Assembly: GCA_905479495.1 (NCBI GenBank) | Contig: CAJQMR010000002.1 | Coordinates: 434,001-498,000, forward strand | DNA: 64,000 nucleotides | Source of the DNA: an uncultured Anaerolineae bacterium | Lineage (GTDB): Bacteria; Chloroflexota; Anaerolineae; Promineifilales; Promineifilaceae | Direction of reading: 5' to 3' | Translations under genes and position numbers: made by a program | Part shown: piece by piece, positions 1 to 64,000 of the stretch | Position numbering within the stretch: position 1 is the first letter of the stretch | How the letters are laid out: each line of letters opens with the position of its first letter | Notes under the pieces: model-generated | Databases searched by the model: none | What the model was told of the DNA's origin: nothing | What the model saw: the letters and a program-made list of their open reading frames with translations, nothing else

Positions 1-1267
1 TGGTAAGCAGGTCTTCAAGCCCATTTAGCAAGTTGCGATCATCTTCAACCACCAGGACCGTAGCCGTGGCTTTGCCTTCTTCGCGAACCAGGGCATCTTG
101 CGCTTTTAGGCGCTGATATACAGGCAAAACAACGGTAAATTTGCTACCTTTGCCTTCCTGACTTTCGGCTTCGATACGGCCGTTATGCAGCTGCACCAAT
201 CCCTTGACAATTGCCAAACCAGTCCCCGCCCCCTGCTGCTCAAAAATCCCCCGATTGTGCTGGACAAATGGTTCAAAAATCTGATTTTTCATGTGAGCAG
301 GGAAACCCATGCCCTCATCTGCCACAACGATATAAATATTTTTGGCCTGGACAGTAACTTCAACCATAATGTGATTAATATTTCCCCGGCCGGGATCCGT
401 GAATTTAATCGCGTTGTTTAGGAGGCGTTCAAGAATGTCAGTAAGGCTGACCGGATCGCCAAAAATCAGAGGCAGCTTGTCCGGTATGTTGCTGGCAAGT
501 ATGTACTGCCCTTCTGTGGCTATATCCTGGTGAGCCGCAATGACGTCCTTAAGCAGGCTAGATAAGTTAGGCAAGGGCTTGGCTCGTGACAAATAATTCG
601 CTTGCGCTTCACCACTGCGCAGCTCCATCACCCGAACAAAATCATCCACCAAACGCGTTAGTCGGAAGCAGCCAGCCTGAATACCGCGTAAATATTCTCG
701 ATAGTTACGGCCGTCAGTAAACTCCGTCAGGCTGTCAGCCAACATCTCATAATACGCCGTCACATAGGTAAGTGGCGTGCGAAATTCATGGTTGAGAATT
801 TGCAGAATATTTTTCTTTAGCGACTCTACATTGCGCTCCCGCGCCTGCTTACGTTCATAGGCCATGTCTAGCTGGGCATGGATCAACGTGAGCAGCTCAG
901 AGATGACAAAGGGCTTTGTAATGTATAAATCGGCATCGCTCAGCCGCCCTTTGCGAATATCGGGCTCTTCCCCTTTGGCTGTAACAAAGATAAATGGGAT
1001 TTGAATCCATTCTGGATTGGCGCGCACGTGGTTTAAAAATTCATAGCCGCCCATCTGGGGCATCATCACATCGGAAATGATCAAATCAGGTTCTTGCTTG
1101 GCCATGATTTCCAGCGCCATACGGCCGTCATTGGCCTGAAGCACTGTGATGTCATAACCTAAGTCGGCAATTTCCAGAAGATCGTTCATGCCATCCAGCA
1201 TGGATTGATCATCTTCAACAATCAAGATTGTGGCAGTACGGCTGTTGGTTTTTTCAGCAAGTTGCAT
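1..1267 (-). CDS. Hybrid two-component histidine kinase (REC-HisKA-HATPase-REC), 3' end outside window
   Basis: Read by hand on the minus strand from ATG at 1267 with an AGGA ribosome site 5-6 nt upstream; the frame is open to base 1, so the C-terminus is missing. An N-terminal receiver domain has the acidic pocket VEDD (about 18-20), phospho-acceptor D66 in SDVMMP and K118 in ITKPF. It is followed by a HisKA segment with H160 in LNHEFRTPL, an HATPase_c domain with N box LNNAIKF and G boxes DEGMGFP and GAGTGLAIV, and the start of a second receiver (VLVVEDD) at the window edge. No membrane segment is visible, so it is a cytoplasmic sensor/relay. The N-terminal receiver suggests it takes phosphate or signal from another kinase. 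The ligand is unknown. Confidence 0.9.
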   Translation of the reverse strand, partial: MQLAEKTNSRTATILIVEDDQSMLDGMNDLLEIADLGYDITVLQANDGRMALEIMAKQEPDLIISDVMMPQMGGYEFLNHVRANPEWIQIPFIFVTAKGEEPDIRKGRLSDADLYITKPFVISELLTLIHAQLDMAYERKQARERNVESLKKNILQILNHEFRTPLTYVTAYYEMLADSLTEFTDGRNYREYLRGIQAGCFRLTRLVDDFVRVMELRSGEAQANYLSRAKPLPNLSSLLKDVIAAHQDIATEGQYILASNIPDKLPLIFGDPVSLTDILERLLNNAIKFTDPGRGNINHIMVEVTVQAKNIYIVVADEGMGFPAHMKNQIFEPFVQHNRGIFEQQGAGTGLAIVKGLVQLHNGRIEAESQEGKGSKFTVVLPVYQRLKAQDALVREEGKATATVLVVEDDRNLLNGLEDLLT

Positions 1268-1552
1268 AATGTTCCTAGGCAAACAGTGGCGACTTTTCGG
1301 ATTTTACTAAGAGTAGGCTTGTTACGGCCGTTGACTCAGGTAAAAGCGAAATGGATTAATCTGTTTTCTGCGTTGCTTTCGCACCCTTTCCCTAACAATC
1401 TACCAAAATTATACAGTATCCGTAAATTGCATCGCCGTGTGAATTTTGTACTGAATTTCTGACATCTCTTCTTTTCATCGAAAGTCTTGATTATTAGTCA
1501 CCTAAAATACGCATTTGGTCACTTGATTATTGCAAGCAATTCTGACCGATTA

Positions 1553-1600
1553 CATTAAAAATAAAAACAACCAGCGCCGCGTAGTCGGTGCTGGTTGTTT
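1553..1600 (-). terminator. Intrinsic terminator of the LPQTG gene
   Basis: The arms AACAACCAGC (1566-1575) and GCTGGTTGTT (1590-1599) form a 10-bp stem, extendable inward by GCC/GGT. On the minus strand it is followed by a T-rich run (1553-1567). It lies about 80 nt past the stop of the gene at 1681-2316. The rest of the 413-bp gap 1268-1680 holds one ACGGCCGT octamer (about 1324) and nothing else I can recognise. Confidence 0.75.
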
Positions 1601-1680
1601 GGTGAACTGATTGAAATTTCTAGCGGCAGACATTTACCCATCAGCAAATGATGGACCAGCCTACTTTATGGTGCCAATAA

Positions 1681-2316
1681 CTAACCCATTGTGCGCAAGC
1701 GGCGAGCAAAGACAAATAGGCCAACGAGTACAAACGCAGCCAACACGACACCCCAGGTATCAAGACCTGTCTGCGGCAATGCGTCACCATTGCTGCCATC
1801 GCCTGTCTCGCTTAATGCCGAAATTGGGGTCGGAGTAGCATCTTCATCGACAGCGTCACTATCTGAGCTGCCATCCGTTTCGTCAGCAGCAGCGTCCGTC
1901 CCATCGCCATTTTCTGTCACGCCATCCCCATCTTCAATTTCAATCACTGCCTCTTCATCTGTTGTGTCTTCAACAACAGGGGTGTTGGTGGGTGTTGGCG
2001 TCTCGGTAGCAGGAGCAGGCGTCCCGGTCGGCGTGCCAGTAGGCAAAGGCGAATCCGTTGGCATAGCTGCGGCCGTATCCGTGGCGGCCACAGATGTGGC
2101 AATATTAGACGCCTCTGTCTCAGCATTGCGTGTCTCAATAGCGGCAACTTCTTCAGCCCGATCTTCTGCGGCACGATTATTGATTAAGAAAAAAGCAGTG
2201 CAGGCACCCATCAGTATAAACAGTGTCACCAGCACACCTACCGCCATCAAAAATGGGCGGCGATTTGAAGAATTTTCCTCTTCCAGAAAATCTTCCTCTA
2301 TATAGTCATCTTGCAT
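1681..2316 (-). CDS. LPxTG-type surface protein with T/P/E-rich stalk
   Basis: A 211-residue protein. It has an acidic cytoplasmic N-terminus, one membrane segment at about 24-46 (FLMAVGVLVTLFILMGACTAFFL), then a long Ala/Thr/Pro/Glu/Asp-rich low-complexity stalk. The C-terminus is a textbook sortase tripartite signal: LPQTG, a hydrophobic stretch of about 20 residues, and the basic tail RRLRTMG. GGAGG precedes the ATG by 5-6 nt. An LPxTG protein implies a sortase elsewhere in the genome and a Gram-positive-like envelope; none is in this window. Having both an N-terminal helix not followed by an obvious signal-peptidase site and a C-terminal sorting signal is slightly odd. The long plus-strand frame over the same DNA is a composition shadow. 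Confidence 0.8.
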   Translation of the reverse strand: MQDDYIEEDFLEEENSSNRRPFLMAVGVLVTLFILMGACTAFFLINNRAAEDRAEEVAAIETRNAETEASNIATSVAATDTAAAMPTDSPLPTGTPTGTPAPATETPTPTNTPVVEDTTDEEAVIEIEDGDGVTENGDGTDAAADETDGSSDSDAVDEDATPTPISALSETGDGSNGDALPQTGLDTWGVVLAAFVLVGLFVFARRLRTMG

Positions 2317-2456
2317 AATTTCCTCCGTTCAATAAATCGTTTATCGCTTAGTACAGCTTTGCTGAAGCGTGTTCCGGATTATACAAGGCCCGCTGTACTT
2401 TAAGCAGTTTGGCACAGCGAAGTTTGATTTCGGAACGAATTTACGCCAAACTACCC

Positions 2457-3521
2457 TCAGGCAATGACATCAAGATTTGCTGTAGGGACAAACATTGTTT
2501 GTCCATCTGGCAGTTCCACATCAACACCGGGAACCTTCATGCCCACAGCGGTTAGCTGCAACCGATTATAGATGTGTTTTACAGTTCCTACCTGGGCTGT
2601 TTTTGTTTTGCCCAAAATTCGGACACGCTGGCCAGGTTCTAATGTTTTCTTCAGGGTAACCGCATCTACTCCCAGGGCGGCAGCCTGGGGCAAAATAATT
2701 TCAGGACGCTGCCCCGCTTCTGCATTATAGTCGCCAAACAACGAAACCGAACGGCCGTCTGCCTGCTGCAACAATTGAAAAATGGGAGCAGACATACCAC
2801 CACCACCCACGCCATCGGTCACAATGAGTGGCAAAGGGGATGCCTGGCTGGCCCGACATAATTCTGCCGTGGTGCTGCCAACAATTAAACCGCGCACGCC
2901 CAAATCTTCAGCCCGGTGAAACAACTCCAAATCATTTAGCGTGCCGATAGCTAAAACCTGCCCTGTGACATCCAGATTGAGATGTTCTGGGGACAAAACC
3001 GCACTTGGGACATTGGCCACAATCTTAAGTTGTCCGACCCCTTCACGTCCAGAGCCCCAAGCAGCCTGGATCAAAGTGCCGCTTGTTTCAATTATTACGC
3101 CCCGGTTACTCACATAGCTTACAACGCGACCAGCCACCAACGCGCGCAGCTCCAGCCAGTCTGAGGTTGGTTGAATAGCAATACGGCCGTTCACGACATC
3201 AAAAAATATACCGTCTACGGGTGAGACAACCTGCCGCTCGCCCAGCAGCCGCTTGCGCGAAGCCAAGACGGTCCCAGCCTCAACAGAAGCACCCTTCTCA
3301 ACGCGCAAATGTTCCCCCAGCTCGTCGGGGGAAATGCCCAACTTCTCTACGGCCGACATAATGGCAAAATCAGTCGCCATGGTGGTGCGCGCCACAACCT
3401 GAATTGGGCTAACCTCCTGCCCCACGCGCACAACCGTTTCTCCACCCTTGGGCAGCACACGAGGACGCCGGATCTTGGTATGTTCCTGGATGACAACAGA
3501 TCGATAGAACTCTTTCATCAT
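2457..3521 (-). CDS. Conserved hypothetical protein with KOW-like C-terminus, last gene of MutL operon
   Basis: 354 residues, starting directly after the TAG of the MutL-like gene (TAG-ATG-ATG), so clearly co-translated. The segment at about 75-115 (VEKGASVEAGTVLASRKR..VVSPVDGIFF) resembles the biotinyl/lipoyl-type barrel-sandwich fold. A middle region reads like an alpha/beta domain (ADLGVRGLIVGST, LPLIVTDGVGGGGM). The C-terminus (EPGQRVRILG..GTVKHIYNR..VELPDGQTMFVPTANLDVI) resembles a KOW/SH3-like barrel. No membrane segment and no catalytic motif is seen. I do not recognise a named family; its job is presumably tied to the MutL-like protein and the membrane proteins upstream. Confidence 0.75.
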   Translation of the reverse strand: MMKEFYRSVVIQEHTKIRRPRVLPKGGETVVRVGQEVSPIQVVARTTMATDFAIMSAVEKLGISPDELGEHLRVEKGASVEAGTVLASRKRLLGERQVVSPVDGIFFDVVNGRIAIQPTSDWLELRALVAGRVVSYVSNRGVIIETSGTLIQAAWGSGREGVGQLKIVANVPSAVLSPEHLNLDVTGQVLAIGTLNDLELFHRAEDLGVRGLIVGSTTAELCRASQASPLPLIVTDGVGGGGMSAPIFQLLQQADGRSVSLFGDYNAEAGQRPEIILPQAAALGVDAVTLKKTLEPGQRVRILGKTKTAQVGTVKHIYNRLQLTAVGMKVPGVDVELPDGQTMFVPTANLDVIA

Positions 3522-5273
3522 CTAGCCCCCCATGTCCCACAGCCATTTGCGCATCAGGCTGCGCCGGTCGGCTACATCACGGGGCAAGGTAAACGGCCGT
3601 CCCCGCGCATCAACGACCAAACCGCCGACCAAACCACCCGTCAACGTCATCTTCTTGCCCTGCCCAGGACCAAAACCAATATCAAATCGTCCCGTGGGCT
3701 TCACGGTGACCTTCGCACTTTTGCCTGGTGCAATGGGGAAAATTTCAATTTTGCCAAACTCGATTTCGCCTTCAAAGCTAACCCGGTCGGATTCTATCGA
3801 AATTTCCATTGCCTTCTTGCCCAACTGGCCCTTGCCCGTCGGGGCAATCACCCAGCCCAGGTCAGACAACACACCAGCCTCCAGCGTTTGAATAACGGCC
3901 AACGGCTGATGAGACGCCAACGCCCCCAAGGCCGGTAACACCCCATAACGATCCAGCGCAATGGAAAAAATACCGGTCGGCTGAAGCGCATCCAGCAGCA
4001 TGAGCACAATTTGCCCCGGACGTGGCGCATTGGCCAGGGTGCTGCCTCTGGCCAGCAGCAGACCAAAGGGAGGCGGCGTACGCTGCTCGCCCACAAAAGG
4101 CCAGCGTGCATCGCTGCCTGCGGCTGCGGCGGCACAGTGAATCAACGTGCGCGCCACAGCTTGCTCCATCTGCAGCATCTTTTCATCTGTGGCTAAGGTG
4201 AAGGGATGCAATGATTTGTTGAAAATATAATCGGCCGTTTCGGCTGCCGAAACCTCTACCGGTACCCACTGCCGAATCTCATCAATCGAAACCATGTCCA
4301 ACAAATTGGCTACGGGCTGTCCCGTTCCCAGCTCAGAATGAATCGACACCTGGGCATGTTCTGGATCGGCCATGACGAGCGATACGCTGTTACTGCCCAA
4401 ATCCACGCCCAAAACCGACTGCTTTTGCAGCGCCGCAAAGTAGTGGGCAATGTCGCCAAAAGCGTGGGCCGTAGGCAAAATGGGATGGTTGCTCCAATCG
4501 CGCAGTTCTTGAGCGCCAGGCAGTTCATTGATCTTCAATTCTTCATACAGGTTTGTAATGAGCCGCACGGTATCATCGAGCTGTTCCGTTTCTAATGTGG
4601 GTCGCAGATTATTGGCCATCTGCACATTGGCATACGCGCTCAACATCCCCTGTACCCGTTCACGAAGTCTGATATTGCCGGCAAAAATCACTTCGGGCAC
4701 CTGGCTGTCACCCATCACGCTCATGCCTAAGCCAACCGATTCTACAATTTGTAAAAGCCGATCTTCTGCCCCGCCATCCGTACCACCAGAAATAAGGATG
4801 AGTTCTGGCTGGGATTGCACCACAGCCCCCACTTGTTCATGCGGCCGTCGTTGATCGGACAGCGTCAGGCGATCTTTTTCGTGGTGGTAAATGGAGCGCA
4901 GTGCTTTACGGGCCGAGGTAATGCTGACTTCATCAAATAAACCTACCAGCAGCACATCTAATGGCTGGGCAGCGCTGGCCACGGCCGCAAAATGATCCAC
5001 ACCCGTACCATCAGTGCGCACAGGGCGAATAAGCCGCCCCTGCTCGTTGAGCAACCTACGCCCGGTAATCTCTGAAATACGGCCGATTGCCTGCTGCACA
5101 CCCTGAGCCACGTCAAACCAGGGAGCGTGAATTGTGGTGGGAACGGCCGCTCGGGCAATCAGCCGATACGCACCAGCCACCATATCAAACAGAACCACCG
5201 TCGTGTGCGTACTGCCACAATCAGCGACCAGAAATGATTCGTACCTTTCTACCTGCGGCGCTTCAGTCGTCAT
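3522..5273 (-). CDS. MutL-family (glutamate mutase L-like) ASKHA ATPase
   Basis: 583 residues. The N-terminus (FLVADCGSTHTTVVLFD) is the phosphate-1 motif of the actin/Hsp70/sugar-kinase fold. A second copy, GVDLGSNSVSLVMAD, lies near residue 300, and an adenosine-type loop ILISGGTDGGAED near 155. This arrangement matches the MutL family named after the gene beside glutamate mutase subunits in clostridia, where its role is unproven (an activase or chaperone is suspected). No mutase subunit gene (mutS/mutE) is nearby; the neighbours are membrane and zinc-ribbon proteins, so a role in glutamate fermentation should not be assumed. Its ATG overlaps the TAA of the upstream gene (TAATG), which shows translational coupling. 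Confidence 0.85.
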   Translation of the reverse strand: MTTEAPQVERYESFLVADCGSTHTTVVLFDMVAGAYRLIARAAVPTTIHAPWFDVAQGVQQAIGRISEITGRRLLNEQGRLIRPVRTDGTGVDHFAAVASAAQPLDVLLVGLFDEVSITSARKALRSIYHHEKDRLTLSDQRRPHEQVGAVVQSQPELILISGGTDGGAEDRLLQIVESVGLGMSVMGDSQVPEVIFAGNIRLRERVQGMLSAYANVQMANNLRPTLETEQLDDTVRLITNLYEELKINELPGAQELRDWSNHPILPTAHAFGDIAHYFAALQKQSVLGVDLGSNSVSLVMADPEHAQVSIHSELGTGQPVANLLDMVSIDEIRQWVPVEVSAAETADYIFNKSLHPFTLATDEKMLQMEQAVARTLIHCAAAAAGSDARWPFVGEQRTPPPFGLLLARGSTLANAPRPGQIVLMLLDALQPTGIFSIALDRYGVLPALGALASHQPLAVIQTLEAGVLSDLGWVIAPTGKGQLGKKAMEISIESDRVSFEGEIEFGKIEIFPIAPGKSAKVTVKPTGRFDIGFGPGQGKKMTLTGGLVGGLVVDARGRPFTLPRDVADRRSLMRKWLWDMGG

Positions 5274-5905
5274 TAGAATCGTTGTACCAGTTCCGTTATG
5301 AAGAAGTTGAGTCGTTCTGCCAATAAAATAAGCCCGGTGCTAATCAACGTGGCAAACAAGGCACCAAACGTAATGGTGAGGACAATGCGGCCAACGGCCG
5401 TTACCCCTCGCTGCCACATTGCTGGCTGCCACACACCGCTGCTGCGCGGGCGCAAAGCCGTAAACTGAAAAGCCAGCAGGGTGCATACAGTTAAAACAGC
5501 CACAATGGCACCTTGTAACGGGCTGGGCGCCTGCACATCGACAATTTGCGGCCACAACGTGCCAGTAAGGCTGCCCAACAAGGCAACGGCGGCCCCCACA
5601 CCCACCAACAAAGCCAGCGTCGTGTTGCCCAACCAGCTCACGCTAGGCAGGCGGCGAGCCAGCAGCATCAGCACAAATAAAACCGGCACTAACCAAATCA
5701 CAGAATCTGGAGCAGTTGGATTGGCCTGTACCTGCCGCCAAATGGGCAATAGCAGCTGCCGCACCACGACAACCACAGCATAAGCGGCACTCACCCCAAC
5801 CAGCAGATGAACCGAAATTCGGTACAGCGGATTATCGCCAACCATGTAGCTGTAAATAAAAAGCGTAAGCGCGATACCGATGATGAGTCCTGCTAATTCA
5901 GTCAT
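5273..5905 (-). CDS. Integral membrane protein of the MutL operon
   Basis: 210 residues, almost entirely hydrophobic, with about six predicted helices (LAGLIIGIALTLFIY, ISVHLLVGVSAAYAVVVVV, VIWLVPVLFVLMLLA, TLALLVGVGAAVALLG, GAIVAVLTVCTLLAFQF, IVLTITFGALFATLISTGLILLAERL). It ends in a short polar tail, FFITELVQRF. Its stop overlaps the start of the MutL-like gene (TAATG), and it follows the zinc-ribbon gene by 23 nt. It resembles the membrane protein at 9099-9722 in size and helix number, so the two may be partners in one complex. No family is recognised. Confidence 0.75.
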   Translation of the reverse strand: MTELAGLIIGIALTLFIYSYMVGDNPLYRISVHLLVGVSAAYAVVVVVRQLLLPIWRQVQANPTAPDSVIWLVPVLFVLMLLARRLPSVSWLGNTTLALLVGVGAAVALLGSLTGTLWPQIVDVQAPSPLQGAIVAVLTVCTLLAFQFTALRPRSSGVWQPAMWQRGVTAVGRIVLTITFGALFATLISTGLILLAERLNFFITELVQRF

Positions 5906-5928
5906 GCGTCTTTAACCCGAAGATTGCC

Positions 5929-8900
5929 CTACTTTTTTTGCTGCCGATTGCTCGCCAGACTACGGGTACCGTAGGTTAGCAAGCCAATTAACAATAGTAA
6001 TCCAGCTAGCAGCTGACCAAAAATCTGGGCGTTCAGCTGTGTCTGCACGCCACTTTCCGGCAAATCCATCAGCTGTTGGTAAGCGACTGCATCTGGCATG
6101 CCGCCCAAAAGCCCGTCGAGCTGCCCGGTGATGGCATACCCATTGGCCAATGGCGTTAGTGCCTGCGTGATCCCGGCGACCATTGGTACATTTTCAGAGA
6201 CGCTGCCTACTTGCTCAATCCAGTTGACCAGATTGTCCCGATCACCCGTGAGGACAATTACCAGGCCAATTTGGCTTAGCCCAGCCTGTAGATCGGCATC
6301 GAGCAAACGGCCGTTTAGCTGTTCACATTCATTTCGTCCGCCCAAACAATCGCCCAGCTGACGCAAGCCAATGCTTTCACCAGGCAAATAGCCAATCATG
6401 TGGGCATCAGCTGCAGCGGTGAGATTGCTCGCTACGGCCGTTCCCGCCGCATACTGGCTGGTAATAAAAACAGGGCTGCCATTGGCTGCCAGCTGCGCCA
6501 GCAATAGTTCCGCCTGTGGGGATAATTCACCCGCCATCGCTGGCGTATATTCCAAAGCCAATAACACCGGCTGACCTGCTGCGGCAGAAACGGCCGTTTC
6601 CACCGCCTGCACATTGGCTGGCACGGGATTATCCGTAGCCACCAAACTTGGGCCGCGCAGCCCAACCAGCACAGCAGCAATGAGTAACATAGCTAATACA
6701 ACACGCAGCCAAACGGCCGTGTCATAAGCCGGTTTTGTAGAAAGCGTCGTGACCGTTTCCGGCATCTCCTGGGTTAGCTGCTGGAGCAGCGCCACCTGCT
6801 GCTGTTGTTCTGGCGTGGTGACATACGGCATTGGCAGCGTAGCCGCGCGTGGCTTGGCAATGGTTGGCTCGATGGACACAATGCCGTGCATGCCTTTCAA
6901 CGGCCCAGAAATTTCTTCTGGCCCGTCTGGTTCACGCGGTGGTTCACCGGTTAGTTCCGGCGGCTTGAGCTGCTGCACCCATTCAGGAATATCTGCTTTG
7001 GGCAAAGATTCCGCCAGCGGCGTCAGCGGGGGTAGCTCTTCCAAGAGCGAACGCCACTCATCGCGGCTGCTGCCTGCACCCGGTTGCTCCATTGGCGCAG
7101 CAGGCGTGGCTGCGGGGCTCTCCGTCTCCTCACTGTCAGGTTGGAGCCAATCGGGGATTTCCATTGACTCTTCTTTGTCTGACGCAGCAAACAAAGGTGG
7201 CGGTGCTTGGTCCAACGGCGTATCTTGCAACCATTCCGGCAATTCTGCCCCAGCCAGCTCCTCGGGAATGCCTTCCAGCGTATCTCGCAAATCCATTTCA
7301 GGGAACACACCGGGCAGTTCGCTGCCGATGATGCCCTGGCCAGGACGCATACTGGCAATCCACTCCGGCATTTCTTCATCGGTGGATCCCACATCGGCAG
7401 GCTCGTCAGTTTTATCTGCTTTATCAAGCTGGCTCAACCAATCGGGCAAATCTGCGCCAACGGCCGTTTCGGCAAAAAAGGTATCACTGGTCCAGGTATC
7501 ATCCTCGGTTTCATCAGAAACGATGGCTTCGGCACTTTCTTGCTCTTCAAGAAATTCTTCTTCAGCATGAGATGTCTCATCAGGAACAGCCCATTCATCA
7601 GATGCAGGTTCAGGCTCAACAACCAACTCGCCCGTTTCAATGGCTTCCATATCTGACAGCCAGGAAAAATCGTCATCATCGGACAGATCTTCGGACAGGT
7701 CTGGGTCATCAACAGCATCTGGTGCTTCAGCCACATCATCGGCAAAGGCGAAATCAGCAACGGCCGTTTCTTCATCAGGGGTTATTTCATCAGCTGCGTC
7801 TGGAGCTACATCCAAATCCCCCGTCTCCGACAGCCAATCCAAATCGGAATCATCAGCGGTCAGGCCATCGCGAAGCCAATCGGTGGTTTCCTCAGAAACA
7901 AAATCAGACGCCATCTCTTCGGCTGAATCATCTGGCAAATCTTCCAGAAAAGAATCGACATCTTCTACGGCCGTATCCAACCAATCCGGCAGATCATCTG
8001 TTGTGCTGCCCGTGGCCGTCTCAAACAAATTCGTAAAGGAGACATCCGCGCCCGCTTCTTCATCATCAACAATCTCATCTTCGGGGAGGTCGGTAAGCGG
8101 GCCAGTTAATTCGGCTATCTGGCTGGGATCAAGCAAATTGGTTTGCACGGGACCCAGTTCATCCATCCAACCAGGCAGTTCCCCGGCGGCTTCCTCATCC
8201 GGTTCAGCCGGTTGCAGAGGCAGCACATCCGTTTGGGCCGGACCAAGCTCTTGCAGCCAGTCAGAATCATCAGCATCTTCCTGCTGGTCATCAAGCAGTT
8301 CATCCAGGGCTGCCGCGTTTTCGGCCGTATGGTCTTCGGGTGTACCGCCCAGATCGTCGAGTTCATGCAGCCAATCGGTAAGACCGCTGTTTATATCGTC
8401 TTCAGGTTCTTCGGGAACGGCCGTATCATCCACCGCCATGCCCTCATCACGTAGATCGCTTAACCAACCTGTCAGTCCAGCGCTGGCTTGCTCATCGGCA
8501 TGGGGCGCAGCGCCCGCCTGCGTATCATCCGCTTCAGACAGCCAATCAGGCAAATTAGTGGCGTCATCATCAGGATACAGATCATCTGGCTGGGGTAAAT
8601 CTTCCGCTTTGTCCAGCAAATCCTGGTAAAACTCTGTGGAAATATTGGTTGGGGCATTAATGATTGGCTCGGGATCGCTGTCGTGTACCAGCCAGTCGGG
8701 CAAATCACTGGTGCCTTTCTTCTCAGGCATCTCATCGTCTGATTCGCCTGCATCGTTATCTTTGGTTGAACCAATGTCGCCCGTGCGCAGCCAATCGGGC
8801 ACCGCATGAGGATGCAGCTCACCCGTATCGCCAGGTCGGCGTGCTGGCAAAGAAAATGGCTCATTGGCCGGTGGCGGCGGCGGGGCTTCCTCTGGCTCTT

Positions 8901-9099
8901 CGGGCTTGAGCTGGCTTGTGTCTGGGACCAGGCGCGTGCCGCACGTGTCGCAAAAGATGCGGTCACGCGTGTTGGGGGTTTCGCAGTTGGGGCAAATAAT
9001 GTGGGTACTGAGGGGTAATTTTGCCCCACAGTTGTTACAAAATTTACTGCTGTGTGGATTTTCGAATCCACAAGTCTTGCACTTAATCTCGTTGCTCAT
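5929..9099 (-). CDS. Large zinc-ribbon membrane protein with ~16 LPDWL-type repeats
   Basis: 1056 residues. Two N-terminal zinc ribbons (C7/C10/C21/C24 and C36/C39/C50/C53) are followed by about 700 very acidic, probably disordered residues. This stretch is punctuated by some sixteen copies of a short motif of the form [DE]-[LIM]-P-[DE]-W-[LIVM] (DLPDWL, NLPDWL, ELPGWM, EMPEWI, ELPEWL, DIPEWV and variants). A membrane helix (VWLRVVLAMLLIAAVLVGL, about 790) precedes an alpha/beta domain of about 200 residues (QPVLLALEYTPAMAGELSP..., GLVIVLTGD). A final helix (FGQLLAGLLLLIGLLTYG) ends in a basic tail. The start codon overlaps the TAA of the upstream gene (TAATG). The architecture suggests a cytoplasmic multivalent docking tail on a membrane protein. 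The function is unknown. Confidence 0.8.
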   Translation of the reverse strand: MSNEIKCKTCGFENPHSSKFCNNCGAKLPLSTHIICPNCETPNTRDRIFCDTCGTRLVPDTSQLKPEEPEEAPPPPPANEPFSLPARRPGDTGELHPHAVPDWLRTGDIGSTKDNDAGESDDEMPEKKGTSDLPDWLVHDSDPEPIINAPTNISTEFYQDLLDKAEDLPQPDDLYPDDDATNLPDWLSEADDTQAGAAPHADEQASAGLTGWLSDLRDEGMAVDDTAVPEEPEDDINSGLTDWLHELDDLGGTPEDHTAENAAALDELLDDQQEDADDSDWLQELGPAQTDVLPLQPAEPDEEAAGELPGWMDELGPVQTNLLDPSQIAELTGPLTDLPEDEIVDDEEAGADVSFTNLFETATGSTTDDLPDWLDTAVEDVDSFLEDLPDDSAEEMASDFVSEETTDWLRDGLTADDSDLDWLSETGDLDVAPDAADEITPDEETAVADFAFADDVAEAPDAVDDPDLSEDLSDDDDFSWLSDMEAIETGELVVEPEPASDEWAVPDETSHAEEEFLEEQESAEAIVSDETEDDTWTSDTFFAETAVGADLPDWLSQLDKADKTDEPADVGSTDEEMPEWIASMRPGQGIIGSELPGVFPEMDLRDTLEGIPEELAGAELPEWLQDTPLDQAPPPLFAASDKEESMEIPDWLQPDSEETESPAATPAAPMEQPGAGSSRDEWRSLLEELPPLTPLAESLPKADIPEWVQQLKPPELTGEPPREPDGPEEISGPLKGMHGIVSIEPTIAKPRAATLPMPYVTTPEQQQQVALLQQLTQEMPETVTTLSTKPAYDTAVWLRVVLAMLLIAAVLVGLRGPSLVATDNPVPANVQAVETAVSAAAGQPVLLALEYTPAMAGELSPQAELLLAQLAANGSPVFITSQYAAGTAVASNLTAAADAHMIGYLPGESIGLRQLGDCLGGRNECEQLNGRLLDADLQAGLSQIGLVIVLTGDRDNLVNWIEQVGSVSENVPMVAGITQALTPLANGYAITGQLDGLLGGMPDAVAYQQLMDLPESGVQTQLNAQIFGQLLAGLLLLIGLLTYGTRSLASNRQQKK

Positions 9100-9722
9100 T
9101 ATTTATTATACGGCCGTTCCACACCCATCAACAGGCGCAAGCTTAACAACAAGGTTGCCAGCGCGATACCAATGAGCAAACCGCGAATACCAGCCGTGAC
9201 AACTATACTCTGGACAAAATCAACCACCTGGTTCACTGGTTGGCGCAGCGCCGCAGGCAATAATCGGCTGGTGAGCAAAGCCTGCCCCAGTAACATCACA
9301 ACGGCCGTCAGGCTAAACAAAAATGCCCAGCGAGTGCGCTGTCGCTTAAGCAACTGCACACCGGCCAACAGCAAAAAGATCGCCAACAAGGACGCCAGGG
9401 CCGCTTCCAGCGGTGCCTGCACCCAGTTGAAAATGAGATTGACATTATCGCTGCCGTTGAGTTCGTCTACGATGGCCGCCGCAAAGACAGCTAATAAACC
9501 CAATACCAAGACGCCGCTGTACAGATTGCGCTCTCTAAACAGCCGGGTCAAATGCACCAGCAGCAAGTTCAGCACACCCAAAACAAGGGCAATGGCCGCT
9601 AAAAATGAAGCCCAGCCCAAAATAACGATACTGATACCGCCCACGTCAAACAACAGGGCAATGAGCGTTACCAGCCCAAAAAATACAGCAATAAAAACGG
9701 CAATGCTTTGCTTTAGCTTCAT
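9099..9722 (-). CDS. Integral membrane protein of the MutL operon
   Basis: 207 residues with about six hydrophobic segments, starting with IAVFIAVFFGLVTLIALLFDVGGISIVILGWASFLAAIALVLGV. A loop rich in basic residues (RLFRERN) follows, and the protein ends with LLIGIALATLLLSLRLLMGVERPYNK. Its stop overlaps the start of the zinc-ribbon gene (TAATG), so the two are co-translated. It is similar in size and layout to the protein at 5273-5905. No catalytic motif or named family is visible. The 203-nt gap upstream of it is the only sizeable break in the operon and could hold a second promoter. Confidence 0.75.
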   Translation of the reverse strand: MKLKQSIAVFIAVFFGLVTLIALLFDVGGISIVILGWASFLAAIALVLGVLNLLLVHLTRLFRERNLYSGVLVLGLLAVFAAAIVDELNGSDNVNLIFNWVQAPLEAALASLLAIFLLLAGVQLLKRQRTRWAFLFSLTAVVMLLGQALLTSRLLPAALRQPVNQVVDFVQSIVVTAGIRGLLIGIALATLLLSLRLLMGVERPYNK

Positions 9723-9925
9723 CTTATCGCTTTATGTAAATGCGGGGAGGTGCTTTGAAATAGGTAGAACCAATTCTCCCGCTTTTACTTGAGCAAACCA
9801 CAGAGAAATCGCTCTCTCGTTTTTAAATTATTTTCTGTAGTTTGCTTAACTTTATTCATAGACCTGACAAGTTTTCCACGATGTTATCTGCTTGGCCAGA
9901 AAAACCGGTCCGGCCTGTAAAAATC

Positions 9926-10666
9926 CTAGACCAGTTGGAAGACGGCCGTTCCCAGAATAAATAACACCACAATCCAACGCAAAATGTCCTGCAATTGCAG
10001 GCTGGCAATCTGGCTGGCGCTGCCATCTAAATAAGCACTGGTGGCAAACAACTCTTCACCAATCAGCACATCGTTGGTCGCTGCCATAGCCACCGCCAGC
10101 GCCGTCGGATCATCTGTGCCGATAACCTGCTCAATATTTTGCCGATTAGCGGCTTCAGCCATAATGGCCAACTCGGGACCAAAGCGTCCCACCATAATGT
10201 TGCTGGCCACGCGCTGCTGCTGTAGTAAAACGGCAACGCCTGCACCATAGGCAAACGGATCGGTTTCGGGGGCGACAAATTGGGTTAAAGATAAATCAAA
10301 GTCGCCGGGACGGCCTGCTTCTGCCAGCGCGTGCTGCAAGCTGCCCTGCGCCAATGGCAACAAGGTGCCTTCACCCATGGTCACCAATGGTGGCGTGCCG
10401 TTGGCACAGCCATCTTTAGCCAGACTGTCTAAAACGGCCGCTGCGCTCACGCTGGTTGGATTGGCTCTACCGACCAGGCTGGCCTGCCCCAGCGTCAGGT
10501 GCAGCTGCCGCCCCGATTCAATGGCGCGACCAATCTGCCCTTTTAAACCTTCGTAGCTGGTTAACGGCCGTAAAACAACCGTGCGTCCGGCCCGCACGCT
10601 GCGCGTCAGCAAAAAGAGCAGCAACCCCAACACCAGCAAAACCGCCAGGACAATAGTTGGGGTCAT
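9926..10666 (-). CDS. DUF6754-like membrane protein
   Basis: 246 residues. An N-terminal helix (PTIVLAVLLVLGLLLFLL) is followed by a soluble domain of about 190 residues and a C-terminal helix (DILRWIVVLFILGTAVFQLV). The soluble part (LRPLTSYEGLKGQIGRAIESGR..., DPFAYGAGVAVLL, NDVLIGEELFATSAYLDG) resembles, from memory, the DUF6754 family found in Anaerolineae. That family carries the same pattern of a conserved IGEELYAASAYL segment near the end. Its ATG overlaps the TGA of the upstream gene by 4 nt (ATGA). The function is unknown; the neighbours suggest a membrane complex with the MutL-like protein. Confidence 0.7.
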   Translation of the reverse strand: MTPTIVLAVLLVLGLLLFLLTRSVRAGRTVVLRPLTSYEGLKGQIGRAIESGRQLHLTLGQASLVGRANPTSVSAAAVLDSLAKDGCANGTPPLVTMGEGTLLPLAQGSLQHALAEAGRPGDFDLSLTQFVAPETDPFAYGAGVAVLLQQQRVASNIMVGRFGPELAIMAEAANRQNIEQVIGTDDPTALAVAMAATNDVLIGEELFATSAYLDGSASQIASLQLQDILRWIVVLFILGTAVFQLV

Positions 10667-11004
10667 ACGCTCACCTCATCTGTCGCTAAACGAGCCATCA
10701 GGCCGTTAATTGCCGCCGGATCTTCCATAAGTTGGGCAACGCGGCGTACCTGGGCTGTAGGCCACAGCAGCGCCAGCGCTGGCTGTGCCAGCCATAGCAG
10801 CTGGCTGCCAATAAAAGTAAGCGGCTGACCCACTTCCAGCAAGGTTAAGGCAGTCGTGTGAACTCCTCGTTGCTTGAGGGAAGCGGCAATTTGGTCCAGA
10901 AGTGGATCGCTATTGGGTGAATAGGCCATGGCAAAAGGTCGTGGTGCTTCCAATAAAAATAAATGGCTCCGACAGTCGAATTTCGCGAGCCAATCATCGG
11001 CCAA
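10663..11004 (-). CDS. Small conserved hypothetical protein, first gene of the operon
   Basis: 113 residues if started at the TTG at 11004. No ATG is available near the start and no ribosome site is clear; the first in-frame ATG (MAYSPNSDP) is at 10929, so the true start is uncertain. The visible part has an alternating helix/strand pattern (LLDQIAASLKQRGVHTTALTLLEVG) and resembles the domain preceding DUF6754 proteins. It overlaps the next gene by ATGA. A good promoter lies 80-110 nt upstream. It may be the N-terminal partner of the DUF6754-like protein. Confidence 0.6.
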   Translation of the reverse strand: MADDWLAKFDCRSHLFLLEAPRPFAMAYSPNSDPLLDQIAASLKQRGVHTTALTLLEVGQPLTFIGSQLLWLAQPALALLWPTAQVRRVAQLMEDPAAINGLMARLATDEVSV

Positions 11005-11084
11005 AAACTTGGCATAGCTGCTGATTTTTGCCCTAAAAGTTTCCAGCCAAAATCAACTTGACGTAACATAAAGTTACGGCTCGG

Positions 11085-11113
11085 AGTATAGCACGTTTGT
11101 TTGAGGGTGTAAA
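11085..11113 (-). promoter_or_regulatory. Sigma-70-type promoter of the MutL/zinc-ribbon operon
   Basis: On the minus strand TTTACA (11113-11108), a 17-nt spacer and TATACT (11090-11085), preceded by TG to give the extended -10 GTGCTATACT. The inverted repeat GTAAC-ATAAA-GTTAC (11063-11077) lies just downstream, over the expected transcript start, and could be an operator. The rest of the 358-bp gap 11005-11362 holds only one ACGGCCGT and an 18-mer shared with 28598-28615. Confidence 0.65.
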
Positions 11114-11362
11114 GCAATGACAGGGCATATAGGGCCTTGGTACTATGACGGCCGTTTGGCCTGATCCACACAGGTACCAGACACCGTAAATGACCATCTT
11201 CTGCTCTTATTCATGCGCTTGCCACAGGCAAGATTTTAGCCCAAATCAGGGTAGAAAATTGCTCAAGCGGTGCCGTGTCAAACAGTTTAATAAGCCAACG
11301 AGAATGCATGATTTCTCTCGTTGCCTACCGCCACATACAACAGATAACGTTTAAAACAAGCA

Positions 11363-14300
11363 TCAAGTACCTGAAACGATAAAACGTGTGCGATAGTGTG
11401 CTCTTTTGGTGTCGTTATACAGGGCTGTCAAACGCGCTTCGGCATCGGCACGGCTGGCGGGATCGCCATTGATTTGCCACAGTGTATAGGCGATTTCGGC
11501 CAACATTTCTGGCATCGTGAAGCGTTCTCGCAGAGCGGCAACCTGGGCCACACTCGCCGCCACATTGCCATTTTTGGCCTGAATGCGGGAATCGAGCAAT
11601 AGACTGAACATCTGATAGATGTCTCGACCGATTTCTGCCGCCACCTTCCCACCTTCCGCATTTGCGGCTTGTGCTTCCGGCAAACGGCCTAGCTCAAACA
11701 AACATTCAGCATACGATACCAGCACCCAACAGAGAAAGTAGTTTGCCCCGATTTGCCGCAAATGCGGAATGGCCTCTTCATAATAAGGTACTGCTTCCTT
11801 ATAACGCCGCTGATATTTAAGCGTATCCCCAATATTGCCATAATGGCGGGCTACCCCACCCAAAGCCCCAGCCTTGCGGTCAAGCTCAGCGGCACGTTTG
11901 AGGTAGCTGATAGCGTCCTCATACTGGCCAAGATCCATATACACATTGCCAATATTGCCTAAATAGATTGCCTGCGTGGACTTGTCATCCATTTGTTCGG
12001 CCAACTGTACCGCCTGTTGATAATAGCGCAATGCCTCATCATAATTGCGACGTCGTTTGGCCAGTACCCCCAAGGAACCCAGGCAAAAGCTGATGAGGCG
12101 TTTGTGGTTAAGTTCTTGAACAATTGATAACGCTTGTTCGTAAAGCACCTGTGCCTGATCTAATTCATCCTGCCGCCAATAAATCACACCAAGACTATAG
12201 GTGAATCGAGCAATGAGTTCACGATGGTTAAGCCGCTCAGCAATGGCAATTGCTTGTTCAATGTGCGCCATTGCCTGGTCATAGGCACCGGTATCTTTGT
12301 AAATCATGCCAAGCATATAGTAAGTTTCGGCCGATTGCAGTTCATCTTCCAATGCAAGATTGACTGCCAGAGCTTGCTTGTGAGCAGCAATTCTCTTCTC
12401 CAACGGTCCGCGATAGCCATAAACAGAGCCAAGGATGCTCCAGATTTGGGCAGCTTCCCGTGACTGTGGCTCTGCTTGCTCCAATGCTTCTTGCAATATG
12501 CCAATGGCCAAATCGTACTCACTGCGCTGCTCATACAGACGGCCCAATGAGATCAGGGCAGGCAGTCTTGTTTCAGGAAATTCAGTGTCCACAACACGTT
12601 GCACGAGTACAACGGCACCAGCCAAATCCCCCAATCTTTGCCGAAGATCTGCCTCTGCCAACCACAAACGGTTGACCAACACAGAGGGTGGCAATGCCTT
12701 TGCTGCTGCAACAAATTGCTCACGCCCCTCGTCGTACGTGCCACGAAACTGATGAAAAGCAGCTAAACCATCAAGTGCAGCAGCTAATAAATTATCGTCC
12801 TGCTGGGCCACAGTCCATTGCCATGCCTGGCGCACATTATCTAACTCTTGCTGGATGGCAGCGACGGCTTGCTGGGGATTTTTGCCGCGTAGTTGGCTTT
12901 CCTGATCGGCAATAAAGTTGAGGTAGAAACGGCCGTAATTCCCCCGAAAAATAGTCAACTCAGCCTGAAATTGTTCTTGGGCAAATTGGCGCAGCAGTTC
13001 ATGCATCTGGTAACGGCCGTTCGGCTGCCATTGCAGCAGTGAGCGATCCAGCAGCGAAGCCAGGTCCAGCATCGACAAATCAGGTACGATGCTTAGTGCC
13101 GCATTCAGGGTGAAGCTGCCGGCAAACAGCGCCAACTGCCCCAAAATGATTTGCAGCCGTTGGGTTAGCATCTGCCACGACTGATTCAGCACGGCGCGAA
13201 TACTCTGGTGCCGGTCAGGCAAATCACCCAATGGTGACGCCAGAAAGTCCAAACTTTTCTGCGTCTCGCGCAAAATGGTAGGGCAGTCCATCAGCCGGGT
13301 CCAGGCAGCGGCGATCTCCAGCGCCAGCGGCAAGCCATCTACCAAACGGCACAGATTGAGAACGGCCGTTACATCTTCTTCTCCCATTTTGAACTGTGGT
13401 GCCACTCGCCGGGCGCTGCGCCGGAAGAAACGCACCGCTTCTGAGCTATCCCCTTCTCTGTAATCTAGCCCGCCCACCGGCTGCCGCCATTCGGCTTGCA
13501 GGTTGAGCGGCTGGCGAGAGGTCACTAAGATTTGCACGCCGGGTGCCTGGGCTAAAATATCCCCCAACAACCCCGCTCCTGACATGAGCTGCTCAAAATT
13601 GTCGCAGACCAACAGCAGTTCTTTGGCTTGCAGCCAGTTAAGCAGTTGCTGACGAGGTGGTGTTTGCTCGGTTAGCTGAAGGTTTAAATGCTGGGCCAAC
13701 GTTGTGACCAACCGTGTCTCATCGCTCACGGCCGCCAGAGGAATGAAAAAGGCACCATCTTGATAATGGCGCGCCCCAGCCCCAATTTCTTGCCCTACTT
13801 GCACGCTCAGCCGAGTCTTGCCAGTGCCACCAGGCCCCAACAGGGTGAGCAGGCGGCAGCCATCATCGGCCAGATGGGCCAATATTTGGGCGATCTCCTG
13901 CTCGCGGCCGATGAAAAGGGTGAGCGACGGAGGAAAGTTGTGCAAAGGCGTATGGGGGGAAACGGCCGTTTCCCACGTTCCATTCTTAATCTGCTGCCAC
14001 AACTGTACCGTCTCTTCCGCCGGTTCAACGCCCAATTCCTGCTCCAGCATATGGCGGCAAGTTTCGTATTGAGCCAGGGCAGCGGTGCGCTGGTCTTGGC
14101 GCATGTACAGCCGCATCAGCTGCCGGTGAGCCGATTCGCGCCAGGGAGCCAGCTGTACCTGCTGGTTGGCAAACTGCTGCGCCTGCTCGAACTCCCCGCG
14201 CTGCTCTAATGCCTGGGTAAGCTGATCCAGCAAAGCCAGCATTTGCTGCTGGTGCTGTTCGCGCTGCACCAGCAGCCATTCCTCAAACGGATAAGCATCC

Positions 14301-14758
14301 TTCAAGCTGAAGCCATCCAGCAAATCTCCTTGGTAGATCGCGGCCGCTTGCTGCATTCGGCCCAGGCAGGCGTCGCACTGGTGCAAATTGACGTGGGGAT
14401 GCGTTTCGCAGGTTTGCAGGTGCTGTTGAAAGCGAGCGACGTCGAGGGAAACGGCCGTGCCGTTCAGCTGCACCGTTTGGCGGGTCATGGTCAGCAGCTC
14501 GCTGCCCAGTTCGGGAGACAATTTATCCAGCAGCTGACGCAGCCGGTGCAGCGTCTGGCGCAGGTTGCGGCGGGCGGCGTCATCGGGCCATTCAGACCAA
14601 AACAAGGTTGCTAAACTTTCACGGCGAAACGGCCGTCCCCCGTTCAGCGCCAGGTAAGCCAGCAGCGCCCGCATCTTGTCGGTACGAAATTGGGTGATCG
14701 ATTTATTCTCCATAGAGGCGGCAAAACCACCAAACAAGGACAACTCCAGTTGGGTCAT
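11363..14758 (-). CDS. SARP-family regulator with NB-ARC ATPase and TPR domains
   Basis: 1131 residues from the ATG at 14758; a 9-codon longer TTG start at 14785 is less likely. Residues 1-95 are the winged-helix DNA-binding part of AfsR/SARP-type activators (LSLFGGFAASM..KMRALLAYLAL..RRNLRQTLHRLR). The bacterial transcriptional activation domain follows to about 245. The NB-ARC/AAA module has Walker A GPGGTGKT at about 306, Walker B LLLVCDNFEQ, and the LPLALEIAA motif. The last 450 residues are tetratricopeptide repeats (many Y..A..Y..A patterns). Such proteins are ATP-dependent switches that activate a neighbouring or distant promoter on sensing a ligand or partner. The only gene organised with it is the divergent small protein at 14847-15080. 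Confidence 0.9.
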   Translation of the reverse strand: MTQLELSLFGGFAASMENKSITQFRTDKMRALLAYLALNGGRPFRRESLATLFWSEWPDDAARRNLRQTLHRLRQLLDKLSPELGSELLTMTRQTVQLNGTAVSLDVARFQQHLQTCETHPHVNLHQCDACLGRMQQAAAIYQGDLLDGFSLKDAYPFEEWLLVQREQHQQQMLALLDQLTQALEQRGEFEQAQQFANQQVQLAPWRESAHRQLMRLYMRQDQRTAALAQYETCRHMLEQELGVEPAEETVQLWQQIKNGTWETAVSPHTPLHNFPPSLTLFIGREQEIAQILAHLADDGCRLLTLLGPGGTGKTRLSVQVGQEIGAGARHYQDGAFFIPLAAVSDETRLVTTLAQHLNLQLTEQTPPRQQLLNWLQAKELLLVCDNFEQLMSGAGLLGDILAQAPGVQILVTSRQPLNLQAEWRQPVGGLDYREGDSSEAVRFFRRSARRVAPQFKMGEEDVTAVLNLCRLVDGLPLALEIAAAWTRLMDCPTILRETQKSLDFLASPLGDLPDRHQSIRAVLNQSWQMLTQRLQIILGQLALFAGSFTLNAALSIVPDLSMLDLASLLDRSLLQWQPNGRYQMHELLRQFAQEQFQAELTIFRGNYGRFYLNFIADQESQLRGKNPQQAVAAIQQELDNVRQAWQWTVAQQDDNLLAAALDGLAAFHQFRGTYDEGREQFVAAAKALPPSVLVNRLWLAEADLRQRLGDLAGAVVLVQRVVDTEFPETRLPALISLGRLYEQRSEYDLAIGILQEALEQAEPQSREAAQIWSILGSVYGYRGPLEKRIAAHKQALAVNLALEDELQSAETYYMLGMIYKDTGAYDQAMAHIEQAIAIAERLNHRELIARFTYSLGVIYWRQDELDQAQVLYEQALSIVQELNHKRLISFCLGSLGVLAKRRRNYDEALRYYQQAVQLAEQMDDKSTQAIYLGNIGNVYMDLGQYEDAISYLKRAAELDRKAGALGGVARHYGNIGDTLKYQRRYKEAVPYYEEAIPHLRQIGANYFLCWVLVSYAECLFELGRLPEAQAANAEGGKVAAEIGRDIYQMFSLLLDSRIQAKNGNVAASVAQVAALRERFTMPEMLAEIAYTLWQINGDPASRADAEARLTALYNDTKRAHYRTRFIVSGT

Positions 14759-14764
14759 GGCCCC

Positions 14765-14770
14765 ATTATA
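14765..14770 (-). promoter_or_regulatory. -10 box abutting the SARP start (leaderless transcript)
   Basis: TATAAT on the minus strand is followed by GGGGCC and then the ATG at 14758. With a normal 6-7 nt distance to +1 the transcript would begin at or next to the start codon. No Shine-Dalgarno is present. The TlpA gene (26057) has the near-identical context TAAAAT-GGGGCC-ATG. Confidence 0.5.
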
Positions 14771-14846
14771 CGAGAAACTGGTCAATTTTTAGCCTTGAAT
14801 TCCTTTGGGAACGGTTTGGCTACGCAAGCTTTCTACACTGTGCCTC

Positions 14847-15080
14847 ATGTCAAGTAATCCTACTGAGAAATCAGACCCCTTTGGCACGGCGCATTCACAG
14901 GGCACACGGGTTAAGAACTACCGCTCTTTTCTAGTACGTATCTGGCGTGAAGCTGAAGACGCTCCCTGGCGCGCCTCGATTACCGATGTGCACAGCAAAG
15001 AAAGCCTCGCCTTTGGCACGCTTCAGGCGCTGTTTCTCCATTTGCATAAGCAAATTGAAAACCAGGAGCAGGACAAATAG
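14847..15080 (+). CDS. Small SARP-associated protein
   Basis: 77 residues from the ATG at 14847, which sits 7 nt after TACACT (14834-14839), another leaderless-type start. The core (NYRSFLVRIWREAEDAPWRASITDVHSKESLAFGTLQALFLHLHK) matches the small protein at 38053-38274 (YMAYLLRLWREKQDGSWRATLENPNSGERAGFATLADLVTFLAEK). Both have an R-[IL]-W-R-E motif, W-R-A, and a C-terminal [FL]..L..[LF].FL helix. Both lie next to a SARP-NB-ARC gene. There are no membrane segments or cysteines. I infer a small partner or effector of the regulator; there is no named family. Confidence 0.7.
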   Translation: MSSNPTEKSDPFGTAHSQGTRVKNYRSFLVRIWREAEDAPWRASITDVHSKESLAFGTLQALFLHLHKQIENQEQDK

Positions 15081-15141
15081 CCAGGAGTCGGTTTAGGTAG
15101 GATCGTATTGTTCAAATCAAATTATTCAATGGAAGGTGATC

Positions 15142-16944
15142 ATGATTAGTAAGAAAAAGTTGACAGTTCTGTTTTTGACATTGGCGCTATTGCCGCTGGT
15201 GATGATGGGATTAGGCAAACGGCCGTTACCCACTGTTTCTGCTGAGACCACAGCAGCCAGCTGTTATAGCGTCTATTTGCCAATGGTGAGCAACGGCAGC
15301 ACCGCCAATGCTGCCAAAGCAACAGAGCCGGATGGTACTATCATCACCCCGCCACCCACAGGCAATCTCTGCCCTACGGGAGATGCCTTTCCAGACTTCA
15401 ACGGGGATGGCTATGCCGATCTGGCCGTTGGTGTCCCGGATGAGGACGTCACCCAAGGCTTAACCTATGTTGATGCTGGAGCCGTGCATGTGATTTATGG
15501 CAGCAACCTGGGCCTGGAAGCCCTGGCAGCCAATGCAGCCGTAGATGATCAGCTGTGGCATCGCGCTGTCAACGGCCTAGATGACATTGCGGTGTCCGAT
15601 GGGGATAGCTTTGGCCAAGCGCTGGGATTAGGCGACTTTAACAACGACGGCTACGACGATTTAGCCATCGGCGTGCCTGGCTCATTGGTAGGCGCTGATG
15701 ATGACGCGGGTGCCGTACAGGTAATGTACGGTTCGGCCGACGGGCTTACAACCACAGACAGCCAAACCTGGACCCAGGACACCGTCCTCGTGGAAGACTC
15801 CGCCCAGGCTGGTGATTATTACGGTGCGGCCCTCACTGCCGCCGACTTTAACGGCGATGGCTACGATGACCTGGCCGTGGGCATTCCTTATGAGACGGTT
15901 GGTGGCGATGCCGCCGCCGGTGCTATCAACATTATTTATGGTTCCAGCAATCGTTTGAGAGCTGGCGAGTTGGGTGGCAATGCCACGGATGATTTCCTGA
16001 CGCAAGACGTTGGCGGTTTTGTAGCCTCACCGGCAGAAGCCAACGATCGTTTTGGCTTCGTCCTAACCAGTGGTGACTTTAACGGTGATAACATTGACGA
16101 CCTGGCCGTGGGTACCCCTATGGAAGAAAACGGCGCGGGCTTGCCTGAATCTGGCGCGGTACAAATCTTTTATGGCAACAGCGATTATGGTTTGGTGGAT
16201 GATGCCGATGCGGTAACTGGTGCGCAGCATATCCGGGCAGATTCACCTGGCGTGGATAACGCCATGGAAGCCAACGAGCGATTTGGCTACTCCCTGGCGG
16301 CGGCCGATTTCGACGGTGACGGTTATGACGATCTGGCTATCGGCACACCGCATGAAACGCACGGCTCCGGGGAAAGCGCCCTGTTTATGGCCGGGGTGGT
16401 GAACATTGTATTTGGTGCCGAAAATGGCCTGGACACAGCAGCAGGTGCGCCTATCTGGCACCAAGACAGCACGGGCACGCAGAGCATCGCCGGTGAACTG
16501 GAACTGTTTGGTTTTAGCTTGGCCGCTGCCGACTTCAACCAGGATGGCTATGCCGACCTGGCCGTAGGCGTGCCCTTCGACGGCGATCCGGTGGCCAGTG
16601 TGCTGCCCATTGGCTCGGTCCACATCTTTTACAGCGATGAGACTGGTCTGACAAACGTGGGCGATGAACAGCTTTTTGACTCAGACAATCCTGAAGAAGA
16701 CGATGGGTTTGGTGTGGCGGTAACGGCCGTTGACAGCAACGGTGATGGCTACCCCGAGCTGGCTGTGGGTGCCTATCTAGACGACCCGGTTGACGTGGCA
16801 GATGACAATGTTGGCTCTGTGTTTGTCTTCAACAATGACGATGGCAGCTTCTCCATGGGTGACAGCCAAAATTGGTATCAGGGCAAAAACGGCGCCTCTG
16901 GCGCACCGGAACTTGGTGACCATATGGGAGCCATCCTGCCTTAA
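15142..16944 (+). CDS. Secreted FG-GAP repeat (integrin-like beta-propeller) protein
   Basis: 600 residues from the ATG at 15142, five nt after GGAAGG; the upstream in-frame GTG overlaps that site. A signal peptide (KKKLTVLFLTLALLPLVMMGLG) is followed by CYSVYLPMVSNGS, the YLPxV motif also seen at the C-termini of three other secreted proteins here. Seven FG-GAP repeats follow, each with a calcium-binding core of the form D-x-N-x-D-G-x-x-D-L-A-[VI]-G (DFNGDGYADLAVG, DFNNDGYDDLAIG, and so on), which fits one seven-bladed beta-propeller. It is an extracellular, Ca-stabilised adhesion or binding protein; its ligand is unknown. Confidence 0.9.
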   Translation: MISKKKLTVLFLTLALLPLVMMGLGKRPLPTVSAETTAASCYSVYLPMVSNGSTANAAKATEPDGTIITPPPTGNLCPTGDAFPDFNGDGYADLAVGVPDEDVTQGLTYVDAGAVHVIYGSNLGLEALAANAAVDDQLWHRAVNGLDDIAVSDGDSFGQALGLGDFNNDGYDDLAIGVPGSLVGADDDAGAVQVMYGSADGLTTTDSQTWTQDTVLVEDSAQAGDYYGAALTAADFNGDGYDDLAVGIPYETVGGDAAAGAINIIYGSSNRLRAGELGGNATDDFLTQDVGGFVASPAEANDRFGFVLTSGDFNGDNIDDLAVGTPMEENGAGLPESGAVQIFYGNSDYGLVDDADAVTGAQHIRADSPGVDNAMEANERFGYSLAAADFDGDGYDDLAIGTPHETHGSGESALFMAGVVNIVFGAENGLDTAAGAPIWHQDSTGTQSIAGELELFGFSLAAADFNQDGYADLAVGVPFDGDPVASVLPIGSVHIFYSDETGLTNVGDEQLFDSDNPEEDDGFGVAVTAVDSNGDGYPELAVGAYLDDPVDVADDNVGSVFVFNNDDGSFSMGDSQNWYQGKNGASGAPELGDHMGAILP

Positions 16945-16967
16945 TTACTTGAAACCGGATAATTATC

Positions 16968-17023
16968 AACCTCCCGCAGGTTTGTGCCAGAGCAACGGCC
17001 GTTTATAAAGTCTGCGGGAGGTT
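16968..17023 (+). repeat. Perfect 12-bp inverted repeat with ACGGCCGT in its loop
   Basis: AACCTCCCGCAG (16968-16979) and CTGCGGGAGGTT (17012-17023) flank a 32-nt loop that contains AACGGCCGTT. It lies between the FG-GAP gene and the lipoprotein gene. There is no T-run after it, so it could be a weak terminator, an mRNA-stabilising hairpin or a dispersed palindrome. Confidence 0.6.
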
Positions 17024-17041
17024 CACTTTGAGGAATCAATC

Positions 17042-17692
17042 ATGAATCGTAATTTAATAATACTGCTTTTGTTTGTGACGATGGCTATTGCTAGCTGTTC
17101 TCCAGATTATGAGTCTGTGGCAGATACGGCCGTTACTGGCCCGTCCGTAGCAACAGAAACGGCACAACCGACTGAAACGGCCGTTGCAACCGCTACCAGC
17201 ACACCGGAACCAACAGTCACCCCAATGCTGGACCCAACAGCAGAAATCGTGACGGCAACGGCCGTAGCTGCCCCCACCATTCCGATGGCCGTTGCCACAG
17301 ACGATGGTAAAGTAACCCTGGATGGTAAGGTGCTGCTGGACATCGCCACAGAGGCACCGGGCTGCTTCACCGACATCCCCGCCGAGATTGCCTACGCCCC
17401 CACCAACGAATACTTCCTGGTGATACCAGCCTGCATCGAACAGGATAACCAGCTGTTTCTGTTTCGGGCCGATGGCACGGGCAAGCAACAGATCACGGGT
17501 CCATGGGATTATCTCAATGTGCTAAACTTCACCTGGGCCGATGATGGCTTATCGTTCACTTACGGGCGCCTCAACTCTTGCTGCCTCTCCCCAGAAGACA
17601 TTCCGGCGGATGCTCCAGCAGTGGGACTGGTGCAGGTTGATGTGCTCACAGGGGAAAAAATGCTTATCGCTACGCCTACTCCACGGCCATAA
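17042..17692 (+). CDS. Lipoprotein with T/A/V-rich linker and propeller-like C-terminus
   Basis: 216 residues; GAGG precedes the ATG. The signal IILLLFVTMAIASC is a clear lipobox, so the mature protein is anchored to the outer face of the membrane through the Cys. A low-complexity linker (residues 20-85) is dominated by ETAV, DTAV and ATAV units, several of them encoded by ACGGCCGT octamers. The C-terminal about 130 residues (QLFLFRADGTGKQQITGPWDYLNVLNFTWADDGLSFTYGR) read like one or two TolB/WD40-like propeller blades, too few to close a propeller alone. Specific function unknown. Confidence 0.8.
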   Translation: MNRNLIILLLFVTMAIASCSPDYESVADTAVTGPSVATETAQPTETAVATATSTPEPTVTPMLDPTAEIVTATAVAAPTIPMAVATDDGKVTLDGKVLLDIATEAPGCFTDIPAEIAYAPTNEYFLVIPACIEQDNQLFLFRADGTGKQQITGPWDYLNVLNFTWADDGLSFTYGRLNSCCLSPEDIPADAPAVGLVQVDVLTGEKMLIATPTPRP

Positions 17693-17752
17693 TCAAGGTA
17701 AAATAACGAAACAGTTAACAGTCACCTTACTCAAAATTTGAAAGAGAGAGTT

Positions 17753-18295
17753 ATGCTAGAAAAACCGACCTTAACCAGCGAGCGCCTTATCTTGCGCCCC
17801 ATTACCGAAGCAGATGCACTTGATATGTTTGCCAGCCTGTCAGATGCAGAAAGTATGCGACTGACGGGTACACAACAAAACTTTACGTTAGAGCAGGTGC
17901 AGCAGTATTGCCAGCGCGTGGCCCAAGCCGATGACCGCTTCGATTACGCTATCACCGTACCGGGCGACCCGACGTACCTGGGTGAAGTGGTGTTGAATGA
18001 CATTGATCAGATCAATCGCTCAGCCAATTTTCGCATTGCTCTGGCCAGCGAAAAGCTGTTTGGCAAGGGGTATGGCACAGAAGCTACCCGACTCATCATA
18101 GATTTTGGCTTTCAATCACTTAAGCTGCACCGGATTGAGCTGGAAGTGTACGACTTCAACCCCAGAGCACAGCACGTTTATGAGAAAGTGGGCTTTGTTC
18201 GGGAAGGGATACGGCGCGATGTGCTGTTGTGGGACGGCGTTTACCACAGCGCCATTGTGATGAGCATTTTAGAAAATGAGTATAAAAAAGCGTAA
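17753..18295 (+). CDS. GNAT-family N-acetyltransferase (RimJ/RimL type)
   Basis: 180 residues. The start at 17753 is chosen because GAGAGAG lies just upstream; an in-frame TTG at 17738 precedes it. Features of the family: the opening TLTSERLILRPITEADALDMF, the acetyl-CoA loop region KLFGKGYGTEATRLIIDFGFQ, and the closing LHRIELEVYDFNPRAQHVYEKVGFVREGIRR. These enzymes acetylate N-terminal or small-molecule amines; the substrate cannot be told from sequence. It lies 60 nt after the lipoprotein gene and may be co-transcribed with it. Confidence 0.9.
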   Translation: MLEKPTLTSERLILRPITEADALDMFASLSDAESMRLTGTQQNFTLEQVQQYCQRVAQADDRFDYAITVPGDPTYLGEVVLNDIDQINRSANFRIALASEKLFGKGYGTEATRLIIDFGFQSLKLHRIELEVYDFNPRAQHVYEKVGFVREGIRRDVLLWDGVYHSAIVMSILENEYKKA

Positions 18296-18321
18296 ACGGC
18301 CGTTTCCCACCTCTATTCCCC

Positions 18322-18639
18322 TCAGGCAACAACTTCCAGGCTAGCTTTTAACGGCGGCTTGTGCCAGAACCAATCCAGCCAACGGCCGTACGGGACACCC
18401 TTCTGCTTTTGATATGACCAAATGCTCACCTTAAGCCGATAACGATCCCAAAAGCGCACCGGTGCCCAGTGGATCTGGCCTGACCAAAGTATTGAGCCAT
18501 CTTCAGCATAAATGCTTAAACAATCCCCGTTTTTCAGGAAGAGTGGCGTTTGGGTGTCATCAGGTTGAAAAACAAACGCTATTCGACCTTCCCAACCCTG
18601 TTCCCAGTACGCCACCAACACACCCTGTAGTAAAGCCAT
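18322..18639 (-). CDS. Hypothetical protein
   Basis: 105 residues, converging on the acetyltransferase gene. It is rich in Trp and aromatic residues (AYWEQGWEGRIAF, ILWSGQIHWAPVRFWDRYRLKVSIWSYQKQKGVPYGRWLDWFWHK) with a beta-rich pattern. There is no signal peptide, no cysteine pair and no known motif. A GGAG lies about 11 nt upstream of the ATG. I do not recognise the family; it looks like a real small cytoplasmic protein because its composition matches neighbours and no longer frame overlaps it. Confidence 0.55.
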   Translation of the reverse strand: MALLQGVLVAYWEQGWEGRIAFVFQPDDTQTPLFLKNGDCLSIYAEDGSILWSGQIHWAPVRFWDRYRLKVSIWSYQKQKGVPYGRWLDWFWHKPPLKASLEVVA

Positions 18640-18890
18640 CGCCGCAAAACTCCATGATAGAAGTTACTTTTTTCACAAAACAAACACTTATTTAGTGTAT
18701 AGGGAAAACTGTTTTGCCAAACGTATCTCGTCTTGCATAGTTCTTGGTGAAACATTGAAGCTCAAGCAATTACTGTGTCGTTCTCCTTGCTTCAAGCTTA
18801 GCCACATTTCCATAATTAATATTATTGTAGGGTAAAAATCGCCCTGCTAGCAATATCGCCACTTTGCCCTGCCCAGTTTAAGGAGAAAAT

Positions 18891-20171
18891 ATGTTTAGGC
18901 TACAGGCTAAATGGATTGCGCTAACGTTGTTCTTTTGTTTTGTTGCAGTGGTTATTTTGTTGATGAATGGATTATTCCAAACATCCAAACAAGTGGCCCA
19001 GGCAGATGCCGTTCCGGTGCGCGATTATGTTGTCATGGCCTGGAACGATTTGGGGATGCATTGTTATAATCAGGATTTCCAAGACTTGGCCGTATTACCC
19101 CCATACAACACATTGTGGGCGCAGGTTATCAAAGTGGGCGACCCGCCCCAGCTCGTCACAACCGGCATCACCGTCACCTACAAATTCCCCGATAACACGT
19201 ACTCGGTAGGTAAATCAAACTTTTGGGATTATGAGTTGCAGCTATTTGGCGTTGAGCTGCCGCCCAATGTTGGTTTGGCTGGCAAAGGGTTGGCTGGCGA
19301 GCTCGATTTACATGATAATCATTTTACTGCTGAAGGTATTCCCCTCACGGAATTCCTGGATAGCGATTTGGTTAATCCCTATCCTTACCAACTGGCAGAA
19401 ATCACTGTCCTCGATCAGAATACCGCTGAAATCCTGGCCCAAACAACGGCCGTTGCTCCGGTTTCTACCGAAATGCACTGCGACAACTGCCATTTTGATG
19501 GGGGTGTTGAAGATATTGCCACCGGGCGCGTAGAAACCAACATTCTCACCCTGCACGACAGGGAAAATTTGGATGAATACCCACCAGGCCTATCTGGTCC
19601 GCTGATGAACCGCCGCCCGGTACTGTGCGCCGAATGCCATGCCTCCAATGCCCTGGGCAAACCGGGCGAACCGGGCCTCCCCAGTCTGTCCAACGCTATG
19701 CACGATAAACATGAAGATGAAGTCCCCGGAACGCAAGACGGCTGTTACAACTGCCATCCTGGTCCCACCACGCTCTGCCTGCGGGATGTGATGTCCCAAG
19801 AACACAACATGGACTGTCTTGACTGCCACGGCAGCATGAACAACGTTTCCCAAAATACAGATCCCTGGCTCAACGAACCCCGCTGCGACAATGCAGCCTG
19901 TCATGGCTCGGCTTACCAACAAGACCAGGCTTTGTACCGCATGTCCAAAGGGCATGGCGATGTCTACTGCGCCGCTTGCCATGACAGCCCGCACGCCATC
20001 GCCCCCAGCCGCGAGGCAAACGACGCGATCAAGTTTATCGACCTGCAAGGCTATAACGGGACGCTAGAGGTTTGCACCGTTTGCCACTTAACTGAACCGA
20101 CTGACGGCGGCATTCATGGGCTAGGCCCGATGGGGCATACATTTTTGCCTTTCGTCGAGAAAAATCCGTAA
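18891..20171 (+). CDS. Membrane-anchored seven-heme c-type cytochrome
   Basis: 426 residues; AAGGAG precedes the ATG. An N-terminal uncleaved signal-anchor (WIALTLFFCFVAVVILLMNGLF) places the rest outside the membrane. Residues 50-190 are a heme-free beta domain opening with YVVMAWNDLGMHCYNQDF. The second half carries seven heme sites: CDNCH, CAECH, CYNCH, CLDCH, CDNAACH (an expanded C-x3-C-H), CAACH and CTVCH. Extra His residues (MHDKHEDE, SKGHGD, GGIHGLGPMGH) can serve as distal ligands. The spacing is typical of multiheme electron-transfer or oxyanion-reducing cytochromes. No quinol oxidase or reductase genes adjoin it, so its partner is unknown. Confidence 0.9.
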   Translation: MFRLQAKWIALTLFFCFVAVVILLMNGLFQTSKQVAQADAVPVRDYVVMAWNDLGMHCYNQDFQDLAVLPPYNTLWAQVIKVGDPPQLVTTGITVTYKFPDNTYSVGKSNFWDYELQLFGVELPPNVGLAGKGLAGELDLHDNHFTAEGIPLTEFLDSDLVNPYPYQLAEITVLDQNTAEILAQTTAVAPVSTEMHCDNCHFDGGVEDIATGRVETNILTLHDRENLDEYPPGLSGPLMNRRPVLCAECHASNALGKPGEPGLPSLSNAMHDKHEDEVPGTQDGCYNCHPGPTTLCLRDVMSQEHNMDCLDCHGSMNNVSQNTDPWLNEPRCDNAACHGSAYQQDQALYRMSKGHGDVYCAACHDSPHAIAPSREANDAIKFIDLQGYNGTLEVCTVCHLTEPTDGGIHGLGPMGHTFLPFVEKNP

Positions 20172-20270
20172 GCAAACTGGCTCAGCCTGCTATCGTTATT
20201 TATTCACATTGACGGGCGAGTAACGGGTTGGCAGGCTTTGGGTCCACCATCTGCTGAGGCATCGCAGCAC

Positions 20271-20280
20271 GTGCTATACT
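20271..20280 (+). promoter_or_regulatory. Extended -10 promoter of the methyltransferase gene
   Basis: GTGCTATACT, identical to the -10 regions at 11085 and 54001. No good -35 is seen, as expected for TGn-extended promoters. The ATG at 20318 lies 37 nt downstream with AAGGA as ribosome site. Confidence 0.55.
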
Positions 20281-20317
20281 GAGATTTTCAGTTAACCCAA
20301 AAAAGCAAGGAATTGCG

Positions 20318-21061
20318 ATGCTAAAACTTGACAAACATTACGTCGAACCGCGTCTGGTTGATCTATACGACATCGAAAATCCCCGTGGCGCTGACACCGA
20401 CTTCTACGTGCAGCTTGCGGCTGAGCTGGACGCCCGTCACATCCTTGACCTGGGCTGTGGCACCGGCCTGTTTACACGAGAGCTGGCAATCAATGGTCGT
20501 CAGGTGGTGGGCATCGACCCCGCCTCAGCCATGCTGGCCGTTGCCCGCCGTCAACCTGGTGCCGAACGGGTTCAATGGATTGAAGGCGACTCTAAAGCTT
20601 TAGGCACACCGGGGGCGGATTTGCTGATTATGACCAGCCATGTGGCCCAGGTGTTCCTGGATGATGCAGCGTGGGACGCGACCCTGCGTGACATTTACAA
20701 TGCGCTGTGCCCTGGCGGGCGTCTTGCCTTCGAGAGCCGGAACCCAGACTATCAGGGATGGAAACAGTGGACCCGCGAAGATTCATTTGTTCGCTACCCT
20801 TCCCCGCATGGCATCATGGAGACGTGGGTGGAGGTGGTTAGTGAGGATGACGGCCGTATCCGCTTTGAGGGCCACAATGTTTTCACGGCCACTGGAGAGA
20901 AAATGATCGTGAACAGTGAACTGCGCTTTCGCAGCCAGACAGAGATAACCGATTCTTTGCACAACGCGGGATTCGCTATTGAGCAATTGTACGGCGACTG
21001 GAATCGTGCGCCATTTCTCAGTACCAGCCCAGAAATGATATTCATCGCACAGCGCGATTAG
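20318..21061 (+). CDS. Class I SAM-dependent methyltransferase
   Basis: 247 residues; AAGGA 7 nt before the ATG. The Rossmann motif I (HILDLGCGTGLFTRELA, about 45-60) binds S-adenosylmethionine. GIDPASAMLAVAR is motif II with the acidic ribose-binding Asp, and LLIMTSHVAQVFLDDAAWDATLRDIYNALCPGGRLAFESRNP covers motifs III-IV of the Methyltransf_25/11 group. The substrate is unknown. The C-terminal about 90 residues (WTREDSFVRYPSPHGIMETWVEVV) are beta-rich, as in small-molecule methyltransferases. Confidence 0.9.
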   Translation: MLKLDKHYVEPRLVDLYDIENPRGADTDFYVQLAAELDARHILDLGCGTGLFTRELAINGRQVVGIDPASAMLAVARRQPGAERVQWIEGDSKALGTPGADLLIMTSHVAQVFLDDAAWDATLRDIYNALCPGGRLAFESRNPDYQGWKQWTREDSFVRYPSPHGIMETWVEVVSEDDGRIRFEGHNVFTATGEKMIVNSELRFRSQTEITDSLHNAGFAIEQLYGDWNRAPFLSTSPEMIFIAQRD

Positions 21062-21116
21062 GTGGTTTCTGGCAAACGGCCGTTATCCTCCCAACTTAAA
21101 ACAGTTAGGCTACTTC

Positions 21117-22229
21117 TTATGGTGCGGGCACAAACACCGGGCAGGTATTGGTTCCCAAAGGACAGCGCGCAATTTCTTCACCATCCCACAAGACACGAAA
21201 CTCAACAGATCCCGGCCGCTCGATCCAGAATAGTTCATCACCGTTTTTTTCCGGCGTTACCTTAGAGTTGTAGCTGCGGCAAAACTGTGGCTGCAAGTAG
21301 ACTCCGCCAACACCGAAGGGCTCGATGCTGTCGCAGGCAAGTCCATCCACAAAATTATAGAACTGCGTCCAGCGGTCACCGGCCATCCCATAGATCAACG
21401 GCCGTCCCGCGTCATCCAGCGCCTCAAAGCTGAGGTTTCTCACGGGAACGCGCTCAGAAGATGGATTGTAGAGGTAAAAACTGGTGGGATCGTAAGTTAG
21501 TTCTAGAGGCCTGCCATCAGGGTAAAGGACGGTTGGTTCAGCTTCGGCCGTAACTTCAACAGATAGTTCAGCGGTGGGTTCAGCTTCTACGGCTTCCTCA
21601 ACCGTCGGGGCGATTGTGGGTTCTGCGGTGGGCTCATTTGTGGCGGTGGGCGGGGCTTTTGTGGCCGTTGGTGGAGCTTCTGTGGCTGGCAGAGGTTCAT
21701 CCGTGGCTTCGGTTGTGGCGGGAACGGCCGTTGCGGATACCGTTTGTGTCGCCGGCACATCGGCCACGGCAGGGGCTGTTGTTGTTTCTGGTCTTAGCGA
21801 GCGGACCAGTAAATAGATACCACCGATGACCACAAGAATCCCTATCACGGCGATAGCAATCGTCTGTGGGCTTAACACCAACTGCCAGGGCTGGGATGAT
21901 TTGGTTGGGGGAAGTATTGGGGCTGCTGCTACCTTTTCTTCACTTACTGCCGCCGCAGCTTCTTCCCTTTCTGCTGCGGCCGCTGCCGCTTCAATTTCAT
22001 CCCACGGTACCCTTTCTAATTTTTCCTTACAGTAGGCAATCAGTTCAGGTAATCTTTTTTTTCGCTCAAAATATTCTATGAGTTCGCGAACTTTACCAGA
22101 AAAATTATCTCCAGAGAGGGATTCATACTTTATCTCAAGGTCAAAGCACAATGTCTGGAGTTCATTATCATCAAAACCGGCCTCAATCGCTTTCCGTAGT
22201 TCCCTACGCCAATTTATTGATTCATTCAT
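21117..22229 (-). CDS. Membrane-anchored effector-associated (death-like) domain protein
   Basis: 370 residues from the ATG at 22229; a GTG five codons upstream is possible. The N-terminal about 80 residues (INWRRELRKAIEAGFDDNELQTLCFDLEIKYESLSGD.FSGKVRELIEYFERKKRLPELIAYCKEKL) match the helical effector-associated domains that precede caspase-like, TIR or NB-ARC modules in Chloroflexota and cyanobacteria. An Ala/Glu coil, a membrane helix (TIAIAVIGILVVIGGIYLLV, about 135-155) and a T/A/E-rich extracellular linker follow. The C-terminal beta-rich domain of about 130 residues contains RNLSFEALDDAGRPLIYG and Cys residues near the end. There is no enzymatic module, so it looks like a transmembrane receptor or adaptor that could recruit an EAD-bearing effector inside. 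Confidence 0.75.
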   Translation of the reverse strand: MNESINWRRELRKAIEAGFDDNELQTLCFDLEIKYESLSGDNFSGKVRELIEYFERKKRLPELIAYCKEKLERVPWDEIEAAAAAAEREEAAAAVSEEKVAAAPILPPTKSSQPWQLVLSPQTIAIAVIGILVVIGGIYLLVRSLRPETTTAPAVADVPATQTVSATAVPATTEATDEPLPATEAPPTATKAPPTATNEPTAEPTIAPTVEEAVEAEPTAELSVEVTAEAEPTVLYPDGRPLELTYDPTSFYLYNPSSERVPVRNLSFEALDDAGRPLIYGMAGDRWTQFYNFVDGLACDSIEPFGVGGVYLQPQFCRSYNSKVTPEKNGDELFWIERPGSVEFRVLWDGEEIARCPLGTNTCPVFVPAP

Positions 22230-22310
22230 GTTAAGCCCGGTCACCTTTGCAAGAAATTGAAGTTTAATGTAGCGAGTCGTGGCTGGATTATAGGACCATA
22301 TCCCCTTACG

Positions 22311-24557
22311 TCAAGACCCTTGATTTGACCGTGGTTGGCAGGCGTACAGGGCTGTTACCAATTCATTGATAGCGATTGGCTTGCTGATATAGTCATCCAT
22401 CCCGAGTGAGAGGTAACGTTCTCGATCGCCTTTTAGCGCGTACGCTGTCATAGCGATAATGGTGGGGCATTTTGTTTGGGGACATTGTTCATGAATAAGC
22501 TGAGTGGTGGCCACGCCATCAAGGTTGGGCATCTGGATGTCCATGAGCACCACGTCGTACGGCCGTTGCTTCAGTGTTTGCAGCACTTCCTGCCCATCGC
22601 CAACAATATCGGCGCGATACCCCAGCCGCTCTAACATGCGCTGCAACACAATCTGATTGTTTTCGTTATCTTCGGCAACCAAAATGTGCAAAGGATGTTT
22701 AAGCCCCATCATTTTGTCGAATTGACTTGGTTCTGTTTCAGGTAAATCAACCATTTGGCCTTCTTCACCAAAGGATTGTAAGAGCGCATCGTAGAGAGTG
22801 GCGGGATGGATGGGCTTTTTTAGGTAGGCGATGATGTGGAAGGTTTTGGGGAGAGACGGCCGTTTAAGCAAGGTAGACGTCAAAATCAGGGGAATCTGAG
22901 CAAAACTTGGTACCTGTTCCATCGTTTCAGACAAAACTGCACCGCTGATCATAGGTGCTTGCAGATCTAGAATAAGCGCATCGGCTTTATGGGTTTTTAA
23001 CCATTGGTTGGCTTCTGACCCTGTGGCAAACGGGTAAGCATGGATATGCCAATAGCTCAATTGGTCTCGCAAAATATTGCGAGATGTAGCATTGTCGTCG
23101 ATTACGACAACTGATTTATGATGTAATAAAGGTTGATCCGAAGAAAGATACGGTTGCTCTGGGCTTGTCTCGGCCTGTAACTGGACAGTAAAAAAGAAAT
23201 TTGAGCCAATCTTTTCTTGGCTTTCAACCCACATCGTGCCCCCCATCAATTCTGCCAATCGCTTGCTAATGACCAGCCCTAAGCCGGTTCCGCCATACAA
23301 GCGTGCTGTGGAGACATCCGCCTGGGTAAATGATTCAAACAGGCTGGAGATTCGATCTTGGGGAATACCAACACCAGTGTCTCGCACGGAAAAATGGAGA
23401 AGGTGTTCACCCGGCTCATCCTTGTGGCCTGTGACAAAAATAGCCACTTCCCCAGCCAGTGTAAATTTAATGGCATTATTGACCAGGTTTACCAGAATTT
23501 GGCGCAAGCGCGACTCATCGCCGCGAAACATGGCTGGTAGTGCCGGATCAACCTGATAAAGTAGCTCAATGCTTTTTTCGGCGGCAATTGACGTAAATAA
23601 TTCTAAAGCATCATGCAAACAGGTACGCAGGTAAAATGGCTGATTTTCCAAAACCAATTTACCAGCTTCAATCTTAGAAAAGTCCAGGATATCGTTGATA
23701 ATGTTTAACAGACTGTTGCTGCCGCTGCGGATGGTTTCGGCGAATTCCTGCTGTTCCACAGTGAGGTCTGTGTCTAACATCAGGCTGGCCATGCCGATGA
23801 CAGCATTGAGTGGCGTGCGAATCTCATGGCTCATGTTGGCCAGAAATTCGCTTTTGGCTCGATTGGCGGCTTCGGCTACCTCTTTTGCTGCTTTTAATTC
23901 GGCCGTTTGGATTTGCACTTCTTCTTCCAGCTTTGCCTGAATCATTTCTAATGCACGATTCTGCTGCGCAAGCTCTTCGCTGTAGACATGACTTATTTGG
24001 GCGGCACGCATAAAGTTAAAGCGGACGAGGCTAAAGAGCAGTGTGGTAACGGCAAAGACAAAACCTTGCGTCATTAGCCAAATGAGCGGTGCAGATTGCT
24101 GTAAAAATGGCAGGCTATTTGGCTCAGAGCTTTTTAGCCAAAGGTTGAAAAGCCCTACCAGTACACTGGCAATAACCATGACAAACCCATGACGATTGTC
24201 GAACAGCAGCATGGTCATCAGGGTGAGTAGATAATAAATGTTAAAGATGGGGGTATCGGCACTCCCTAAAATAAAAACAAGAATCGTGTTTAGAAGCCAA
24301 TGAAAAATAACAAAGCTATAGCTGGCGGCACGAACCTTGTTGAAATTTAAGAGAATCAGAACGATGAGATAGATAAAACTGGAGAGAAAGGTGCTTTGCA
24401 GTGCGTAAGGAAACAGCGGGAAACGATAGAACAGCAATCCCATTGTGATGGAAATGAAAAAACCCACCCAGGTAACGACAGATAACAATGCTTTGGTGTT
24501 TTGTGGCTCCATTGAATGGAACCAGGTCTGCAATAGCTGTTTAAGCTCAGTGATCAT
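22311..24557 (-). CDS. Membrane hybrid histidine kinase with two receiver domains
   Basis: 748 residues. Six hydrophobic segments in the first 190 residues form a membrane sensor (no large periplasmic loop), then a coiled coil ([42 protein letters not shown] split by heptads). HisKA follows with the phospho-His in [18 protein letters not shown], and a complete HATPase_c ([29 protein letters not shown]). The first receiver ([20 protein letters not shown]) is divergent. The second ([32 protein letters not shown]) is canonical with Asp in LMDIQMP. There is no output or Hpt domain, so phosphate must pass to a separate protein. Confidence 0.92.
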
Positions 24558-24639
24558 TTGGAATCATCAAGAAGATGGGGTCTAAATAAATTCGATATGA
24601 CTTTGGTAAAATTGAGTGATGGTATCCACTATGCAACGT

Positions 24640-25377
24640 TTATGAGTCTGGCGCAGAGTTTATGGTACGGCCGATTTGAAACAAGGCTACCAGCAAAATA
24701 AGCAGATTGACAATCTGTAAGACGTGGTACCCCCCTTCAATAATCCAGGCATTGTCACGAAATGCATCAACAAAAAGGCGTCCTGCGCTGTAAACGGCCG
24801 TTGTTAACAAGAACGGCCGTCCCACCATAAACCTGCCCGGTCGGCTGACCCGCCACCAGGTGAGCAGCGCCAGGCCGCCAACCAATAACTCGTACAGCTG
24901 TACCGGGTGCCGCCGCACGCCAAATGGGGCAATGCCCCAGGGAACGGCCGTTAAAGATCCATAGCCTGGGCCACCAACAAAATCGGCCAGGCTGACAACC
25001 ATTAAACCCAGAACAAGCCCCGGAGCCAGCGCATCCAGGGTGGGCAGCAGGGACAGCCGTTTGGCCCGCGCATAAAAAAATGCGCCAGCCAGACCCAGCA
25101 GCACCCCACCCCACACGTTATAGCCTGTATTGAGCGGCCAGATGATGTTGAGCGGATTCTGGCTAAAGGCGGACCAATATTGGGCCACAAACGTCAACCG
25201 TGCGCCGATAAATCCGGTGAAGACGGCCGTTGCCGCCACCCCAAAGATAAATTCCCGGTTTTGTCCGATACGGTCGGCCGTTCGTTCAACCAACGTGAGA
25301 CACAGCCAGGTGCCAATGAGAATGACCAGACCTGTCGTTGGAAAAGCCAGGCGGCCAATACTTACTGTAGGAAACAT
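24640..25377 (-). CDS. lgt: Prolipoprotein diacylglyceryl transferase family protein
   Basis: 245 residues, about seven membrane helices. Family features: the N-terminal half with FTGFIGARLTFVAQYW and YNVWGGVLLGLAGAFFYARAK, then FVGGPGYGSLTAVPWGI and the RRHPVQLYE signature. It ends in an aromatic and hydrophobic helix pair (YSAGRLFVDAFRDNAWI). Lgt moves diacylglycerol from phosphatidylglycerol to the lipobox Cys of prolipoproteins, at least three of which are encoded in this window. The central signature is divergent from the classical GRxGNFxNxE form, so a lipoprotein-unrelated paralogue is possible. It lies downstream of the TlpA gene on the same strand. Confidence 0.75.
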   Translation of the reverse strand: MFPTVSIGRLAFPTTGLVILIGTWLCLTLVERTADRIGQNREFIFGVAATAVFTGFIGARLTFVAQYWSAFSQNPLNIIWPLNTGYNVWGGVLLGLAGAFFYARAKRLSLLPTLDALAPGLVLGLMVVSLADFVGGPGYGSLTAVPWGIAPFGVRRHPVQLYELLVGGLALLTWWRVSRPGRFMVGRPFLLTTAVYSAGRLFVDAFRDNAWIIEGGYHVLQIVNLLILLVALFQIGRTINSAPDS

Positions 25378-25481
25378 GAATAATGGTTAATTGTGAATGG
25401 TAAATGGTTAAAAATTAATGATGACGGTTTGTTGTTCGTAGCTCACCCCACTTTACGCTTATCATTTTTACTGAACATTGT

Positions 25482-26057
25482 TTACTGACTGTTGGTTTCA
25501 GCCAACATGCTTTCCACGCGCCGTTGCAAAACGGCTTCACTCAAGATGCCAATGACCACCTCTCGTACAATGCCGTTTTGGTCTATAAAAACGGTGGTGG
25601 GCAAGCTGTTGACCTCATAAGTGAGGTTCACCCGGTTATCTGGGTCTATCAGCAGTGGATAGGTGACGTTGTATTCATTGCCAAAATCGGTGATAGTTGC
25701 GAGATCTTCGCCCTGATTGATGCCAATGAAAGCGGCACGGCCGTTGTATTTTACGCTGGCTTGTTGCAGGTTTGGCATTTCTACCCGGCATGGGCCGCAC
25801 CAGCTGGCCCAAAAGTTAAGCACGACCGGCTTGCTGTTGTTGCTAGCCTGATTCGTGATTTCAGACAAGGTGACGGTTTGGCCAACGGCCGTTTGCAAAG
25901 TGAAGTCAGGGGCTAGATGTCCCACAATCGGGGCTTCGGTAAGTGTGATAGGACCGCTGGCCTGTGTCACTGGCTCGCGTGACACCACAATCCAAGCTGT
26001 GCCCAACAGCGCTGCCAACAGCAACAAGATGCTCCATTCAAGTCGTGTCTTCAACAT
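25482..26057 (-). CDS. TlpA/ResA-like thiol-disulfide oxidoreductase
   Basis: 191 residues. An N-terminal signal-anchor (LEWSILLLLAALLGTAWIVV) holds it at the outer face of the membrane. The AhpC/TSA-type thioredoxin fold follows: GHLAPDFTLQTAVGQTVTLSEI, the redox motif WCGPC in NFWASWCGPCRVEMPNL, a cis-Pro site LPTTVFID, and a KxG-free end. Such proteins reduce disulfides, for example in apocytochrome c maturation, which would fit the multiheme cytochrome nearby. The ATG lies 6 nt after TAAAAT (26064-26069) in the context TAAAAT-GGGGCC-ATG, indicating a leaderless mRNA. Confidence 0.9.
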   Translation of the reverse strand: MLKTRLEWSILLLLAALLGTAWIVVSREPVTQASGPITLTEAPIVGHLAPDFTLQTAVGQTVTLSEITNQASNNSKPVVLNFWASWCGPCRVEMPNLQQASVKYNGRAAFIGINQGEDLATITDFGNEYNVTYPLLIDPDNRVNLTYEVNSLPTTVFIDQNGIVREVVIGILSEAVLQRRVESMLAETNSQ

Positions 26058-26130
26058 GGCCCCATTTTACCACGATTGCCCAGGAGCGTTTACCCGATGA
26101 AAATCCATCGCGTCCTCTCAGGCTGTCCTT

Positions 26131-27060
26131 TTAGTTGAGCGTTAGCAACGCTTCCGCAAATTGCATAACCTCTTTTGCCAGGCGGATGCGGTCGGCTTCG
26201 TTGTGCATCATGGTGTTCAGACAGCGCGTTTCGATGCCTAAATCATCGCAGCTGCCCGCGTCTTGCACGTCATAAACAAAGCCGTCGATAAGCTCATTAT
26301 AATAGTCGGCAATCGTGCGGCTGGTGGGAGGCAGCCCCAACTCTTGCATCATTTTGGCGGCGGGTCCCTTCACCGCCTGCCCACCCACAATCGGACTCAC
26401 CGCGATGATTGCCTGGGGCAAATCCATCATCAAGGCCCGAATGGGGTACACGTTGAGAATAGGATCGATGCTGACAAACGGGTTGGATGGGGCAATAAAG
26501 ACGAGATCGGCCGTTTCAAACGCCCGAATCACGGCCTGGGTCGCCCGCACATCCTCTGGTAGAACAACTTCTTTAACCGGTGGCTGCCATCTTTCCTGCA
26601 CGAACCAGGTCTGGAAAGGATAAACTGTATCGCCGCTTTGGATCTGGGTGGGGGCAGGTTGGTTGCTCATGGGCAGGACGGTGACGTCGATACCCAACTG
26701 GGCGCAGAGATGGTGGGTAACGGCCGTTAATGTCTCGCCTTGTTTAAGCAGATGGGTGCGCGTCAGGTGTGTTGCCAAATCTAGATCGCCCAACCGGAAC
26801 CAATCTGGCCCACCTAAAGCCGTAACTTCGCTGATAGTGCGCCACGTTTCTCCCGTACGTCCCCAACCGGTTTCGTCGTTGGCCACACCTGCCAAACGGT
26901 ACATCACTGTGTCCAAATCAGGGCAAATAGTCAGCCCGGCATGTTCAAAATCGTCGCCTGTGTTGACAATGATGGTAACGTCTTCTGGGGGCAAAATACG
27001 GGCAATCCCGTCGGCCAGCTTTGCCCCACCGACGCCGCCAGCCAAAACCACAACTTTCAT
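26131..27060 (-). CDS. cofD: 2-phospho-L-lactate transferase (coenzyme F420 biosynthesis)
   Basis: 309 residues. Family signatures: the N-terminal nucleotide-binding VVLAGGVGGAKLADGIA, IIVNTGDDFEHAGLTICPDLDTVMYRLAG, the WFRLGDLDLATHLTRTHLL segment, and VFIAPSNPFVSIDPIL / AVSPIVGGQAVKGPAAKMM. CofD joins the lactyl- (or enolpyruvyl-) phosphoguanosine unit to the deazaflavin Fo to make F420-0. Its presence implies that this organism makes F420; cofC, cofE and cofGH are not in this window. It stands alone between the TlpA gene (about 70 nt) and the peptidase gene. Confidence 0.95.
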   Translation of the reverse strand: MKVVVLAGGVGGAKLADGIARILPPEDVTIIVNTGDDFEHAGLTICPDLDTVMYRLAGVANDETGWGRTGETWRTISEVTALGGPDWFRLGDLDLATHLTRTHLLKQGETLTAVTHHLCAQLGIDVTVLPMSNQPAPTQIQSGDTVYPFQTWFVQERWQPPVKEVVLPEDVRATQAVIRAFETADLVFIAPSNPFVSIDPILNVYPIRALMMDLPQAIIAVSPIVGGQAVKGPAAKMMQELGLPPTSRTIADYYNELIDGFVYDVQDAGSCDDLGIETRCLNTMMHNEADRIRLAKEVMQFAEALLTLN

Positions 27061-27170
27061 CTTATCTCCTTGACATAGTTAATACAGAGACGCGGGGCCG
27101 CAGAGAAGAATCACAGGCGGTTGGTGCGTCATCCGCTAAATTGTTATTGACATAAGCAATTAGATTCGGC

Positions 27171-27214
27171 AAAAAAATAGGACTGCATTGTATCATATAG
27201 ATACCGTGCAGCCC
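27171..27214 (-). terminator. Intrinsic terminator of the M20 peptidase gene
   Basis: Arms 27180-27194 and 27200-27214 form a 15-bp stem with a two-base internal mismatch and a five-nt loop. On the minus strand it is followed by a run of seven T (27172-27178). It lies about 40 nt past the stop at 27252. Confidence 0.8.
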
Positions 27215-27251
27215 TGGTTGAAAAAGTTTTTATGCTTTGTTTTTCTGTGAT

Positions 27252-28442
27252 TTAGCTACGGCCGTTTTTCATCACATAGCTGGCGGCGGCTTCTCCCATC
27301 ACAGCGACACCATCAATCATGGCCCGTTCGTCAAAGGTGAACCGTGGGTGATGATGCGGGAAGTTAATCCCGGCTTCATCATTGCTGGCCCCAATAAAAA
27401 AGTAGCAGCCTGGTACCTCATCCAAAAAGAAGCCCATGTCTTCCGAAGCCATGGTGCGTTTATCGACGATGTTTTCAACCCCCATTACTTTGGTGGCGGC
27501 ATCGTAGACAACGGCCGTTGGCTCTGGCGCATTCACTACGGCCTGGACAATGGCGACTGTTTCCATGGTGGCGGTGCAGTTTAGCGCTTCCGCCATGCTG
27601 GTAGCCATTTCCAAAATGCGGCGATAAATCATGCGGTGTAAGTCGTTGTTGTAGCTGCGCACGGTGCCTTTGAGGATCGCCTTATCGGGGATGACGTTAA
27701 AGGTGGTGCCTGCCCAAAACTGACCAATCGACACCACCACGCTGTCCTGCGGATTGACATTGCGGCTAACGATGCTTTGCATAGCCGCCACAATGTGGGC
27801 CGCAGCCAAAACCGGGTCTATGGCCAAATGGGGTGCTGCTCCGTGCCCGCCCTTGCCCTGCACCGTTAGCGTAAACACGCTGGATGAAGACATGCAAGGC
27901 CCGTTCACCACGCGAACTTTACCGTACGGTTCCGGCGTCCACAGGTGCATCGCCAGAGCGACGTCTGGTTTGGGATTGTCCAAAACGCCGTCGGCAATCA
28001 TGGCGATGGCCCCGCCCAGACCTTCTTCGCCAGGCTGGAACACAAACTTGAGCGTGCCCGCTATATTTTCCTGATGCTGGGACATAATTTTAGCCAATCC
28101 CAGGCCCATGGCGGTGTGCCCATCGTGACCGCAGGCGTGCATCACCCCTTCATTTTTTGAGGCAAATGGCAAACCTGTTTCTTCCTGAATGGGGAGGGCG
28201 TCCATATCAAAGCGCAGGAGGATGGTTGGGCCAGACTGGGCCCCTTCCAGCAAACCAACAACGCCAGTTTGGCCAACGCCTGCCTGGACTTCAAATCCGT
28301 ATTCATTAAGCCGCTCGGCTACAATGCCAGCGGTTCTGGTTTCTTCAAAACCAAGTTCGGGGTGCTGATGGAAATCACGCCGGGTGGCGACAAGTTCATC
28401 AAAAATTGCTTCTGCTTCTTGTTTGAAATTTGGTGGGTTCAT
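27252..28442 (-). CDS. M20-family amidohydrolase (IAA-amino-acid hydrolase / carboxypeptidase type)
   Basis: 396 residues from MNPPNF. The family pattern runs through it: RRDFHQHPELGFEE, the metal-binding MHACGHDGHTAMGLGLA, the catalytic Glu in QPGEEGLGGA, the dimerisation-domain VQGKGGHGAAPHLAIDPV, and the last metal ligand in the FPHHHPRFTFDERA region. It hydrolyses N-acyl or N-aminoacyl amides with a two-metal centre; the exact substrate is unknown. The start is uncertain: an upstream ATG at 28475 lies 9 nt after TATAAT (28485-28490) and could head a leaderless mRNA, which would add eleven residues. Confidence 0.9.
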   Translation of the reverse strand: MNPPNFKQEAEAIFDELVATRRDFHQHPELGFEETRTAGIVAERLNEYGFEVQAGVGQTGVVGLLEGAQSGPTILLRFDMDALPIQEETGLPFASKNEGVMHACGHDGHTAMGLGLAKIMSQHQENIAGTLKFVFQPGEEGLGGAIAMIADGVLDNPKPDVALAMHLWTPEPYGKVRVVNGPCMSSSSVFTLTVQGKGGHGAAPHLAIDPVLAAAHIVAAMQSIVSRNVNPQDSVVVSIGQFWAGTTFNVIPDKAILKGTVRSYNNDLHRMIYRRILEMATSMAEALNCTATMETVAIVQAVVNAPEPTAVVYDAATKVMGVENIVDKRTMASEDMGFFLDEVPGCYFFIGASNDEAGINFPHHHPRFTFDERAMIDGVAVMGEAAASYVMKNGRS

Positions 28443-28667
28443 TATCTCACTGCTATTGAGAAGGTTAATATTCATTTGGAGAACATTATAACGATAAAAT
28501 CTTACCAAAAGAGTGGCGGATGCTGACTCTTTACGGGCTGTTCACAATGGTTTCACTCACCATTTACTTGGATACGGCCGTCTTCATTATATGTCAGCTT
28601 GGTACTAGGACGGCCTATTACACAAGTACTATAAATTGGTTTGCAGGTCTTAATTGGGACTTATGTT

Positions 28668-29426
28668 TTACGGATTTAGCGAATTGAGGAGGGTGAGGAT
28701 GGCAACGGCCGTTTGTGCCTGCTGCTCTTCACGACTAATCGTGGCTGAATTATCGCCAAGCTGCCTGCCATAATAGCCAAACTGGGCATGGTTGCCCCCT
28801 TCAATTTCTACCCAAACGGTTTGTTCCGGTAGAAATATCCGGTTGGCGTTCACTTCGGCCTGGCTGGCCAGACCATCTTCGGTGGCGTAAATTTTGGTCA
28901 CGGGAATCTGGGCGTGGGCCAGGCTAAAAGCGGCTTCCTTGGGATGGCTGGTGCCGATGAGAATGAGTCCGGCAAACGAATCCTCATGTTCGTGAATGGT
29001 GCGGGCGGCAATGGCTGCGCCGCGTGAATGGCCGCTGAGCACCCACTGCTGGATGCTGCTTTCTTCGGCTATGATTTCCTGGGTCGTTTGCCAGAGTTGC
29101 TCTTCGTGGCTGTTCAGCGGCGCAGTGCCCCAGGGCAGCTTAACAATGATGGTCAAGGTGCCTGCTTCAGCCAGGGTGCGGGCCAGGGGCGCATAAGCAG
29201 TGGGCTCCACCATCGCGCCAGGGTAAAAGAGCAGGCCGATGGCGGATTGGTTGTGGGCTGGCTGGAAGCGTATTTGTGTGTTGGATTCTGTGATGGTTAC
29301 GGCCGTATCCGAATCCATCACCCCCTCCGGCAAATTGCGCGCTTGAAACGACAACCAGAGCCAAAGCATAAAGAGCAGCCCGGCCGTAGGCCAAACAATG
29401 CGAACAATTTTACGAAAACGGGACAT
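28668..29426 (-). CDS. Membrane-anchored alpha/beta hydrolase
   Basis: 252 residues. An N-terminal helix (IVWPTAGLLFMLWLWLSF) anchors it. The alpha/beta-hydrolase fold has the nucleophile elbow G-H-S-R-G (VLSGHSRGAAIAA, about 133). The acid is likely in IYATEDGLAS, and the catalytic His in EIEGGNHAQFGYYG, a pattern of the PF12695-type hydrolases. The oxyanion region is LLFYPGAMVEPTAYAP. It is probably an extracytoplasmic esterase or lipase; the substrate is unknown. It ends 240 nt before the peptidase gene; that gap holds one ACGGCCGT and an 18-mer shared with 11136-11153. Confidence 0.88.
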   Translation of the reverse strand: MSRFRKIVRIVWPTAGLLFMLWLWLSFQARNLPEGVMDSDTAVTITESNTQIRFQPAHNQSAIGLLFYPGAMVEPTAYAPLARTLAEAGTLTIIVKLPWGTAPLNSHEEQLWQTTQEIIAEESSIQQWVLSGHSRGAAIAARTIHEHEDSFAGLILIGTSHPKEAAFSLAHAQIPVTKIYATEDGLASQAEVNANRIFLPEQTVWVEIEGGNHAQFGYYGRQLGDNSATISREEQQAQTAVAILTLLNSLNP

Positions 29427-29439
29427 GCTGCCTCCTGAA

Positions 29440-29478
29440 AAAGAAAAGCCCCTTCACCATTTTCAGGATTGAAGGGGC
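29440..29478 (-). terminator. Intrinsic terminator of the 34-residue membrane protein gene
   Basis: GCCCCTTCA (29448-29456) and TGAAGGGGC (29470-29478) form a 9-bp stem. On the minus strand it is followed by TTTTCTTTTTC. It lies 26 nt past the small gene and just before the hydrolase start. Confidence 0.8.
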
Positions 29479-29503
29479 GAAATCACCTGAAATACACCCT
29501 GGC

Positions 29504-29608
29504 TCAGAACAGATAAAATGCCAAAAAACCTGCCAACAGCAGAAGCAAAAATAATCCAGCCATGACTATCTGTCCGGTGGGTCCTAAACTTCTAAAATTG
29601 TGGAACAT
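29504..29608 (-). CDS. 34-residue single-pass membrane protein
   Basis: Starts at the ATG at 29608 with AAAGGA 8 nt upstream; an in-frame longer version to 29698 lacks a ribosome site. The sequence is a short polar head (MFHNFRSLGPTGQ) and one helix (IVMAGLFLLLLLAGFLAFYLF). It has its own ribosome site and its own intrinsic terminator, which argues that it is expressed. No family is recognised; such peptides often bind larger membrane complexes. Confidence 0.55.
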   Translation of the reverse strand: MFHNFRSLGPTGQIVMAGLFLLLLLAGFLAFYLF

Positions 29609-29880
29609 GCGCTTATCCTTTACTAGTGAATGACGGTGTTGATCTATACGGGGGTTGGGAACGGCCGTTGCACTTGCAGTTATCAAAAATCCATACATTC
29701 ATACAAAGGAACAAAGGCAGAAAGATACAAACGGTTGGCCCTTTGTCTCTTTGTTCCTTCGTCATAAAACAATTTCAACCAGAATCCACTAAATTCACTG
29801 CCTCAAACGCAGTCGATGTGATACGATCTGGAAATCAACTATTTATAATTCCGCGTCTCCAGATTAATAAGGAGTATACC

Positions 29881-31551
29881 ATGTCTGCGACGATGATTTT
29901 GTTGAACGGCCGTATCCACACCCTCAATCCACAGCAGCCCACAGCAACGGCCGTTGCCCTCCGTGACGGTAGAGTTTTGGCGGTGGGCAGCGATGATGAG
30001 ATCAAGCCGCTGCTTGGTTCTGGTGGCGAGCTGGTGGATTTAAACGGCCGTTGCCTCACCCCAGGCCTTATCGATGCCCACGTTCACTTTCAACATTTTG
30101 CCCTCAGCCTCCAGCGCGTCGATCTGCGCGGCACCACCACCCTCAACGAAGCCCTCCAGCGCATCGCCACTAAAATCTCCAATCTCCAATCTCCAATCTC
30201 CGACTTTTGGCTCCAGGGCCGAGGCTGGCGCGTCAACGACTGGGGCCAAACCAGCTTCCCCACCGCTGCCCACCTGGACGCTATTTCCAGCGACATTCCC
30301 ATCTGCCTGCGCGACCACTCTGGCCACGCCGCCTGGGTCAACAGCCGCGCCCTGCACCTGGCCAACATCGACGCCCAAACGGCCGATCCCCCCGGCGGCC
30401 AGATTCAACGCGATGAAAACGGCCGTCCCACCGGTATCCTTTTTGAAGATGCCATCGATCTGGTGGCGCGCCACATCCCCGAAACGACCACCAGCCAGAT
30501 CGCCGAAGCTATGCGTGAAGCACAGGCATACTGCTGGCGCGTGGGGTTGACGGGGATTCATGATTTTGACGGCCGTGCCTGCTTCGTCGCCCTGCAAAGC
30601 CTGCGGCAAAACGGCGAACTGGGGCTGCGCGTGGTCAAAAACGTGCCCGTCTACCGTCTGGAACACGCCATTGGTGTGGGGCTGCACAGCGGTTTTGGCG
30701 ACGACTGGCTGCGTATCGGCGGCGTGAAGATTTTTGCTGATGGCGCGCTGGGGCCACGCACAGCGTCTATGATTGCCCCGTATGAAGGCGAGCCAGACAA
30801 TTACGGCATTGTCGTTACTGACAAAGAGGAGATGCTGGAAAAAGCCAGCGCCGCCAGTGCCCACGGCCTCAGCGTAACCGTGCACGCCATTGGCGACAAG
30901 GCCAACCATGACGTGCTGGATGTGTTTGAGGCAGTGAGAAAGCAGGAGATTGGAGATCCGAGATTGGAGATTAAAAGCGATCAATCTCTAATCTCGCAAT
31001 CGCAGATTGCCAATCTCCAATCTCCGCTTCGCCACCGCATTGAGCACGTGCAAATCATCCATCCGGCCGATCAGCACCGCCTGGCACAATTAGGGGTGAT
31101 TGCTTCGATGCAGCCCATTCACGCGACGTCTGATATGGAAACGGCCGACCGCAACTGGGGCAGCCGCACCAAAGACAGCTACGCCTGGCGCACCATGCTC
31201 AACAATGGTGCCATCCTGGTTTTTGGCTCCGACGCTCCCATTGAGAAGATTGATCCGCTGCCTGGCATTCATGCGGCCGTAACGCGCCAACGCGCCGACG
31301 GCCGTCCCGGGCCAGATGGCTGGCACCCTGAACAAAAATTAACGATGGCCGAAACGATCCACGCTTTCACCACTGCCGCCGCCATTACCAGCGGCCAGGA
31401 AGCACGCCAGGGCAGCATTGCCCCTGGCAAATTGGCCGATTTCACTATTTTTGGTCGGGACATCTTTACTATTCCCCCAGATGAACTGTTGGACGTAGAA
31501 ATTAGCGGCACGATTGTGGGCGGTCAGTTCAAACACCGCACCTTTTCGTAG
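29881..31551 (+). CDS. Amidohydrolase family protein (YtcJ-like)
   Basis: 556 residues from the ATG at 29881 with AAGGAG upstream; the frame extends 85 codons further up without a ribosome site. Amidohydrolase_3 features: ILLNGRIHTLNP, the metal HxH in GLIDAHVHFQH, VHAIGDKANHDVLD, HRIEHVQIIHP and VFGSDAPIEKIDP, then the closing beta segment GSIAPGKLADFTIFGRDIF. It is a metal-dependent hydrolase of unknown substrate. Two stretches are dispersed repeat sequence read in frame: four tandem AATCTCC units at 30174-30201 (as NLQSPIS) and a longer one at 30940-31027. Both sit where loops are expected. Confidence 0.9.
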   Translation: MSATMILLNGRIHTLNPQQPTATAVALRDGRVLAVGSDDEIKPLLGSGGELVDLNGRCLTPGLIDAHVHFQHFALSLQRVDLRGTTTLNEALQRIATKISNLQSPISDFWLQGRGWRVNDWGQTSFPTAAHLDAISSDIPICLRDHSGHAAWVNSRALHLANIDAQTADPPGGQIQRDENGRPTGILFEDAIDLVARHIPETTTSQIAEAMREAQAYCWRVGLTGIHDFDGRACFVALQSLRQNGELGLRVVKNVPVYRLEHAIGVGLHSGFGDDWLRIGGVKIFADGALGPRTASMIAPYEGEPDNYGIVVTDKEEMLEKASAASAHGLSVTVHAIGDKANHDVLDVFEAVRKQEIGDPRLEIKSDQSLISQSQIANLQSPLRHRIEHVQIIHPADQHRLAQLGVIASMQPIHATSDMETADRNWGSRTKDSYAWRTMLNNGAILVFGSDAPIEKIDPLPGIHAAVTRQRADGRPGPDGWHPEQKLTMAETIHAFTTAAAITSGQEARQGSIAPGKLADFTIFGRDIFTIPPDELLDVEISGTIVGGQFKHRTFS

Positions 31552-31604
31552 CCGCGGATTCTTTCCGCGCAAAAACGGCGGAGTAAGAAACTGCGGCTAC
31601 TAGC

Positions 31605-31711
31605 CCTGTCATGCTGAGCAAAGCGAAGCATCCCTCTGAGCCTAACTTTTTGCAGACAATGCCCTCGGTTGGCGATCTTTAGAGGGATTCTTCCCTACGG
31701 TCAGAATGACA
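31605..31711. repeat. 107-bp MITE-like dispersed element with TGTCAT/ATGACA ends
   Basis: The left end is TGTCATGCTGAGCAAAGC and the right end GGTCAGAATGACA; inner segments CATCCCTCT and AGAGGGATTC are complementary. This composite, TGTCATxCTGAGC...AGGATTC...ATGACA, is a widespread short repeat type in Chloroflexota and other phyla. Just before it, GTAGCCGC (31548-31555) and GCGGCTAC (31591-31598) form another inverted repeat overlapping the stop codon of the amidohydrolase. Confidence 0.65.
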
Positions 31712-31722
31712 ATTGTTGGCGA

Positions 31723-34242
31723 TTACTGCACAACAATCGGCCCTAAAATGTAGCGGTCGCCATTCAAGTTGCCTTCGTTGTCTGAGCGATGTAGGCGACG
31801 GCCGCTGACCATTTCATAAAGACCCACTTCGATGTAGTAAGTGCCGGGGGGCAAATCTTCGGGGATGGGCAGACGGTAGGGATCGGTGTAATGTTGGCCG
31901 GGCAGCCATTTGGGAATCCACAAATGGGTCGGGGCGGAGCCACCCAGCGGCGTGTAATCCAAAAAGACGTAGGGCACGTTGTTGCCGTCGATGAGATGCA
32001 CGAAGACCGTGTAACTCTCCTCCGCTTTGGCCAGGCCTTCCCATTCCAACGTTACATTGACGATGTCGCCTGGCTGGACAGTGAGCATGGCTTCAGGCTG
32101 CCAAGGAGCTTCAGCGCGTTTGCCGTTGGCCCGTGCCTCGGCACCCACCAGGCCCACGCGCTGCCGGAAGTTGGCCAGCAGATGGTCGGTGGCGGGTGGA
32201 TTTACCTGGGCCGTTACACTCAACGTTCCCAGCGACAAATCGAGGGGGATTTCTTCGTTTTGGCTTAGGTTTTTTATGTTAAGTTGCAGTGGGTAGACAC
32301 CGCTGTCCAAATCGTGCGGCAGAGCAAAGTCAAAGCGCTCAATGATTACCTCGCCAGCCCACCAGCGCGGGGTAATGAGATGGCTGTCCGTGGTGAACTC
32401 GTAGCGCAAGTCGCCGACGTACAGTACGGGCACGTAATAATCCTCGGTAACGATGGGGGCGCGCAGGGCCAGGGTGAGCGGCACAAAATCGCCCGCCGTG
32501 ACGTGGTGTTGGGGCAAGTCGTAGGCCACGATTTCGATGGTGTCGGCAACGGCCGTAACCTCCGTCATTCTATCGGGCACTGTGGTGTCACCGGGTTCCA
32601 GCACTTGATAAAAGATGCCAGACGGCCGTAACCTAAAATCAGTCCCAGCCAATGGCCCAGGACGATAGTTGCTCAGGTAGACTGGACCCCCTGGCAAGTT
32701 CTCGATGATAGCTGTCAGCCATGGGTTTTCGGCTCCGGCAGCAACAAGTTGTGGGGTGACAATGTTGGGGTCAGGCCAGTTGTTGTTGACATAACGCTCA
32801 TACCAAAGCGGCGTCATGTGCTCCCAATCGCTCAGCAGCACCGCGCCCGATTCCTGCTCATCGGCCCAATGTTCCACCGCTTCAATCACTTCCTGACCCT
32901 CATTGTAATCCCGTAAAGAAACGCGCGAGAAATTTTGCCCCACCTGCCAAATCGGCCCCACGATGAAGAAAAAAGCTAACGCAAAGGCGCGGAGGTGCAA
33001 AGGGGAAATAAATCTGTGTGCATCTGTGTTTATCTGTGTCCCAATTTTTAATAACCACTGCAGGCCCAGCCCGGCAAACAACCCTACAATCAAAAACGGC
33101 CCAATTAGGTAGGCCATGCTGTCCTGTGCCCGCAGGCTGATGACAAAGGCGTAGGTACCGAGGAAGGTGAGGGTGTAGAGGATGACAGGGTGACCGGGTG
33201 ACAAGGTGATAAGGTGACTTCTCTTCACCTTGTCATAGATTGGGAAAAGCAGGCCCAAGATTGCCAACACAATAACTGGCCAGCTAAATTGTAGGCGCAG
33301 CAGGCTCCAGAAAACGACGGCGCGGTTCGGCTGGTCGGCCAGAGTGACATAGGGTAGGCTGTCGCTGAGGCCACGGGCCAGGACGTGGTCCAGGAAGCCG
33401 TTAAGCGTGTTCATCGTCGTGGGGCCAAAGCCAGGGTCCATCGGGCTGCGGATGGGGAAGTAGAGCCAGACGGACAGCCCCAGCAGGGCGAAGCCGACCA
33501 TTTTGAGGGCGGTGAGCCAGTTGTGCTTGATTAAACGGCGGAGATTGGAGATTAGAGATTGGAGATTTAGGTGTGTTTTCCCAGTCTCTAATCTCCAATC
33601 TCCAATCTCTTTTTGCCACCAAATGCTCAAAATAAACAACGCATACGCCGGAAAGCCAAAGATGGTGAGCGGATGGTGCGTGATGCCCAACCCGGCAGAA
33701 ACGCAGAAGGTATAGAGCCATTTGTTTGCTCTTGCGTTAGATGACCACCATTTGGTGAGAAAGTACAAGTTTGCGGCAAAGAAGGTGGCGGTGAGAATGT
33801 GGGGGTTGGCGTGGATGGCGTGTTGCCAATGGTTTACGGCCGTTCCCACCACCAGCGCCCCAAACAGACCTGTCAGGTTTGCAAAACCTGACAGGTCTCG
33901 TCCCAATATTTTAATGATGCCAAAGACAAACCACGCCCCCACCGAAGCGGAAACGGCCGCAAGCAAATGCATGCGCCAGGCCACTGTGCCAAACGGCACA
34001 ATCGTTTGGAACAATTTGCCTAACAGGGTGATGAATGCGTACCCCGGCGGATGAGCAATGCCCAGCAAGTTGGCCACAAAGGTGTACTCGCTGGGATCGC
34101 CCAGCACCGGTGACTGCGCCAGGGTGAGGATGTAGAGGATGGGTATGAGGAGAAGAGAGAGATTGGAGATTAGAGATTGGAGATTAGGACGCAATTTCCA
34201 ATCTCCAGTCTCCAATCTCCTATTTTTCGAGTAGTTGGTCAT
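31723..34242 (-). CDS. DUF2723-type polytopic membrane protein (protein O-mannosyl/glycosyltransferase-like)
   Basis: About 839 residues. After a short N-terminus the sequence DPSEYTFVANLLGIAHPPGYAFITLLGKLFQTIVPFGTVAWRMHLLAA is the DUF2723 signature: an acidic first loop and HPPGYP-like motif of GT-C glycosyltransferases. About ten to eleven helices follow to residue 420, then an extracytoplasmic beta-rich half. The gene is riddled with in-frame dispersed repeats: GAGATTG/GAGATTA heptads at 33535-33610 and 34155-34222 (the N-terminus itself), a 31-bp inverted repeat at 33867-33897, GTGACC-type repeats at 33181-33240, and CTGTGT and GCAAAGG types at 32978-33045. It overlaps the end of the GT4 gene by about 23 nt, so they are co-transcribed. 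Confidence 0.85.
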   Translation of the reverse strand: MTNYSKNRRLETGDWKLRPNLQSLISNLSLLLIPILYILTLAQSPVLGDPSEYTFVANLLGIAHPPGYAFITLLGKLFQTIVPFGTVAWRMHLLAAVSASVGAWFVFGIIKILGRDLSGFANLTGLFGALVVGTAVNHWQHAIHANPHILTATFFAANLYFLTKWWSSNARANKWLYTFCVSAGLGITHHPLTIFGFPAYALFILSIWWQKEIGDWRLETGKTHLNLQSLISNLRRLIKHNWLTALKMVGFALLGLSVWLYFPIRSPMDPGFGPTTMNTLNGFLDHVLARGLSDSLPYVTLADQPNRAVVFWSLLRLQFSWPVIVLAILGLLFPIYDKVKRSHLITLSPGHPVILYTLTFLGTYAFVISLRAQDSMAYLIGPFLIVGLFAGLGLQWLLKIGTQINTDAHRFISPLHLRAFALAFFFIVGPIWQVGQNFSRVSLRDYNEGQEVIEAVEHWADEQESGAVLLSDWEHMTPLWYERYVNNNWPDPNIVTPQLVAAGAENPWLTAIIENLPGGPVYLSNYRPGPLAGTDFRLRPSGIFYQVLEPGDTTVPDRMTEVTAVADTIEIVAYDLPQHHVTAGDFVPLTLALRAPIVTEDYYVPVLYVGDLRYEFTTDSHLITPRWWAGEVIIERFDFALPHDLDSGVYPLQLNIKNLSQNEEIPLDLSLGTLSVTAQVNPPATDHLLANFRQRVGLVGAEARANGKRAEAPWQPEAMLTVQPGDIVNVTLEWEGLAKAEESYTVFVHLIDGNNVPYVFLDYTPLGGSAPTHLWIPKWLPGQHYTDPYRLPIPEDLPPGTYYIEVGLYEMVSGRRLHRSDNEGNLNGDRYILGPIVVQ

Positions 34243-35344
34243 AAATCGCAATGGTTTCCCGCGCCGCGCGTGCCCAGCTAAATTTTTTCACTTGTTCCAG
34301 GCCAAGCTGCTGGCGGTGGCTGTATTCTTCTTTGTCGGTGAGCAGGCGGTGGAGAACGGCCGTCATCTCTTCCACATTCGTCGGGTCAAAATAAGCCGCT
34401 GCCTCGCCACCTACTTCTGGATGGCTGCTGGCATGGCTGGCAGCCACTACCTGTCCAGAGCCCATCTGCTCCAAAATGGGCAGGCCAAAGCCTTCGTACA
34501 AACTGGGCTGCACGCCCAGGGCGGCTCCGGCCAGCACCGCAGGCAAATCCTCATCGGGCACCCAACCTAACACCTGCACGGCATCTTGCAGCCCGTCGGC
34601 CTCAATTTTGGCGAAAAAATCGTCGTAGAGCCAACCCTTGCCCCCAGCCAGGACGAGGGAGAGGTTTGGGAAGAAAGAGCGGAGTGCTTTGAGGACATCG
34701 AGCAGGCGATTCAGGTTCTTTCGCGGCTCGATGGTGCTGAGGTGAACAAGGTACCGGTCGGGCAAACTGTATGTCTGTTTCACTTGGGTTACCCTGGCCG
34801 GGGACACAGGTCGAAAATGGGAAGCCGGTGCCTCGTGCACAACATGAATCTTAGCCGGGTCGATGCCGAACTGCGTGACGATGTCTTGCCGGGTTGCCTG
34901 CGAAACAGCCACGATGGCGTCGGCGCGGCGGCAGTAAAGCGGCATGGCCACATTCAGATACCAGTAGTTGAGCTTTTTGTGGTAGGCGGGAAAAAGCTGC
35001 GGAATCAGATCGTGGATGGTGAGTACCGTGGGCACACCGCGCAGGGGCAGCAGCAGATGTTCGGTGCTGTGGAACAGCTCGGCGTCAGGCACCAGCCGGT
35101 TGAAGCCGATGCGCCCCCATTGCCCCAGCAGCACGGCCATGCGCCACGGTTTGTAACCCCACTGCACCGATTTTTGCGGGATGTTGGGGGGGAGTGAAGA
35201 GGGGAAACGGCCGTCTTTCCCCCGGTTGTAAAAAAGGGCAAACCGCTCTGGCTGAGCTGCAATGAGCGCCTGGGCCAGATTTTCGCTGTAGCGTCCCAAA
35301 CCAGCCCTGGCGTGAACGGCCGCCGAAATATCCACATATATCAT
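34220..35344 (-). CDS. GT4-family glycosyltransferase
   Basis: 374 residues from MIYVDISAA; a longer start at 35371 adds a Pro-rich head. GT-B fold: N-terminal AGLGRYSENLAQAL, then the central YLVHLSTIEPRKNLNRLLDVLKAL of Glycos_transf_1. The retaining E-x7-E signature lies in SLYEGFGLPILEQMGSGQVVAASHASSHPEVGGEAA. It transfers a sugar from a nucleotide donor, probably for surface glycans, with the DUF2723 protein next in the operon. The ATG lies 7 nt after TACAAT (35352-35357) with no Shine-Dalgarno, another leaderless-type start. Confidence 0.92.
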   Translation of the reverse strand: MIYVDISAAVHARAGLGRYSENLAQALIAAQPERFALFYNRGKDGRFPSSLPPNIPQKSVQWGYKPWRMAVLLGQWGRIGFNRLVPDAELFHSTEHLLLPLRGVPTVLTIHDLIPQLFPAYHKKLNYWYLNVAMPLYCRRADAIVAVSQATRQDIVTQFGIDPAKIHVVHEAPASHFRPVSPARVTQVKQTYSLPDRYLVHLSTIEPRKNLNRLLDVLKALRSFFPNLSLVLAGGKGWLYDDFFAKIEADGLQDAVQVLGWVPDEDLPAVLAGAALGVQPSLYEGFGLPILEQMGSGQVVAASHASSHPEVGGEAAAYFDPTNVEEMTAVLHRLLTDKEEYSHRQQLGLEQVKKFSWARAARETIAIYDQLLEK

Positions 35345-35396
35345 GGGCGGGATTGTAGCAGGGGGGCGCATGTGTGTCTAAGCAGGAACGGCCGTT

Positions 35397-35418
35397 GGTC
35401 AAGATTGCAATCTTGACC
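35397..35418. repeat. 22-bp perfect palindrome (GGTCAAGATTG family)
   Basis: The arm GGTCAAGATTG is followed by its exact complement. It lies in the gap between the GT4 gene and the P-loop gene, next to an ACGGCCGT. A related palindrome (arms GGTCAAGTTT / AAACTTGACC) is at 50104-50125. Confidence 0.7.
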
Positions 35419-35554
35419 TACTAGGGGCAATGGCAGGAATGTAATACGGTTTTTTATGAGCGATTGGGAGCAAAATTGGTGGGAGAAACGATTCGGGATT
35501 GGGACGACTTTGAAACGACAGAGTTGTTTTATGGCTGGAGAGACTTATCTGGGT

Positions 35555-35929
35555 TTACAAATTGGCCAGGAAGTTGAAAACGGCCGTTTCCACCTCCACC
35601 ACACTCAAGCCACTTGTATCCAAATAAAAATCGCAGTTTTCGCGGGCGTGGCGCAGCTTGTGATGCTGCTCCGCCAGTCGCTGCGGGCCACCGTCGATGT
35701 GAGGGCGGCGCAGGCGAACGTTGGGGTAATCGACATCCAGATAAATCAATACATCGGGCTGGGTGAGGCGCTGCCACATGTTGGGGACGTAGGAATGTTC
35801 TTGGGCAGGGTGGCGTGCCTGGTAGCCAGCCGCTTTTAGCGCCTTTGTGAGCGTACTTTTGCCACAAGAGCAAGGGCCAACCACGGCAATACGTAATGTC
35901 TTACTGTTAACAGGGTCAGGATCAGGCAT
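35555..35929 (-). CDS. Small P-loop nucleotide-binding protein
   Basis: 124 residues. The Walker A motif GPCSCGKST (about 18-26) follows a beta strand LRIAVVG. The middle has QPDVLIYLDVDYPNVRLRR, typical of small kinases in which a Walker-B-like LDVD precedes a basic LID-like segment. The C-terminus FYLDTSGLSVVEVETAVFNFL resembles shikimate- or gluconate-kinase-like ends. The substrate is unknown. The start codon lies inside the perfect palindrome ATGTAAATTTACAT (35928-35941), a possible operator. Confidence 0.75.
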   Translation of the reverse strand: MPDPDPVNSKTLRIAVVGPCSCGKSTLTKALKAAGYQARHPAQEHSYVPNMWQRLTQPDVLIYLDVDYPNVRLRRPHIDGGPQRLAEQHHKLRHARENCDFYLDTSGLSVVEVETAVFNFLANL

Positions 35930-35941
35930 GTAAATTTACAT

Positions 35942-35990
35942 TAGGAGATTGGAGATTAGAGACTTCTCAATCTCCAATCTCTAATCTCCT
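35942..35990. repeat. GAGATTGGAGATTAG heptad repeat, inverted pair
   Basis: Units of GAGATTG/GAGATTA followed by their complement, giving a near-perfect hairpin between the PP2C gene and the P-loop gene. The same unit appears at about 30174, 30940, 33535, 34155, 37470 and 63495. Confidence 0.75.
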
Positions 35991-36704
35991 TCAAATTGGT
36001 AATGACACATCCATGCGGCGCACATCATCTTTTTGTTTGTCGGGCTGCACGGAAACGACCAGCACGCTGATGTCGTCACGGGGACGGCCGTTATCCATCT
36101 CATTGGCCTCTGCCAGCAAACTGTCTGCCAACTGTCGAGCCGCAACAATCCCTTCCTCACAAATCATGCGCTGGGTGGCGGCGACAGGATCATAGCTGCC
36201 GTTGCCGCTCAGGCTGCCCGCGTGGCGCAGGCCATCAGTGAAGACGACCAGGATGGTGCCAGGCAAGATAGGAATTTCGGTAATGACAGGCTTGGTATTG
36301 CGGTGCACCCCAACGGCGCGAGACGGCTCATCGAGCAGATAAAGGCCGTCGGTTGCAGTGTAAACAATAACAGGCGAATCGTTGTTCCGCGAGACAACAA
36401 ACGTCTTGGTCTCCATGTCCACGGAGAGCATATTGAGCGTGGCGCTGACCTTGCCACCGCGATAGGTGTAGAGGTAGTCATGGGCGGCGCGGGCAGCCGC
36501 ACCATCCCGCACCCCTTCGCTAAGCAGCTGGATTGCTTTGCGGGCCACCAGGTTGCTAATCGCCTTGGCCGATTTGCCGCTGCGCTGACCATCAACCAGC
36601 ACAAAAGAAAGACCGCCGTGCGGCCGTTCGATCATCTCTAACGTATCACCACTCTCACTGGTGGCGTATTTACCAATTTTGGCAACGGCAAACTGTACTT
36701 CCAT
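35991..36704 (-). CDS. PP2C/SpoIIE-type serine/threonine phosphatase
   Basis: 237 residues from the ATG at 36704, 9 nt after TATAAT (36714-36719); the frame extends 26 codons further without a start signal. SpoIIE-like motifs: LSFVLVDGQRSGKSAKAISNLVARKAI (metal Asp), ILVVFTDGLRHAG (second metal Asp) and RPRDDISVLVVSV (third). Compared with PP2C, the DG-x-G-x-G motif reads DGQRSGKSA. There is no sensor domain, so it is a stand-alone phosphatase, perhaps acting on an anti-anti-sigma factor or Ser/Thr kinase elsewhere. Confidence 0.88.
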   Translation of the reverse strand: MEVQFAVAKIGKYATSESGDTLEMIERPHGGLSFVLVDGQRSGKSAKAISNLVARKAIQLLSEGVRDGAAARAAHDYLYTYRGGKVSATLNMLSVDMETKTFVVSRNNDSPVIVYTATDGLYLLDEPSRAVGVHRNTKPVITEIPILPGTILVVFTDGLRHAGSLSGNGSYDPVAATQRMICEEGIVAARQLADSLLAEANEMDNGRPRDDISVLVVSVQPDKQKDDVRRMDVSLPI

Positions 36705-36743
36705 GATGGGGTGATTATAACCGAGATGATGGGAATGGGGGGG

Positions 36744-36842
36744 ATTATCCGCAGATTGCGCAGATTTGCGCAGAGTGCGCACAGATTTTTAATCTGCGAA
36801 ATGGTTCGGCTGCGCTCACCACAAGCCTGTGTAATCTGTGGA
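36744..36842. repeat. Dispersed GCGCAGATT / CTGTGTAATCTGTGG repeats
   Basis: Tandem and inverted copies of GCAGATT-type and ATCTGTG-type units fill the gap between the cupredoxin and phosphatase genes. Related CTGTGT units lie inside the DUF2723 gene at about 33008-33045. Confidence 0.6.
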
Positions 36843-36858
36843 TTTTCAGAAGCGTGGC

Positions 36859-37299
36859 TTATGGTTCCACAACTAGCGTAGCAATCATGCCTGCCTCACG
36901 ATGACCAGGAACACTGCAATAAATGGTGTAGGTGCCGGGTTCTGGAGTGGTAAATTGGGTGGTTACCTGGTTATTGGCGGGCATCTGGATATGCAGATTG
37001 AGTTCGTCGATGTCGAAGCTGTGGGCGTAGGTATCATAGTTTTCCAGTTGTAGGGTGATTTCTTGTCCGGCCTGCACGCGCAGTTCGGTCTGGCCGAAGC
37101 GCATCGCTTTGGTGGTGTAGGTGAGGGTGTTGTGTTGGGTGGATACGGCCGTTTCCCCCCGGTTCACCAAGCCATTCAGCAGCCCCATCCGACTAATCAC
37201 GGCACCAAACAGCAGCAAACAAACCAAAATGCCTAAGCCCATGCCGCCGGTGCTGAGCCAATTACTTTCTTTTCCCTGTACAGGTGTTGTTACTCGCAT
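36859..37299 (-). CDS. Membrane-anchored cupredoxin (type I copper protein)
   Basis: 146 residues from the ATG at 37299 with AAGGA upstream. An N-terminal helix (GMGLGILVCLLLFGAVISRMGLL) anchors it; the rest is extracytoplasmic. The cupredoxin fold closes with the copper site: His in YAHSFDIDEL, and Cys, His and Met in YCSVPGHREAGM, the C-x4-H-x4-M spacing of plastocyanin/nitrosocyanin-like proteins. It is a likely soluble-domain electron carrier, possibly for an oxidase or for the c-type cytochrome at 18891. The next gene downstream is not electron-transfer related. Confidence 0.88.
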   Translation of the reverse strand: MRVTTPVQGKESNWLSTGGMGLGILVCLLLFGAVISRMGLLNGLVNRGETAVSTQHNTLTYTTKAMRFGQTELRVQAGQEITLQLENYDTYAHSFDIDELNLHIQMPANNQVTTQFTTPEPGTYTIYCSVPGHREAGMIATLVVEP

Positions 37300-37351
37300 C
37301 ACAATACGTCCTTTTTTGAATTGAGAGAAGTAGGGATTTGGTAGGTTGAAA

Positions 37352-37440
37352 AATCTTGACGCAAAGGTGCAAAGAGGCAAAGAAGATCAAGATTCTCTCT
37401 TTGCAACTTCTGATTCTTTGCGTTCTTTGCGTCAAATAGG
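37352..37440. repeat. Dispersed GCAAAGG / CTTTGCG repeats
   Basis: Units like ACGCAAAGGTGCAAAGAGG are followed by complementary TCTTTGCGTTCTTTGCG, a hairpin-forming dispersed repeat in the gap between the cupredoxin and the next membrane protein. A sister copy sits inside the DUF2723 gene near 32978, and a related AAAGGAACAAAGG pair at 29703-29762. Confidence 0.6.
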
Positions 37441-37503
37441 TTCATTTTTTGATCGATGGAGGTTACAGAAGTTCAATCTCTAACCTCCAATCTTTCCCCC
37501 TAA

Positions 37504-37917
37504 TTAATCACCAGTTGCCACGGACACAACGCCGTCTTCTTCAGTTTCTGTCTGAGCGCCGCGAGCCATGGCAAACACCATACCAGATACGATGCCGATA
37601 AAAGGGGCATTCAGCGCGTGAAACGCCGAGATGAAGGGCAAGCCATTGCGCCGTGCTTCCATGAGGAAGGGTTGCAGCAGAATCAGAAAGAACAAGAAAG
37701 CGGTACGGCCGATGACTGCCTTGGGCAATTTAGCCACTGCTGCGGCAATCAGCGCCAGTAAAGAGGCCAGCAGCAGGCTGAGGCCAAAGAAGACGTGGGC
37801 ATCGGGCGTGTTAACAATGCCAGAATGCCAGACCCCGGCTAAAAACATCTGGACAAATACGCCCAACGCAATAAATCCTGCCAAACCTTTGTGAATACGA
37901 GCCAATGTTGTGTTCAT
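37504..37917 (-). CDS. Four-helix membrane protein, DUF6220-like
   Basis: 137 residues from the ATG at 37917, five nt after GGAGGA; an ATG four codons earlier overlaps that site. Four helices (GLAGFIALGVFVQMFLAGVW, AHVFFGLSLLLASLLALIAAAVA, TAFLFFLILLQPFLM, LNAPFIGIVSGMVFAMA) carry His residues at helix ends (RIHKG, WHSG, AHVFFG, FHALNAP). This pattern resembles DUF6220 and heme-binding four-helix bundles. From memory the DUF6220 match is tentative. It may belong with the cupredoxin gene downstream. Confidence 0.7.
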   Translation of the reverse strand: MNTTLARIHKGLAGFIALGVFVQMFLAGVWHSGIVNTPDAHVFFGLSLLLASLLALIAAAVAKLPKAVIGRTAFLFFLILLQPFLMEARRNGLPFISAFHALNAPFIGIVSGMVFAMARGAQTETEEDGVVSVATGD

Positions 37918-38052
37918 GTTTTCCTCCATAACTTTGATAATGTTCGGCTAAATTGCCGATAGGTTTATTTTTTGAATCCTGAATTTTTTGTGTGCTGGTA
38001 CGATTAAAAAATGTGACGGTGACACAAACGTGACACGGCAGATACGCTAAAT

Positions 38053-38274
38053 TTACAAACTTTCAGGCGTGGGTTTGTTCTCGGTATCTGCCCTAGAGCC
38101 GCCTGCCTGAATTGTTTCCCCAGTTTTCTCTGCTAAAAAGGTGACCAGGTCTGCCAGGGTGGCAAAGCCAGCCCGTTCGCCACTGTTGGGATTTTCCAGC
38201 GTGGCCCGCCAGGAGCCATCTTGCTTTTCGCGCCAGAGCCGCAGCAGATAGGCCATATACTCTCGCTTTGCCAT
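38053..38274 (-). CDS. Small SARP-associated protein, paralogue of 14847-15080
   Basis: 73 residues from the ATG at 38274 with AGGGG 7 nt upstream; the longer frame to 38316 has no ribosome site. The core (YMAYLLRLWREKQDGSWRATLENPNSGERAGFATLADLVTFLAEK) matches the small protein beside the first SARP gene, including L-W-R-E and W-R-A. It lies 1 kb from the second SARP gene with one membrane-protein gene between. A 36-bp element with CTTTA boxes starts 47 bp upstream and recurs just before the SARP start. I infer that the regulator controls or senses this protein. Confidence 0.7.
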   Translation of the reverse strand: MAKREYMAYLLRLWREKQDGSWRATLENPNSGERAGFATLADLVTFLAEKTGETIQAGGSRADTENKPTPESL

Positions 38275-38320
38275 CAGATTTCCCCTAAATGGTGGTGAAC
38301 TGTTTACACTGTACAAGATG

Positions 38321-38356
38321 ACTCTTTAGGAACTCTTTATTTTGCTTTAGGTGCAA
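38321..38356 (+). promoter_or_regulatory. Putative SARP operator, copy 1
   Basis: ACTCTTTAGGA-ACTCTTTATTT: two ACTCTTTA units exactly 11 bp apart, and a third CTTTA ten bp on. About 30 of 36 bases match copy 2 at 39203-39238. SARP regulators are known to bind direct heptamer repeats with 11-bp spacing. Confidence 0.5.
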
Positions 38357-38369
38357 TAAAGGGTGTGTT

Positions 38370-39104
38370 TTATGCAGCGCTGCCGGTTTGGCGCAGCAGT
38401 ACCACCCCGGCGGCAATCATCCAGCCCATGCCCACGGGCAAGATGATAAAGCTGTAGGCTGCCATGCCAGGAAGGTAGAGGAAGGCCACGGAGAGGACGC
38501 CAACAACGCCTGCCAGACCCCCAAACCGTAACAGCCAGGTGGGAACCCATTCGCCGTGCCCAGCCAGAGAAAGGAACAGGGGTCCGATACCAATGATGAG
38601 GGCCGTGGCCAGATCATCGGCGCGTGCCCCAATCCAGCCCACGACGTTTGCCAGGGAAACGGCCGTTGCCGAAGAATCTCCCCCCAGCTGCACCACCAGT
38701 GCCAGCATAGCCACATAGGCTACAAGCACCAGCGGAACGGCCGTTTGAAAACAAACTTGTGCTATTCGGGCCAACGGCCGTCGCTGGGTACACAGGGCGG
38801 CCAACATCGATCCGGCCACGCCGAGGATGAGGACACCGAGAATCCAAACACTGAGATTGGCTACAAGCTGACCCTTTACTGCCTCAATAGCCACCAGATA
38901 CCTCGCCATATCGCCGCTGTCCAGCGCCGCCCATAAATCTGTTCCCGAAGTGCCCCATAGGGCTGCCCCAACGAGCATGGTGACGGTGCCAGCAATGGCC
39001 GTGTAGCCACCTAGCCGGGCCGTTGACCGGCTGGCTGTTTGCTCCACACCTTGCAGCGCTTCTTTGCGTTGTACATTCCCTTCTTGAGCTATTTGAATTG
39101 ACAT
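38370..39104 (-). CDS. Polytopic membrane protein
   Basis: 244 residues; GGAGG precedes the ATG. A hydrophilic N-terminus of about 30 residues is followed by six helices (TAIAGTVTMLVGAALWG, LVANLSVWILGVLILGVAGSMLAAL, AVPLVLVAYVAMLALVVQL, LATALIIGIGPLFLSLAG, GLAGVVGVLSVAFLYLPGM, YSFIILPVGMGWMIAAGVVLL). No catalytic motif is seen; the layout resembles DUF4386-type membrane proteins. It starts back to back with the SARP leader (28 nt) and is followed by the small SARP-associated gene, so it may be a target of that regulator. Confidence 0.75.
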   Translation of the reverse strand: MSIQIAQEGNVQRKEALQGVEQTASRSTARLGGYTAIAGTVTMLVGAALWGTSGTDLWAALDSGDMARYLVAIEAVKGQLVANLSVWILGVLILGVAGSMLAALCTQRRPLARIAQVCFQTAVPLVLVAYVAMLALVVQLGGDSSATAVSLANVVGWIGARADDLATALIIGIGPLFLSLAGHGEWVPTWLLRFGGLAGVVGVLSVAFLYLPGMAAYSFIILPVGMGWMIAAGVVLLRQTGSAA

Positions 39105-39145
39105 TCTTTTACCTCCTGCGGTTTATCTGATTTGGGTACTTCTGT

Positions 39146-39151
39146 TATAAT
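39146..39151 (+). promoter_or_regulatory. -10 box upstream of the second SARP gene
   Basis: TATAAT about 90 nt before the SARP ATG at 39240. No clear -35 at 17 nt. If used, the operator-like element at 39203-39238 lies in the transcribed leader. Confidence 0.35.
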
Positions 39152-39202
39152 GATTTCGCTTGGAAATCCTGTTGTGATTAATGGCGAACAGCTTAGCAAG
39201 AC

Positions 39203-39238
39203 ACCCTTTAGAAACTCTTTATTTTTCCTTACTTGCAA
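39203..39238 (+). promoter_or_regulatory. Putative SARP operator, copy 2
   Basis: ACCCTTTAGAA-ACTCTTTATTT followed by CCTTA: CTTTA boxes at 39206, 39217 and 39227 (spacings 11 and 10), ending two bases before the ATG. It is the sister of 38321-38356 in the same orientation. The position suggests autoregulation. Confidence 0.5.
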
Positions 39239-39239
39239 A

Positions 39240-42200
39240 ATGAATCAGCCCGAATTGACAATTTCATTGCTGGGGGGGCTGGAAATTTCTCAAAAAGGAA
39301 TGGCCGTTACTGGATTTGCTTCTCGTAAAGCGGACGCCCTCTTTGTCTATCTTGCCTGTAACCCGCGCCTGCACCCCCGCGAAATCATCGCCACCCTCTT
39401 CTGGCCGGATAAGGACCAGACCCGCGCCTTGGCCAACCTCAGCGTCATTCTCTCCAGCCTGCGCAAGCAGTTGGGCGATTACCTGCTGGCCGACCGGCAT
39501 ACCGTGGCTTTTAACCATGAGATGAATTATCGGCTGGATGTGGTTGAATTTGAGCAAGCGATTAAGCAAGCTCAGATGCGGCAGCAGGCTGGCAAACTCA
39601 CCCGGACCGTGGCGGCGCAGCTGGATACGGCCGTTTCCCATTACAAAGGCGACTTCCTGGCCGGATTCAACGTTCGTGGGGTGCCGGAGTTTGAAGCGTG
39701 GGTGCTGCTGGAGCAGGAACGCCTGCGCCAGCTTATGCTGGACGCCCTCTCTGACCTGATCACCTTCCACCAGCAGCGCAGCCAGTTTGCCGATGGCATA
39801 CGCCATGCCCAGCAGCTGCTGGCCCTCGATCCGCTGCAAGAAGAAACCCATCGCCAGTTGATGATGCTTTACGCACTGGACAACCAGCGTCCCGCCGCTC
39901 TGGCCCAATACGACCAATGCGCCGCCATTCTTGATGCAGAACTTGGCGTCGAGCCGGACGAGGAGACGGTGACGCTGTATGAGCAAATAAAAGATGACAG
40001 GCTGACAAGCCCAGAGGATGTCACCTTGTCACGGGGTCACCCGGTCACCTTGTCACAAAAACACAACCTACCCGCACCAGCCACCTCCTTCATCGGCCGG
40101 GAAAATGAATTGGCGCAGATTGAAAGCTGGTTGGCAGAGCCAAACGGCCGTCTCCTCACCATCATCGGGCCAGGAGGCATGGGCAAGACACGGCTGGCGC
40201 AAGAAGCGGCCCGAAGGCAGCTGGGTGAATTTGCCGATGGCGTTTGGTTTATCTCTTTGGTTTCTCTACACGATTTGACAGGCCTGGCAACGGCCGTTGC
40301 TGAAGCAGTGGGCCTTTCCCTTGCGGGTAAAGATGACATCCCTAGCCAGCTGCTTAACCAACTCGAACCGCTAGAAATGCTGCTGCTGCTGGACAATCTG
40401 GAACATCTGCTCAATGATGATTTGCGCGACTTTCTCAGCCAGCTTAGCCAAACTGCGCCTGAATTGCGCCTCATCTGTACCAGCCGTGAGCGGCTGCGCC
40501 TGCAAGCAGAGCATTTGCTGGAGTTGAGAGGGTTGCCCTTTCCAATAATCAGTGATCAGTATTCGGTAATCAGTGACCAGAATGCCGACAATCGTTCACC
40601 GATTACGGATGACCGATTACCGTTCACCGATTACCCTGCTGTAACCCTTTTTGCTAACCGCGTCCAGCGCATCCAGCCCAATTTTGATCTGGCGCAGCAG
40701 GAAACGGCCGTTACTGAATTATGTCAACTTGTGGGCGGGCTGCCCCTGGCCTTGGAACTGGCCGCTACCTGGACGCGTGTTTTAAGCGTGGCCGAAATTG
40801 TGGCCGAAATCCAGCGCGAGCTCGCTGCGCTCACCACCACCTTACACGATGTGCCGGAACGCCATCGCAGCTTACGCGCCGTCATTGAATCTTCGTGGCA
40901 GATGTTGCCCGTTGCCGAGCAGGCACTATTTCGTCAATTGGCTGTTTTTCGGGGCGGTTTTACGCGGGCGGCGGCGCAGCAAGTTGCCAACGCCAGCCCA
41001 CCGCAGCTCATGTCTCTGGTGGATCGCTCCTTCCTGCGGCTGGATGAAGACCAACGTTTTCGTCGCCATCCCCTGCTGCTGCAATTTGCTCAGGAGCAGC
41101 TCGCTGCCAAGCCCGACGAAAATAGGCAGGTGGCCGCTGCCCAGGCCCGCTTTTTTGCTGCGTTTGTGCAGCAGCGGGAGCCTGCCCTAAAAGGCACAGA
41201 CGCCCCACAAACGTTAGCCGCCCTGTCGGCCGATTTAGAAAATATTCGTGTGGCCTGGCAGTGGGGTCTGGCGCAATTGGATACGGCCGTTTTGGATCAG
41301 TTGGTGGCGGGCATTGCGCGTTTCTTTGGTGACCGCAGCCGCTTTTTGGAGGGAACGGCCCTGTTCGAGCACAGCTTGAAGGTTATTACCGACCAGCCAT
41401 CTACCCCGGACTTGGAACCGATCCTGGCAAAGATTCAGGTGGAATTGGGGCGCTTCTGGCATGAAAACGGCCGTTTTGCCGAAGCCGAAGCCATCCTCAG
41501 GCAGGCCAATCGCCTGACCAGTCAATATCAGTTAACCGATGCCCGCATTGATTGCTTGCGGCAGCTAGGTGTTGTGACAGACGACCAGGGCAACCGCCAG
41601 GCTGCTCACGGCTATTTAGAAGAAGCCCTTCAGCTTTGTCGAGAAGCGGGTGACCCTGACCAAATCCCACCAATCCTGAACGCCTTGGGCAACCTCTGCG
41701 TCAGCGATGGTGATTATGATCAGGCGCTGGTTTACTTCAACGAGGCGCTGACATTGGTTGAGGCGGCAGGCAACACGCTGCGCGTAGCTATTTTGCACAA
41801 CAACATTGCCATTATTGCCAGCCGTCGAGAAAATTACCGGGAGGCGATTCGCCAATGGCAGCTGGCCCTGACTAATTTTGAGGAATTAGCGCATGATATT
41901 GGTCAGGCCAATGCCAATCATAACATTGCCACAGCTTTTATTGGCCTGGAACAGTATGACGAGGCCTTAACCTATATTGAGGCAGCAATGGCGGTTCACC
42001 ACAGGATTGGCCACCGTCGAGGGTTGGTAGGTGGACTCTCTGTCATAGGCACGATTTACCGCAAGCTGGGGCAGCGCCAAAAAGCACGCCGCTACCTATA
42101 CGATTCGCTGCTGATGGCGCGGGAAGTGGGCGTTATTTGGTCAGCCATTGCCACATTGGTTGAGATGGCTGAACTGGAAATGAGTTATGGTCATGCTGAA

Positions 42201-42383
42201 CAGTCAGCGCGGCTGCTGGCTTTTGCTGCTGGACATGAAGCACCGGAAGCCACGACTCGGGAGAAGGCCCAAACTTTATTGGCGGAACTGCAAGCGGAGC
42301 TTCCCCCTGAATTGATGGCGGTGGTGGAAACGGCCGTTGCCGGCCTCACCCTCGATGAAATGATTGCCCAGTTGGGTACGTGA
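39240..42383 (+). CDS. SARP-family regulator with NB-ARC ATPase and TPR domains (second copy)
   Basis: 1047 residues from MNQPELTISLLGG; the frame extends to 39132 over the operator-like element, which argues against a longer start. Winged-helix DNA-binding domain (ALFVYLACN..LANLSVILSSLRKQL), bacterial transcriptional activation domain to about 245, NB-ARC with Walker A GPGGMGKT (about 309) and Walker B LLLLDNLEHLL, LPLALELAATW, then TPRs. Its linker (40008-40065, read as EDVTLSRGHPVTLSQKHN) and the segment 40547-40640 (SDQYSVISDQNADN) are dispersed repeats translated in frame. It is a paralogue of 11363-14758 and likely controls the small protein and membrane protein beside it. Confidence 0.9.
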   Translation: MNQPELTISLLGGLEISQKGMAVTGFASRKADALFVYLACNPRLHPREIIATLFWPDKDQTRALANLSVILSSLRKQLGDYLLADRHTVAFNHEMNYRLDVVEFEQAIKQAQMRQQAGKLTRTVAAQLDTAVSHYKGDFLAGFNVRGVPEFEAWVLLEQERLRQLMLDALSDLITFHQQRSQFADGIRHAQQLLALDPLQEETHRQLMMLYALDNQRPAALAQYDQCAAILDAELGVEPDEETVTLYEQIKDDRLTSPEDVTLSRGHPVTLSQKHNLPAPATSFIGRENELAQIESWLAEPNGRLLTIIGPGGMGKTRLAQEAARRQLGEFADGVWFISLVSLHDLTGLATAVAEAVGLSLAGKDDIPSQLLNQLEPLEMLLLLDNLEHLLNDDLRDFLSQLSQTAPELRLICTSRERLRLQAEHLLELRGLPFPIISDQYSVISDQNADNRSPITDDRLPFTDYPAVTLFANRVQRIQPNFDLAQQETAVTELCQLVGGLPLALELAATWTRVLSVAEIVAEIQRELAALTTTLHDVPERHRSLRAVIESSWQMLPVAEQALFRQLAVFRGGFTRAAAQQVANASPPQLMSLVDRSFLRLDEDQRFRRHPLLLQFAQEQLAAKPDENRQVAAAQARFFAAFVQQREPALKGTDAPQTLAALSADLENIRVAWQWGLAQLDTAVLDQLVAGIARFFGDRSRFLEGTALFEHSLKVITDQPSTPDLEPILAKIQVELGRFWHENGRFAEAEAILRQANRLTSQYQLTDARIDCLRQLGVVTDDQGNRQAAHGYLEEALQLCREAGDPDQIPPILNALGNLCVSDGDYDQALVYFNEALTLVEAAGNTLRVAILHNNIAIIASRRENYREAIRQWQLALTNFEELAHDIGQANANHNIATAFIGLEQYDEALTYIEAAMAVHHRIGHRRGLVGGLSVIGTIYRKLGQRQKARRYLYDSLLMAREVGVIWSAIATLVEMAELEMSYGHAEQSARLLAFAAGHEAPEATTREKAQTLLAELQAELPPELMAVVETAVAGLTLDEMIAQLGT

Positions 42384-42402
42384 GAAACGAAAAGGCGCAC
42401 AG

Positions 42403-42810
42403 ATGACAGGTTATTCAGGCACCCCACTCGTTAAAAAATTAGGTATCAAACCTGGCTTCCTACTCTATGCCAAAAACCCGCCGGCAAACTATGAAGAATT
42501 GATTGCGCCACTGCCAGAAAAGGTGAAAATTCTTCGGCGTCTATCAAAAGAGTTGGACATCATTCACTTTTTCACCACCAGCCGGGTGAAAATAACCAAC
42601 AACATTGGAACATACATGGGCCACATCAAGCAGGATGGCATGATTTGGATCTCCTGGCCGAAAAAAGCGTCTAAAGTGCCCACCGATGTGACTGAAGATG
42701 TGATTCGCGAAATTATTTTGCCGCTGGGACTGGTTGATGTAAAAGTGTGCGCGGTCGATGCGACCTGGTCTGGCCTCAAGCTGGTCATTCGTAAAGAGAA
42801 CAGACGCTAG
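42403..42810 (+). CDS. DUF3052 family protein
   Basis: 135 residues from the ATG at 42403 with AAGG upstream. The pattern LVKKLGIKPGFLLYAKNPP, MIWISWPKKASKVPTDVTEDVIREIILPLGLVDVKVCAVDATWSGLKLVIRK is the DUF3052 signature; the last segment is nearly invariant in the family. The fold is predicted to be methyltransferase-derived without a SAM motif. The function is unknown. It follows the SARP gene by 20 nt and precedes the next gene by 10 nt, so the three form one plus-strand transcript. Confidence 0.9.
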   Translation: MTGYSGTPLVKKLGIKPGFLLYAKNPPANYEELIAPLPEKVKILRRLSKELDIIHFFTTSRVKITNNIGTYMGHIKQDGMIWISWPKKASKVPTDVTEDVIREIILPLGLVDVKVCAVDATWSGLKLVIRKENRR

Positions 42811-42819
42811 ATATTTATC

Positions 42820-43260
42820 ATGGACATTGCCTTCAACAAACCGCTGGACTACCAAACGCTGCACGCTTTTTTGCAGGAGCAACTGCCTGACAGTAAATTT
42901 TTCTTGCTGTACGAAGGGCGAAATGAGTGGGCTAACGTGCCGGCCGGGCAAGCGATTTTTCAATATTTAGTAGACAGTGAAAAGCCGGGACAGTTCAAAT
43001 ATGGCCTGTCTGTTTTTGCTGACCATGCGCAGCCACTGCACTTCATTGAGCGTTTGGCTCACGCTTTGGCCCAAACATTCCATTGCCGCGCCCTCTGCGA
43101 CGCCTCTCGCGTGGTGTTGAAAGAGAAAAATGTTTATTATTCGCTGCTGTTTGAAGATGGGCAAGTGTATCTGGTGGATGATTTTGATTTCGAAGAAAGT
43201 GGCGAAGTGACCAAAATTGTAGTGCTCAACTACAAACTTCCCTCCAACAAACATAACTGA
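42820..43260 (+). CDS. Hypothetical protein downstream of DUF3052
   Basis: 146 residues, ten nt after the DUF3052 stop with no clear ribosome site, so probably translationally coupled. It is acidic and aromatic with an alpha/beta pattern (DYQTLHAFLQEQLPDSKFFLLYEGR, FKYGLSVFADHAQPLHFIERLAHALAQTFHCRALCD, YYSLLFEDGQVYLVDDFDFEESGEVTKIVVLNYKLP). The layout is reminiscent of immunity or Imm-type small proteins but I find no match. No membrane segment. Function unknown. Confidence 0.7.
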   Translation: MDIAFNKPLDYQTLHAFLQEQLPDSKFFLLYEGRNEWANVPAGQAIFQYLVDSEKPGQFKYGLSVFADHAQPLHFIERLAHALAQTFHCRALCDASRVVLKEKNVYYSLLFEDGQVYLVDDFDFEESGEVTKIVVLNYKLPSNKHN

Positions 43261-43272
43261 ACTAAAAGCAAA

Positions 43273-43302
43273 AACGCTCTTCCCGATTCCGAGAAGAGCG
43301 TT
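43273..43302 (-). terminator. Intrinsic terminator of the nucleotidyl cyclase gene
   Basis: AACGCTCTTC (43273-43282) and GAAGAGCGTT (43293-43302), 10-bp stem. On the minus strand the stem is followed by TTTGCTTTTAG. On the plus strand there is no T-run, so it serves mainly the minus gene. Confidence 0.8.
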
Positions 43303-43325
43303 CAAAAACCTTATGATCGACTTTG

Positions 43326-45083
43326 TTACTCAGCCAAAGCACCGGTTAATCGGTAAATTTGCTCCGGGGTTTGGCGGCCTTTGACCTTCATCGGCTCCAG
43401 CGGTTCGGCTTGCACCCAATCGCGCACCTGTTCGTAGGTGGCGCTGCTGATCAGAATTTCGTCGGCCTGGGCGTTTTCCTGGATGCGCTTGGACAGGTTT
43501 ACCGCGTCGCCAATAGCTGAGTAATCCTTGCGCAGGCTGCTGCCCACGTTCCCTGCCACGGCTTCCCCCGTGTGAATGCCAATCCCAAAATGCAGCCGCC
43601 GGTCTTCCGACAATCCGGCCAGGTAGCGCTGCATATTTTTGCGAATCATCAGCGCAGTGCGAATGGCGCGCTCGGCGTGGTTTTCCTGGGGATTGAGCGG
43701 CGTGTTGTATAGGGCCATCACTGCGTCACCCATGAATTTGTCGGTTAGCCCCTGGTATTCGTTGATGGCGTAGACAAACTCGGTGAAGTAGCCATTCATA
43801 ATCTGAATGAGGTTTTCTGGATCGAGGTGTTCGCTGAAGGTGCTGTAGCCGCGCACGTCGGCAAACAGCACGCTCATGATGCGGCGCTGCGGCCGTTGTG
43901 CGGCGTCGAGGTCACGAATCTGGTCTACCAGAGCAGGCGGCAGATAGCGGCGTACGCTTTCCAGACGCTTCTTTTCGGTCACATCGTCCAGCACCATGGC
44001 CACGCCTAATGTATCGTGGTCGTAGTCGCGCAGCGGGGTGAGGGTGAGGTTCAGGGAGGTCATGCCGGGGCGCTTGTTGACGACGACATCCACTTCGGTG
44101 TTGTGTGCCCCGCCGTTGGTCCATACGTCGTGGATGAGGGGCTCCACAGGCAGGCCAAGCGTTCCCATGGCAATTTTGTAAGTTTCGTGCATAACGGCCG
44201 TATCTGGGAAACCCAAAATGCGTTCGGCCGCCCGGTTGTACAGAGCAATCCGCTCTTCTTCATCAATGGTGATGACGCCGCTGGCGATGGAGGCAAATAC
44301 GTTGTCCATCAAATCGCGCATTTCCGTGATTTCGATCAGGTTGGCCTGGGTTTGGCGGAACAGGCGGGCATTGTCGATAGCCACAGCAGCCTGGTTGGCA
44401 AAGGAAGCCAGCAAATCCCGGTCGGTGTTGCCAAACACTCCCGCAGCGATGCGGTTATCGGCGTAAATGACGCCCGTGATGTCATCTTTGATTTTGAGGG
44501 GGACGCACAAGATGGAGCGCAGGTTATAGCTGATGATGCTTTCCTGGGCGGCAAAGCGGCTGTCTGATTGGGCATTCATCGTCACTACCGGTTCGCCCGT
44601 TTCAGCGACGGTGCGCACAATGCTCCGGCTAATCTCAAAGGCCGACGATTTTTCAATCGTTTCCCGATCGACATTGCGGTAAAGGCTTACCTCTTGCTCA
44701 CCGGTTTCTTCATCTTTCAGCAGCAAAATAGCCCGCTCGGCCTTGGTTAGGTCGATGATGGAATCCATCACAAAGCCCAACACTTCATTCAGGTCCAAAG
44801 ATGAGTTAATCACCCGGCTAATTTCTTGTAGAGCCTGAAGTTGTTCCTGCTCTTTTTGCTGCTCTTTGAAACGGCGTTCCAAATCTTCCAGGTTGCGCCG
44901 CACATGCACCAGCAGGCGGGCAAGCTCGTCGCTGGACTGGGTGGCGGCTCTTTGAGCAATTTCGGCGCGAGTGGTGATGAGGGTTTGGTGTTGTTGATTA
45001 ACGGTACTGCCAAGGTTATCAATCAGATCGCGGAGCTGCTTGATATTGGACTGAATCTGAGTAATTGATGGTTGTTCGTTCAA
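43326..45083 (-). CDS. Class III nucleotidyl (adenylate/guanylate) cyclase with GAF and PAS domains
   Basis: About 585 residues if started at TTG 45083 (AGAGGA seven nt upstream); a longer TTG start at 45179 has no ribosome site. An N-terminal coiled coil (about 1-90) is followed by a GAF domain (LNEVLGFVMDSIIDLTKAERAILLL..DRDLLASFANQAAVAIDNARLF) and a PAS domain (LMDNVFASIASGVITIDEEERIALYNRAAERILGF). The catalytic domain has both metal-binding Asp (LFADVRGYS and FMGDAVMALYN), the substrate Lys in TDKFMGD, and GDAVNLSKRIQ. All key residues are present, so it should be active; cAMP is more likely than cGMP from TDKF-type context, but this is inference. It is a soluble sensor of unknown ligand. 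Confidence 0.92.
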   Translation of the reverse strand: MNEQPSITQIQSNIKQLRDLIDNLGSTVNQQHQTLITTRAEIAQRAATQSSDELARLLVHVRRNLEDLERRFKEQQKEQEQLQALQEISRVINSSLDLNEVLGFVMDSIIDLTKAERAILLLKDEETGEQEVSLYRNVDRETIEKSSAFEISRSIVRTVAETGEPVVTMNAQSDSRFAAQESIISYNLRSILCVPLKIKDDITGVIYADNRIAAGVFGNTDRDLLASFANQAAVAIDNARLFRQTQANLIEITEMRDLMDNVFASIASGVITIDEEERIALYNRAAERILGFPDTAVMHETYKIAMGTLGLPVEPLIHDVWTNGGAHNTEVDVVVNKRPGMTSLNLTLTPLRDYDHDTLGVAMVLDDVTEKKRLESVRRYLPPALVDQIRDLDAAQRPQRRIMSVLFADVRGYSTFSEHLDPENLIQIMNGYFTEFVYAINEYQGLTDKFMGDAVMALYNTPLNPQENHAERAIRTALMIRKNMQRYLAGLSEDRRLHFGIGIHTGEAVAGNVGSSLRKDYSAIGDAVNLSKRIQENAQADEILISSATYEQVRDWVQAEPLEPMKVKGRQTPEQIYRLTGALAE

Positions 45084-45323
45084 CGCTGCATCCTCTGGCT
45101 GGTATTTGACGTAAACCGCAAAATGCTTTTGGAAAACCCTATGGAAAATCGCGGTTAACGTATATTTACTACAAAACAACAGGAGGCTATGACAAACTGC
45201 AACCCCTTTGGGCCTGACCGTTTATAACTTTGATTTTGGTAGACGATCAAGCTTCATGGATGCGTTTCCTGATGAAACGTTGTTGTGAAACGCACCCTTT
45301 ATGTAAACTGCAAGGACAAGTGG

Positions 45324-45343
45324 TGTTTAAATCTTATTAAACA
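45324..45343. repeat. Small inverted repeat upstream of the selenoprotein gene
   Basis: TGTTTAA (45324-45330) and TTAAACA (45337-45343), possibly an operator. It is the only structure I can see in the 485-bp gap 45084-45568 apart from a stretch near 45490-45530 that resembles the GTAATCAGTG-type dispersed repeats. Confidence 0.3.
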
Positions 45344-45568
45344 GTATAACAGCTTTTATTACAATCTAGCTGACTATCTTTTTTTATTGTGTAGGCAGGC
45401 CGCAAATTTTCCGTAAATGATCGGTGAAGGTGAATATGGTAAGCATTCTGTAAGCCTCTTTTAAGCTATGTGGCGTAGACTTGGTTAGTAATTGGTAAAC
45501 GGCAGGTCAGTAAACAGTGAAAAGTGGACTGGATTCGGATTACTGAAAACTGCTCTGGAGGTCAACAG

Positions 45569-46198
45569 ATGGGACAAAAACAGATATGGTGGGGAACGGC
45601 CGTTTTTCTTATACTGCTGCTTGTGGTGGCCTGTACCGCCCCAGCTGGCGAGGAGCCAGCCAGCAGCACAACTGCGCCGCCCACTACTATAACGACAATG
45701 GCAGAGGAAAAAGAGGAGATTGTGGTGGACTTACCCGACATGGGCGGAGCGCCCGAATTTCTGAATGACGTCTGGCTCAATAGCGATGGTCCGGTAACGC
45801 TGGCCGCCCAGCGGGGCAAGGTGGTGCTGTTGGAGTTCTGGACCTTTGGTTGAATTAATTGTCAACGGACGATTCCTTGGGTCAAGGAATGGCAAGCACA
45901 GTACGAAGGCGACGACTTTACCGTTATCAGTATTCATTATCCAGAATTTGCTTACGAACGTGAGGTGGATAATGTGCGGGATGCCCTGGCGCGATTCGAA
46001 ATCACCTACCCGGTAGCCATCGACAATGACCGGCAAACCTGGCGGGCTTACAATCAGCGCTATTGGCCGACAACATATTTAATTGATAAGAACGGCCGTA
46101 TCCGTTACCAGCACATTGGTGAATTTAGCCGTGGCTCCGATTTGGAAGCCGTGGCCGCCATCGAAACGCTGATGGCCGAACCCGATCCGGTTGAATAG
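45569..46198 (+). CDS. Thioredoxin-like lipoprotein with in-frame TGA, probable selenoprotein (U-x-x-C)
   Basis: 209 residues if TGA at 45851-45853 is read as selenocysteine (residue 95). The start is the ATG at 45569 with GGAGG seven nt upstream. A lipobox signal (LLLVVAC) and a short T/A-rich linker precede a thioredoxin fold. The redox motif region reads VVLLEFWTFG-U-INC-QRTIPWVKEW; family members have FWT[FY]xCINC, so the TGA replaces the nucleophilic Cys and the resolving Cys98 is kept. The frame then runs without interruption through VISIHYPEFAYE, RYWPTTYLIDKNGRIRYQHIGEFSRG (cis-Pro site and strands) to TAG at 46196. Other genes here end normally in TGA, so the code is standard. A nonsense mutation is the alternative; its exact position makes this less likely. 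Confidence 0.75.
45872..45890 (+). promoter_or_regulatory. Candidate bacterial SECIS element
   Basis: ATTCCTTG (45872-45879), loop GGT, CAAGGAAT (45883-45890): an 8-bp perfect stem within the coding region. Its apical loop begins 26 nt after the TGA. Known bacterial SECIS elements have a short apical loop starting with G, often GGU, about 16-37 nt after UGA. Confidence 0.6.
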
Positions 46199-46254
46199 TT
46201 GGTGAACGGGGCAGGCGGTTGCTTGCCAAACGGTTATAAATTCGCTACTTTTGT

Positions 46255-46284
46255 GGGCGCAGCCAAATGCTGCGCCCTTTTTAT
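46255..46284 (+). terminator. Intrinsic terminator of the probable selenoprotein gene
   Basis: GGGCGCAGC (46255-46263), loop CAAAT, GCTGCGCCC (46269-46277), then TTTTTATT. It lies 57 nt after the stop at 46198, which marks the end of a transcript that includes the region after the TGA. Confidence 0.85.
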
Positions 46285-46300
46285 TGATAATCCGTTGTAC

Positions 46301-46321
46301 GGGCGACCCGCCGGGTCGCCC
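46301..46321. repeat. GGGCGACCC palindromic repeat
   Basis: GGGCGACCC, three-nt centre GCC, GGGTCGCCC; 9-bp perfect arms just upstream of the Rieske gene. It is of a widespread dispersed type and has no T-run. Confidence 0.65.
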
Positions 46322-46334
46322 CTCCCATAAACTT

Positions 46335-46682
46335 ATGAACCTATTTCGCTCCAAAGCGACGCCCGATGCTGCGGGCTACTTCACCACCGTTTCTGCCGAA
46401 GCTGTGCAGGCAGACCAGATGACGGCCGTTACCATTAACGGCCACAAAATTATTCTCACCAGCTGGGATGGCCAGCTGTATGCTTTCTCCGCTGAATGCC
46501 CCCACGCCTCATCCGACTTTGCCAAAGGCTGGCTCAGCCGCTACAAAGTGACCTGTTCCGACCACGAATATTGCTGGGACATTCGCAACGGCCGTATCCT
46601 CTGGCCTGAAGACGAAACCTATCGCCTCAAAAAATACCCCGTCAAAGTGGAAGCAGGCATTGTGAAGGTGAAGCTTGAGTGA
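46335..46682 (+). CDS. Rieske-type [2Fe-2S] ferredoxin
   Basis: 115 residues from MNLFRSKATPD. The cluster ligands are C-P-H in LYAFSAECPHASSDF and C-S-D-H in YKVTCSDHEYCWDIRNGR, the C-x-H...C-x2-H Rieske pattern; the spacing of about 17 residues is normal for the soluble NirD/bphA3-like ferredoxins. No signal peptide, so it is cytoplasmic. It donates electrons to an oxygenase or reductase not seen here. Its stop overlaps the TTG start of the next gene, so the two are translationally coupled, which is odd because that product is secreted. Confidence 0.9.
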   Translation: MNLFRSKATPDAAGYFTTVSAEAVQADQMTAVTINGHKIILTSWDGQLYAFSAECPHASSDFAKGWLSRYKVTCSDHEYCWDIRNGRILWPEDETYRLKKYPVKVEAGIVKVKLE

Positions 46683-48687
46683 GCCTAATTTGCCACAGCG
46701 GGCACAGAGGAAAAAGAGGTTGGAGAGAGGGTTGGTGGGGCTGTGGTTTATCTTTGGGGTGACGCTGCTGCTGTTGTTGTGGGAATTGGGGCAAACGGCC
46801 GTTTCCGTGCGGGGTAAAAGCGCGCCGCTGCCATTAGAAACAGCCATCTCCACAGAACAGCAGCAGGCACAACAATTGGCCCTGGCTGATGGGCGTGTAC
46901 AACAGTTGACCAATGGTCAGCGCAGCGAAGTGTTTGGCGTGCGCCATATGGGGCAGCAGTTTACGCAGGCCAGCGCTGCTTGTGCCACGGCCGTTTGCTA
47001 CCAGGTAGAAATTTACAGCTTTGATGAAAACGGCACGGTAACGGCCGTTGTAGATACCGATGCCGGGGTGGTGCTTGATGTGCTGCATCAGCCAAACATG
47101 CAGCCGGGCATTAACCAGCGGCTAGCCAACCGCGCCCTCCAGTTGGCTCTGAACGACGCTGGCGTCATTGCTGAACTAGGTTTTCAGCCTGAGCAGGCCG
47201 ACATGGCTCCTGTGGCTGCGGGGCTGCGCGGTTCGGCTTGCGACCAGGGGCATTTATGTGCTGGACCAACGTTTCGTGTTGGCAACCGCATCTTGTGGGC
47301 GATTGTTGATCTCACCACAGAAACCGTAGCCGGGCTGCGCTGGACCTCTGTTTCTGACGATGGCAGCTTTGTGCCGTATGAACCGGAGGGCGGTTTTTGC
47401 CCCGCGCCTGGCAGCGCCAACCGGGATGGCTGGGCCTTGAGCTATGAAACAACCGGCACTGATGGCCTGCGCGTTTACGATGTGACCTACCAGGGGCGTG
47501 CCGTCCTCACCAGCGCTTCTTTGCCCGAATGGCATGTCGATTACAATGGCGAATACTTTTACCCCGGCTTTTTTGATGTGACTGGTTGTGGGGGCAGCGG
47601 CGGGGGCTTCTCCATCCCGCCGTTTGGGGAAACCGTGGTGCAAGATTTGCTCGATGGCAGCACGGTGATTGGTTTTGAGGTTGTACAGGATTTTCGCATG
47701 GGGGCCTGGGGGCAGGCATGTAATTATCGTTATGAGCAGCATTATCAATTTTTTGCAGACGGCCGTTTCCGGGTCGTCGTGGGTGCTTTTGGCCGGGGCT
47801 GCGGGGATGATCCAGCGTTACAGCAGCCTGTCTACCGCCCTGTGGTGCGCATAGACATCGCTGTGGATGGCGATGCCAACGATAGTTTTGCCGTGTGGGA
47901 TGGCCAGCAGTGGACTGTTCAAACCAACGAAACGTACCGCACGCCGTATGAATCACCGGGGTTTGGCCCGCATGATCTCACCGCAGCCAGCGTGGGTTGG
48001 TGGGTGATGGACGCCGCTGGGGCTGGCTTTTACATCGAGCCGGGGTTAGGCCAGTTTGACGATGGCGGTACAGGTGACGATCCCTTCGTTTACATAACGC
48101 TGCACAAGCCAGAGGAAGGCGATACCGATCTGCCCATTTTCAGCCCGCCGGGGCCAAGTTACTGCTGCAACGATGACCATTTGCAGGGGCCAGATATTTT
48201 TGTCAATGATGAGCCCATTGCCAGCGCAAATCTGGTGCTGTGGTATGTGCCCCAATCCATCACGGACCGGCTGCCAGAAGCTGAAGACGGCGACGGCCGT
48301 TATTGCTGGACGGTCAATGGCGAACCCACCCCAGAAACGTATCCCTGCTTTGCCGGACCGATGTTTACCCCGTTTGGCTTTGACGGGGGTGGGGTTGCGG
48401 CCAATTTTGCGGTGAGTCCGACGACGGTGAACTTTCCCGAAACGGCCGTTTTCACAAACACCACCAGTATCACGGGCAGCATCCCGGTAAACTACAGTTG
48501 GGATTTTGGCGATGGGCAAACGGCCGTTACCAGCAGCACTGATTTTGAGATGAGCTATCTCACGAACGGTGTGTTCACGCCAACCTTAACGGCCGATGCA
48601 TTTGTCTGGGGGGTGGATACGGCCGTAGGGCCAGCCATCACCGTGAATGTGGAAAATACTTATTTGCCTTTGGTCAAACGGCCGTAA
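46675..48687 (+). CDS. Large secreted protein with C-terminal PKD domain
   Basis: 670 residues from a TTG at 46675 that overlaps the Rieske stop; AAGGTGA is the ribosome site. A basic N-terminus and one helix (LVGLWFIFGVTLLLLLWELG) act as signal-anchor. The middle is a large extracellular beta-rich region; a segment at about 210-430 (WHVDYNGEYFYPGFFDVTGCGGSGGGF, VIGFEVVQDFRMGAWGQACNYRYEQHYQFFADGRFRVVVGAFGRGCG) resembles copper-amine-oxidase-like catalytic domains, but I cannot confirm it. Near the C-terminus is a PKD domain (VNYSWDFGDGQTAVTSSTDFEMSYLTNGVFTPTLTA), and the last residues are NTYLPLVKRP, with the YLPLV motif. The final RP codons are an ACGGCCGT copy. Confidence 0.75.
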   Translation: MSEPNLPQRAQRKKRLERGLVGLWFIFGVTLLLLLWELGQTAVSVRGKSAPLPLETAISTEQQQAQQLALADGRVQQLTNGQRSEVFGVRHMGQQFTQASAACATAVCYQVEIYSFDENGTVTAVVDTDAGVVLDVLHQPNMQPGINQRLANRALQLALNDAGVIAELGFQPEQADMAPVAAGLRGSACDQGHLCAGPTFRVGNRILWAIVDLTTETVAGLRWTSVSDDGSFVPYEPEGGFCPAPGSANRDGWALSYETTGTDGLRVYDVTYQGRAVLTSASLPEWHVDYNGEYFYPGFFDVTGCGGSGGGFSIPPFGETVVQDLLDGSTVIGFEVVQDFRMGAWGQACNYRYEQHYQFFADGRFRVVVGAFGRGCGDDPALQQPVYRPVVRIDIAVDGDANDSFAVWDGQQWTVQTNETYRTPYESPGFGPHDLTAASVGWWVMDAAGAGFYIEPGLGQFDDGGTGDDPFVYITLHKPEEGDTDLPIFSPPGPSYCCNDDHLQGPDIFVNDEPIASANLVLWYVPQSITDRLPEAEDGDGRYCWTVNGEPTPETYPCFAGPMFTPFGFDGGGVAANFAVSPTTVNFPETAVFTNTTSITGSIPVNYSWDFGDGQTAVTSSTDFEMSYLTNGVFTPTLTADAFVWGVDTAVGPAITVNVENTYLPLVKRP

Positions 48688-48735
48688 AATGGTCGCCGCG
48701 TTTTGGGAGCGCGGTTAGAAAACGCGGCGACAGAT

Positions 48736-50085
48736 TTATCCAGAACAAGTGTATCCGGTGCCGTTGCCAAATACCAGGGGCAGATAGACAAAATGGTCAA
48801 GCACCGCGCCTGCTGGTCGTGCGCCGCTGCTGGATTGAATCTGGTAGATGGTGCCGCTGTGGCTGGCGACGTACAGTTCGCCATCACAGCCTTCGCCAAA
48901 CGTGCTGGGGAAGTTCACACCAATGCCGCCCAGCGGCGTAATGTTCCAACCGCCGCTGTTTTGGGCCAGCCAAAAGTTCCCACTGCCAAAGTCGGCGTAA
49001 ATATAGATGCCGTTAAGCGACGGGTAATTATTGCCACGATAAACATAGCCGCCGGTGATGGCATTGCCTGAATCATTGCCGCTGCCGTGCGGATACACAT
49101 CAAAAGGAAATTGATAGTTGGAGATGTCGCCACAATTGGTGGGATCAAATGTTACATTTCCCTCGTAGCAGCGCCAGCCGTAATTTTCACCGCCCGCGCT
49201 GCTGGCTGGTTGGAAATTGACCTCTTCCCAGTCGAATTGGCCCACGTCAGCAATGTAATAATCAAACGTTTCCCGATCGAAGCTAGCACGCCAGGGGTTA
49301 CGCAAGCCAGAGGCCCAAATTTCGTTACAAATGCCATCGCTGCCTGCGATAAAGGGATTATCGTTGGGAATGGTGTAGGGCGGCGTGGCCCCGCCGGTTA
49401 TGGTGCCGCAGTCGGGTGCCAGGCCACTGTTGCCATCAACGTTAATGCGCAACACTTTGCCTAGCAGCTTGGTCATATCCTGGGCGTTGCCAATGCCGTC
49501 TGTATGGCCGGTGCCTGTGTCACCGCCGCCGCCACCGTCGCCTGTGGCGATGTAGAGGTAGCCATCTTGAGGGCCAAAGTTCAGGTCGCCGCCATTATGA
49601 TTATCGTTGGGTTGGCCGATACGCAGAATTTCAACGGCGCTGTTGGGATCAGCTACATTGGGGTCGCTACTGACGGTGTAGCGGGCAATGATTGTGTCGC
49701 CATTATCTGTTGCATCTTTATAGTTCGTATAGTTCACGTAGAAATAGGGCGTGCTTGGATAATCAGGATGAAAAGCCAACCCTAACAGGCCTTGCTCTGG
49801 GTGAGCGGTATCGACGAAGGAGCTGATGTCCAGAAATGGTGTCGGCAGCATGTTGCCGTCGGGGTCGATAATACGAATAATGCCGGACTGCTCCACGATG
49901 AAAAGGCGGTCATCCCCAGCGTTGGCGATGTCTACCGGCAGGGTGAAGCCGCTTTCGATGGGAACGGCCGTAATGGCTAACCCATTTGGTGCTTCTGGGG
50001 GTGCGGGTTGGGCGGAAACGGCCGTCCCGCTCAGCCACCCTACAATCACAAATAATCCTGCTAACACAATCCAACGCTTCTTCAT
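48736..50085 (-). CDS. Secreted PQQ-dependent sugar dehydrogenase-like protein
   Basis: 449 residues from the ATG at 50085 with AGGAG seven nt upstream. A signal peptide (MKKRWIVLAGLFVIVGWLSGTAVSA) precedes the soluble-glucose-dehydrogenase beta-propeller: LPVDIANAGDDRLFIVEQSGIIRII, QGLLGLAFHPDY, NDNHNGGDLNFGPQDGYLYIATGDGG (with the catalytic His), GLRNPWRASFD (Arg) and GGYVYRG. The C-terminus carries VYLPLVFGNG. It would oxidise sugars or related alcohols with PQQ and Ca2+; PQQ supply is not shown. A paralogue is at 51283-52617. Confidence 0.9.
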   Translation of the reverse strand: MKKRWIVLAGLFVIVGWLSGTAVSAQPAPPEAPNGLAITAVPIESGFTLPVDIANAGDDRLFIVEQSGIIRIIDPDGNMLPTPFLDISSFVDTAHPEQGLLGLAFHPDYPSTPYFYVNYTNYKDATDNGDTIIARYTVSSDPNVADPNSAVEILRIGQPNDNHNGGDLNFGPQDGYLYIATGDGGGGGDTGTGHTDGIGNAQDMTKLLGKVLRINVDGNSGLAPDCGTITGGATPPYTIPNDNPFIAGSDGICNEIWASGLRNPWRASFDRETFDYYIADVGQFDWEEVNFQPASSAGGENYGWRCYEGNVTFDPTNCGDISNYQFPFDVYPHGSGNDSGNAITGGYVYRGNNYPSLNGIYIYADFGSGNFWLAQNSGGWNITPLGGIGVNFPSTFGEGCDGELYVASHSGTIYQIQSSSGARPAGAVLDHFVYLPLVFGNGTGYTCSG

Positions 50086-50103
50086 GCCACTACTCCTCAC
50101 GGT

Positions 50104-50125
50104 GGTCAAGTTTACAAACTTGACC
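50104..50125. repeat. GGTCAAG-type palindrome
   Basis: GGTCAAGTTT and AAACTTGACC around a two-base centre, in the gap between the esterase and the dehydrogenase genes. Same family as 35397-35418. Confidence 0.65.
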
Positions 50126-50134
50126 TACAAAGCT

Positions 50135-51253
50135 TTAATTACAAGAGCCTGGGCTAACAACAGATGTGCCGGAACCAATAACCATTGGCAGATAGCTGAA
50201 TACATCTGCTGTGCCCTGGATGATGGGCGCAGGTGCGGCGCTTTGGGCGGCAGCAAAACATTGAAAATGGAAATTGAGGCCATACAATCCGGTGACTTGA
50301 TGATATTGTCCCCAATCATGCGCGGTGACGCCTGCCAAATTGGGCTCAAACTCATGAGGAATGCCCAGGCTGTTAAGCTGGATGTCCAAATCGTCATTGC
50401 CCCCACCTTGTCCAGCCGCGCCGTCACCAATGCCATCGACGAGGCGAATTTGCAGCCCGTTGGCTTTAATGCTGGCGGCGTTACTGTCAGTGATGTTGGA
50501 AATCATGTCGGCGGATTCTGGGTAATCGCCAAGATAGGGAAAGGTTGGCCCAGCCGAATTAGGAATCGTTTCATAAGTAGCCCCAGCATAGGCAATGGTG
50601 GAGCAGAACTGGTCTGAGAATTTGAAGGCAAGCTTGATGGCACCCCGTGCGCCCATAGAAAAGCCTTCAAGGGCCCGGCCGCTTCGGTCGGCAACGGTGC
50701 GGAAATTGGCATCAATAAAAGGAATCACATCATTCATAATGACCGATTCTGAAAGGATCGGAAAAGTAGAGCTGGGGCCTTCGTCTGTTTTATCAGTCCA
50801 ATCGTTATAAAAACTTCTTGCCCCACCATTGACAAAAACAAGGATTGCCTCATCGGCAAGACTATTGTCGATGTAGCTGGGCAAACTGCCGCTGCCGTTG
50901 TTAAAAAACGTGCTGTTGCTAAAGTAGGAAAAGTAGTTGAATTCGTTGCCGTTGATGCCGTGCAGCAAATAAATGACCGGGTACGATTGGTTGCTGCTGT
51001 TGTAGCTGGGCGGGGTGTACACGTTGAAACCTACTACGTTGTAGGGCGTTTTAAGCGTATTGCTTTCCAGTGTGCAATGTTCCAGAGTCCCCTGTCCATT
51101 GCTGGGTAAAGTAAGGGTACCCGCATTCCAGTATTTATCTTTATTGACGATAATATCTGCCCGCACAGGCTGGGCAACGATGATAAGAATGGCAGAGAGT
51201 ATGCCAAAAAGAACGAACAGGCTTAAGAAGCGCTGCTTGGATAATGGTGTCAT
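50135..51253 (-). CDS. Secreted alpha/beta-hydrolase esterase (feruloyl-esterase-like)
   Basis: 372 residues. A signal peptide (RFLSLFVLFGILSAILIIVAQPVRA) precedes the esterase-D-type fold: FNVYTPPSYNSSNQSYPVIYLLHGINGNEFNYF, EAILVFVNGG, the nucleophile in GFSMGARGAIKLAF, and His in TAHDWGQYHQV. The C-terminus has FSYLPMVIGSG. It hydrolyses carboxylic esters, probably on plant or microbial polymers. It lies 29 nt from the second dehydrogenase gene, so the three genes 48736-52617 may be one unit. Confidence 0.88.
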   Translation of the reverse strand: MTPLSKQRFLSLFVLFGILSAILIIVAQPVRADIIVNKDKYWNAGTLTLPSNGQGTLEHCTLESNTLKTPYNVVGFNVYTPPSYNSSNQSYPVIYLLHGINGNEFNYFSYFSNSTFFNNGSGSLPSYIDNSLADEAILVFVNGGARSFYNDWTDKTDEGPSSTFPILSESVIMNDVIPFIDANFRTVADRSGRALEGFSMGARGAIKLAFKFSDQFCSTIAYAGATYETIPNSAGPTFPYLGDYPESADMISNITDSNAASIKANGLQIRLVDGIGDGAAGQGGGNDDLDIQLNSLGIPHEFEPNLAGVTAHDWGQYHQVTGLYGLNFHFQCFAAAQSAAPAPIIQGTADVFSYLPMVIGSGTSVVSPGSCN

Positions 51254-51282
51254 GAGGGTACTCCTTGTAATGATGACTTTAT

Positions 51283-52617
51283 TTACGGCCGTACTTGCAA
51301 AATCTGCCCGGTACGGGCCACCACATACAGCTCCCCATTCACATCTTCGCCAAAGCTGTTAATGGGCAGGCCACTCTGGTGAACGATGGTGGATTCCCAA
51401 CGGCCGTCTGGCTGTTGGAAGATGCCCCAGATAAGGCCGCTGCAAAAATCGGCCGCGAAATAGTTGCCGTACAGGCTCAAGAACTGCTGTCCCCGGTAAA
51501 TATATCCCCCCGTAATGGAACAGCCCTGTGTATGATTATATTCAAAAACAGGCAAGACAAAGCTGGCTGGATTGCAGTTTGCCGTGTAGCAATGCTGGCC
51601 TTCCATGTTGTTCCAGCCCAGGTTCTGGCCGCCCGGTGTGCTCCCTGCCAGCCAATTTACTTCTTCCCAGGTGTTTTGCCCCACGTCGGCGATGAACAAA
51701 TCATTGGTCAGCCGGTCGAAGCTAAAACGCCAGGGATTACGCAGGCCAATGGACCACACCTCTGGTCGTGCATTTGGATCATCCACAAACGGGTTGTCGG
51801 CCGGGATTGTGTAGCTGCCATCGGCGCTGTCTACGTCCAGCCGCAAAATGCTGCCCAGCAGGGTGCCCGGATTTTGCCCGTTGCCTTGCGGATCACCCTG
51901 GCTGCCGCCGTCGCCCATGCCAATGTACAAGTAACCATCCGGGCCAAAGGCAATCATGCCGCCGTTGTGGTTGGCAAAGGGTTGGGGAATCGTCAGCAGA
52001 ATTTGCTCACTGGTGGGATCTGCCACGTTGTGATCGCTGCTGACGCGGTAGCGGGCGATGTTGGTGTTGCCGTTCACATCTGTATAGTCCAGGAAGAAAT
52101 AGCCGTTTTCCTGATAATTGGGATGAAAGGCCAGTCCCAGCAGACCTTGCTCGTTGCTGTTGGAGCCAACGGGGTCCAAAATATCCAAAAATGGGGTGGA
52201 CAGCAGTTCGCCATTCTGGAAGATGCGGATAGTGCCGGCTTGTTCCACAATGAACAGCCGGTCGTCAAAGGCGTGGGTGACGTACAGCGGCTGAATGAGC
52301 CCGCTGATAATTGGTTCCAGGCTGATGCTTTGTACGGGGTTTTCGGGAATGGGGGTGATGGTTGGCGTGGGAGTTGGTGGTGGCTCGGTGGGTGGGGTGT
52401 CGGTGGGAACTGGTTCGGTGGGGGCGGCTTCTTCGGTGATGACGGGCGGCGGTGGTGGGGTGTTGGTGGAAGGAACGGCCGTATTTATCACGGGTGAGCC
52501 AAGGGTGGGGGCTGGGGAAACGGCCGTTTCTTCTGGTTCGCTACTCTGGCAGGCCGCCAAAGCGAGCAGGGCAAGAACAAAAACAAGGATAAATGATTTG
52601 CGCATATTATTTCTCAT
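51283..52617 (-). CDS. PQQ-dependent sugar dehydrogenase-like lipoprotein
   Basis: 444 residues from the ATG at 52617; GAAGGG seven nt upstream is the ribosome site and lies inside a hairpin (52623-52664). The signal LVFVLALLALAAC is a lipobox, so it is membrane-anchored. A T/P/E-rich linker (about 25-85) precedes the soluble glucose dehydrogenase propeller: GLIQPLYVTHAFDDRLFIVEQAGTIRIF, QGLLGLAFHPNY, FANHNGGMIAFGPDGYLYIGMGDGG, GLRNPWRFSFD, EYNHTQGCSITGGYIYRG. It keeps the HNGG and GLRNPWR active-site signatures of its neighbour. Confidence 0.9.
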   Translation of the reverse strand: MRNNMRKSFILVFVLALLALAACQSSEPEETAVSPAPTLGSPVINTAVPSTNTPPPPPVITEEAAPTEPVPTDTPPTEPPPTPTPTITPIPENPVQSISLEPIISGLIQPLYVTHAFDDRLFIVEQAGTIRIFQNGELLSTPFLDILDPVGSNSNEQGLLGLAFHPNYQENGYFFLDYTDVNGNTNIARYRVSSDHNVADPTSEQILLTIPQPFANHNGGMIAFGPDGYLYIGMGDGGSQGDPQGNGQNPGTLLGSILRLDVDSADGSYTIPADNPFVDDPNARPEVWSIGLRNPWRFSFDRLTNDLFIADVGQNTWEEVNWLAGSTPGGQNLGWNNMEGQHCYTANCNPASFVLPVFEYNHTQGCSITGGYIYRGQQFLSLYGNYFAADFCSGLIWGIFQQPDGRWESTIVHQSGLPINSFGEDVNGELYVVARTGQILQVRP

Positions 52618-52622
52618 AATAA

Positions 52623-52664
52623 AACCCTTCGCAGGGGAAGAATGGAGCCATGAAGCGAAGGGTT
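52623..52664 (-). promoter_or_regulatory. Hairpin that can sequester a ribosome binding site
   Basis: AACCCTTCGC (52623-52632) and GCGAAGGGTT (52655-52664), a perfect 10-bp inverted repeat with a 22-nt loop in the leader of the dehydrogenase lipoprotein. On the mRNA the ribosome site GAAGGG is within the 3' arm, seven nt before the ATG. Confidence 0.5.
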
Positions 52665-52759
52665 CATCTGTCAATAAAGCTAAAATTTATACGCGCGTAA
52701 GTATAACACAGGACCACTTTTGCAATGGGACACTACTTAGAAACTAATAATCCAAATAA

Positions 52760-52790
52760 AAAGACCCACGAGCATCGGCTGTGGGTCTTT
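52760..52790 (-). terminator. Intrinsic terminator of rfbB
   Basis: AAAGACCCAC (52760-52769) and GTGGGTCTTT (52781-52790), 10-bp stem, T-rich on the minus side (TTTTTATTT) and with TTTT on the plus side, so possibly bidirectional. Confidence 0.75.
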
Positions 52791-52796
52791 TAGAGC

Positions 52797-52861
52797 TAGG
52801 ACTAGCAGTCCTGCTTTTTCGCTTTTGCGGACAAATTCATGAAAAGGACTGCCAGTCCTAA
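52797..52861. repeat. AGGACTGGCAGTCCT-type dispersed repeat
   Basis: AGGACTAGCAGTCCT near 52797 and its partner GGACTGCCAGTCCT at 52847-52860, both palindromic, flanking about 35 bp. It lies between the dehydrogenase and rfbB terminator regions. Confidence 0.55.
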
Positions 52862-52871
52862 TGAAACAAAA

Positions 52872-53894
52872 CTATTTTTCGGTTTGCCAACGGTGACCGT
52901 ACTGCTTTTCGTAATATTCTTTAAACTCGCCGGACTTAATTTTACGCCACCACCATTCATTTTCACGGTACCAAACGGCCGTTTTGGCCACCGCTTCCGC
53001 CGAGGTGTGTTTTGGTTCCCAGCCCAGCGCCTTAATCTTGTCGATGTTTAAACTATAGCGGCGGTCGTGCCCTTCCCGATCTTTTACATGTTGAATCAAC
53101 GCTTTGGGACGATTGAGTGTTTCTAGCAAAATTTCCACCATCTGCACATTTTCCATTTCTTCGCCCGTGCCGATGTTGTACGCTTCACCCAGTTTTCCTT
53201 TATGCAGCACCAGATCAATCGCTTCGCAATGGTCCAGCACGTATTGATATTCGCGCATCTGACGGCCGTCCCCATACAGCGGCAGCCGCTCTTCGTCGAT
53301 GGCGTTGGTGGCAAAGAGGGGTACCACTTTTTCCGGGTATTGGAATGGGCCAATATTGTTGGAACCACGCGTAATCGTTACCGGCAGACCGTAGGTGATG
53401 AAATAGGCATTCACCAGCAGATCGCCGCTGGCCTTGCTGGCCGCGTAAGGACTGCGGGGGTCCAGCTTGTCGGTTTCTACACTGGAATACCCTTCAGGGA
53501 TATGGCCGTACACCTCGTCGGTGGAGATTTGGTGGTAGCGTAAGCCGTGCTTTTTCGCCGCTTCCAGCAGCACGTAGGTGCCGTAAACGCCGGTCTGGAT
53601 AAAGGCATCCGGGTTCATGATGGAGCGATCGACGTGGGTTTCGGCAGCAAAGTTGACGATGGTGTCGGCCTCATACTTCAGGATCGTGGCCTCAACCGTT
53701 TCGGCGTCGCAAATGTCGCCCTGAACAAAGCTGTAGCGCGGATCGTCTTTGACATCCAGCAGGTTATCCAGGTTCCCGGCATAGGTGAGCTTGTCGTAAA
53801 CGATAATGTTGTAATTGTCGTATTTTTTCAGCATGTGGAGGACAAAGTTGGCACCGATGAAGCCAGCGCCACCTGTCACGATGATATTTTTCAC
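52872..53894 (-). CDS. rfbB: dTDP-glucose 4,6-dehydratase
   Basis: 340 residues. NAD-binding GGAGFIGANF at the N-terminus, FAAETHVDRSI, the catalytic T-D-E in QISTDEVYGHI, the Y-x3-K pair in RSPYAASKASGD, NNIGPFQYPEKVVPLF and the C-terminal DRRYSLNIDKIKALGWEP. It converts dTDP-glucose to dTDP-4-keto-6-deoxyglucose, the branch point to rhamnose and other deoxysugars of surface glycans. The other dTDP-rhamnose genes are not adjacent; the GT4 and DUF2723 genes at 31723-35344 could use the product. Confidence 0.96.
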   Translation of the reverse strand: MKNIIVTGGAGFIGANFVLHMLKKYDNYNIIVYDKLTYAGNLDNLLDVKDDPRYSFVQGDICDAETVEATILKYEADTIVNFAAETHVDRSIMNPDAFIQTGVYGTYVLLEAAKKHGLRYHQISTDEVYGHIPEGYSSVETDKLDPRSPYAASKASGDLLVNAYFITYGLPVTITRGSNNIGPFQYPEKVVPLFATNAIDEERLPLYGDGRQMREYQYVLDHCEAIDLVLHKGKLGEAYNIGTGEEMENVQMVEILLETLNRPKALIQHVKDREGHDRRYSLNIDKIKALGWEPKHTSAEAVAKTAVWYRENEWWWRKIKSGEFKEYYEKQYGHRWQTEK

Positions 53895-54000
53895 AAGTAG
53901 ACCCCTTTTGGTTCCTTTGCAGGAGTTTTTGAATGGATTACGTTCTTTTTAATGAGATTGCCATTGTAACGAAGGCTGTTTGCCCAGCCAAGGTACGGTT

Positions 54001-54010
54001 GTGCTATACT
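54001..54010 (+). promoter_or_regulatory. Extended -10 promoter upstream of the phosphoesterase gene
   Basis: GTGCTATACT, the same 10-mer as at 20271 and (minus) 11085-11094. It lies 170 nt before the ATG at 54180 within the 285-bp gap 53895-54179; one ACGGCCGT is at about 54071. Confidence 0.5.
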
Positions 54011-54179
54011 TTTCCTACGCTGACGGATGAACGTGTTTTTCGATGATCATCCTGGCGCGGGCATCCGCCCAACGGCCGTATCGACACCATACGCTACTTG
54101 ATAAACCATTCGTATTTCCTTACGATCAGTCCTTGGTAAGTTCAATAAATTTTGCAACCAAATATTTTGGAGGGTCTTC

Positions 54180-55796
54180 ATGGCGCAACAGTTCAATTAT
54201 CTTTTTGTCAGCGACTTCCACTTGAGCGAAGGACGCAATCCGGCCAGTGGGCTGATTCATCGCAATGAAGATTTTTTTCAGGACGTGCCATTTGCCCAAT
54301 TTTTAGCCCATCACGTGAAGTTGAGCCGCCGGGAAACGGCCGTTGAATACCACAACATCCCCTGGAAACTGGTGATCAACGGTGACATCTTCGACTTTTT
54401 GCAAGTGATCTCTCTGCCTGAAGAGGGTGCCGAGTTATTTGGTGTGAAGGGCGTGCGCACGCACGCCGACCTGCGCGAAAATGACCGCAAATTTGGTCTG
54501 GGCACTTCCTCGCCCGAAATTGTGTGGAAAGTGACCCAGATTGCCAAAGGTCATCCTACCTTTTTCCAGGCGCTGGCCTGGTTTGTGGCCCAGCCGGGCA
54601 ATGAGCTGGTGCTGATGAAGGGCAACCACGACATTGAACTGTATTGGCCGGAGGTGCAGATGCGGCTGCGGCATCTGCTGCAAAAAGCGTACCAGGATTG
54701 GTGGGCAACGGCCGTTCCTGGCGATGATCAAGCCCTTCTGACCCATTTTGATGACTTGCCCGAGGCACTTAGCCTGGAAACGCTGCAAAAACAGCTCCGT
54801 TTCCCGCCCTCATTTTTGTACGAGCCAGGGTTGTTCTATGCTGAACATGGTTGCCAGTTTGAGCCAGCCAATGCCTTCCGCAACTTTGAAGACCCCCGCT
54901 TGACGCCCACAAAAGAATTTACCGATGCGGCTAACTATATTGAGTTACCCTCTGGGTCCCTCTTTGTGCGTTACTTTTTCAATAACGTAGAGCATATTCA
55001 TCCCTTTGCCGATAATATGAAGCCCATCTCTCGCTATGTATTTTGGCTGCTGCGCCATGCACCGGGAGAACTCACTACCTTTGTTTGGAAGCTGCTGCCG
55101 CAGTACCTGCGCGCACGGCGCGAGGTGAACAAAAAGCTGAAGCGTCGTGAGCATGAACCGCCTCAGGCCGAAGTGGCGGATCCCTTTCTGAAAGCAGTCC
55201 ACGATATTCAAACCCACAGCCGGGAAGCAATTTCCACTTCTACCTGGCGAACGGTTTTGCGACTGGGCGGCAGCGTGCTGCTGGGGCTGTTAGCCGTTGT
55301 GCTGCTCTTCGTGGCAGTGCGGGTGATTGCCTTGGGCGTTTACTGGCCAGCTGTGATTGCCGTGCTGCTGGCGCTTGTGTTTGGCTATACGGCTACCGGC
55401 ATGATGCAATCGTTGGATCATTTGCTGGAGGGGCATTATCTGTTTACTGGGGCGGGGCGCATCGCTCGTTTACTCAATGGGGGGACGCATCCTGGCTATG
55501 ACAGCGTGCGTTACTTCGTTTTTGGTCATGATCACGCGGCTAACGCCCGTGCTTTGCCCGCGACTGATAAAGATCGCCCTAACTTCCGCCAATGGTACGT
55601 GAACACCGGTGCCTGGGTACCTGTCTTTAGCGAATCAGAGCGGTTGCTGCGGGCGGATGAACAGCTCACCTTTTTGCGCTTGGTTCCAGGTCGCGTGCAG
55701 CATAGCGATGAGACCCAAAACCAGGACATGCCGGAGCTGTTGCAATGGTCGGCTCAAGCCAACGCGCCGATGGAAGTGCGGCTGTTTGATGAATGA
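54180..55796 (+). CDS. Calcineurin-like metallophosphoesterase with membrane segments
   Basis: 538 residues; GGAGG precedes the ATG. All five metallophosphoesterase motifs are visible: D-x-H in LFVSDFHLSEG, G-D-x-x-D in VINGDIFDF, GNHD in LMKGNHDIELYW, the single His in FYAEHGCQFEP, and GHDH in FVFGHDHAAN. Between the fourth and fifth motif lie two to three hydrophobic helices (VLLGLLAVVLLFVAVRVIALGVYWPAVIAVLLALVFGY), an unusual insertion that would anchor the active site to the membrane face. The substrate is unknown; UDP-diacylglucosamine- or phospholipid-type substrates would fit a membrane location. Confidence 0.88.
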   Translation: MAQQFNYLFVSDFHLSEGRNPASGLIHRNEDFFQDVPFAQFLAHHVKLSRRETAVEYHNIPWKLVINGDIFDFLQVISLPEEGAELFGVKGVRTHADLRENDRKFGLGTSSPEIVWKVTQIAKGHPTFFQALAWFVAQPGNELVLMKGNHDIELYWPEVQMRLRHLLQKAYQDWWATAVPGDDQALLTHFDDLPEALSLETLQKQLRFPPSFLYEPGLFYAEHGCQFEPANAFRNFEDPRLTPTKEFTDAANYIELPSGSLFVRYFFNNVEHIHPFADNMKPISRYVFWLLRHAPGELTTFVWKLLPQYLRARREVNKKLKRREHEPPQAEVADPFLKAVHDIQTHSREAISTSTWRTVLRLGGSVLLGLLAVVLLFVAVRVIALGVYWPAVIAVLLALVFGYTATGMMQSLDHLLEGHYLFTGAGRIARLLNGGTHPGYDSVRYFVFGHDHAANARALPATDKDRPNFRQWYVNTGAWVPVFSESERLLRADEQLTFLRLVPGRVQHSDETQNQDMPELLQWSAQANAPMEVRLFDE

Positions 55797-55843
55797 CGAT
55801 CGGTGAAAGGTGATAAGTGAAAAGTGAAAGTGTGACCCACTTT

Positions 55844-56695
55844 TTACTTTTCACTTTTTACTGTCTCACTGTGCCGGTAGACAAAGTCATCTACCAACCG
55901 TCGGGCAATGCTCATGCTGGAGGGCAGGTTTGGCAGTGTGCCCACGGTGAACCATTGCGCGTCCTCGATTTCTTCTTCCTCTAACACAATGTCGCCACTG
56001 GCGTATTCGGCCGTAAAGCCAACCATCAGCGAGTTGGGGAAGGGCCAGGGCTGACTGCCAAAGTAGTGCACGTTTTTTAAACGCAGCCCCACTTCTTCAA
56101 ACACTTCCCGATGCACACAATCTTCCAGCGTTTCGCCTGGTTCCACAAAGCCAGCCAGCACGCTGTACCAGCCGCGTCGCCAACGGCCGTTCCGCGCCAG
56201 CAGCAAATGAGATACCCCATCAATTACCCGGTCTATGCGCACAATAATGGCCGGAGAAATGCGCGGATAGGTAATGAGGCCGCAGTTGGGGCACTTCTTG
56301 GCCCGCTCGTGGTCCAAAATATCATTGGGGGTGGCGCAGCGGCTGCAAAATTGATGGGTGCGGTCCCAATCAATAATTTGCACAGCGCGCCCAGCCAGCC
56401 ACAAATGATCGGTGGGCAGCCGGTTAAACAGCTGGCGCAGCCCGGCAAACTGCATGCCATCCGGTGGTTCAGTTGCCTCGGCTACCTCGGCGGTGAAGCA
56501 GTGAATCTTTGTTTCCCCTTCAATCCAGCCCAAATAATGCTGCCGCAGCAATGGCAGGTCGTGGGTGGCTTGGGGGAGTACGGCCGTTTCCCCTTCATCC
56601 AGCACCAGCAAATCAGCCCCACGAAAGATAAACCAGAAGGCCGGGGTGTTGTTTTCAGTTGGGGGTGTGACGGCGGGGGAGAATGATAAGCTCAT
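55844..56695 (-). CDS. nudC: NAD+/NADH pyrophosphatase (Nudix)
   Basis: 283 residues from the ATG at 56695 with GGAG seven nt upstream. The zinc ribbon has FCSRCATPN and KKCPNCGLITYPR; the Nudix box is GFVEPGETLEDCVHREVFEEVGL (G-x5-E-x7-R-E-V-x-E-E-x-G), and SQPWPFPNSLMVGF is the NADH-specific signature. It hydrolyses NADH to NMNH and AMP and can remove NAD caps from RNA. The last codons overlap a dispersed AAGTGAAAAGTG repeat (55799-55866) that lies between this gene and the phosphoesterase gene. Confidence 0.94.
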   Translation of the reverse strand: MSLSFSPAVTPPTENNTPAFWFIFRGADLLVLDEGETAVLPQATHDLPLLRQHYLGWIEGETKIHCFTAEVAEATEPPDGMQFAGLRQLFNRLPTDHLWLAGRAVQIIDWDRTHQFCSRCATPNDILDHERAKKCPNCGLITYPRISPAIIVRIDRVIDGVSHLLLARNGRWRRGWYSVLAGFVEPGETLEDCVHREVFEEVGLRLKNVHYFGSQPWPFPNSLMVGFTAEYASGDIVLEEEEIEDAQWFTVGTLPNLPSSMSIARRLVDDFVYRHSETVKSEK

Positions 56696-56756
56696 GATTG
56701 CTCCAGAGAATGAAATAGGTAATTGTCCACGAATCACCTGATTACTCAATTAGTCG

Positions 56757-57713
56757 TTACGGATAAGAGGATGGTGTGTTGGTGGCCGTTGGTGCCGGTG
56801 ACGTGGGCTCAGGGTATCCGCCAGGCGTGGCTGTGACCAATGATGACGTGGTTGGTGTGGGAACGGCCGTACCACTGCCAGGCGTGCCGCTGGGCGTTGG
56901 CGTGGCGGTGCTGGTGGGCGTGCCGGGTATGCTTGTCGGTGTGCCGGGGCCGCTGGTGGGCGTGGCTAATGTGCCTGTGGCGGTGCTGGTCGGGGTGGCG
57001 GTTGGTGTGTTGGTTACGGCCGTTCCGCCCTCAAACGTCGGCGTGCTGCTGGGGGTACTCACCACCACCGTGCTCACAATAGTGACGTTGGGGATGGGTG
57101 TGCCAATAGCCGGTGGTCCCCCAGCCGTTGTTGGCGTGGCTGTGCCAGGGAACGGCGGGGGCGTGATGGAAAGAACGGAGACAGGTGTGGAAGTTCCCGC
57201 CATCAACGGGTTCGGCTGCACAATTTGCTCCACTTCCAGATACCACAGCCCAGAAGGTGGCTCCTTGCCGCAGCCTGCCGGGCCAGGATAGCGTCGCCAG
57301 ATGCCTTGCAATGTCATCTGTGTGTTGGGGGCAATGATAGGCAGGACAATCGCCTCAAAGCCGCGTGCGTTAAGCTGCAACCCTTCAGCCACCAGCCCCC
57401 ATTGGATGCGAGGGCCGTTGAACAGCTCACAATCCACCGGCTCCAGGCGCAAATAGTTGCCGCTAACCTGGATGCGCTTGTTGCTGTACTCGGCCGGATT
57501 GTCGTTCAGGGCATCAAAATCTACCAGCAGGGGTTGGCCGTTGATGGTAACGTTGAGGGGCGTGCTTTCTTCCTGCAGCGGTTTCAACGGCCGTGAACCG
57601 CTCAAGGCCACTACCAGCCAGATCAGCAGCAAAAGCAGCAAACCAGCCACCAGCCACCAGCGGGGGCTGGCTGTTGTTGTTTGTTCTGTTTCCAGGCTGG
57701 CTTGTTCACTCAT
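56757..57713 (-). CDS. Membrane protein with OB-like domain and mucin-like T/P-rich tail
   Basis: 318 residues. A short cytoplasmic head and one helix (WWLVAGLLLLLLIWLVVALSG) precede an extracellular domain of about 130 residues (PLNVTINGQPLLVDFDALNDNPAEYSNKRIQVSGNYLRLE.DCELFNG..., IVLPIIAPNTQMTLQGIWRRY), which reads like an OB-fold with a Cys pair. The last 150 residues are Thr/Pro/Ser-rich (TPTSTATGTLATPTSGPGTP and similar), probably glycosylated and wall-spanning. Function unknown. The 61-nt gap to nudC suggests co-transcription. Confidence 0.8.
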   Translation of the reverse strand: MSEQASLETEQTTTASPRWWLVAGLLLLLLIWLVVALSGSRPLKPLQEESTPLNVTINGQPLLVDFDALNDNPAEYSNKRIQVSGNYLRLEPVDCELFNGPRIQWGLVAEGLQLNARGFEAIVLPIIAPNTQMTLQGIWRRYPGPAGCGKEPPSGLWYLEVEQIVQPNPLMAGTSTPVSVLSITPPPFPGTATPTTAGGPPAIGTPIPNVTIVSTVVVSTPSSTPTFEGGTAVTNTPTATPTSTATGTLATPTSGPGTPTSIPGTPTSTATPTPSGTPGSGTAVPTPTTSSLVTATPGGYPEPTSPAPTATNTPSSYP

Positions 57714-57742
57714 AAAAAATATCTTTCAAAGATTTCACAGAC

Positions 57743-58363
57743 TCAAAAGCTTGATAAGCGAGTTTTTCTTATTGAGATACTCCCACCAATTAAAATACCA
57801 ATTAATAAGCCAATAATAGAACTTAAAAGGGTCCAAACTAAATCAACAAAGGATGAGTATCTTGACCAATAGTGCAAACTATCGTCTGCATAAAGAACAT
57901 AACACCGTTTGTCACTAGCCAACGCATGTTCAAAGTCTACCCCAACGCTATCTTTGATTTCTCGAAAATAAAAAGGTGGCGGTCGGTGGACCCAATCATT
58001 GCACGGCAAGGATTTAAAAGGAGATATTGAGGTATCCGCTGTATTTGCATCGATTTGGATCCAATTTTGTTGCTGAAAAGAGAAGAAATTACCATCAGAA
58101 TCTTTCAAGATAACATTATTGTTTGAAGGGTCATCATCAAGATCAATGGAAAAATCAACTGCTACAATTTCGCTTATAATTTGACCTGATGTGTCGAGCT
58201 TTAAATGTTGCCAGGGAGGTAGAAATTTAGATATCAGTAAAAATCCAATTACCGTCCCAACAATACCTCCTAATAAACCAAAACCGCTTGCCACCAAAAA
58301 AATATACAAACGTGGTTTTCTTACAGCCAAATTTTTATTCTGGTTCTTCAAACCTTGATCCAT
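57743..58363 (-). CDS. AT-rich hypothetical membrane protein
   Basis: 206 residues from the ATG at 58363; the longer frame to 58591 runs through a dispersed repeat and the end of the next gene, so I reject it. Two helices (LVASGFGLLGGIVGTVIGFLLI near the start and LVWTLLSSIIGLLIGILIGGS at the end) bracket an extracellular beta-rich domain (FSIDLDDDPSNNNVILKDSDGNFFSFQQQNW). The gene is clearly more AT-rich than all neighbours and uses AT-ending codons, which suggests recent acquisition. No ribosome site is clear and no family is recognised. Confidence 0.65.
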   Translation of the reverse strand: MDQGLKNQNKNLAVRKPRLYIFLVASGFGLLGGIVGTVIGFLLISKFLPPWQHLKLDTSGQIISEIVAVDFSIDLDDDPSNNNVILKDSDGNFFSFQQQNWIQIDANTADTSISPFKSLPCNDWVHRPPPFYFREIKDSVGVDFEHALASDKRCYVLYADDSLHYWSRYSSFVDLVWTLLSSIIGLLIGILIGGSISIRKTRLSSF

Positions 58364-58377
58364 GGCAATAAAGAAAC

Positions 58378-58458
58378 TACTCGATCTGTCATTCCCGCGA
58401 AAGCGGGAATCCACAGTGGTGATGAAATATGGATACCCGCCTGCGCGGGCATGACATC
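58378..58458. repeat. TCATTCCCGCGAAAGCGGGAA-type dispersed repeat pair
   Basis: ATTCCCGCGAAAGCGGGAAT (58391-58410) and a second, related hairpin GATACCCGCCTGCGCGGGCAT (58432-58452) flank about 20 bp, with TGTCATT and ATGACA at the outer ends. This is a widely distributed short repeat in bacteria. It lies just upstream of the AT-rich gene. Confidence 0.7.
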
Positions 58459-58505
58459 TGTTATGGCAAAAAATCTTTTTAATCTGCGAAATCTTTGATG
58501 AAAAA

Positions 58506-60410
58506 TCATCTCTGCCAAAAGCGGTTGAGCGCGGCAGTAGTGGGCAGTTTAGGCCAGCGGGTGCCGCGATGGTGGACCCACCACTCGACAATCAGCACAA
58601 CCACGGCGATGGCCAGCAGCCAGGGCCACAGTTCACGCTGGCCGACGTCGCCTTCATCTTCGGTTTCCACCTGAGTTTGCCCAATTTGTAAACTGTCCAC
58701 CGGACGAATGGCCGACTCTGCCGGACTAAACAGGTTCACGGCAAAGCTGCCTGCCGGTCTGTCCGCCGCCGCGTCGCGCAGCAGCACCGTGTACAAACCG
58801 GGCGTGTCCGTTTCCGTGAAGAACAAATCTTCTTCACCCACCTCGGCCGTCCAGCGGCTGCCGTCTGGTTTTTGTACGAGAACGGCCGTACTGCTGGCCC
58901 CTGGCACCACCGCAACCGGATCACCCGGCTGGAGTCCTGTGGGCGCATCAAAGGCCCGGCCGGGGCTAAGCCAGCCCGTAATATTAGCCATTAAGATGGG
59001 AAATGCAATTTGCAGCGGCAAATCAGAATCGCGCAGGTCAAAAGTGAGGATGGCAATGCGGTGCCCATTTTGCTCGCCAATTTGCACCAGCGGCCCGCCT
59101 TCGGCCTGCACCAGCGTCTGGGCCCACGGGGCGGAAACTTGCTTGGCCTGGCGCACATCCACCTCATCCCAGGCCACAAATTGTAGCAGCGGTGACTCCT
59201 CCAGCCGCGTCGTCACCGTGTTGGAGAAGGTGCCCGTCACGCTGAACAAGCCGCCTTCACCGCCTGCTTGCGGATTGATGATGAGCATGTCGGCCGTTGG
59301 CGGTGGATCGGGCAGGGGGACGCCGTCAAAAATAACGAGGTCGTAGTCAAATTCGGCCGTTTCTGGATCGAGCAAGTCAGAGTCGGGCGGCACTTTAAAC
59401 GCTTCCACGCCGGGCAAAACGGTAAACACCTGCTCCAAAAACAGATTGCCTTCGGTCACCAGCAGGGTGCGGTTGCTGACGCCACCCTCATGCACGGCCC
59501 AGGCCACATCGTCCAGTGGCAAAAAGTCGCCCGCATTGTCGCTTAAATGAGCCTGGATGGTGGCCGTGCCGGGCGGCAAATCCCAGGTGACATTGACGCT
59601 GCTGCCTGCGGGCACCGTCAGGCGGCGCGAATCAAACAGCGTGCCGTCCAGATCGATGCTGAGCAGCGTTTCTCGATCAATCAGCCCCTCATTTTGCACG
59701 CTGGCAAAAAGCTGAATGCCGTCTTCTGTTTCTCGCGTGGCCAGGGCGGTGATGGCTAAATTCTCGCCGCTATCGCCGATGGGCAAATAAATGTACTCTA
59801 CAGGCAGCGGGGGCAAATCATCCGGCAGGCCACCATCGGAAACAATGACGATGCGGGCGTCACGGAAGCCTTGGGCCGCCCCGGTGGCCAGGGCAAAGGC
59901 GGCGTTCCAGGCAGCGGGTGCGGGGTCGGCTTGAACAGCTTCAAGGGCGCGCTGAAGCTGGGTGCGGTCGCTGCTGGCGGCAGCCACCACGGTGGGCGTC
60001 TGGCCCACTTTGATGAGCGTTAGCTGGCTGCTGCCGCTGAGGTCGTTGATGAGTTGAGAGACTTCGGCTTTGGCGGCGTCAAAGCGAGTAGGTGCCACGT
60101 CGGTGGCCTGCATGGAGGCGGAGGCATCGAGCAAAACAACGACGCTGCCGCTGATGATGGAAGGCGAAGGGAGAAACGGCCGTGCCAGAGCAAACACCAG
60201 CGCGGCCAAAATAATCAGCTGCAGGATGAGCAGCAGGTTGCGGCGTAATTTTTGCCAGGGGGCGTTGGCTTCGCGGTCGCGCAGCAGCTTTTGCCAGAGC
60301 AGGGTGCTGCTCACCATCACCTCGCGCCGCCGCAGCCGCAGCATGTAGAGGATGATAATTGGCCCGGCCAGCAGGCCCAGCAAAAGGAAGAGGGGCGTTA
60401 AAAAAGACAC
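58506..60410 (-). CDS. BatA/VWA-domain membrane protein
   Basis: 634 residues. BatA-type N-terminus with two helices (FLTPLFLLLGLLAGPIIILYML, LLLILQLIILAALVFALARPF), then a von Willebrand A domain with an intact MIDAS start D-A-S-A-S in VVVLLDASASM and RIVIVSDGG. It continues with beta-rich ATPase-free domains and a last helix (LWPWLLAIAVVVLIVEWWVHH). With DUF58 (62584) and MoxR (63593) it forms the usual MoxR-DUF58-VWA set, in which the AAA+ ATPase acts as a chaperone or assembler for VWA-linked complexes. Here CarD- and S1-type genes are inserted between them. Confidence 0.88.
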   Translation of the reverse strand: MSFLTPLFLLLGLLAGPIIILYMLRLRRREVMVSSTLLWQKLLRDREANAPWQKLRRNLLLILQLIILAALVFALARPFLPSPSIISGSVVVLLDASASMQATDVAPTRFDAAKAEVSQLINDLSGSSQLTLIKVGQTPTVVAAASSDRTQLQRALEAVQADPAPAAWNAAFALATGAAQGFRDARIVIVSDGGLPDDLPPLPVEYIYLPIGDSGENLAITALATRETEDGIQLFASVQNEGLIDRETLLSIDLDGTLFDSRRLTVPAGSSVNVTWDLPPGTATIQAHLSDNAGDFLPLDDVAWAVHEGGVSNRTLLVTEGNLFLEQVFTVLPGVEAFKVPPDSDLLDPETAEFDYDLVIFDGVPLPDPPPTADMLIINPQAGGEGGLFSVTGTFSNTVTTRLEESPLLQFVAWDEVDVRQAKQVSAPWAQTLVQAEGGPLVQIGEQNGHRIAILTFDLRDSDLPLQIAFPILMANITGWLSPGRAFDAPTGLQPGDPVAVVPGASSTAVLVQKPDGSRWTAEVGEEDLFFTETDTPGLYTVLLRDAAADRPAGSFAVNLFSPAESAIRPVDSLQIGQTQVETEDEGDVGQRELWPWLLAIAVVVLIVEWWVHHRGTRWPKLPTTAALNRFWQR

Positions 60411-60524
60411 ATAGATTCCTGACGTTCTTGCTCACTCATGTTTAGCAGTCAGAAGGATACACAAAAACGGCCGTCCTGCCTATCAGGTTTATTCAGTTCT
60501 CAAGGGTTCTTAACGGGGAAAGCA

Positions 60525-60561
60525 AAACGGCCGTTCCCGATGTGGTAGGGAACGGCCGTTT
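60525..60561 (-). terminator. Intrinsic terminator built from two ACGGCCGT octamers
   Basis: AAACGGCCGTTCCC (60525-60538), loop of nine, GGGAACGGCCGTTT (60548-60561): a 14-bp perfect stem made of two copies of the genome-wide octamer with matched flanks. On the minus strand it is followed by TTTTGCTTT. It lies 23 nt past the stop of the S1-domain gene. Confidence 0.8.
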
Positions 60562-60584
60562 AAGTATCGAGGGGAATCGTTTAG

Positions 60585-61877
60585 CTATTCAATAACAGCT
60601 TCTTCTTCCGTTTGCTCCAGTTCGAGGGTTTCTGCTGTAAGCATGGCGTTATTGTCATCATCTTCGGCTTCAGATAGTTCGACGTTTTCTTCAATTTCTG
60701 CTTCCCGTTTGGCCTGCATCCAATCAATTTCTTCGGAGGCAGTCACGCGGCGCGTGCTCAGGCTGAGCCGTTCTTGGGCCACATCAATCTGCAGGATGCG
60801 CACTAAGATAACGTCGCCTTCTTCCAGCACTTCGCTGGGATCCGCATCGCTGGGCAAGTTCATCTCGTTTCTGTGCAGCAGTCCTTCAATGCCATCTGCC
60901 AGGCGCACAAAGGTACCAAAATCGACAACGGCCGTTACTTCCCCTTCTAGCAAATCACCAGCTGCCCACTGCTCAGCGAATGTTTCCCACGGGCTGGGCA
61001 GCAGCGCCTTGCGGTTCAGGCTAATCTTTTCTTTCTCCACATCGATCTTGTCGATTAGGACATCTATCTCATCGCCAATTTCAAATAGATTTTGGGGATG
61101 ATCCACGTGTTCCCAGGCGATGCGCGAGATATGCAGCAGGCCCACAATGCCGTCACCAATATCCACAAAAGCGCCATAATGCTTCAGGTTGACAATGGTG
61201 CCAGTCAGCTGCTCACCAACGGTGAGTGTCTTGAGACGTTCTTTGCGCTGCTCTTTTTGAGCAGCTTTGGCCGACAGAACAAAGCGTTCCCGGCTGGGAT
61301 CAATCTCAATAATTTTGAGCTTAATGGTTTCATCAACTTTTTTGCTTTTGTAGCTGGTGCGCTGGTCGTGATTGTAGACGTTTTGGATAGCGGGAATGTG
61401 AGAGTTCGGCACAAAGCCCTGAATACGGCCGAATTCCACCACGACGCCGCCCTTGTTGTAATTAACAATTTTTAGCTCAATGGTGGTGTCTTCTTCTTTC
61501 AGCTTGGTGGCGCGTTCCCAATCCAACTCTTGCAGGCCGCGTTCCAGCGAAACGAGCAGTTGATCGCTACCAACAGGGGTGCGCGTCACATAAACCGGCA
61601 CGGTGTCGCCGGTAGATAGGGTTGCTAAAAAGGAATCATCTAGCTGTTCGACCTCCCGATAGGGGACCATAGCATCTCGTTTGGAGCCAATGTCAATAAA
61701 AACAACATCATCGTCAATGCGTAAAATTTCGCCTTGAATGATGTCGCCGCGCTTGGGCTGAGGAAAGTCGTATTCTTCGATGAGGTCAAAAAAGGGGGTC
61801 TGGCTATGGGTAGTGTCGTTTCCGTTGGCGAGATTGGTTGGTTCGGTGTTTATCATAGATAGTAAAGCGTCTTGCAT
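60585..61877 (-). CDS. Ribosomal protein S1-like RNA-binding protein (four S1 domains)
   Basis: 430 residues; GGAG six nt before the ATG. Four S1/OB domains: GDIIQGEILRIDDDVVFIDIGSKRDAMVP, then EDTTIELKIVNYNKGGVVVEFGRIQGFVPNSHI, VGEQLTGTIVNLKHYGAFVDIGDGIVGLLHISR and AGDLLEGEVTAVVDFGTFVRLADGIEGLLHRNEM. The acidic tail (EIEENVELSEAEDDDNN) is typical of S1-like proteins. It binds mRNA and helps translation initiation. In a genome with many leaderless starts, an S1 with this domain number could matter, but that is inference. It may be the main rpsA. Confidence 0.93.
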   Translation of the reverse strand: MQDALLSMINTEPTNLANGNDTTHSQTPFFDLIEEYDFPQPKRGDIIQGEILRIDDDVVFIDIGSKRDAMVPYREVEQLDDSFLATLSTGDTVPVYVTRTPVGSDQLLVSLERGLQELDWERATKLKEEDTTIELKIVNYNKGGVVVEFGRIQGFVPNSHIPAIQNVYNHDQRTSYKSKKVDETIKLKIIEIDPSRERFVLSAKAAQKEQRKERLKTLTVGEQLTGTIVNLKHYGAFVDIGDGIVGLLHISRIAWEHVDHPQNLFEIGDEIDVLIDKIDVEKEKISLNRKALLPSPWETFAEQWAAGDLLEGEVTAVVDFGTFVRLADGIEGLLHRNEMNLPSDADPSEVLEEGDVILVRILQIDVAQERLSLSTRRVTASEEIDWMQAKREAEIEENVELSEAEDDDNNAMLTAETLELEQTEEEAVIE

Positions 61878-61928
61878 GTTTCTCCATATGTCCTCAAGTG
61901 GCCTGTGGCGACTTGAGACCTAAAATTA

Positions 61929-62465
61929 TTAAGATGTGCTGGCAGAGGCCAGCGCGTTTTCTTCCAGTAGGTTATACATTTCTTGGTTGACCTGGTCTTC
62001 ATTCAGCCCCATGGTCACTGTCCATTCGGCGATGAGGCGGTCAGTCAAACGTCGCCAATGGCTTTCTTCGGTATTAGAAAGCTGACCACGACGGCTGCGT
62101 CTGGCCCAGAGATCTCGAACTGTGCGGGCCAGTTTTACCGGATTACCTTCGCGGCTTACCTGGCGAATCCGGGCAATGCGTGTCTGAAAGTGCGAGTTCA
62201 TTTTTTTAGACGGCCGTTGCAAAACTTCTAGAACCTCGGCGAACTCATCTTTGGAGGCCGCTGGCCGCAGCAAGTCATCTTCGCTGTCAACCGGTGCCCA
62301 AATCATGCTGCCATTGTGGGCAGCAATCTTGTAATAGGTGGTTTCCTGTTCCCCAATTGCCTTGGTTTCAATGGCTTTCACCTGCCCGATGCCGTAATTT
62401 CGGTGGACAATCCAATCTCCGGGGCTGAACGTGTACATTGTGTTGTCTGTGTCTAATTGTGTCAT
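61929..62465 (-). CDS. CarD/CdnL-like transcription factor
   Basis: 178 residues from the second ATG of ATGATG at 62465, with AGGGA upstream; the long frame to 62783 overlaps DUF58 and is not used. The N-terminal CarD/TRCF-type Tudor domain (YTFSPGDWIVHRNYGIGQVKAIETKAIGEQETTYYKIAAHNGSMIWAPVDSEDDLLRP) binds the RNA polymerase beta subunit. The C-terminal helical part (FQTRIARIRQVSREGNPVKLARTVRDLWARRSRRGQLSNTEE) contacts the upstream edge of the -10 bubble. CarD stabilises open complexes. It lies 40 nt from the S1-like gene in the same transcript. Confidence 0.92.
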   Translation of the reverse strand: MTQLDTDNTMYTFSPGDWIVHRNYGIGQVKAIETKAIGEQETTYYKIAAHNGSMIWAPVDSEDDLLRPAASKDEFAEVLEVLQRPSKKMNSHFQTRIARIRQVSREGNPVKLARTVRDLWARRSRRGQLSNTEESHWRRLTDRLIAEWTVTMGLNEDQVNQEMYNLLEENALASASTS

Positions 62466-62502
62466 CATGGTCCCTACTCTACTAAATAGCAACTCATAAA
62501 AC

Positions 62503-62529
62503 ATATACCCAGGTATAGAACCGGGGTAT
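62503..62529 (-). promoter_or_regulatory. TATACC repeats upstream of the CarD-like gene
   Basis: TATACC-CA-GGTATA (62503-62516) and a third GGTATA at 62524-62529, between DUF58 and the CarD-like start. They can act as a promoter -10 (TATACC on the minus strand) and as an operator half-site set. Confidence 0.35.
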
Positions 62530-62583
62530 AAAAGGTGATTGAGATGCAGAAAATAGAGAGAAAAACGCAGGGCAACGGCTACT

Positions 62584-63495
62584 TTAACGGACAATCCCTT
62601 TGACGCGCAGGGTTTGCAGCACCAATTTTTCCCAGGGCAGGTCCGTAGTAAGGGGGATGTAGTGGATGTGGCGGTTGGCGCAGTAAGTGGCGATTTCGGC
62701 TTGCCATTCTTGCAATCGCTCGCGGTAGAGGTCAAGAGTCGTCGGATCCAGGGTGATTTCGGCGTCGGCTCCAGTTTCCACATCTACCAGTTTTAAATCG
62801 CCGCTGACGGGCGGCTCTACCTCGTCCAGGCTGAGCAGATGAATGAGGCCAACTTCAAAGCCGCGCGCTTGCAGGGCATTCAGGCCATCCTGGTAGCCAT
62901 TGGGGGAAAGCAAATCACTGAGGACAAACAGCAAACCGGGCCGCCGCCCGCGCAGCGCATAATTCTTGAGCGACTGATTCAGATCGGTGATGCCGCTGCC
63001 GCTGCCCGTTTCTAAGAATTGCAGCAGGCGCAGCGAATTTTGCTGCCCGCGAAATGGCCCCCAGGTATGGTCGCCACTGCTGCTGAGGAGGGTAACGGCC
63101 GTTAAATCCCCCGCCGTTAGCCCAATATGCCCCAATGCACCCGCCAGTCGCAGCGCATACACCAGCTTGTTCTCCGACCGATCACCGTTTACCGATAACC
63201 GTTCACTGTCCTCTGGCCAATTCATGGAGGCGCTGGCGTCTACCAGCAAGTGAACGGCCAAATCTTCTTCTTCTTCGAGCAGCTTGATGAACGGCCGTTC
63301 CAGCCGTGCGTACACATTCCAATCCAGCCGCCGTAGGTCGTCCCCCTTGGTGTAGTTGCGATAATCAGCAAACTCAATCGAGGTGCCCCGCTTACTGCTG
63401 CGCCGGTCGCCCTTCATCACCCCCACGCGCACGCGCTCGGCGACCAGGGTGAGCTGTTCTAGTTTGCGTAGGGTGGTTTCGTCAAAAATGGGCAT
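62584..63495 (-). CDS. DUF58-domain protein of the MoxR/VWA cluster
   Basis: 303 residues. The signature RRSSKRGTSIEFADYRNYTKGDDLRRLDWNVYARLERPFIKLLEEEEDLAVHLLVDASASM shows the DUF58 core followed by a VWA-like fold with MIDAS Asp-Ala-Ser-Ala-Ser. ITDLNQSLKNYALRGRRPGLLFVLSDLLS supplies the other VWA strands. No helices, so it is cytoplasmic. A segment at 63172-63215 (read as SERLSVNGDRSENK) is a dispersed GTTTACCGAT-type repeat translated in frame. It partners the MoxR ATPase just upstream. Confidence 0.92.
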   Translation of the reverse strand: MPIFDETTLRKLEQLTLVAERVRVGVMKGDRRSSKRGTSIEFADYRNYTKGDDLRRLDWNVYARLERPFIKLLEEEEDLAVHLLVDASASMNWPEDSERLSVNGDRSENKLVYALRLAGALGHIGLTAGDLTAVTLLSSSGDHTWGPFRGQQNSLRLLQFLETGSGSGITDLNQSLKNYALRGRRPGLLFVLSDLLSPNGYQDGLNALQARGFEVGLIHLLSLDEVEPPVSGDLKLVDVETGADAEITLDPTTLDLYRERLQEWQAEIATYCANRHIHYIPLTTDLPWEKLVLQTLRVKGIVR

Positions 63496-63592
63496 AGGGA
63501 GATTGGAGATTGGAGATTAGAGATTAGAGATTGGATAATTTGTTTAATCTCCAATCTCGCAACCGCAGGTTGCTAATCTCCAATCTCAAAAA
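63495..63592. repeat. GAGATTGGAGATTAG heptad repeats, inverted pair
   Basis: Tandem GAGATTG/GAGATTA units (63499-63533) and their complement (63545-63590) fill the gap between DUF58 and MoxR. The same family occurs at six other places here, including inside genes. Confidence 0.75.
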
Positions 63593-64000
63593 TTACTCTT
63601 TTGGAACCGCCGACAACAAATCCGCCACCACATCATCGGTGCGGATGCCTTCCGCCTGGCCTTCAAAGTTGAGCAGGAGCCGGTGGCGCAGGGCGGCGGG
63701 GGCCACTTTGGCCACATCCTCGAAGCTGACATTGAGACGGCCGTCTAGCAGCGCCGATATTTTTCCACCCAGCACCAGCGCCTGCGCCCCACGCGGGCTG
63801 GAGCCATAGCGCACGTATTGGTCCACCAACGCCGCCGGACTGCTGCCCGGATGCGTGGCCACCACCAGCTGGCTGATGTATTGGCTCACGTGGCTGGGAA
63901 TGGGCACCTGCCGGGCCAGCGCCTGCATGGCGATAAGCTGCGCCCCGTCGGCAGCCACTTCGGGTGCGGGGATACTTTTGCCCGTGGTGCGGGCCAAAAT
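63593..64000 (-). CDS. MoxR-type AAA+ ATPase, C-terminal part
   Basis: The frame is open to the end of the window, so only the last 135 residues are seen. They match the lid/C-terminal helical domain of MoxR: PIPSHVSQYISQLVVATHP, QYVRYGSSPRGAQALVLGGKISALLDGRLNVSFEDVAKVAPAALRHRLLLNFEGQAEGI. In MoxR systems the ATPase assembles or activates VWA-protein complexes; the DUF58 and BatA-like genes downstream are its likely partners. The Walker motifs lie outside the window. Confidence 0.93.
   Translation of the reverse strand: MLARTTGKSIPAPEVAADGAQLIAMQALARQVPIPSHVSQYISQLVVATHPGSSPAALVDQYVRYGSSPRGAQALVLGGKISALLDGRLNVSFEDVAKVAPAALRHRLLLNFEGQAEGIRTDDVVADLLSAVPKE

Follow-up and report, generated by a model that had tools for sequence, protein, structure and literature searches.

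ResA and TlpA are extracytoplasmic thiol-disulfide oxidoreductases with a CxxC active site, and DipZ of M. tuberculosis, which carries its own CcdA-like membrane domain, has a CINC active site in its C-terminal domain. Selenoproteins with related domains have been catalogued: in the available parts of a 2026 review 119 selenoprotein families and subfamilies are counted, and its catalogue includes the entries Redoxin (PF08534, UxxC), Prx-like (PF00578, UxxC) and cd02966 (UxxC) (PMC13188914). As sources of the redoxin entry (HEU0032618.1) it names the GOS paper and a survey from 2016, and in these parts of the review the entry is not tied to Chloroflexota, Rokuibacteriota or DipZ-like lipoproteins. 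The main text of the review does not mention Chloroflexota or Chloroflexi, the available passages of a 2022 review and of the GOS paper likewise do not mention Chloroflexi, and neither "Chloroflex" nor "redoxin" occurs as the start of a word in the accessible portions of the 2016 survey or the deep-Sep paper. According to excerpts of two reports, formate dehydrogenases with selenocysteine (Sec) are known in Anaerolineales and other Chloroflexi (PMC4959059, PMC5736913). Judging by the titles and abstract starts of the papers listed, the literature on selenoproteins in Chloroflexi, Anaerolineae or Rokubacteria or on DipZ does not describe the group reported here.

A redoxin-like gene with one in-frame TGA

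The gene is located at 45569-46198 on the forward strand of the window, which is the whole stretch of DNA analysed (64 kb), and is predicted to encode a Sec-containing lipoprotein of the redoxin/TlpA type with 209 residues. Its 209-codon frame starts with ATG, ends with TAG (46196-46198) and is interrupted solely by a TGA at 45851-45853, which is the predicted Sec codon (residue 95) according to the homologue column and the hairpin comparison described below. A GGAGG recognised by eye 7 nt before the ATG (45557-45561) is the likely ribosome-binding site. Every coordinate of this frame agrees with the original prediction. The translation around the TGA reads ...LLEFWTFG-U-INCQRTIPWVKEW... and contains the motif WTFG-U-INC with the active site U95-I-N-C98 (U-x-x-C), in which Cys98 is encoded by TGT at 45860-45862. 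The predicted signal peptide (45569-45634) has the lipobox-like end VVA-C22, assigned by eye. Lipoproteins have a hydrophobic signal that ends in a lipobox Cys; the gene product is therefore predicted to be a lipoprotein, and at least 90% of the 22 homologues in the alignment retain Cys22. Beyond the full-length gene, at 46255-46277 of the same strand, the terminator scan identified an intrinsic-terminator-like stem-loop of nine pairs, eight of which are G-C, with a T tail, and no site from the TGA through the end of the gene. A terminator had been predicted to follow the full-length gene and not the TGA; this placement holds, but the region has no more sites of this kind than expected by chance (2 versus 1.9).

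With Cys in place of Sec the protein matches the Pfam models Redoxin (PF08534; 54.5 bits, cut-off 26.6, E 1.4e-14) and AhpC-TSA (PF00578; 52.6 bits, cut-off 26). The fold was assigned by sequence homology to solved chains, the nearest being the thioredoxin domain of DipZ (5cyy/2hyx, E about 1e-51). Further solved relatives are SOQ1, NHLRC2, an uncharacterised protein, YkuV, a DsbE-like protein and ResA; TlpA matches weakly. The homology to the C-terminal domain of DipZ covers profile positions 46-209, and WP before the YLID strand is common to both. However, the solved DipZ domain is longer, with 352-360 residues, and contains Cys, whereas the window protein is a stand-alone lipoprotein with predicted Sec, and its Pfam matches contain no membrane domain, so that it lacks the fused CcdA-like domain of DipZ proper. 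The ResA/TlpA domain is also homologous, but here the window protein stays far below the cut-off of NCBIfam NF002854 (69 versus 170 bits). Scores with the NCBIfam selenoprotein models NF041054 (WAxxUGC) and NF040769 (SelL-related) were 15.9 of 300 and 19.8 of 120, respectively, NF047660 (HUIPC) gave no match to the window protein at E up to 0.1, and no NCBIfam model was above cut-off for the four proteins tried. T92, residue 95 and P167 are invariant in the alignment of 22 homologues; P167 is aligned with the Pro of DipZ and is, by sequence alone, a candidate for the cis-proline.

The codon at column 95 and the frame beyond it

The TGA had been predicted to take the place of the first Cys of the active site, with the second Cys kept, and the homologues bear this out. 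Column 95 is TGA in 81, TGC in 55 and TGT in 27 of 163 distinct homologous loci, and no other codon was found; within codons -30 to +90 of these loci (both sets) an in-frame TGA is present at column 95 only. The first set comprises 142 distinct of 167 matching loci (61 TGA, 54 TGC, 27 TGT), its Cys copies reach down to 36% identity and come from many phyla, and Cys98 is kept in all 142. Another 21 distinct loci, 20 with TGA and one with TGC, came from a further set, drawn from the class to which a Rokuibacteriota genome belongs; 57 of the 95 genomes of this set match, and 64 of the 69 listed matches hold one TGA, with the codon read in 25 of the 69. TGA copies were found in Chloroflexota (Anaerolineae) and in Rokuibacteriota. 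Closer to the window, some match is present in 93 of 98 genomes of the relatives' set (own genome included), and the 24 best loci of this set (L021-L044) have TGA in 15 (own genome included) and TGC or TGT in nine. TGC stands in this column in each of the three remaining genomes of the window's genus, so that Sec is not essential to the protein. Among 396 genomes drawn from the class of the window's genome, 77 gave a match at E 1e-36.

The frame downstream of the TGA has not decayed in the relatives. Over codons +1 to +85 past the TGA, dN/dS was 0.00-0.18 in 10 of 12 chosen TGA-TGA pairs; the remaining two pairs both involve the window copy and are saturated for synonymous change, as are all three pairings between the window copy and its Cys relatives. 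The codons past the TGA are under purifying selection, which argues that the downstream part is kept as protein. A quick tree of the 142 proteins, made with column 95 removed and with many weak forks, places the Sec copies in the Chloroflexota part and in a starred clade of seven in Rokuibacteriota. The best tree requires a minimum of 18 Sec/Cys changes, only four of them forced by starred branches, and leaves the direction of these changes unsettled.

Two public protein searches (best 120 of 420 and best 120 of 158 matches) yielded 221 different proteins. Among the 221 listed, 129 cover the column, all with Cys, and 92 begin past it. Ninety of these 92 stubs come solely from the search with the part after the TGA as query, and the stub ratio is not a frequency because the size window of this C-terminal query favours stubs. 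One stub (P0132) matches the TGA copy L025 and starts about 25 residues past its TGA; two others (P0074 and P0088) start directly past the column (MNC...). We infer that the remaining stubs derive from TGA genes. Public gene catalogues thus likely record members of the group as truncated stubs, a sign that automated gene calling ends these genes too early.

Several other matches were observed. P0017 and P0018, the latter named Chloroflexota, have two tandem redoxin domains with Cys in the active-site motifs. Redoxin matches with 30-39% identity and one in-frame TGA each were found at G083:C34:13268-13624 and G002:C435:12169-12594 and on G061:C6 and G062:C494. Second, more distant matches with one TGA inside frames of about 500-720 residues (G423, G431, G436, G437, G459-G461, G464, G494) are perhaps another Sec-containing relative of the same fold. 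Viral contigs gave eight pattern matches and no relative of the redoxin protein.

The hairpin downstream of the TGA

The bSECIS model, as given in the available parts of the review, has a loop of 3-9 nt that lies 16-37 nt past the UGA and carries a G in the first two positions, a stem of 4-16 bp and an energy of -7.5 kcal/mol or lower (PMC13188914). We searched with our own simple implementation of this geometry, which accepts uninterrupted stems only. In the window, a perfect 8-bp hairpin, ATTCCTTG-GGT-CAAGGAAT, was found at 45872-45890 (forward strand), with the loop GGT at 45880-45882, 26 nt past the TGA as had been predicted. The prediction that this is a hairpin as in bacterial SECIS elements stands for its geometry and for its association with TGA copies and, with a restriction, for its energy: the bare stem has -6.9 kcal/mol, and the limit is reached only if the outer pairs are counted (-10.1 kcal/mol, 27 nt). 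The window copy thereby belongs to the 12 TGA copies (of 81) in which the stem alone does not reach -7.5. Folding of 60 nt of the window is ordinary when compared with shuffles, of which 23 in 200 fold as well (z -1.14), and single-sequence folding was accordingly rejected as proof of a SECIS element. It is the comparative evidence and not the single hairpin that carries the case.

A hairpin at -7.5 kcal/mol or lower is present in 69 of 81 TGA copies versus 2 of 82 Cys copies, taking both sets together. The counts are 54 of 61 versus 2 of 81 in the first set and 15 of 20 versus 0 of 1 in the further set, where the best hairpin of four of the 20 TGA copies lies outside the usual spacing, all four above -7.5. 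For the first set, the energies of TGA and Cys copies differ with a Mann-Whitney p of 1.5e-24, which is not corrected for relatedness and is inflated because the TGA copies share ancestry. The relatedness-corrected test contained four supported pairs, too few for a significant result, with on average 3.4 in favour and 0 against the association (median p 0.25). In this simple version of a SECIS search, the hairpin follows the TGA copies and not the Cys copies.

The loop starts 24-26 nt past the TGA in 60 of 61 copies and at 18 nt in one (L037). In this TGA copy, from genome G033, another perfect 8-bp hairpin has taken the place of the usual one. Covariation was counted in the 53 TGA copies that share one hairpin register. 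Pair 1 is CG in 40 and GC in eight (four GG, one AT), pair 2 is TA in 45 and GC in three (five unpaired), pair 3 is CG in 41 and TA in seven (four TG, one unpaired), and pair 6 is TA in 47 and CG in two (four unpaired); at seven of the eight positions one to six copies are unpaired. A register with a 4-nt loop occurs in eight copies, seven from Rokuibacteriota and L186 from the window's own class. Only two of the 29 Cys copies within the Sec-bearing Chloroflexota clade reach -7.5, L032 and L023, the latter through a different hairpin with a 9-nt loop. L032 (genome G018, TGT) retains an 8-bp hairpin with one G-U pair. This hairpin is likely a fossil SECIS, and L032 is perhaps a recent Sec-to-Cys change.

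Sec machinery, alternative readings and proposed function

The assembly that contains the window has 7.28 Mb in 52 contigs and is 95% complete and 7% contaminated. The complete set of sel genes that the original prediction would need was found in it: a tRNA-Sec (67.4 bits, cut-off 47; identified by ARAGORN as tRNA-SeC with anticodon tca), SelA (477 bits), SelB (345 bits, with the winged-helix domains SelB-wing_2 and SelB-wing_3) and SelD (377 bits). These genes are located on contigs C1, C9 and C16 and the window on C2, so that contamination is possible in principle. The SelD locus of this genome (L018:1480-2523; G000:C16:331251-332186) has an in-frame TGA of its own in CAGUASK, and therefore this SelD is probably also a selenoprotein. 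In the relatives' set, which includes the window's genome, 84 of 98 genomes have SelA (83 of them with a score over the cut-off), so that SelA is expected in the window's genome. For the 24 best loci, SelA was found in 13 of 15 TGA genomes and in 9 of 9 Cys genomes; a loss of SelA therefore does not explain the Cys forms. The two TGA genomes that lack a SelA match, G028 (85% complete) and G039 (78% complete), may do so because they are incomplete. All seven Rokuibacteriota genomes have a SelA match, one of them (G417) a fragment only.

Altogether, the reading as a selenoprotein is strongly supported, and we hold with high confidence that the UGA at 45851-45853 is decoded as Sec. A TGA by itself is an ordinary stop, and the gene could be a pseudogene, contain a sequencing error or give a short product next to a C-terminal piece with its own start; the public proteins that begin past the column, including the one that matches L025, would fit such a reading. 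However, these stubs split the U-x-x-C motif or omit it. Moreover, the TGA recurs in this column in 80 further distinct loci and was found nowhere else in the codons compared in the 163 loci, the codons beyond it are under purifying selection, and the TGA copies on four single-contig genomes (G278, G336, G381 and G407; loci L160, L165, L141 and L167) argue against an assembly error; a real stop is therefore highly improbable. Read-through of another kind, by a reassigned code, by a near-cognate tRNA or with Cys inserted at the UGA, is just as hard to credit: the column would tolerate Cys and nothing specific speaks for such a reading, but TGA does not serve as a general sense codon, as it stands in the core at column 95 only, the genome has tRNA-SeC, SelA, SelB and SelD, and the hairpin accompanies TGA and not Cys codons. 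The hairpin itself could be a by-product of protein constraint on the codons of IPWVKE/IPSLRE and not a recoding signal. Synonymous shuffles leave some room for this, since they are beaten by 37 of 61 TGA copies at p 0.05 and by five at 0.01, with p = 0.076 for the window hairpin. Yet the Cys copies of related sequence in the Sec-bearing Chloroflexota clade rarely reach the energy limit, in one of the two cases by a different hairpin, and the paired changes affect different codons (TGG GTC versus TCG GTG), so that we give this explanation very little weight.

For the Sec reading, we propose that SelB and tRNA-Sec read the UGA, guided by the hairpin (45872-45890) past it, and that the product would be an extracytoplasmic lipoprotein of 209 residues with a U-x-x-C active site. 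It would be located outside the membrane, anchored through a lipidated Cys22, with Sec95 as the attacking nucleophile and Cys98 as the resolving residue. The lipoprotein might reduce disulfides in the envelope and be re-reduced by a CcdA-type membrane carrier; one DsbD_TM-domain protein is encoded in the genome. This protein and a cytochrome c assembly protein adjoin a separate Cys-type redoxin (WATWCGPC), and the Sec lipoprotein would be an additional envelope thiol oxidoreductase. Selenium may offer a faster nucleophile and better recovery from over-oxidation. The Cys relatives may have arisen from Sec forms by a one-base change followed by loss of the hairpin, a direction that the tree does not settle.

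A role as disulfide reductase seems reasonably likely to us. A selenoprotein acting as a peroxidase is the alternative, because T92-F-G-U95 has the TxxU spacing of Sec peroxiredoxins; TxxU is given as the peroxiredoxin motif in the table of the review as available (PMC13188914). The invariance of T92 and residue 95 and the matches to the Redoxin and AhpC-TSA models fit this, but thiol-disulfide exchange is favoured by the conserved U-x-x-C pair and by the solved chains that are most closely related (DipZ, YkuV and ResA), and we regard a peroxidase as unlikely.

The original prediction of a U-x-x-C redox lipoprotein from a possibly undescribed selenoprotein group in Chloroflexota is upheld in its Sec and U-x-x-C part. 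The limitation to Chloroflexota is too narrow because Rokuibacteriota have TGA copies too, and "undescribed" is partly too strong because UxxC selenoproteins of the redoxin/TlpA type are already catalogued as broad categories. The UxxC redoxin family with HEU0032618.1 (PMC13188914) has the same Pfam domain and motif; it was compared by its table entry only and may overlap with the group. Prx-like 3 of the GOS paper, in the passages available, matches pfam08534 only at E above 0.001, in contrast to 1.4e-14 for the window protein. The Prx-like thiol:disulfide oxidoreductases (PF00578, UxxC/UxxU) and the thiol-disulfide isomerase-like selenoproteins (cd02966, UxxC), both compared by their table descriptions only, share the thioredoxin-like fold in which Sec replaces the first Cys. 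We thus regard the group as a probable new subgroup among the catalogued UxxC selenoproteins of the redoxin/TlpA type. Its breadth, the stubs in public databases and the recurrent switching between Sec and Cys in genomes with SelA look new. We think it fairly probable that it forms a distinct, unnamed W-T-[FY]-G-U-x-N-C subfamily of DipZ-type stand-alone redox lipoproteins that is widespread in Anaerolineae and the Rokuibacteriota class, with many Sec/Cys exchanges in genomes keeping the Sec machinery, at least one fossil SECIS (L032) and C-terminal stubs in public records. Broadly distributed and well supported, the group enlarges the known selenoproteome of two bacterial lineages that are mostly uncultured. 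Since close relatives differ by one codon base (TGA versus TGC/TGT) with SelA kept, it is also a natural experiment on the reasons for which selenium is retained or given up in a bacterial envelope redox enzyme, and on the rate at which a SECIS element then decays.

The neighbouring genes were counted in the 142 loci, many of which have short flanks. A gene for a Rieske [2Fe-2S] protein follows on the same strand (46335-46682 in the window) in 11 of the 142 loci (four TGA, seven Cys), all from the window's own family, and the Rieske protein is a possible redox partner. The other neighbours vary (MurJ, diacylglycerol kinase, LysM and PKD proteins), and a conserved operon was set aside as a weak clue to function. 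The palindrome ACGGCCGT, which we take to resemble the HIP1 repeats of cyanobacteria, occurs 120 times in the window versus about 1 expected (the largest number in 100 shuffles was 4), that is about once per 530 bases, for example at 45596, 46092, 46422 and 46588.
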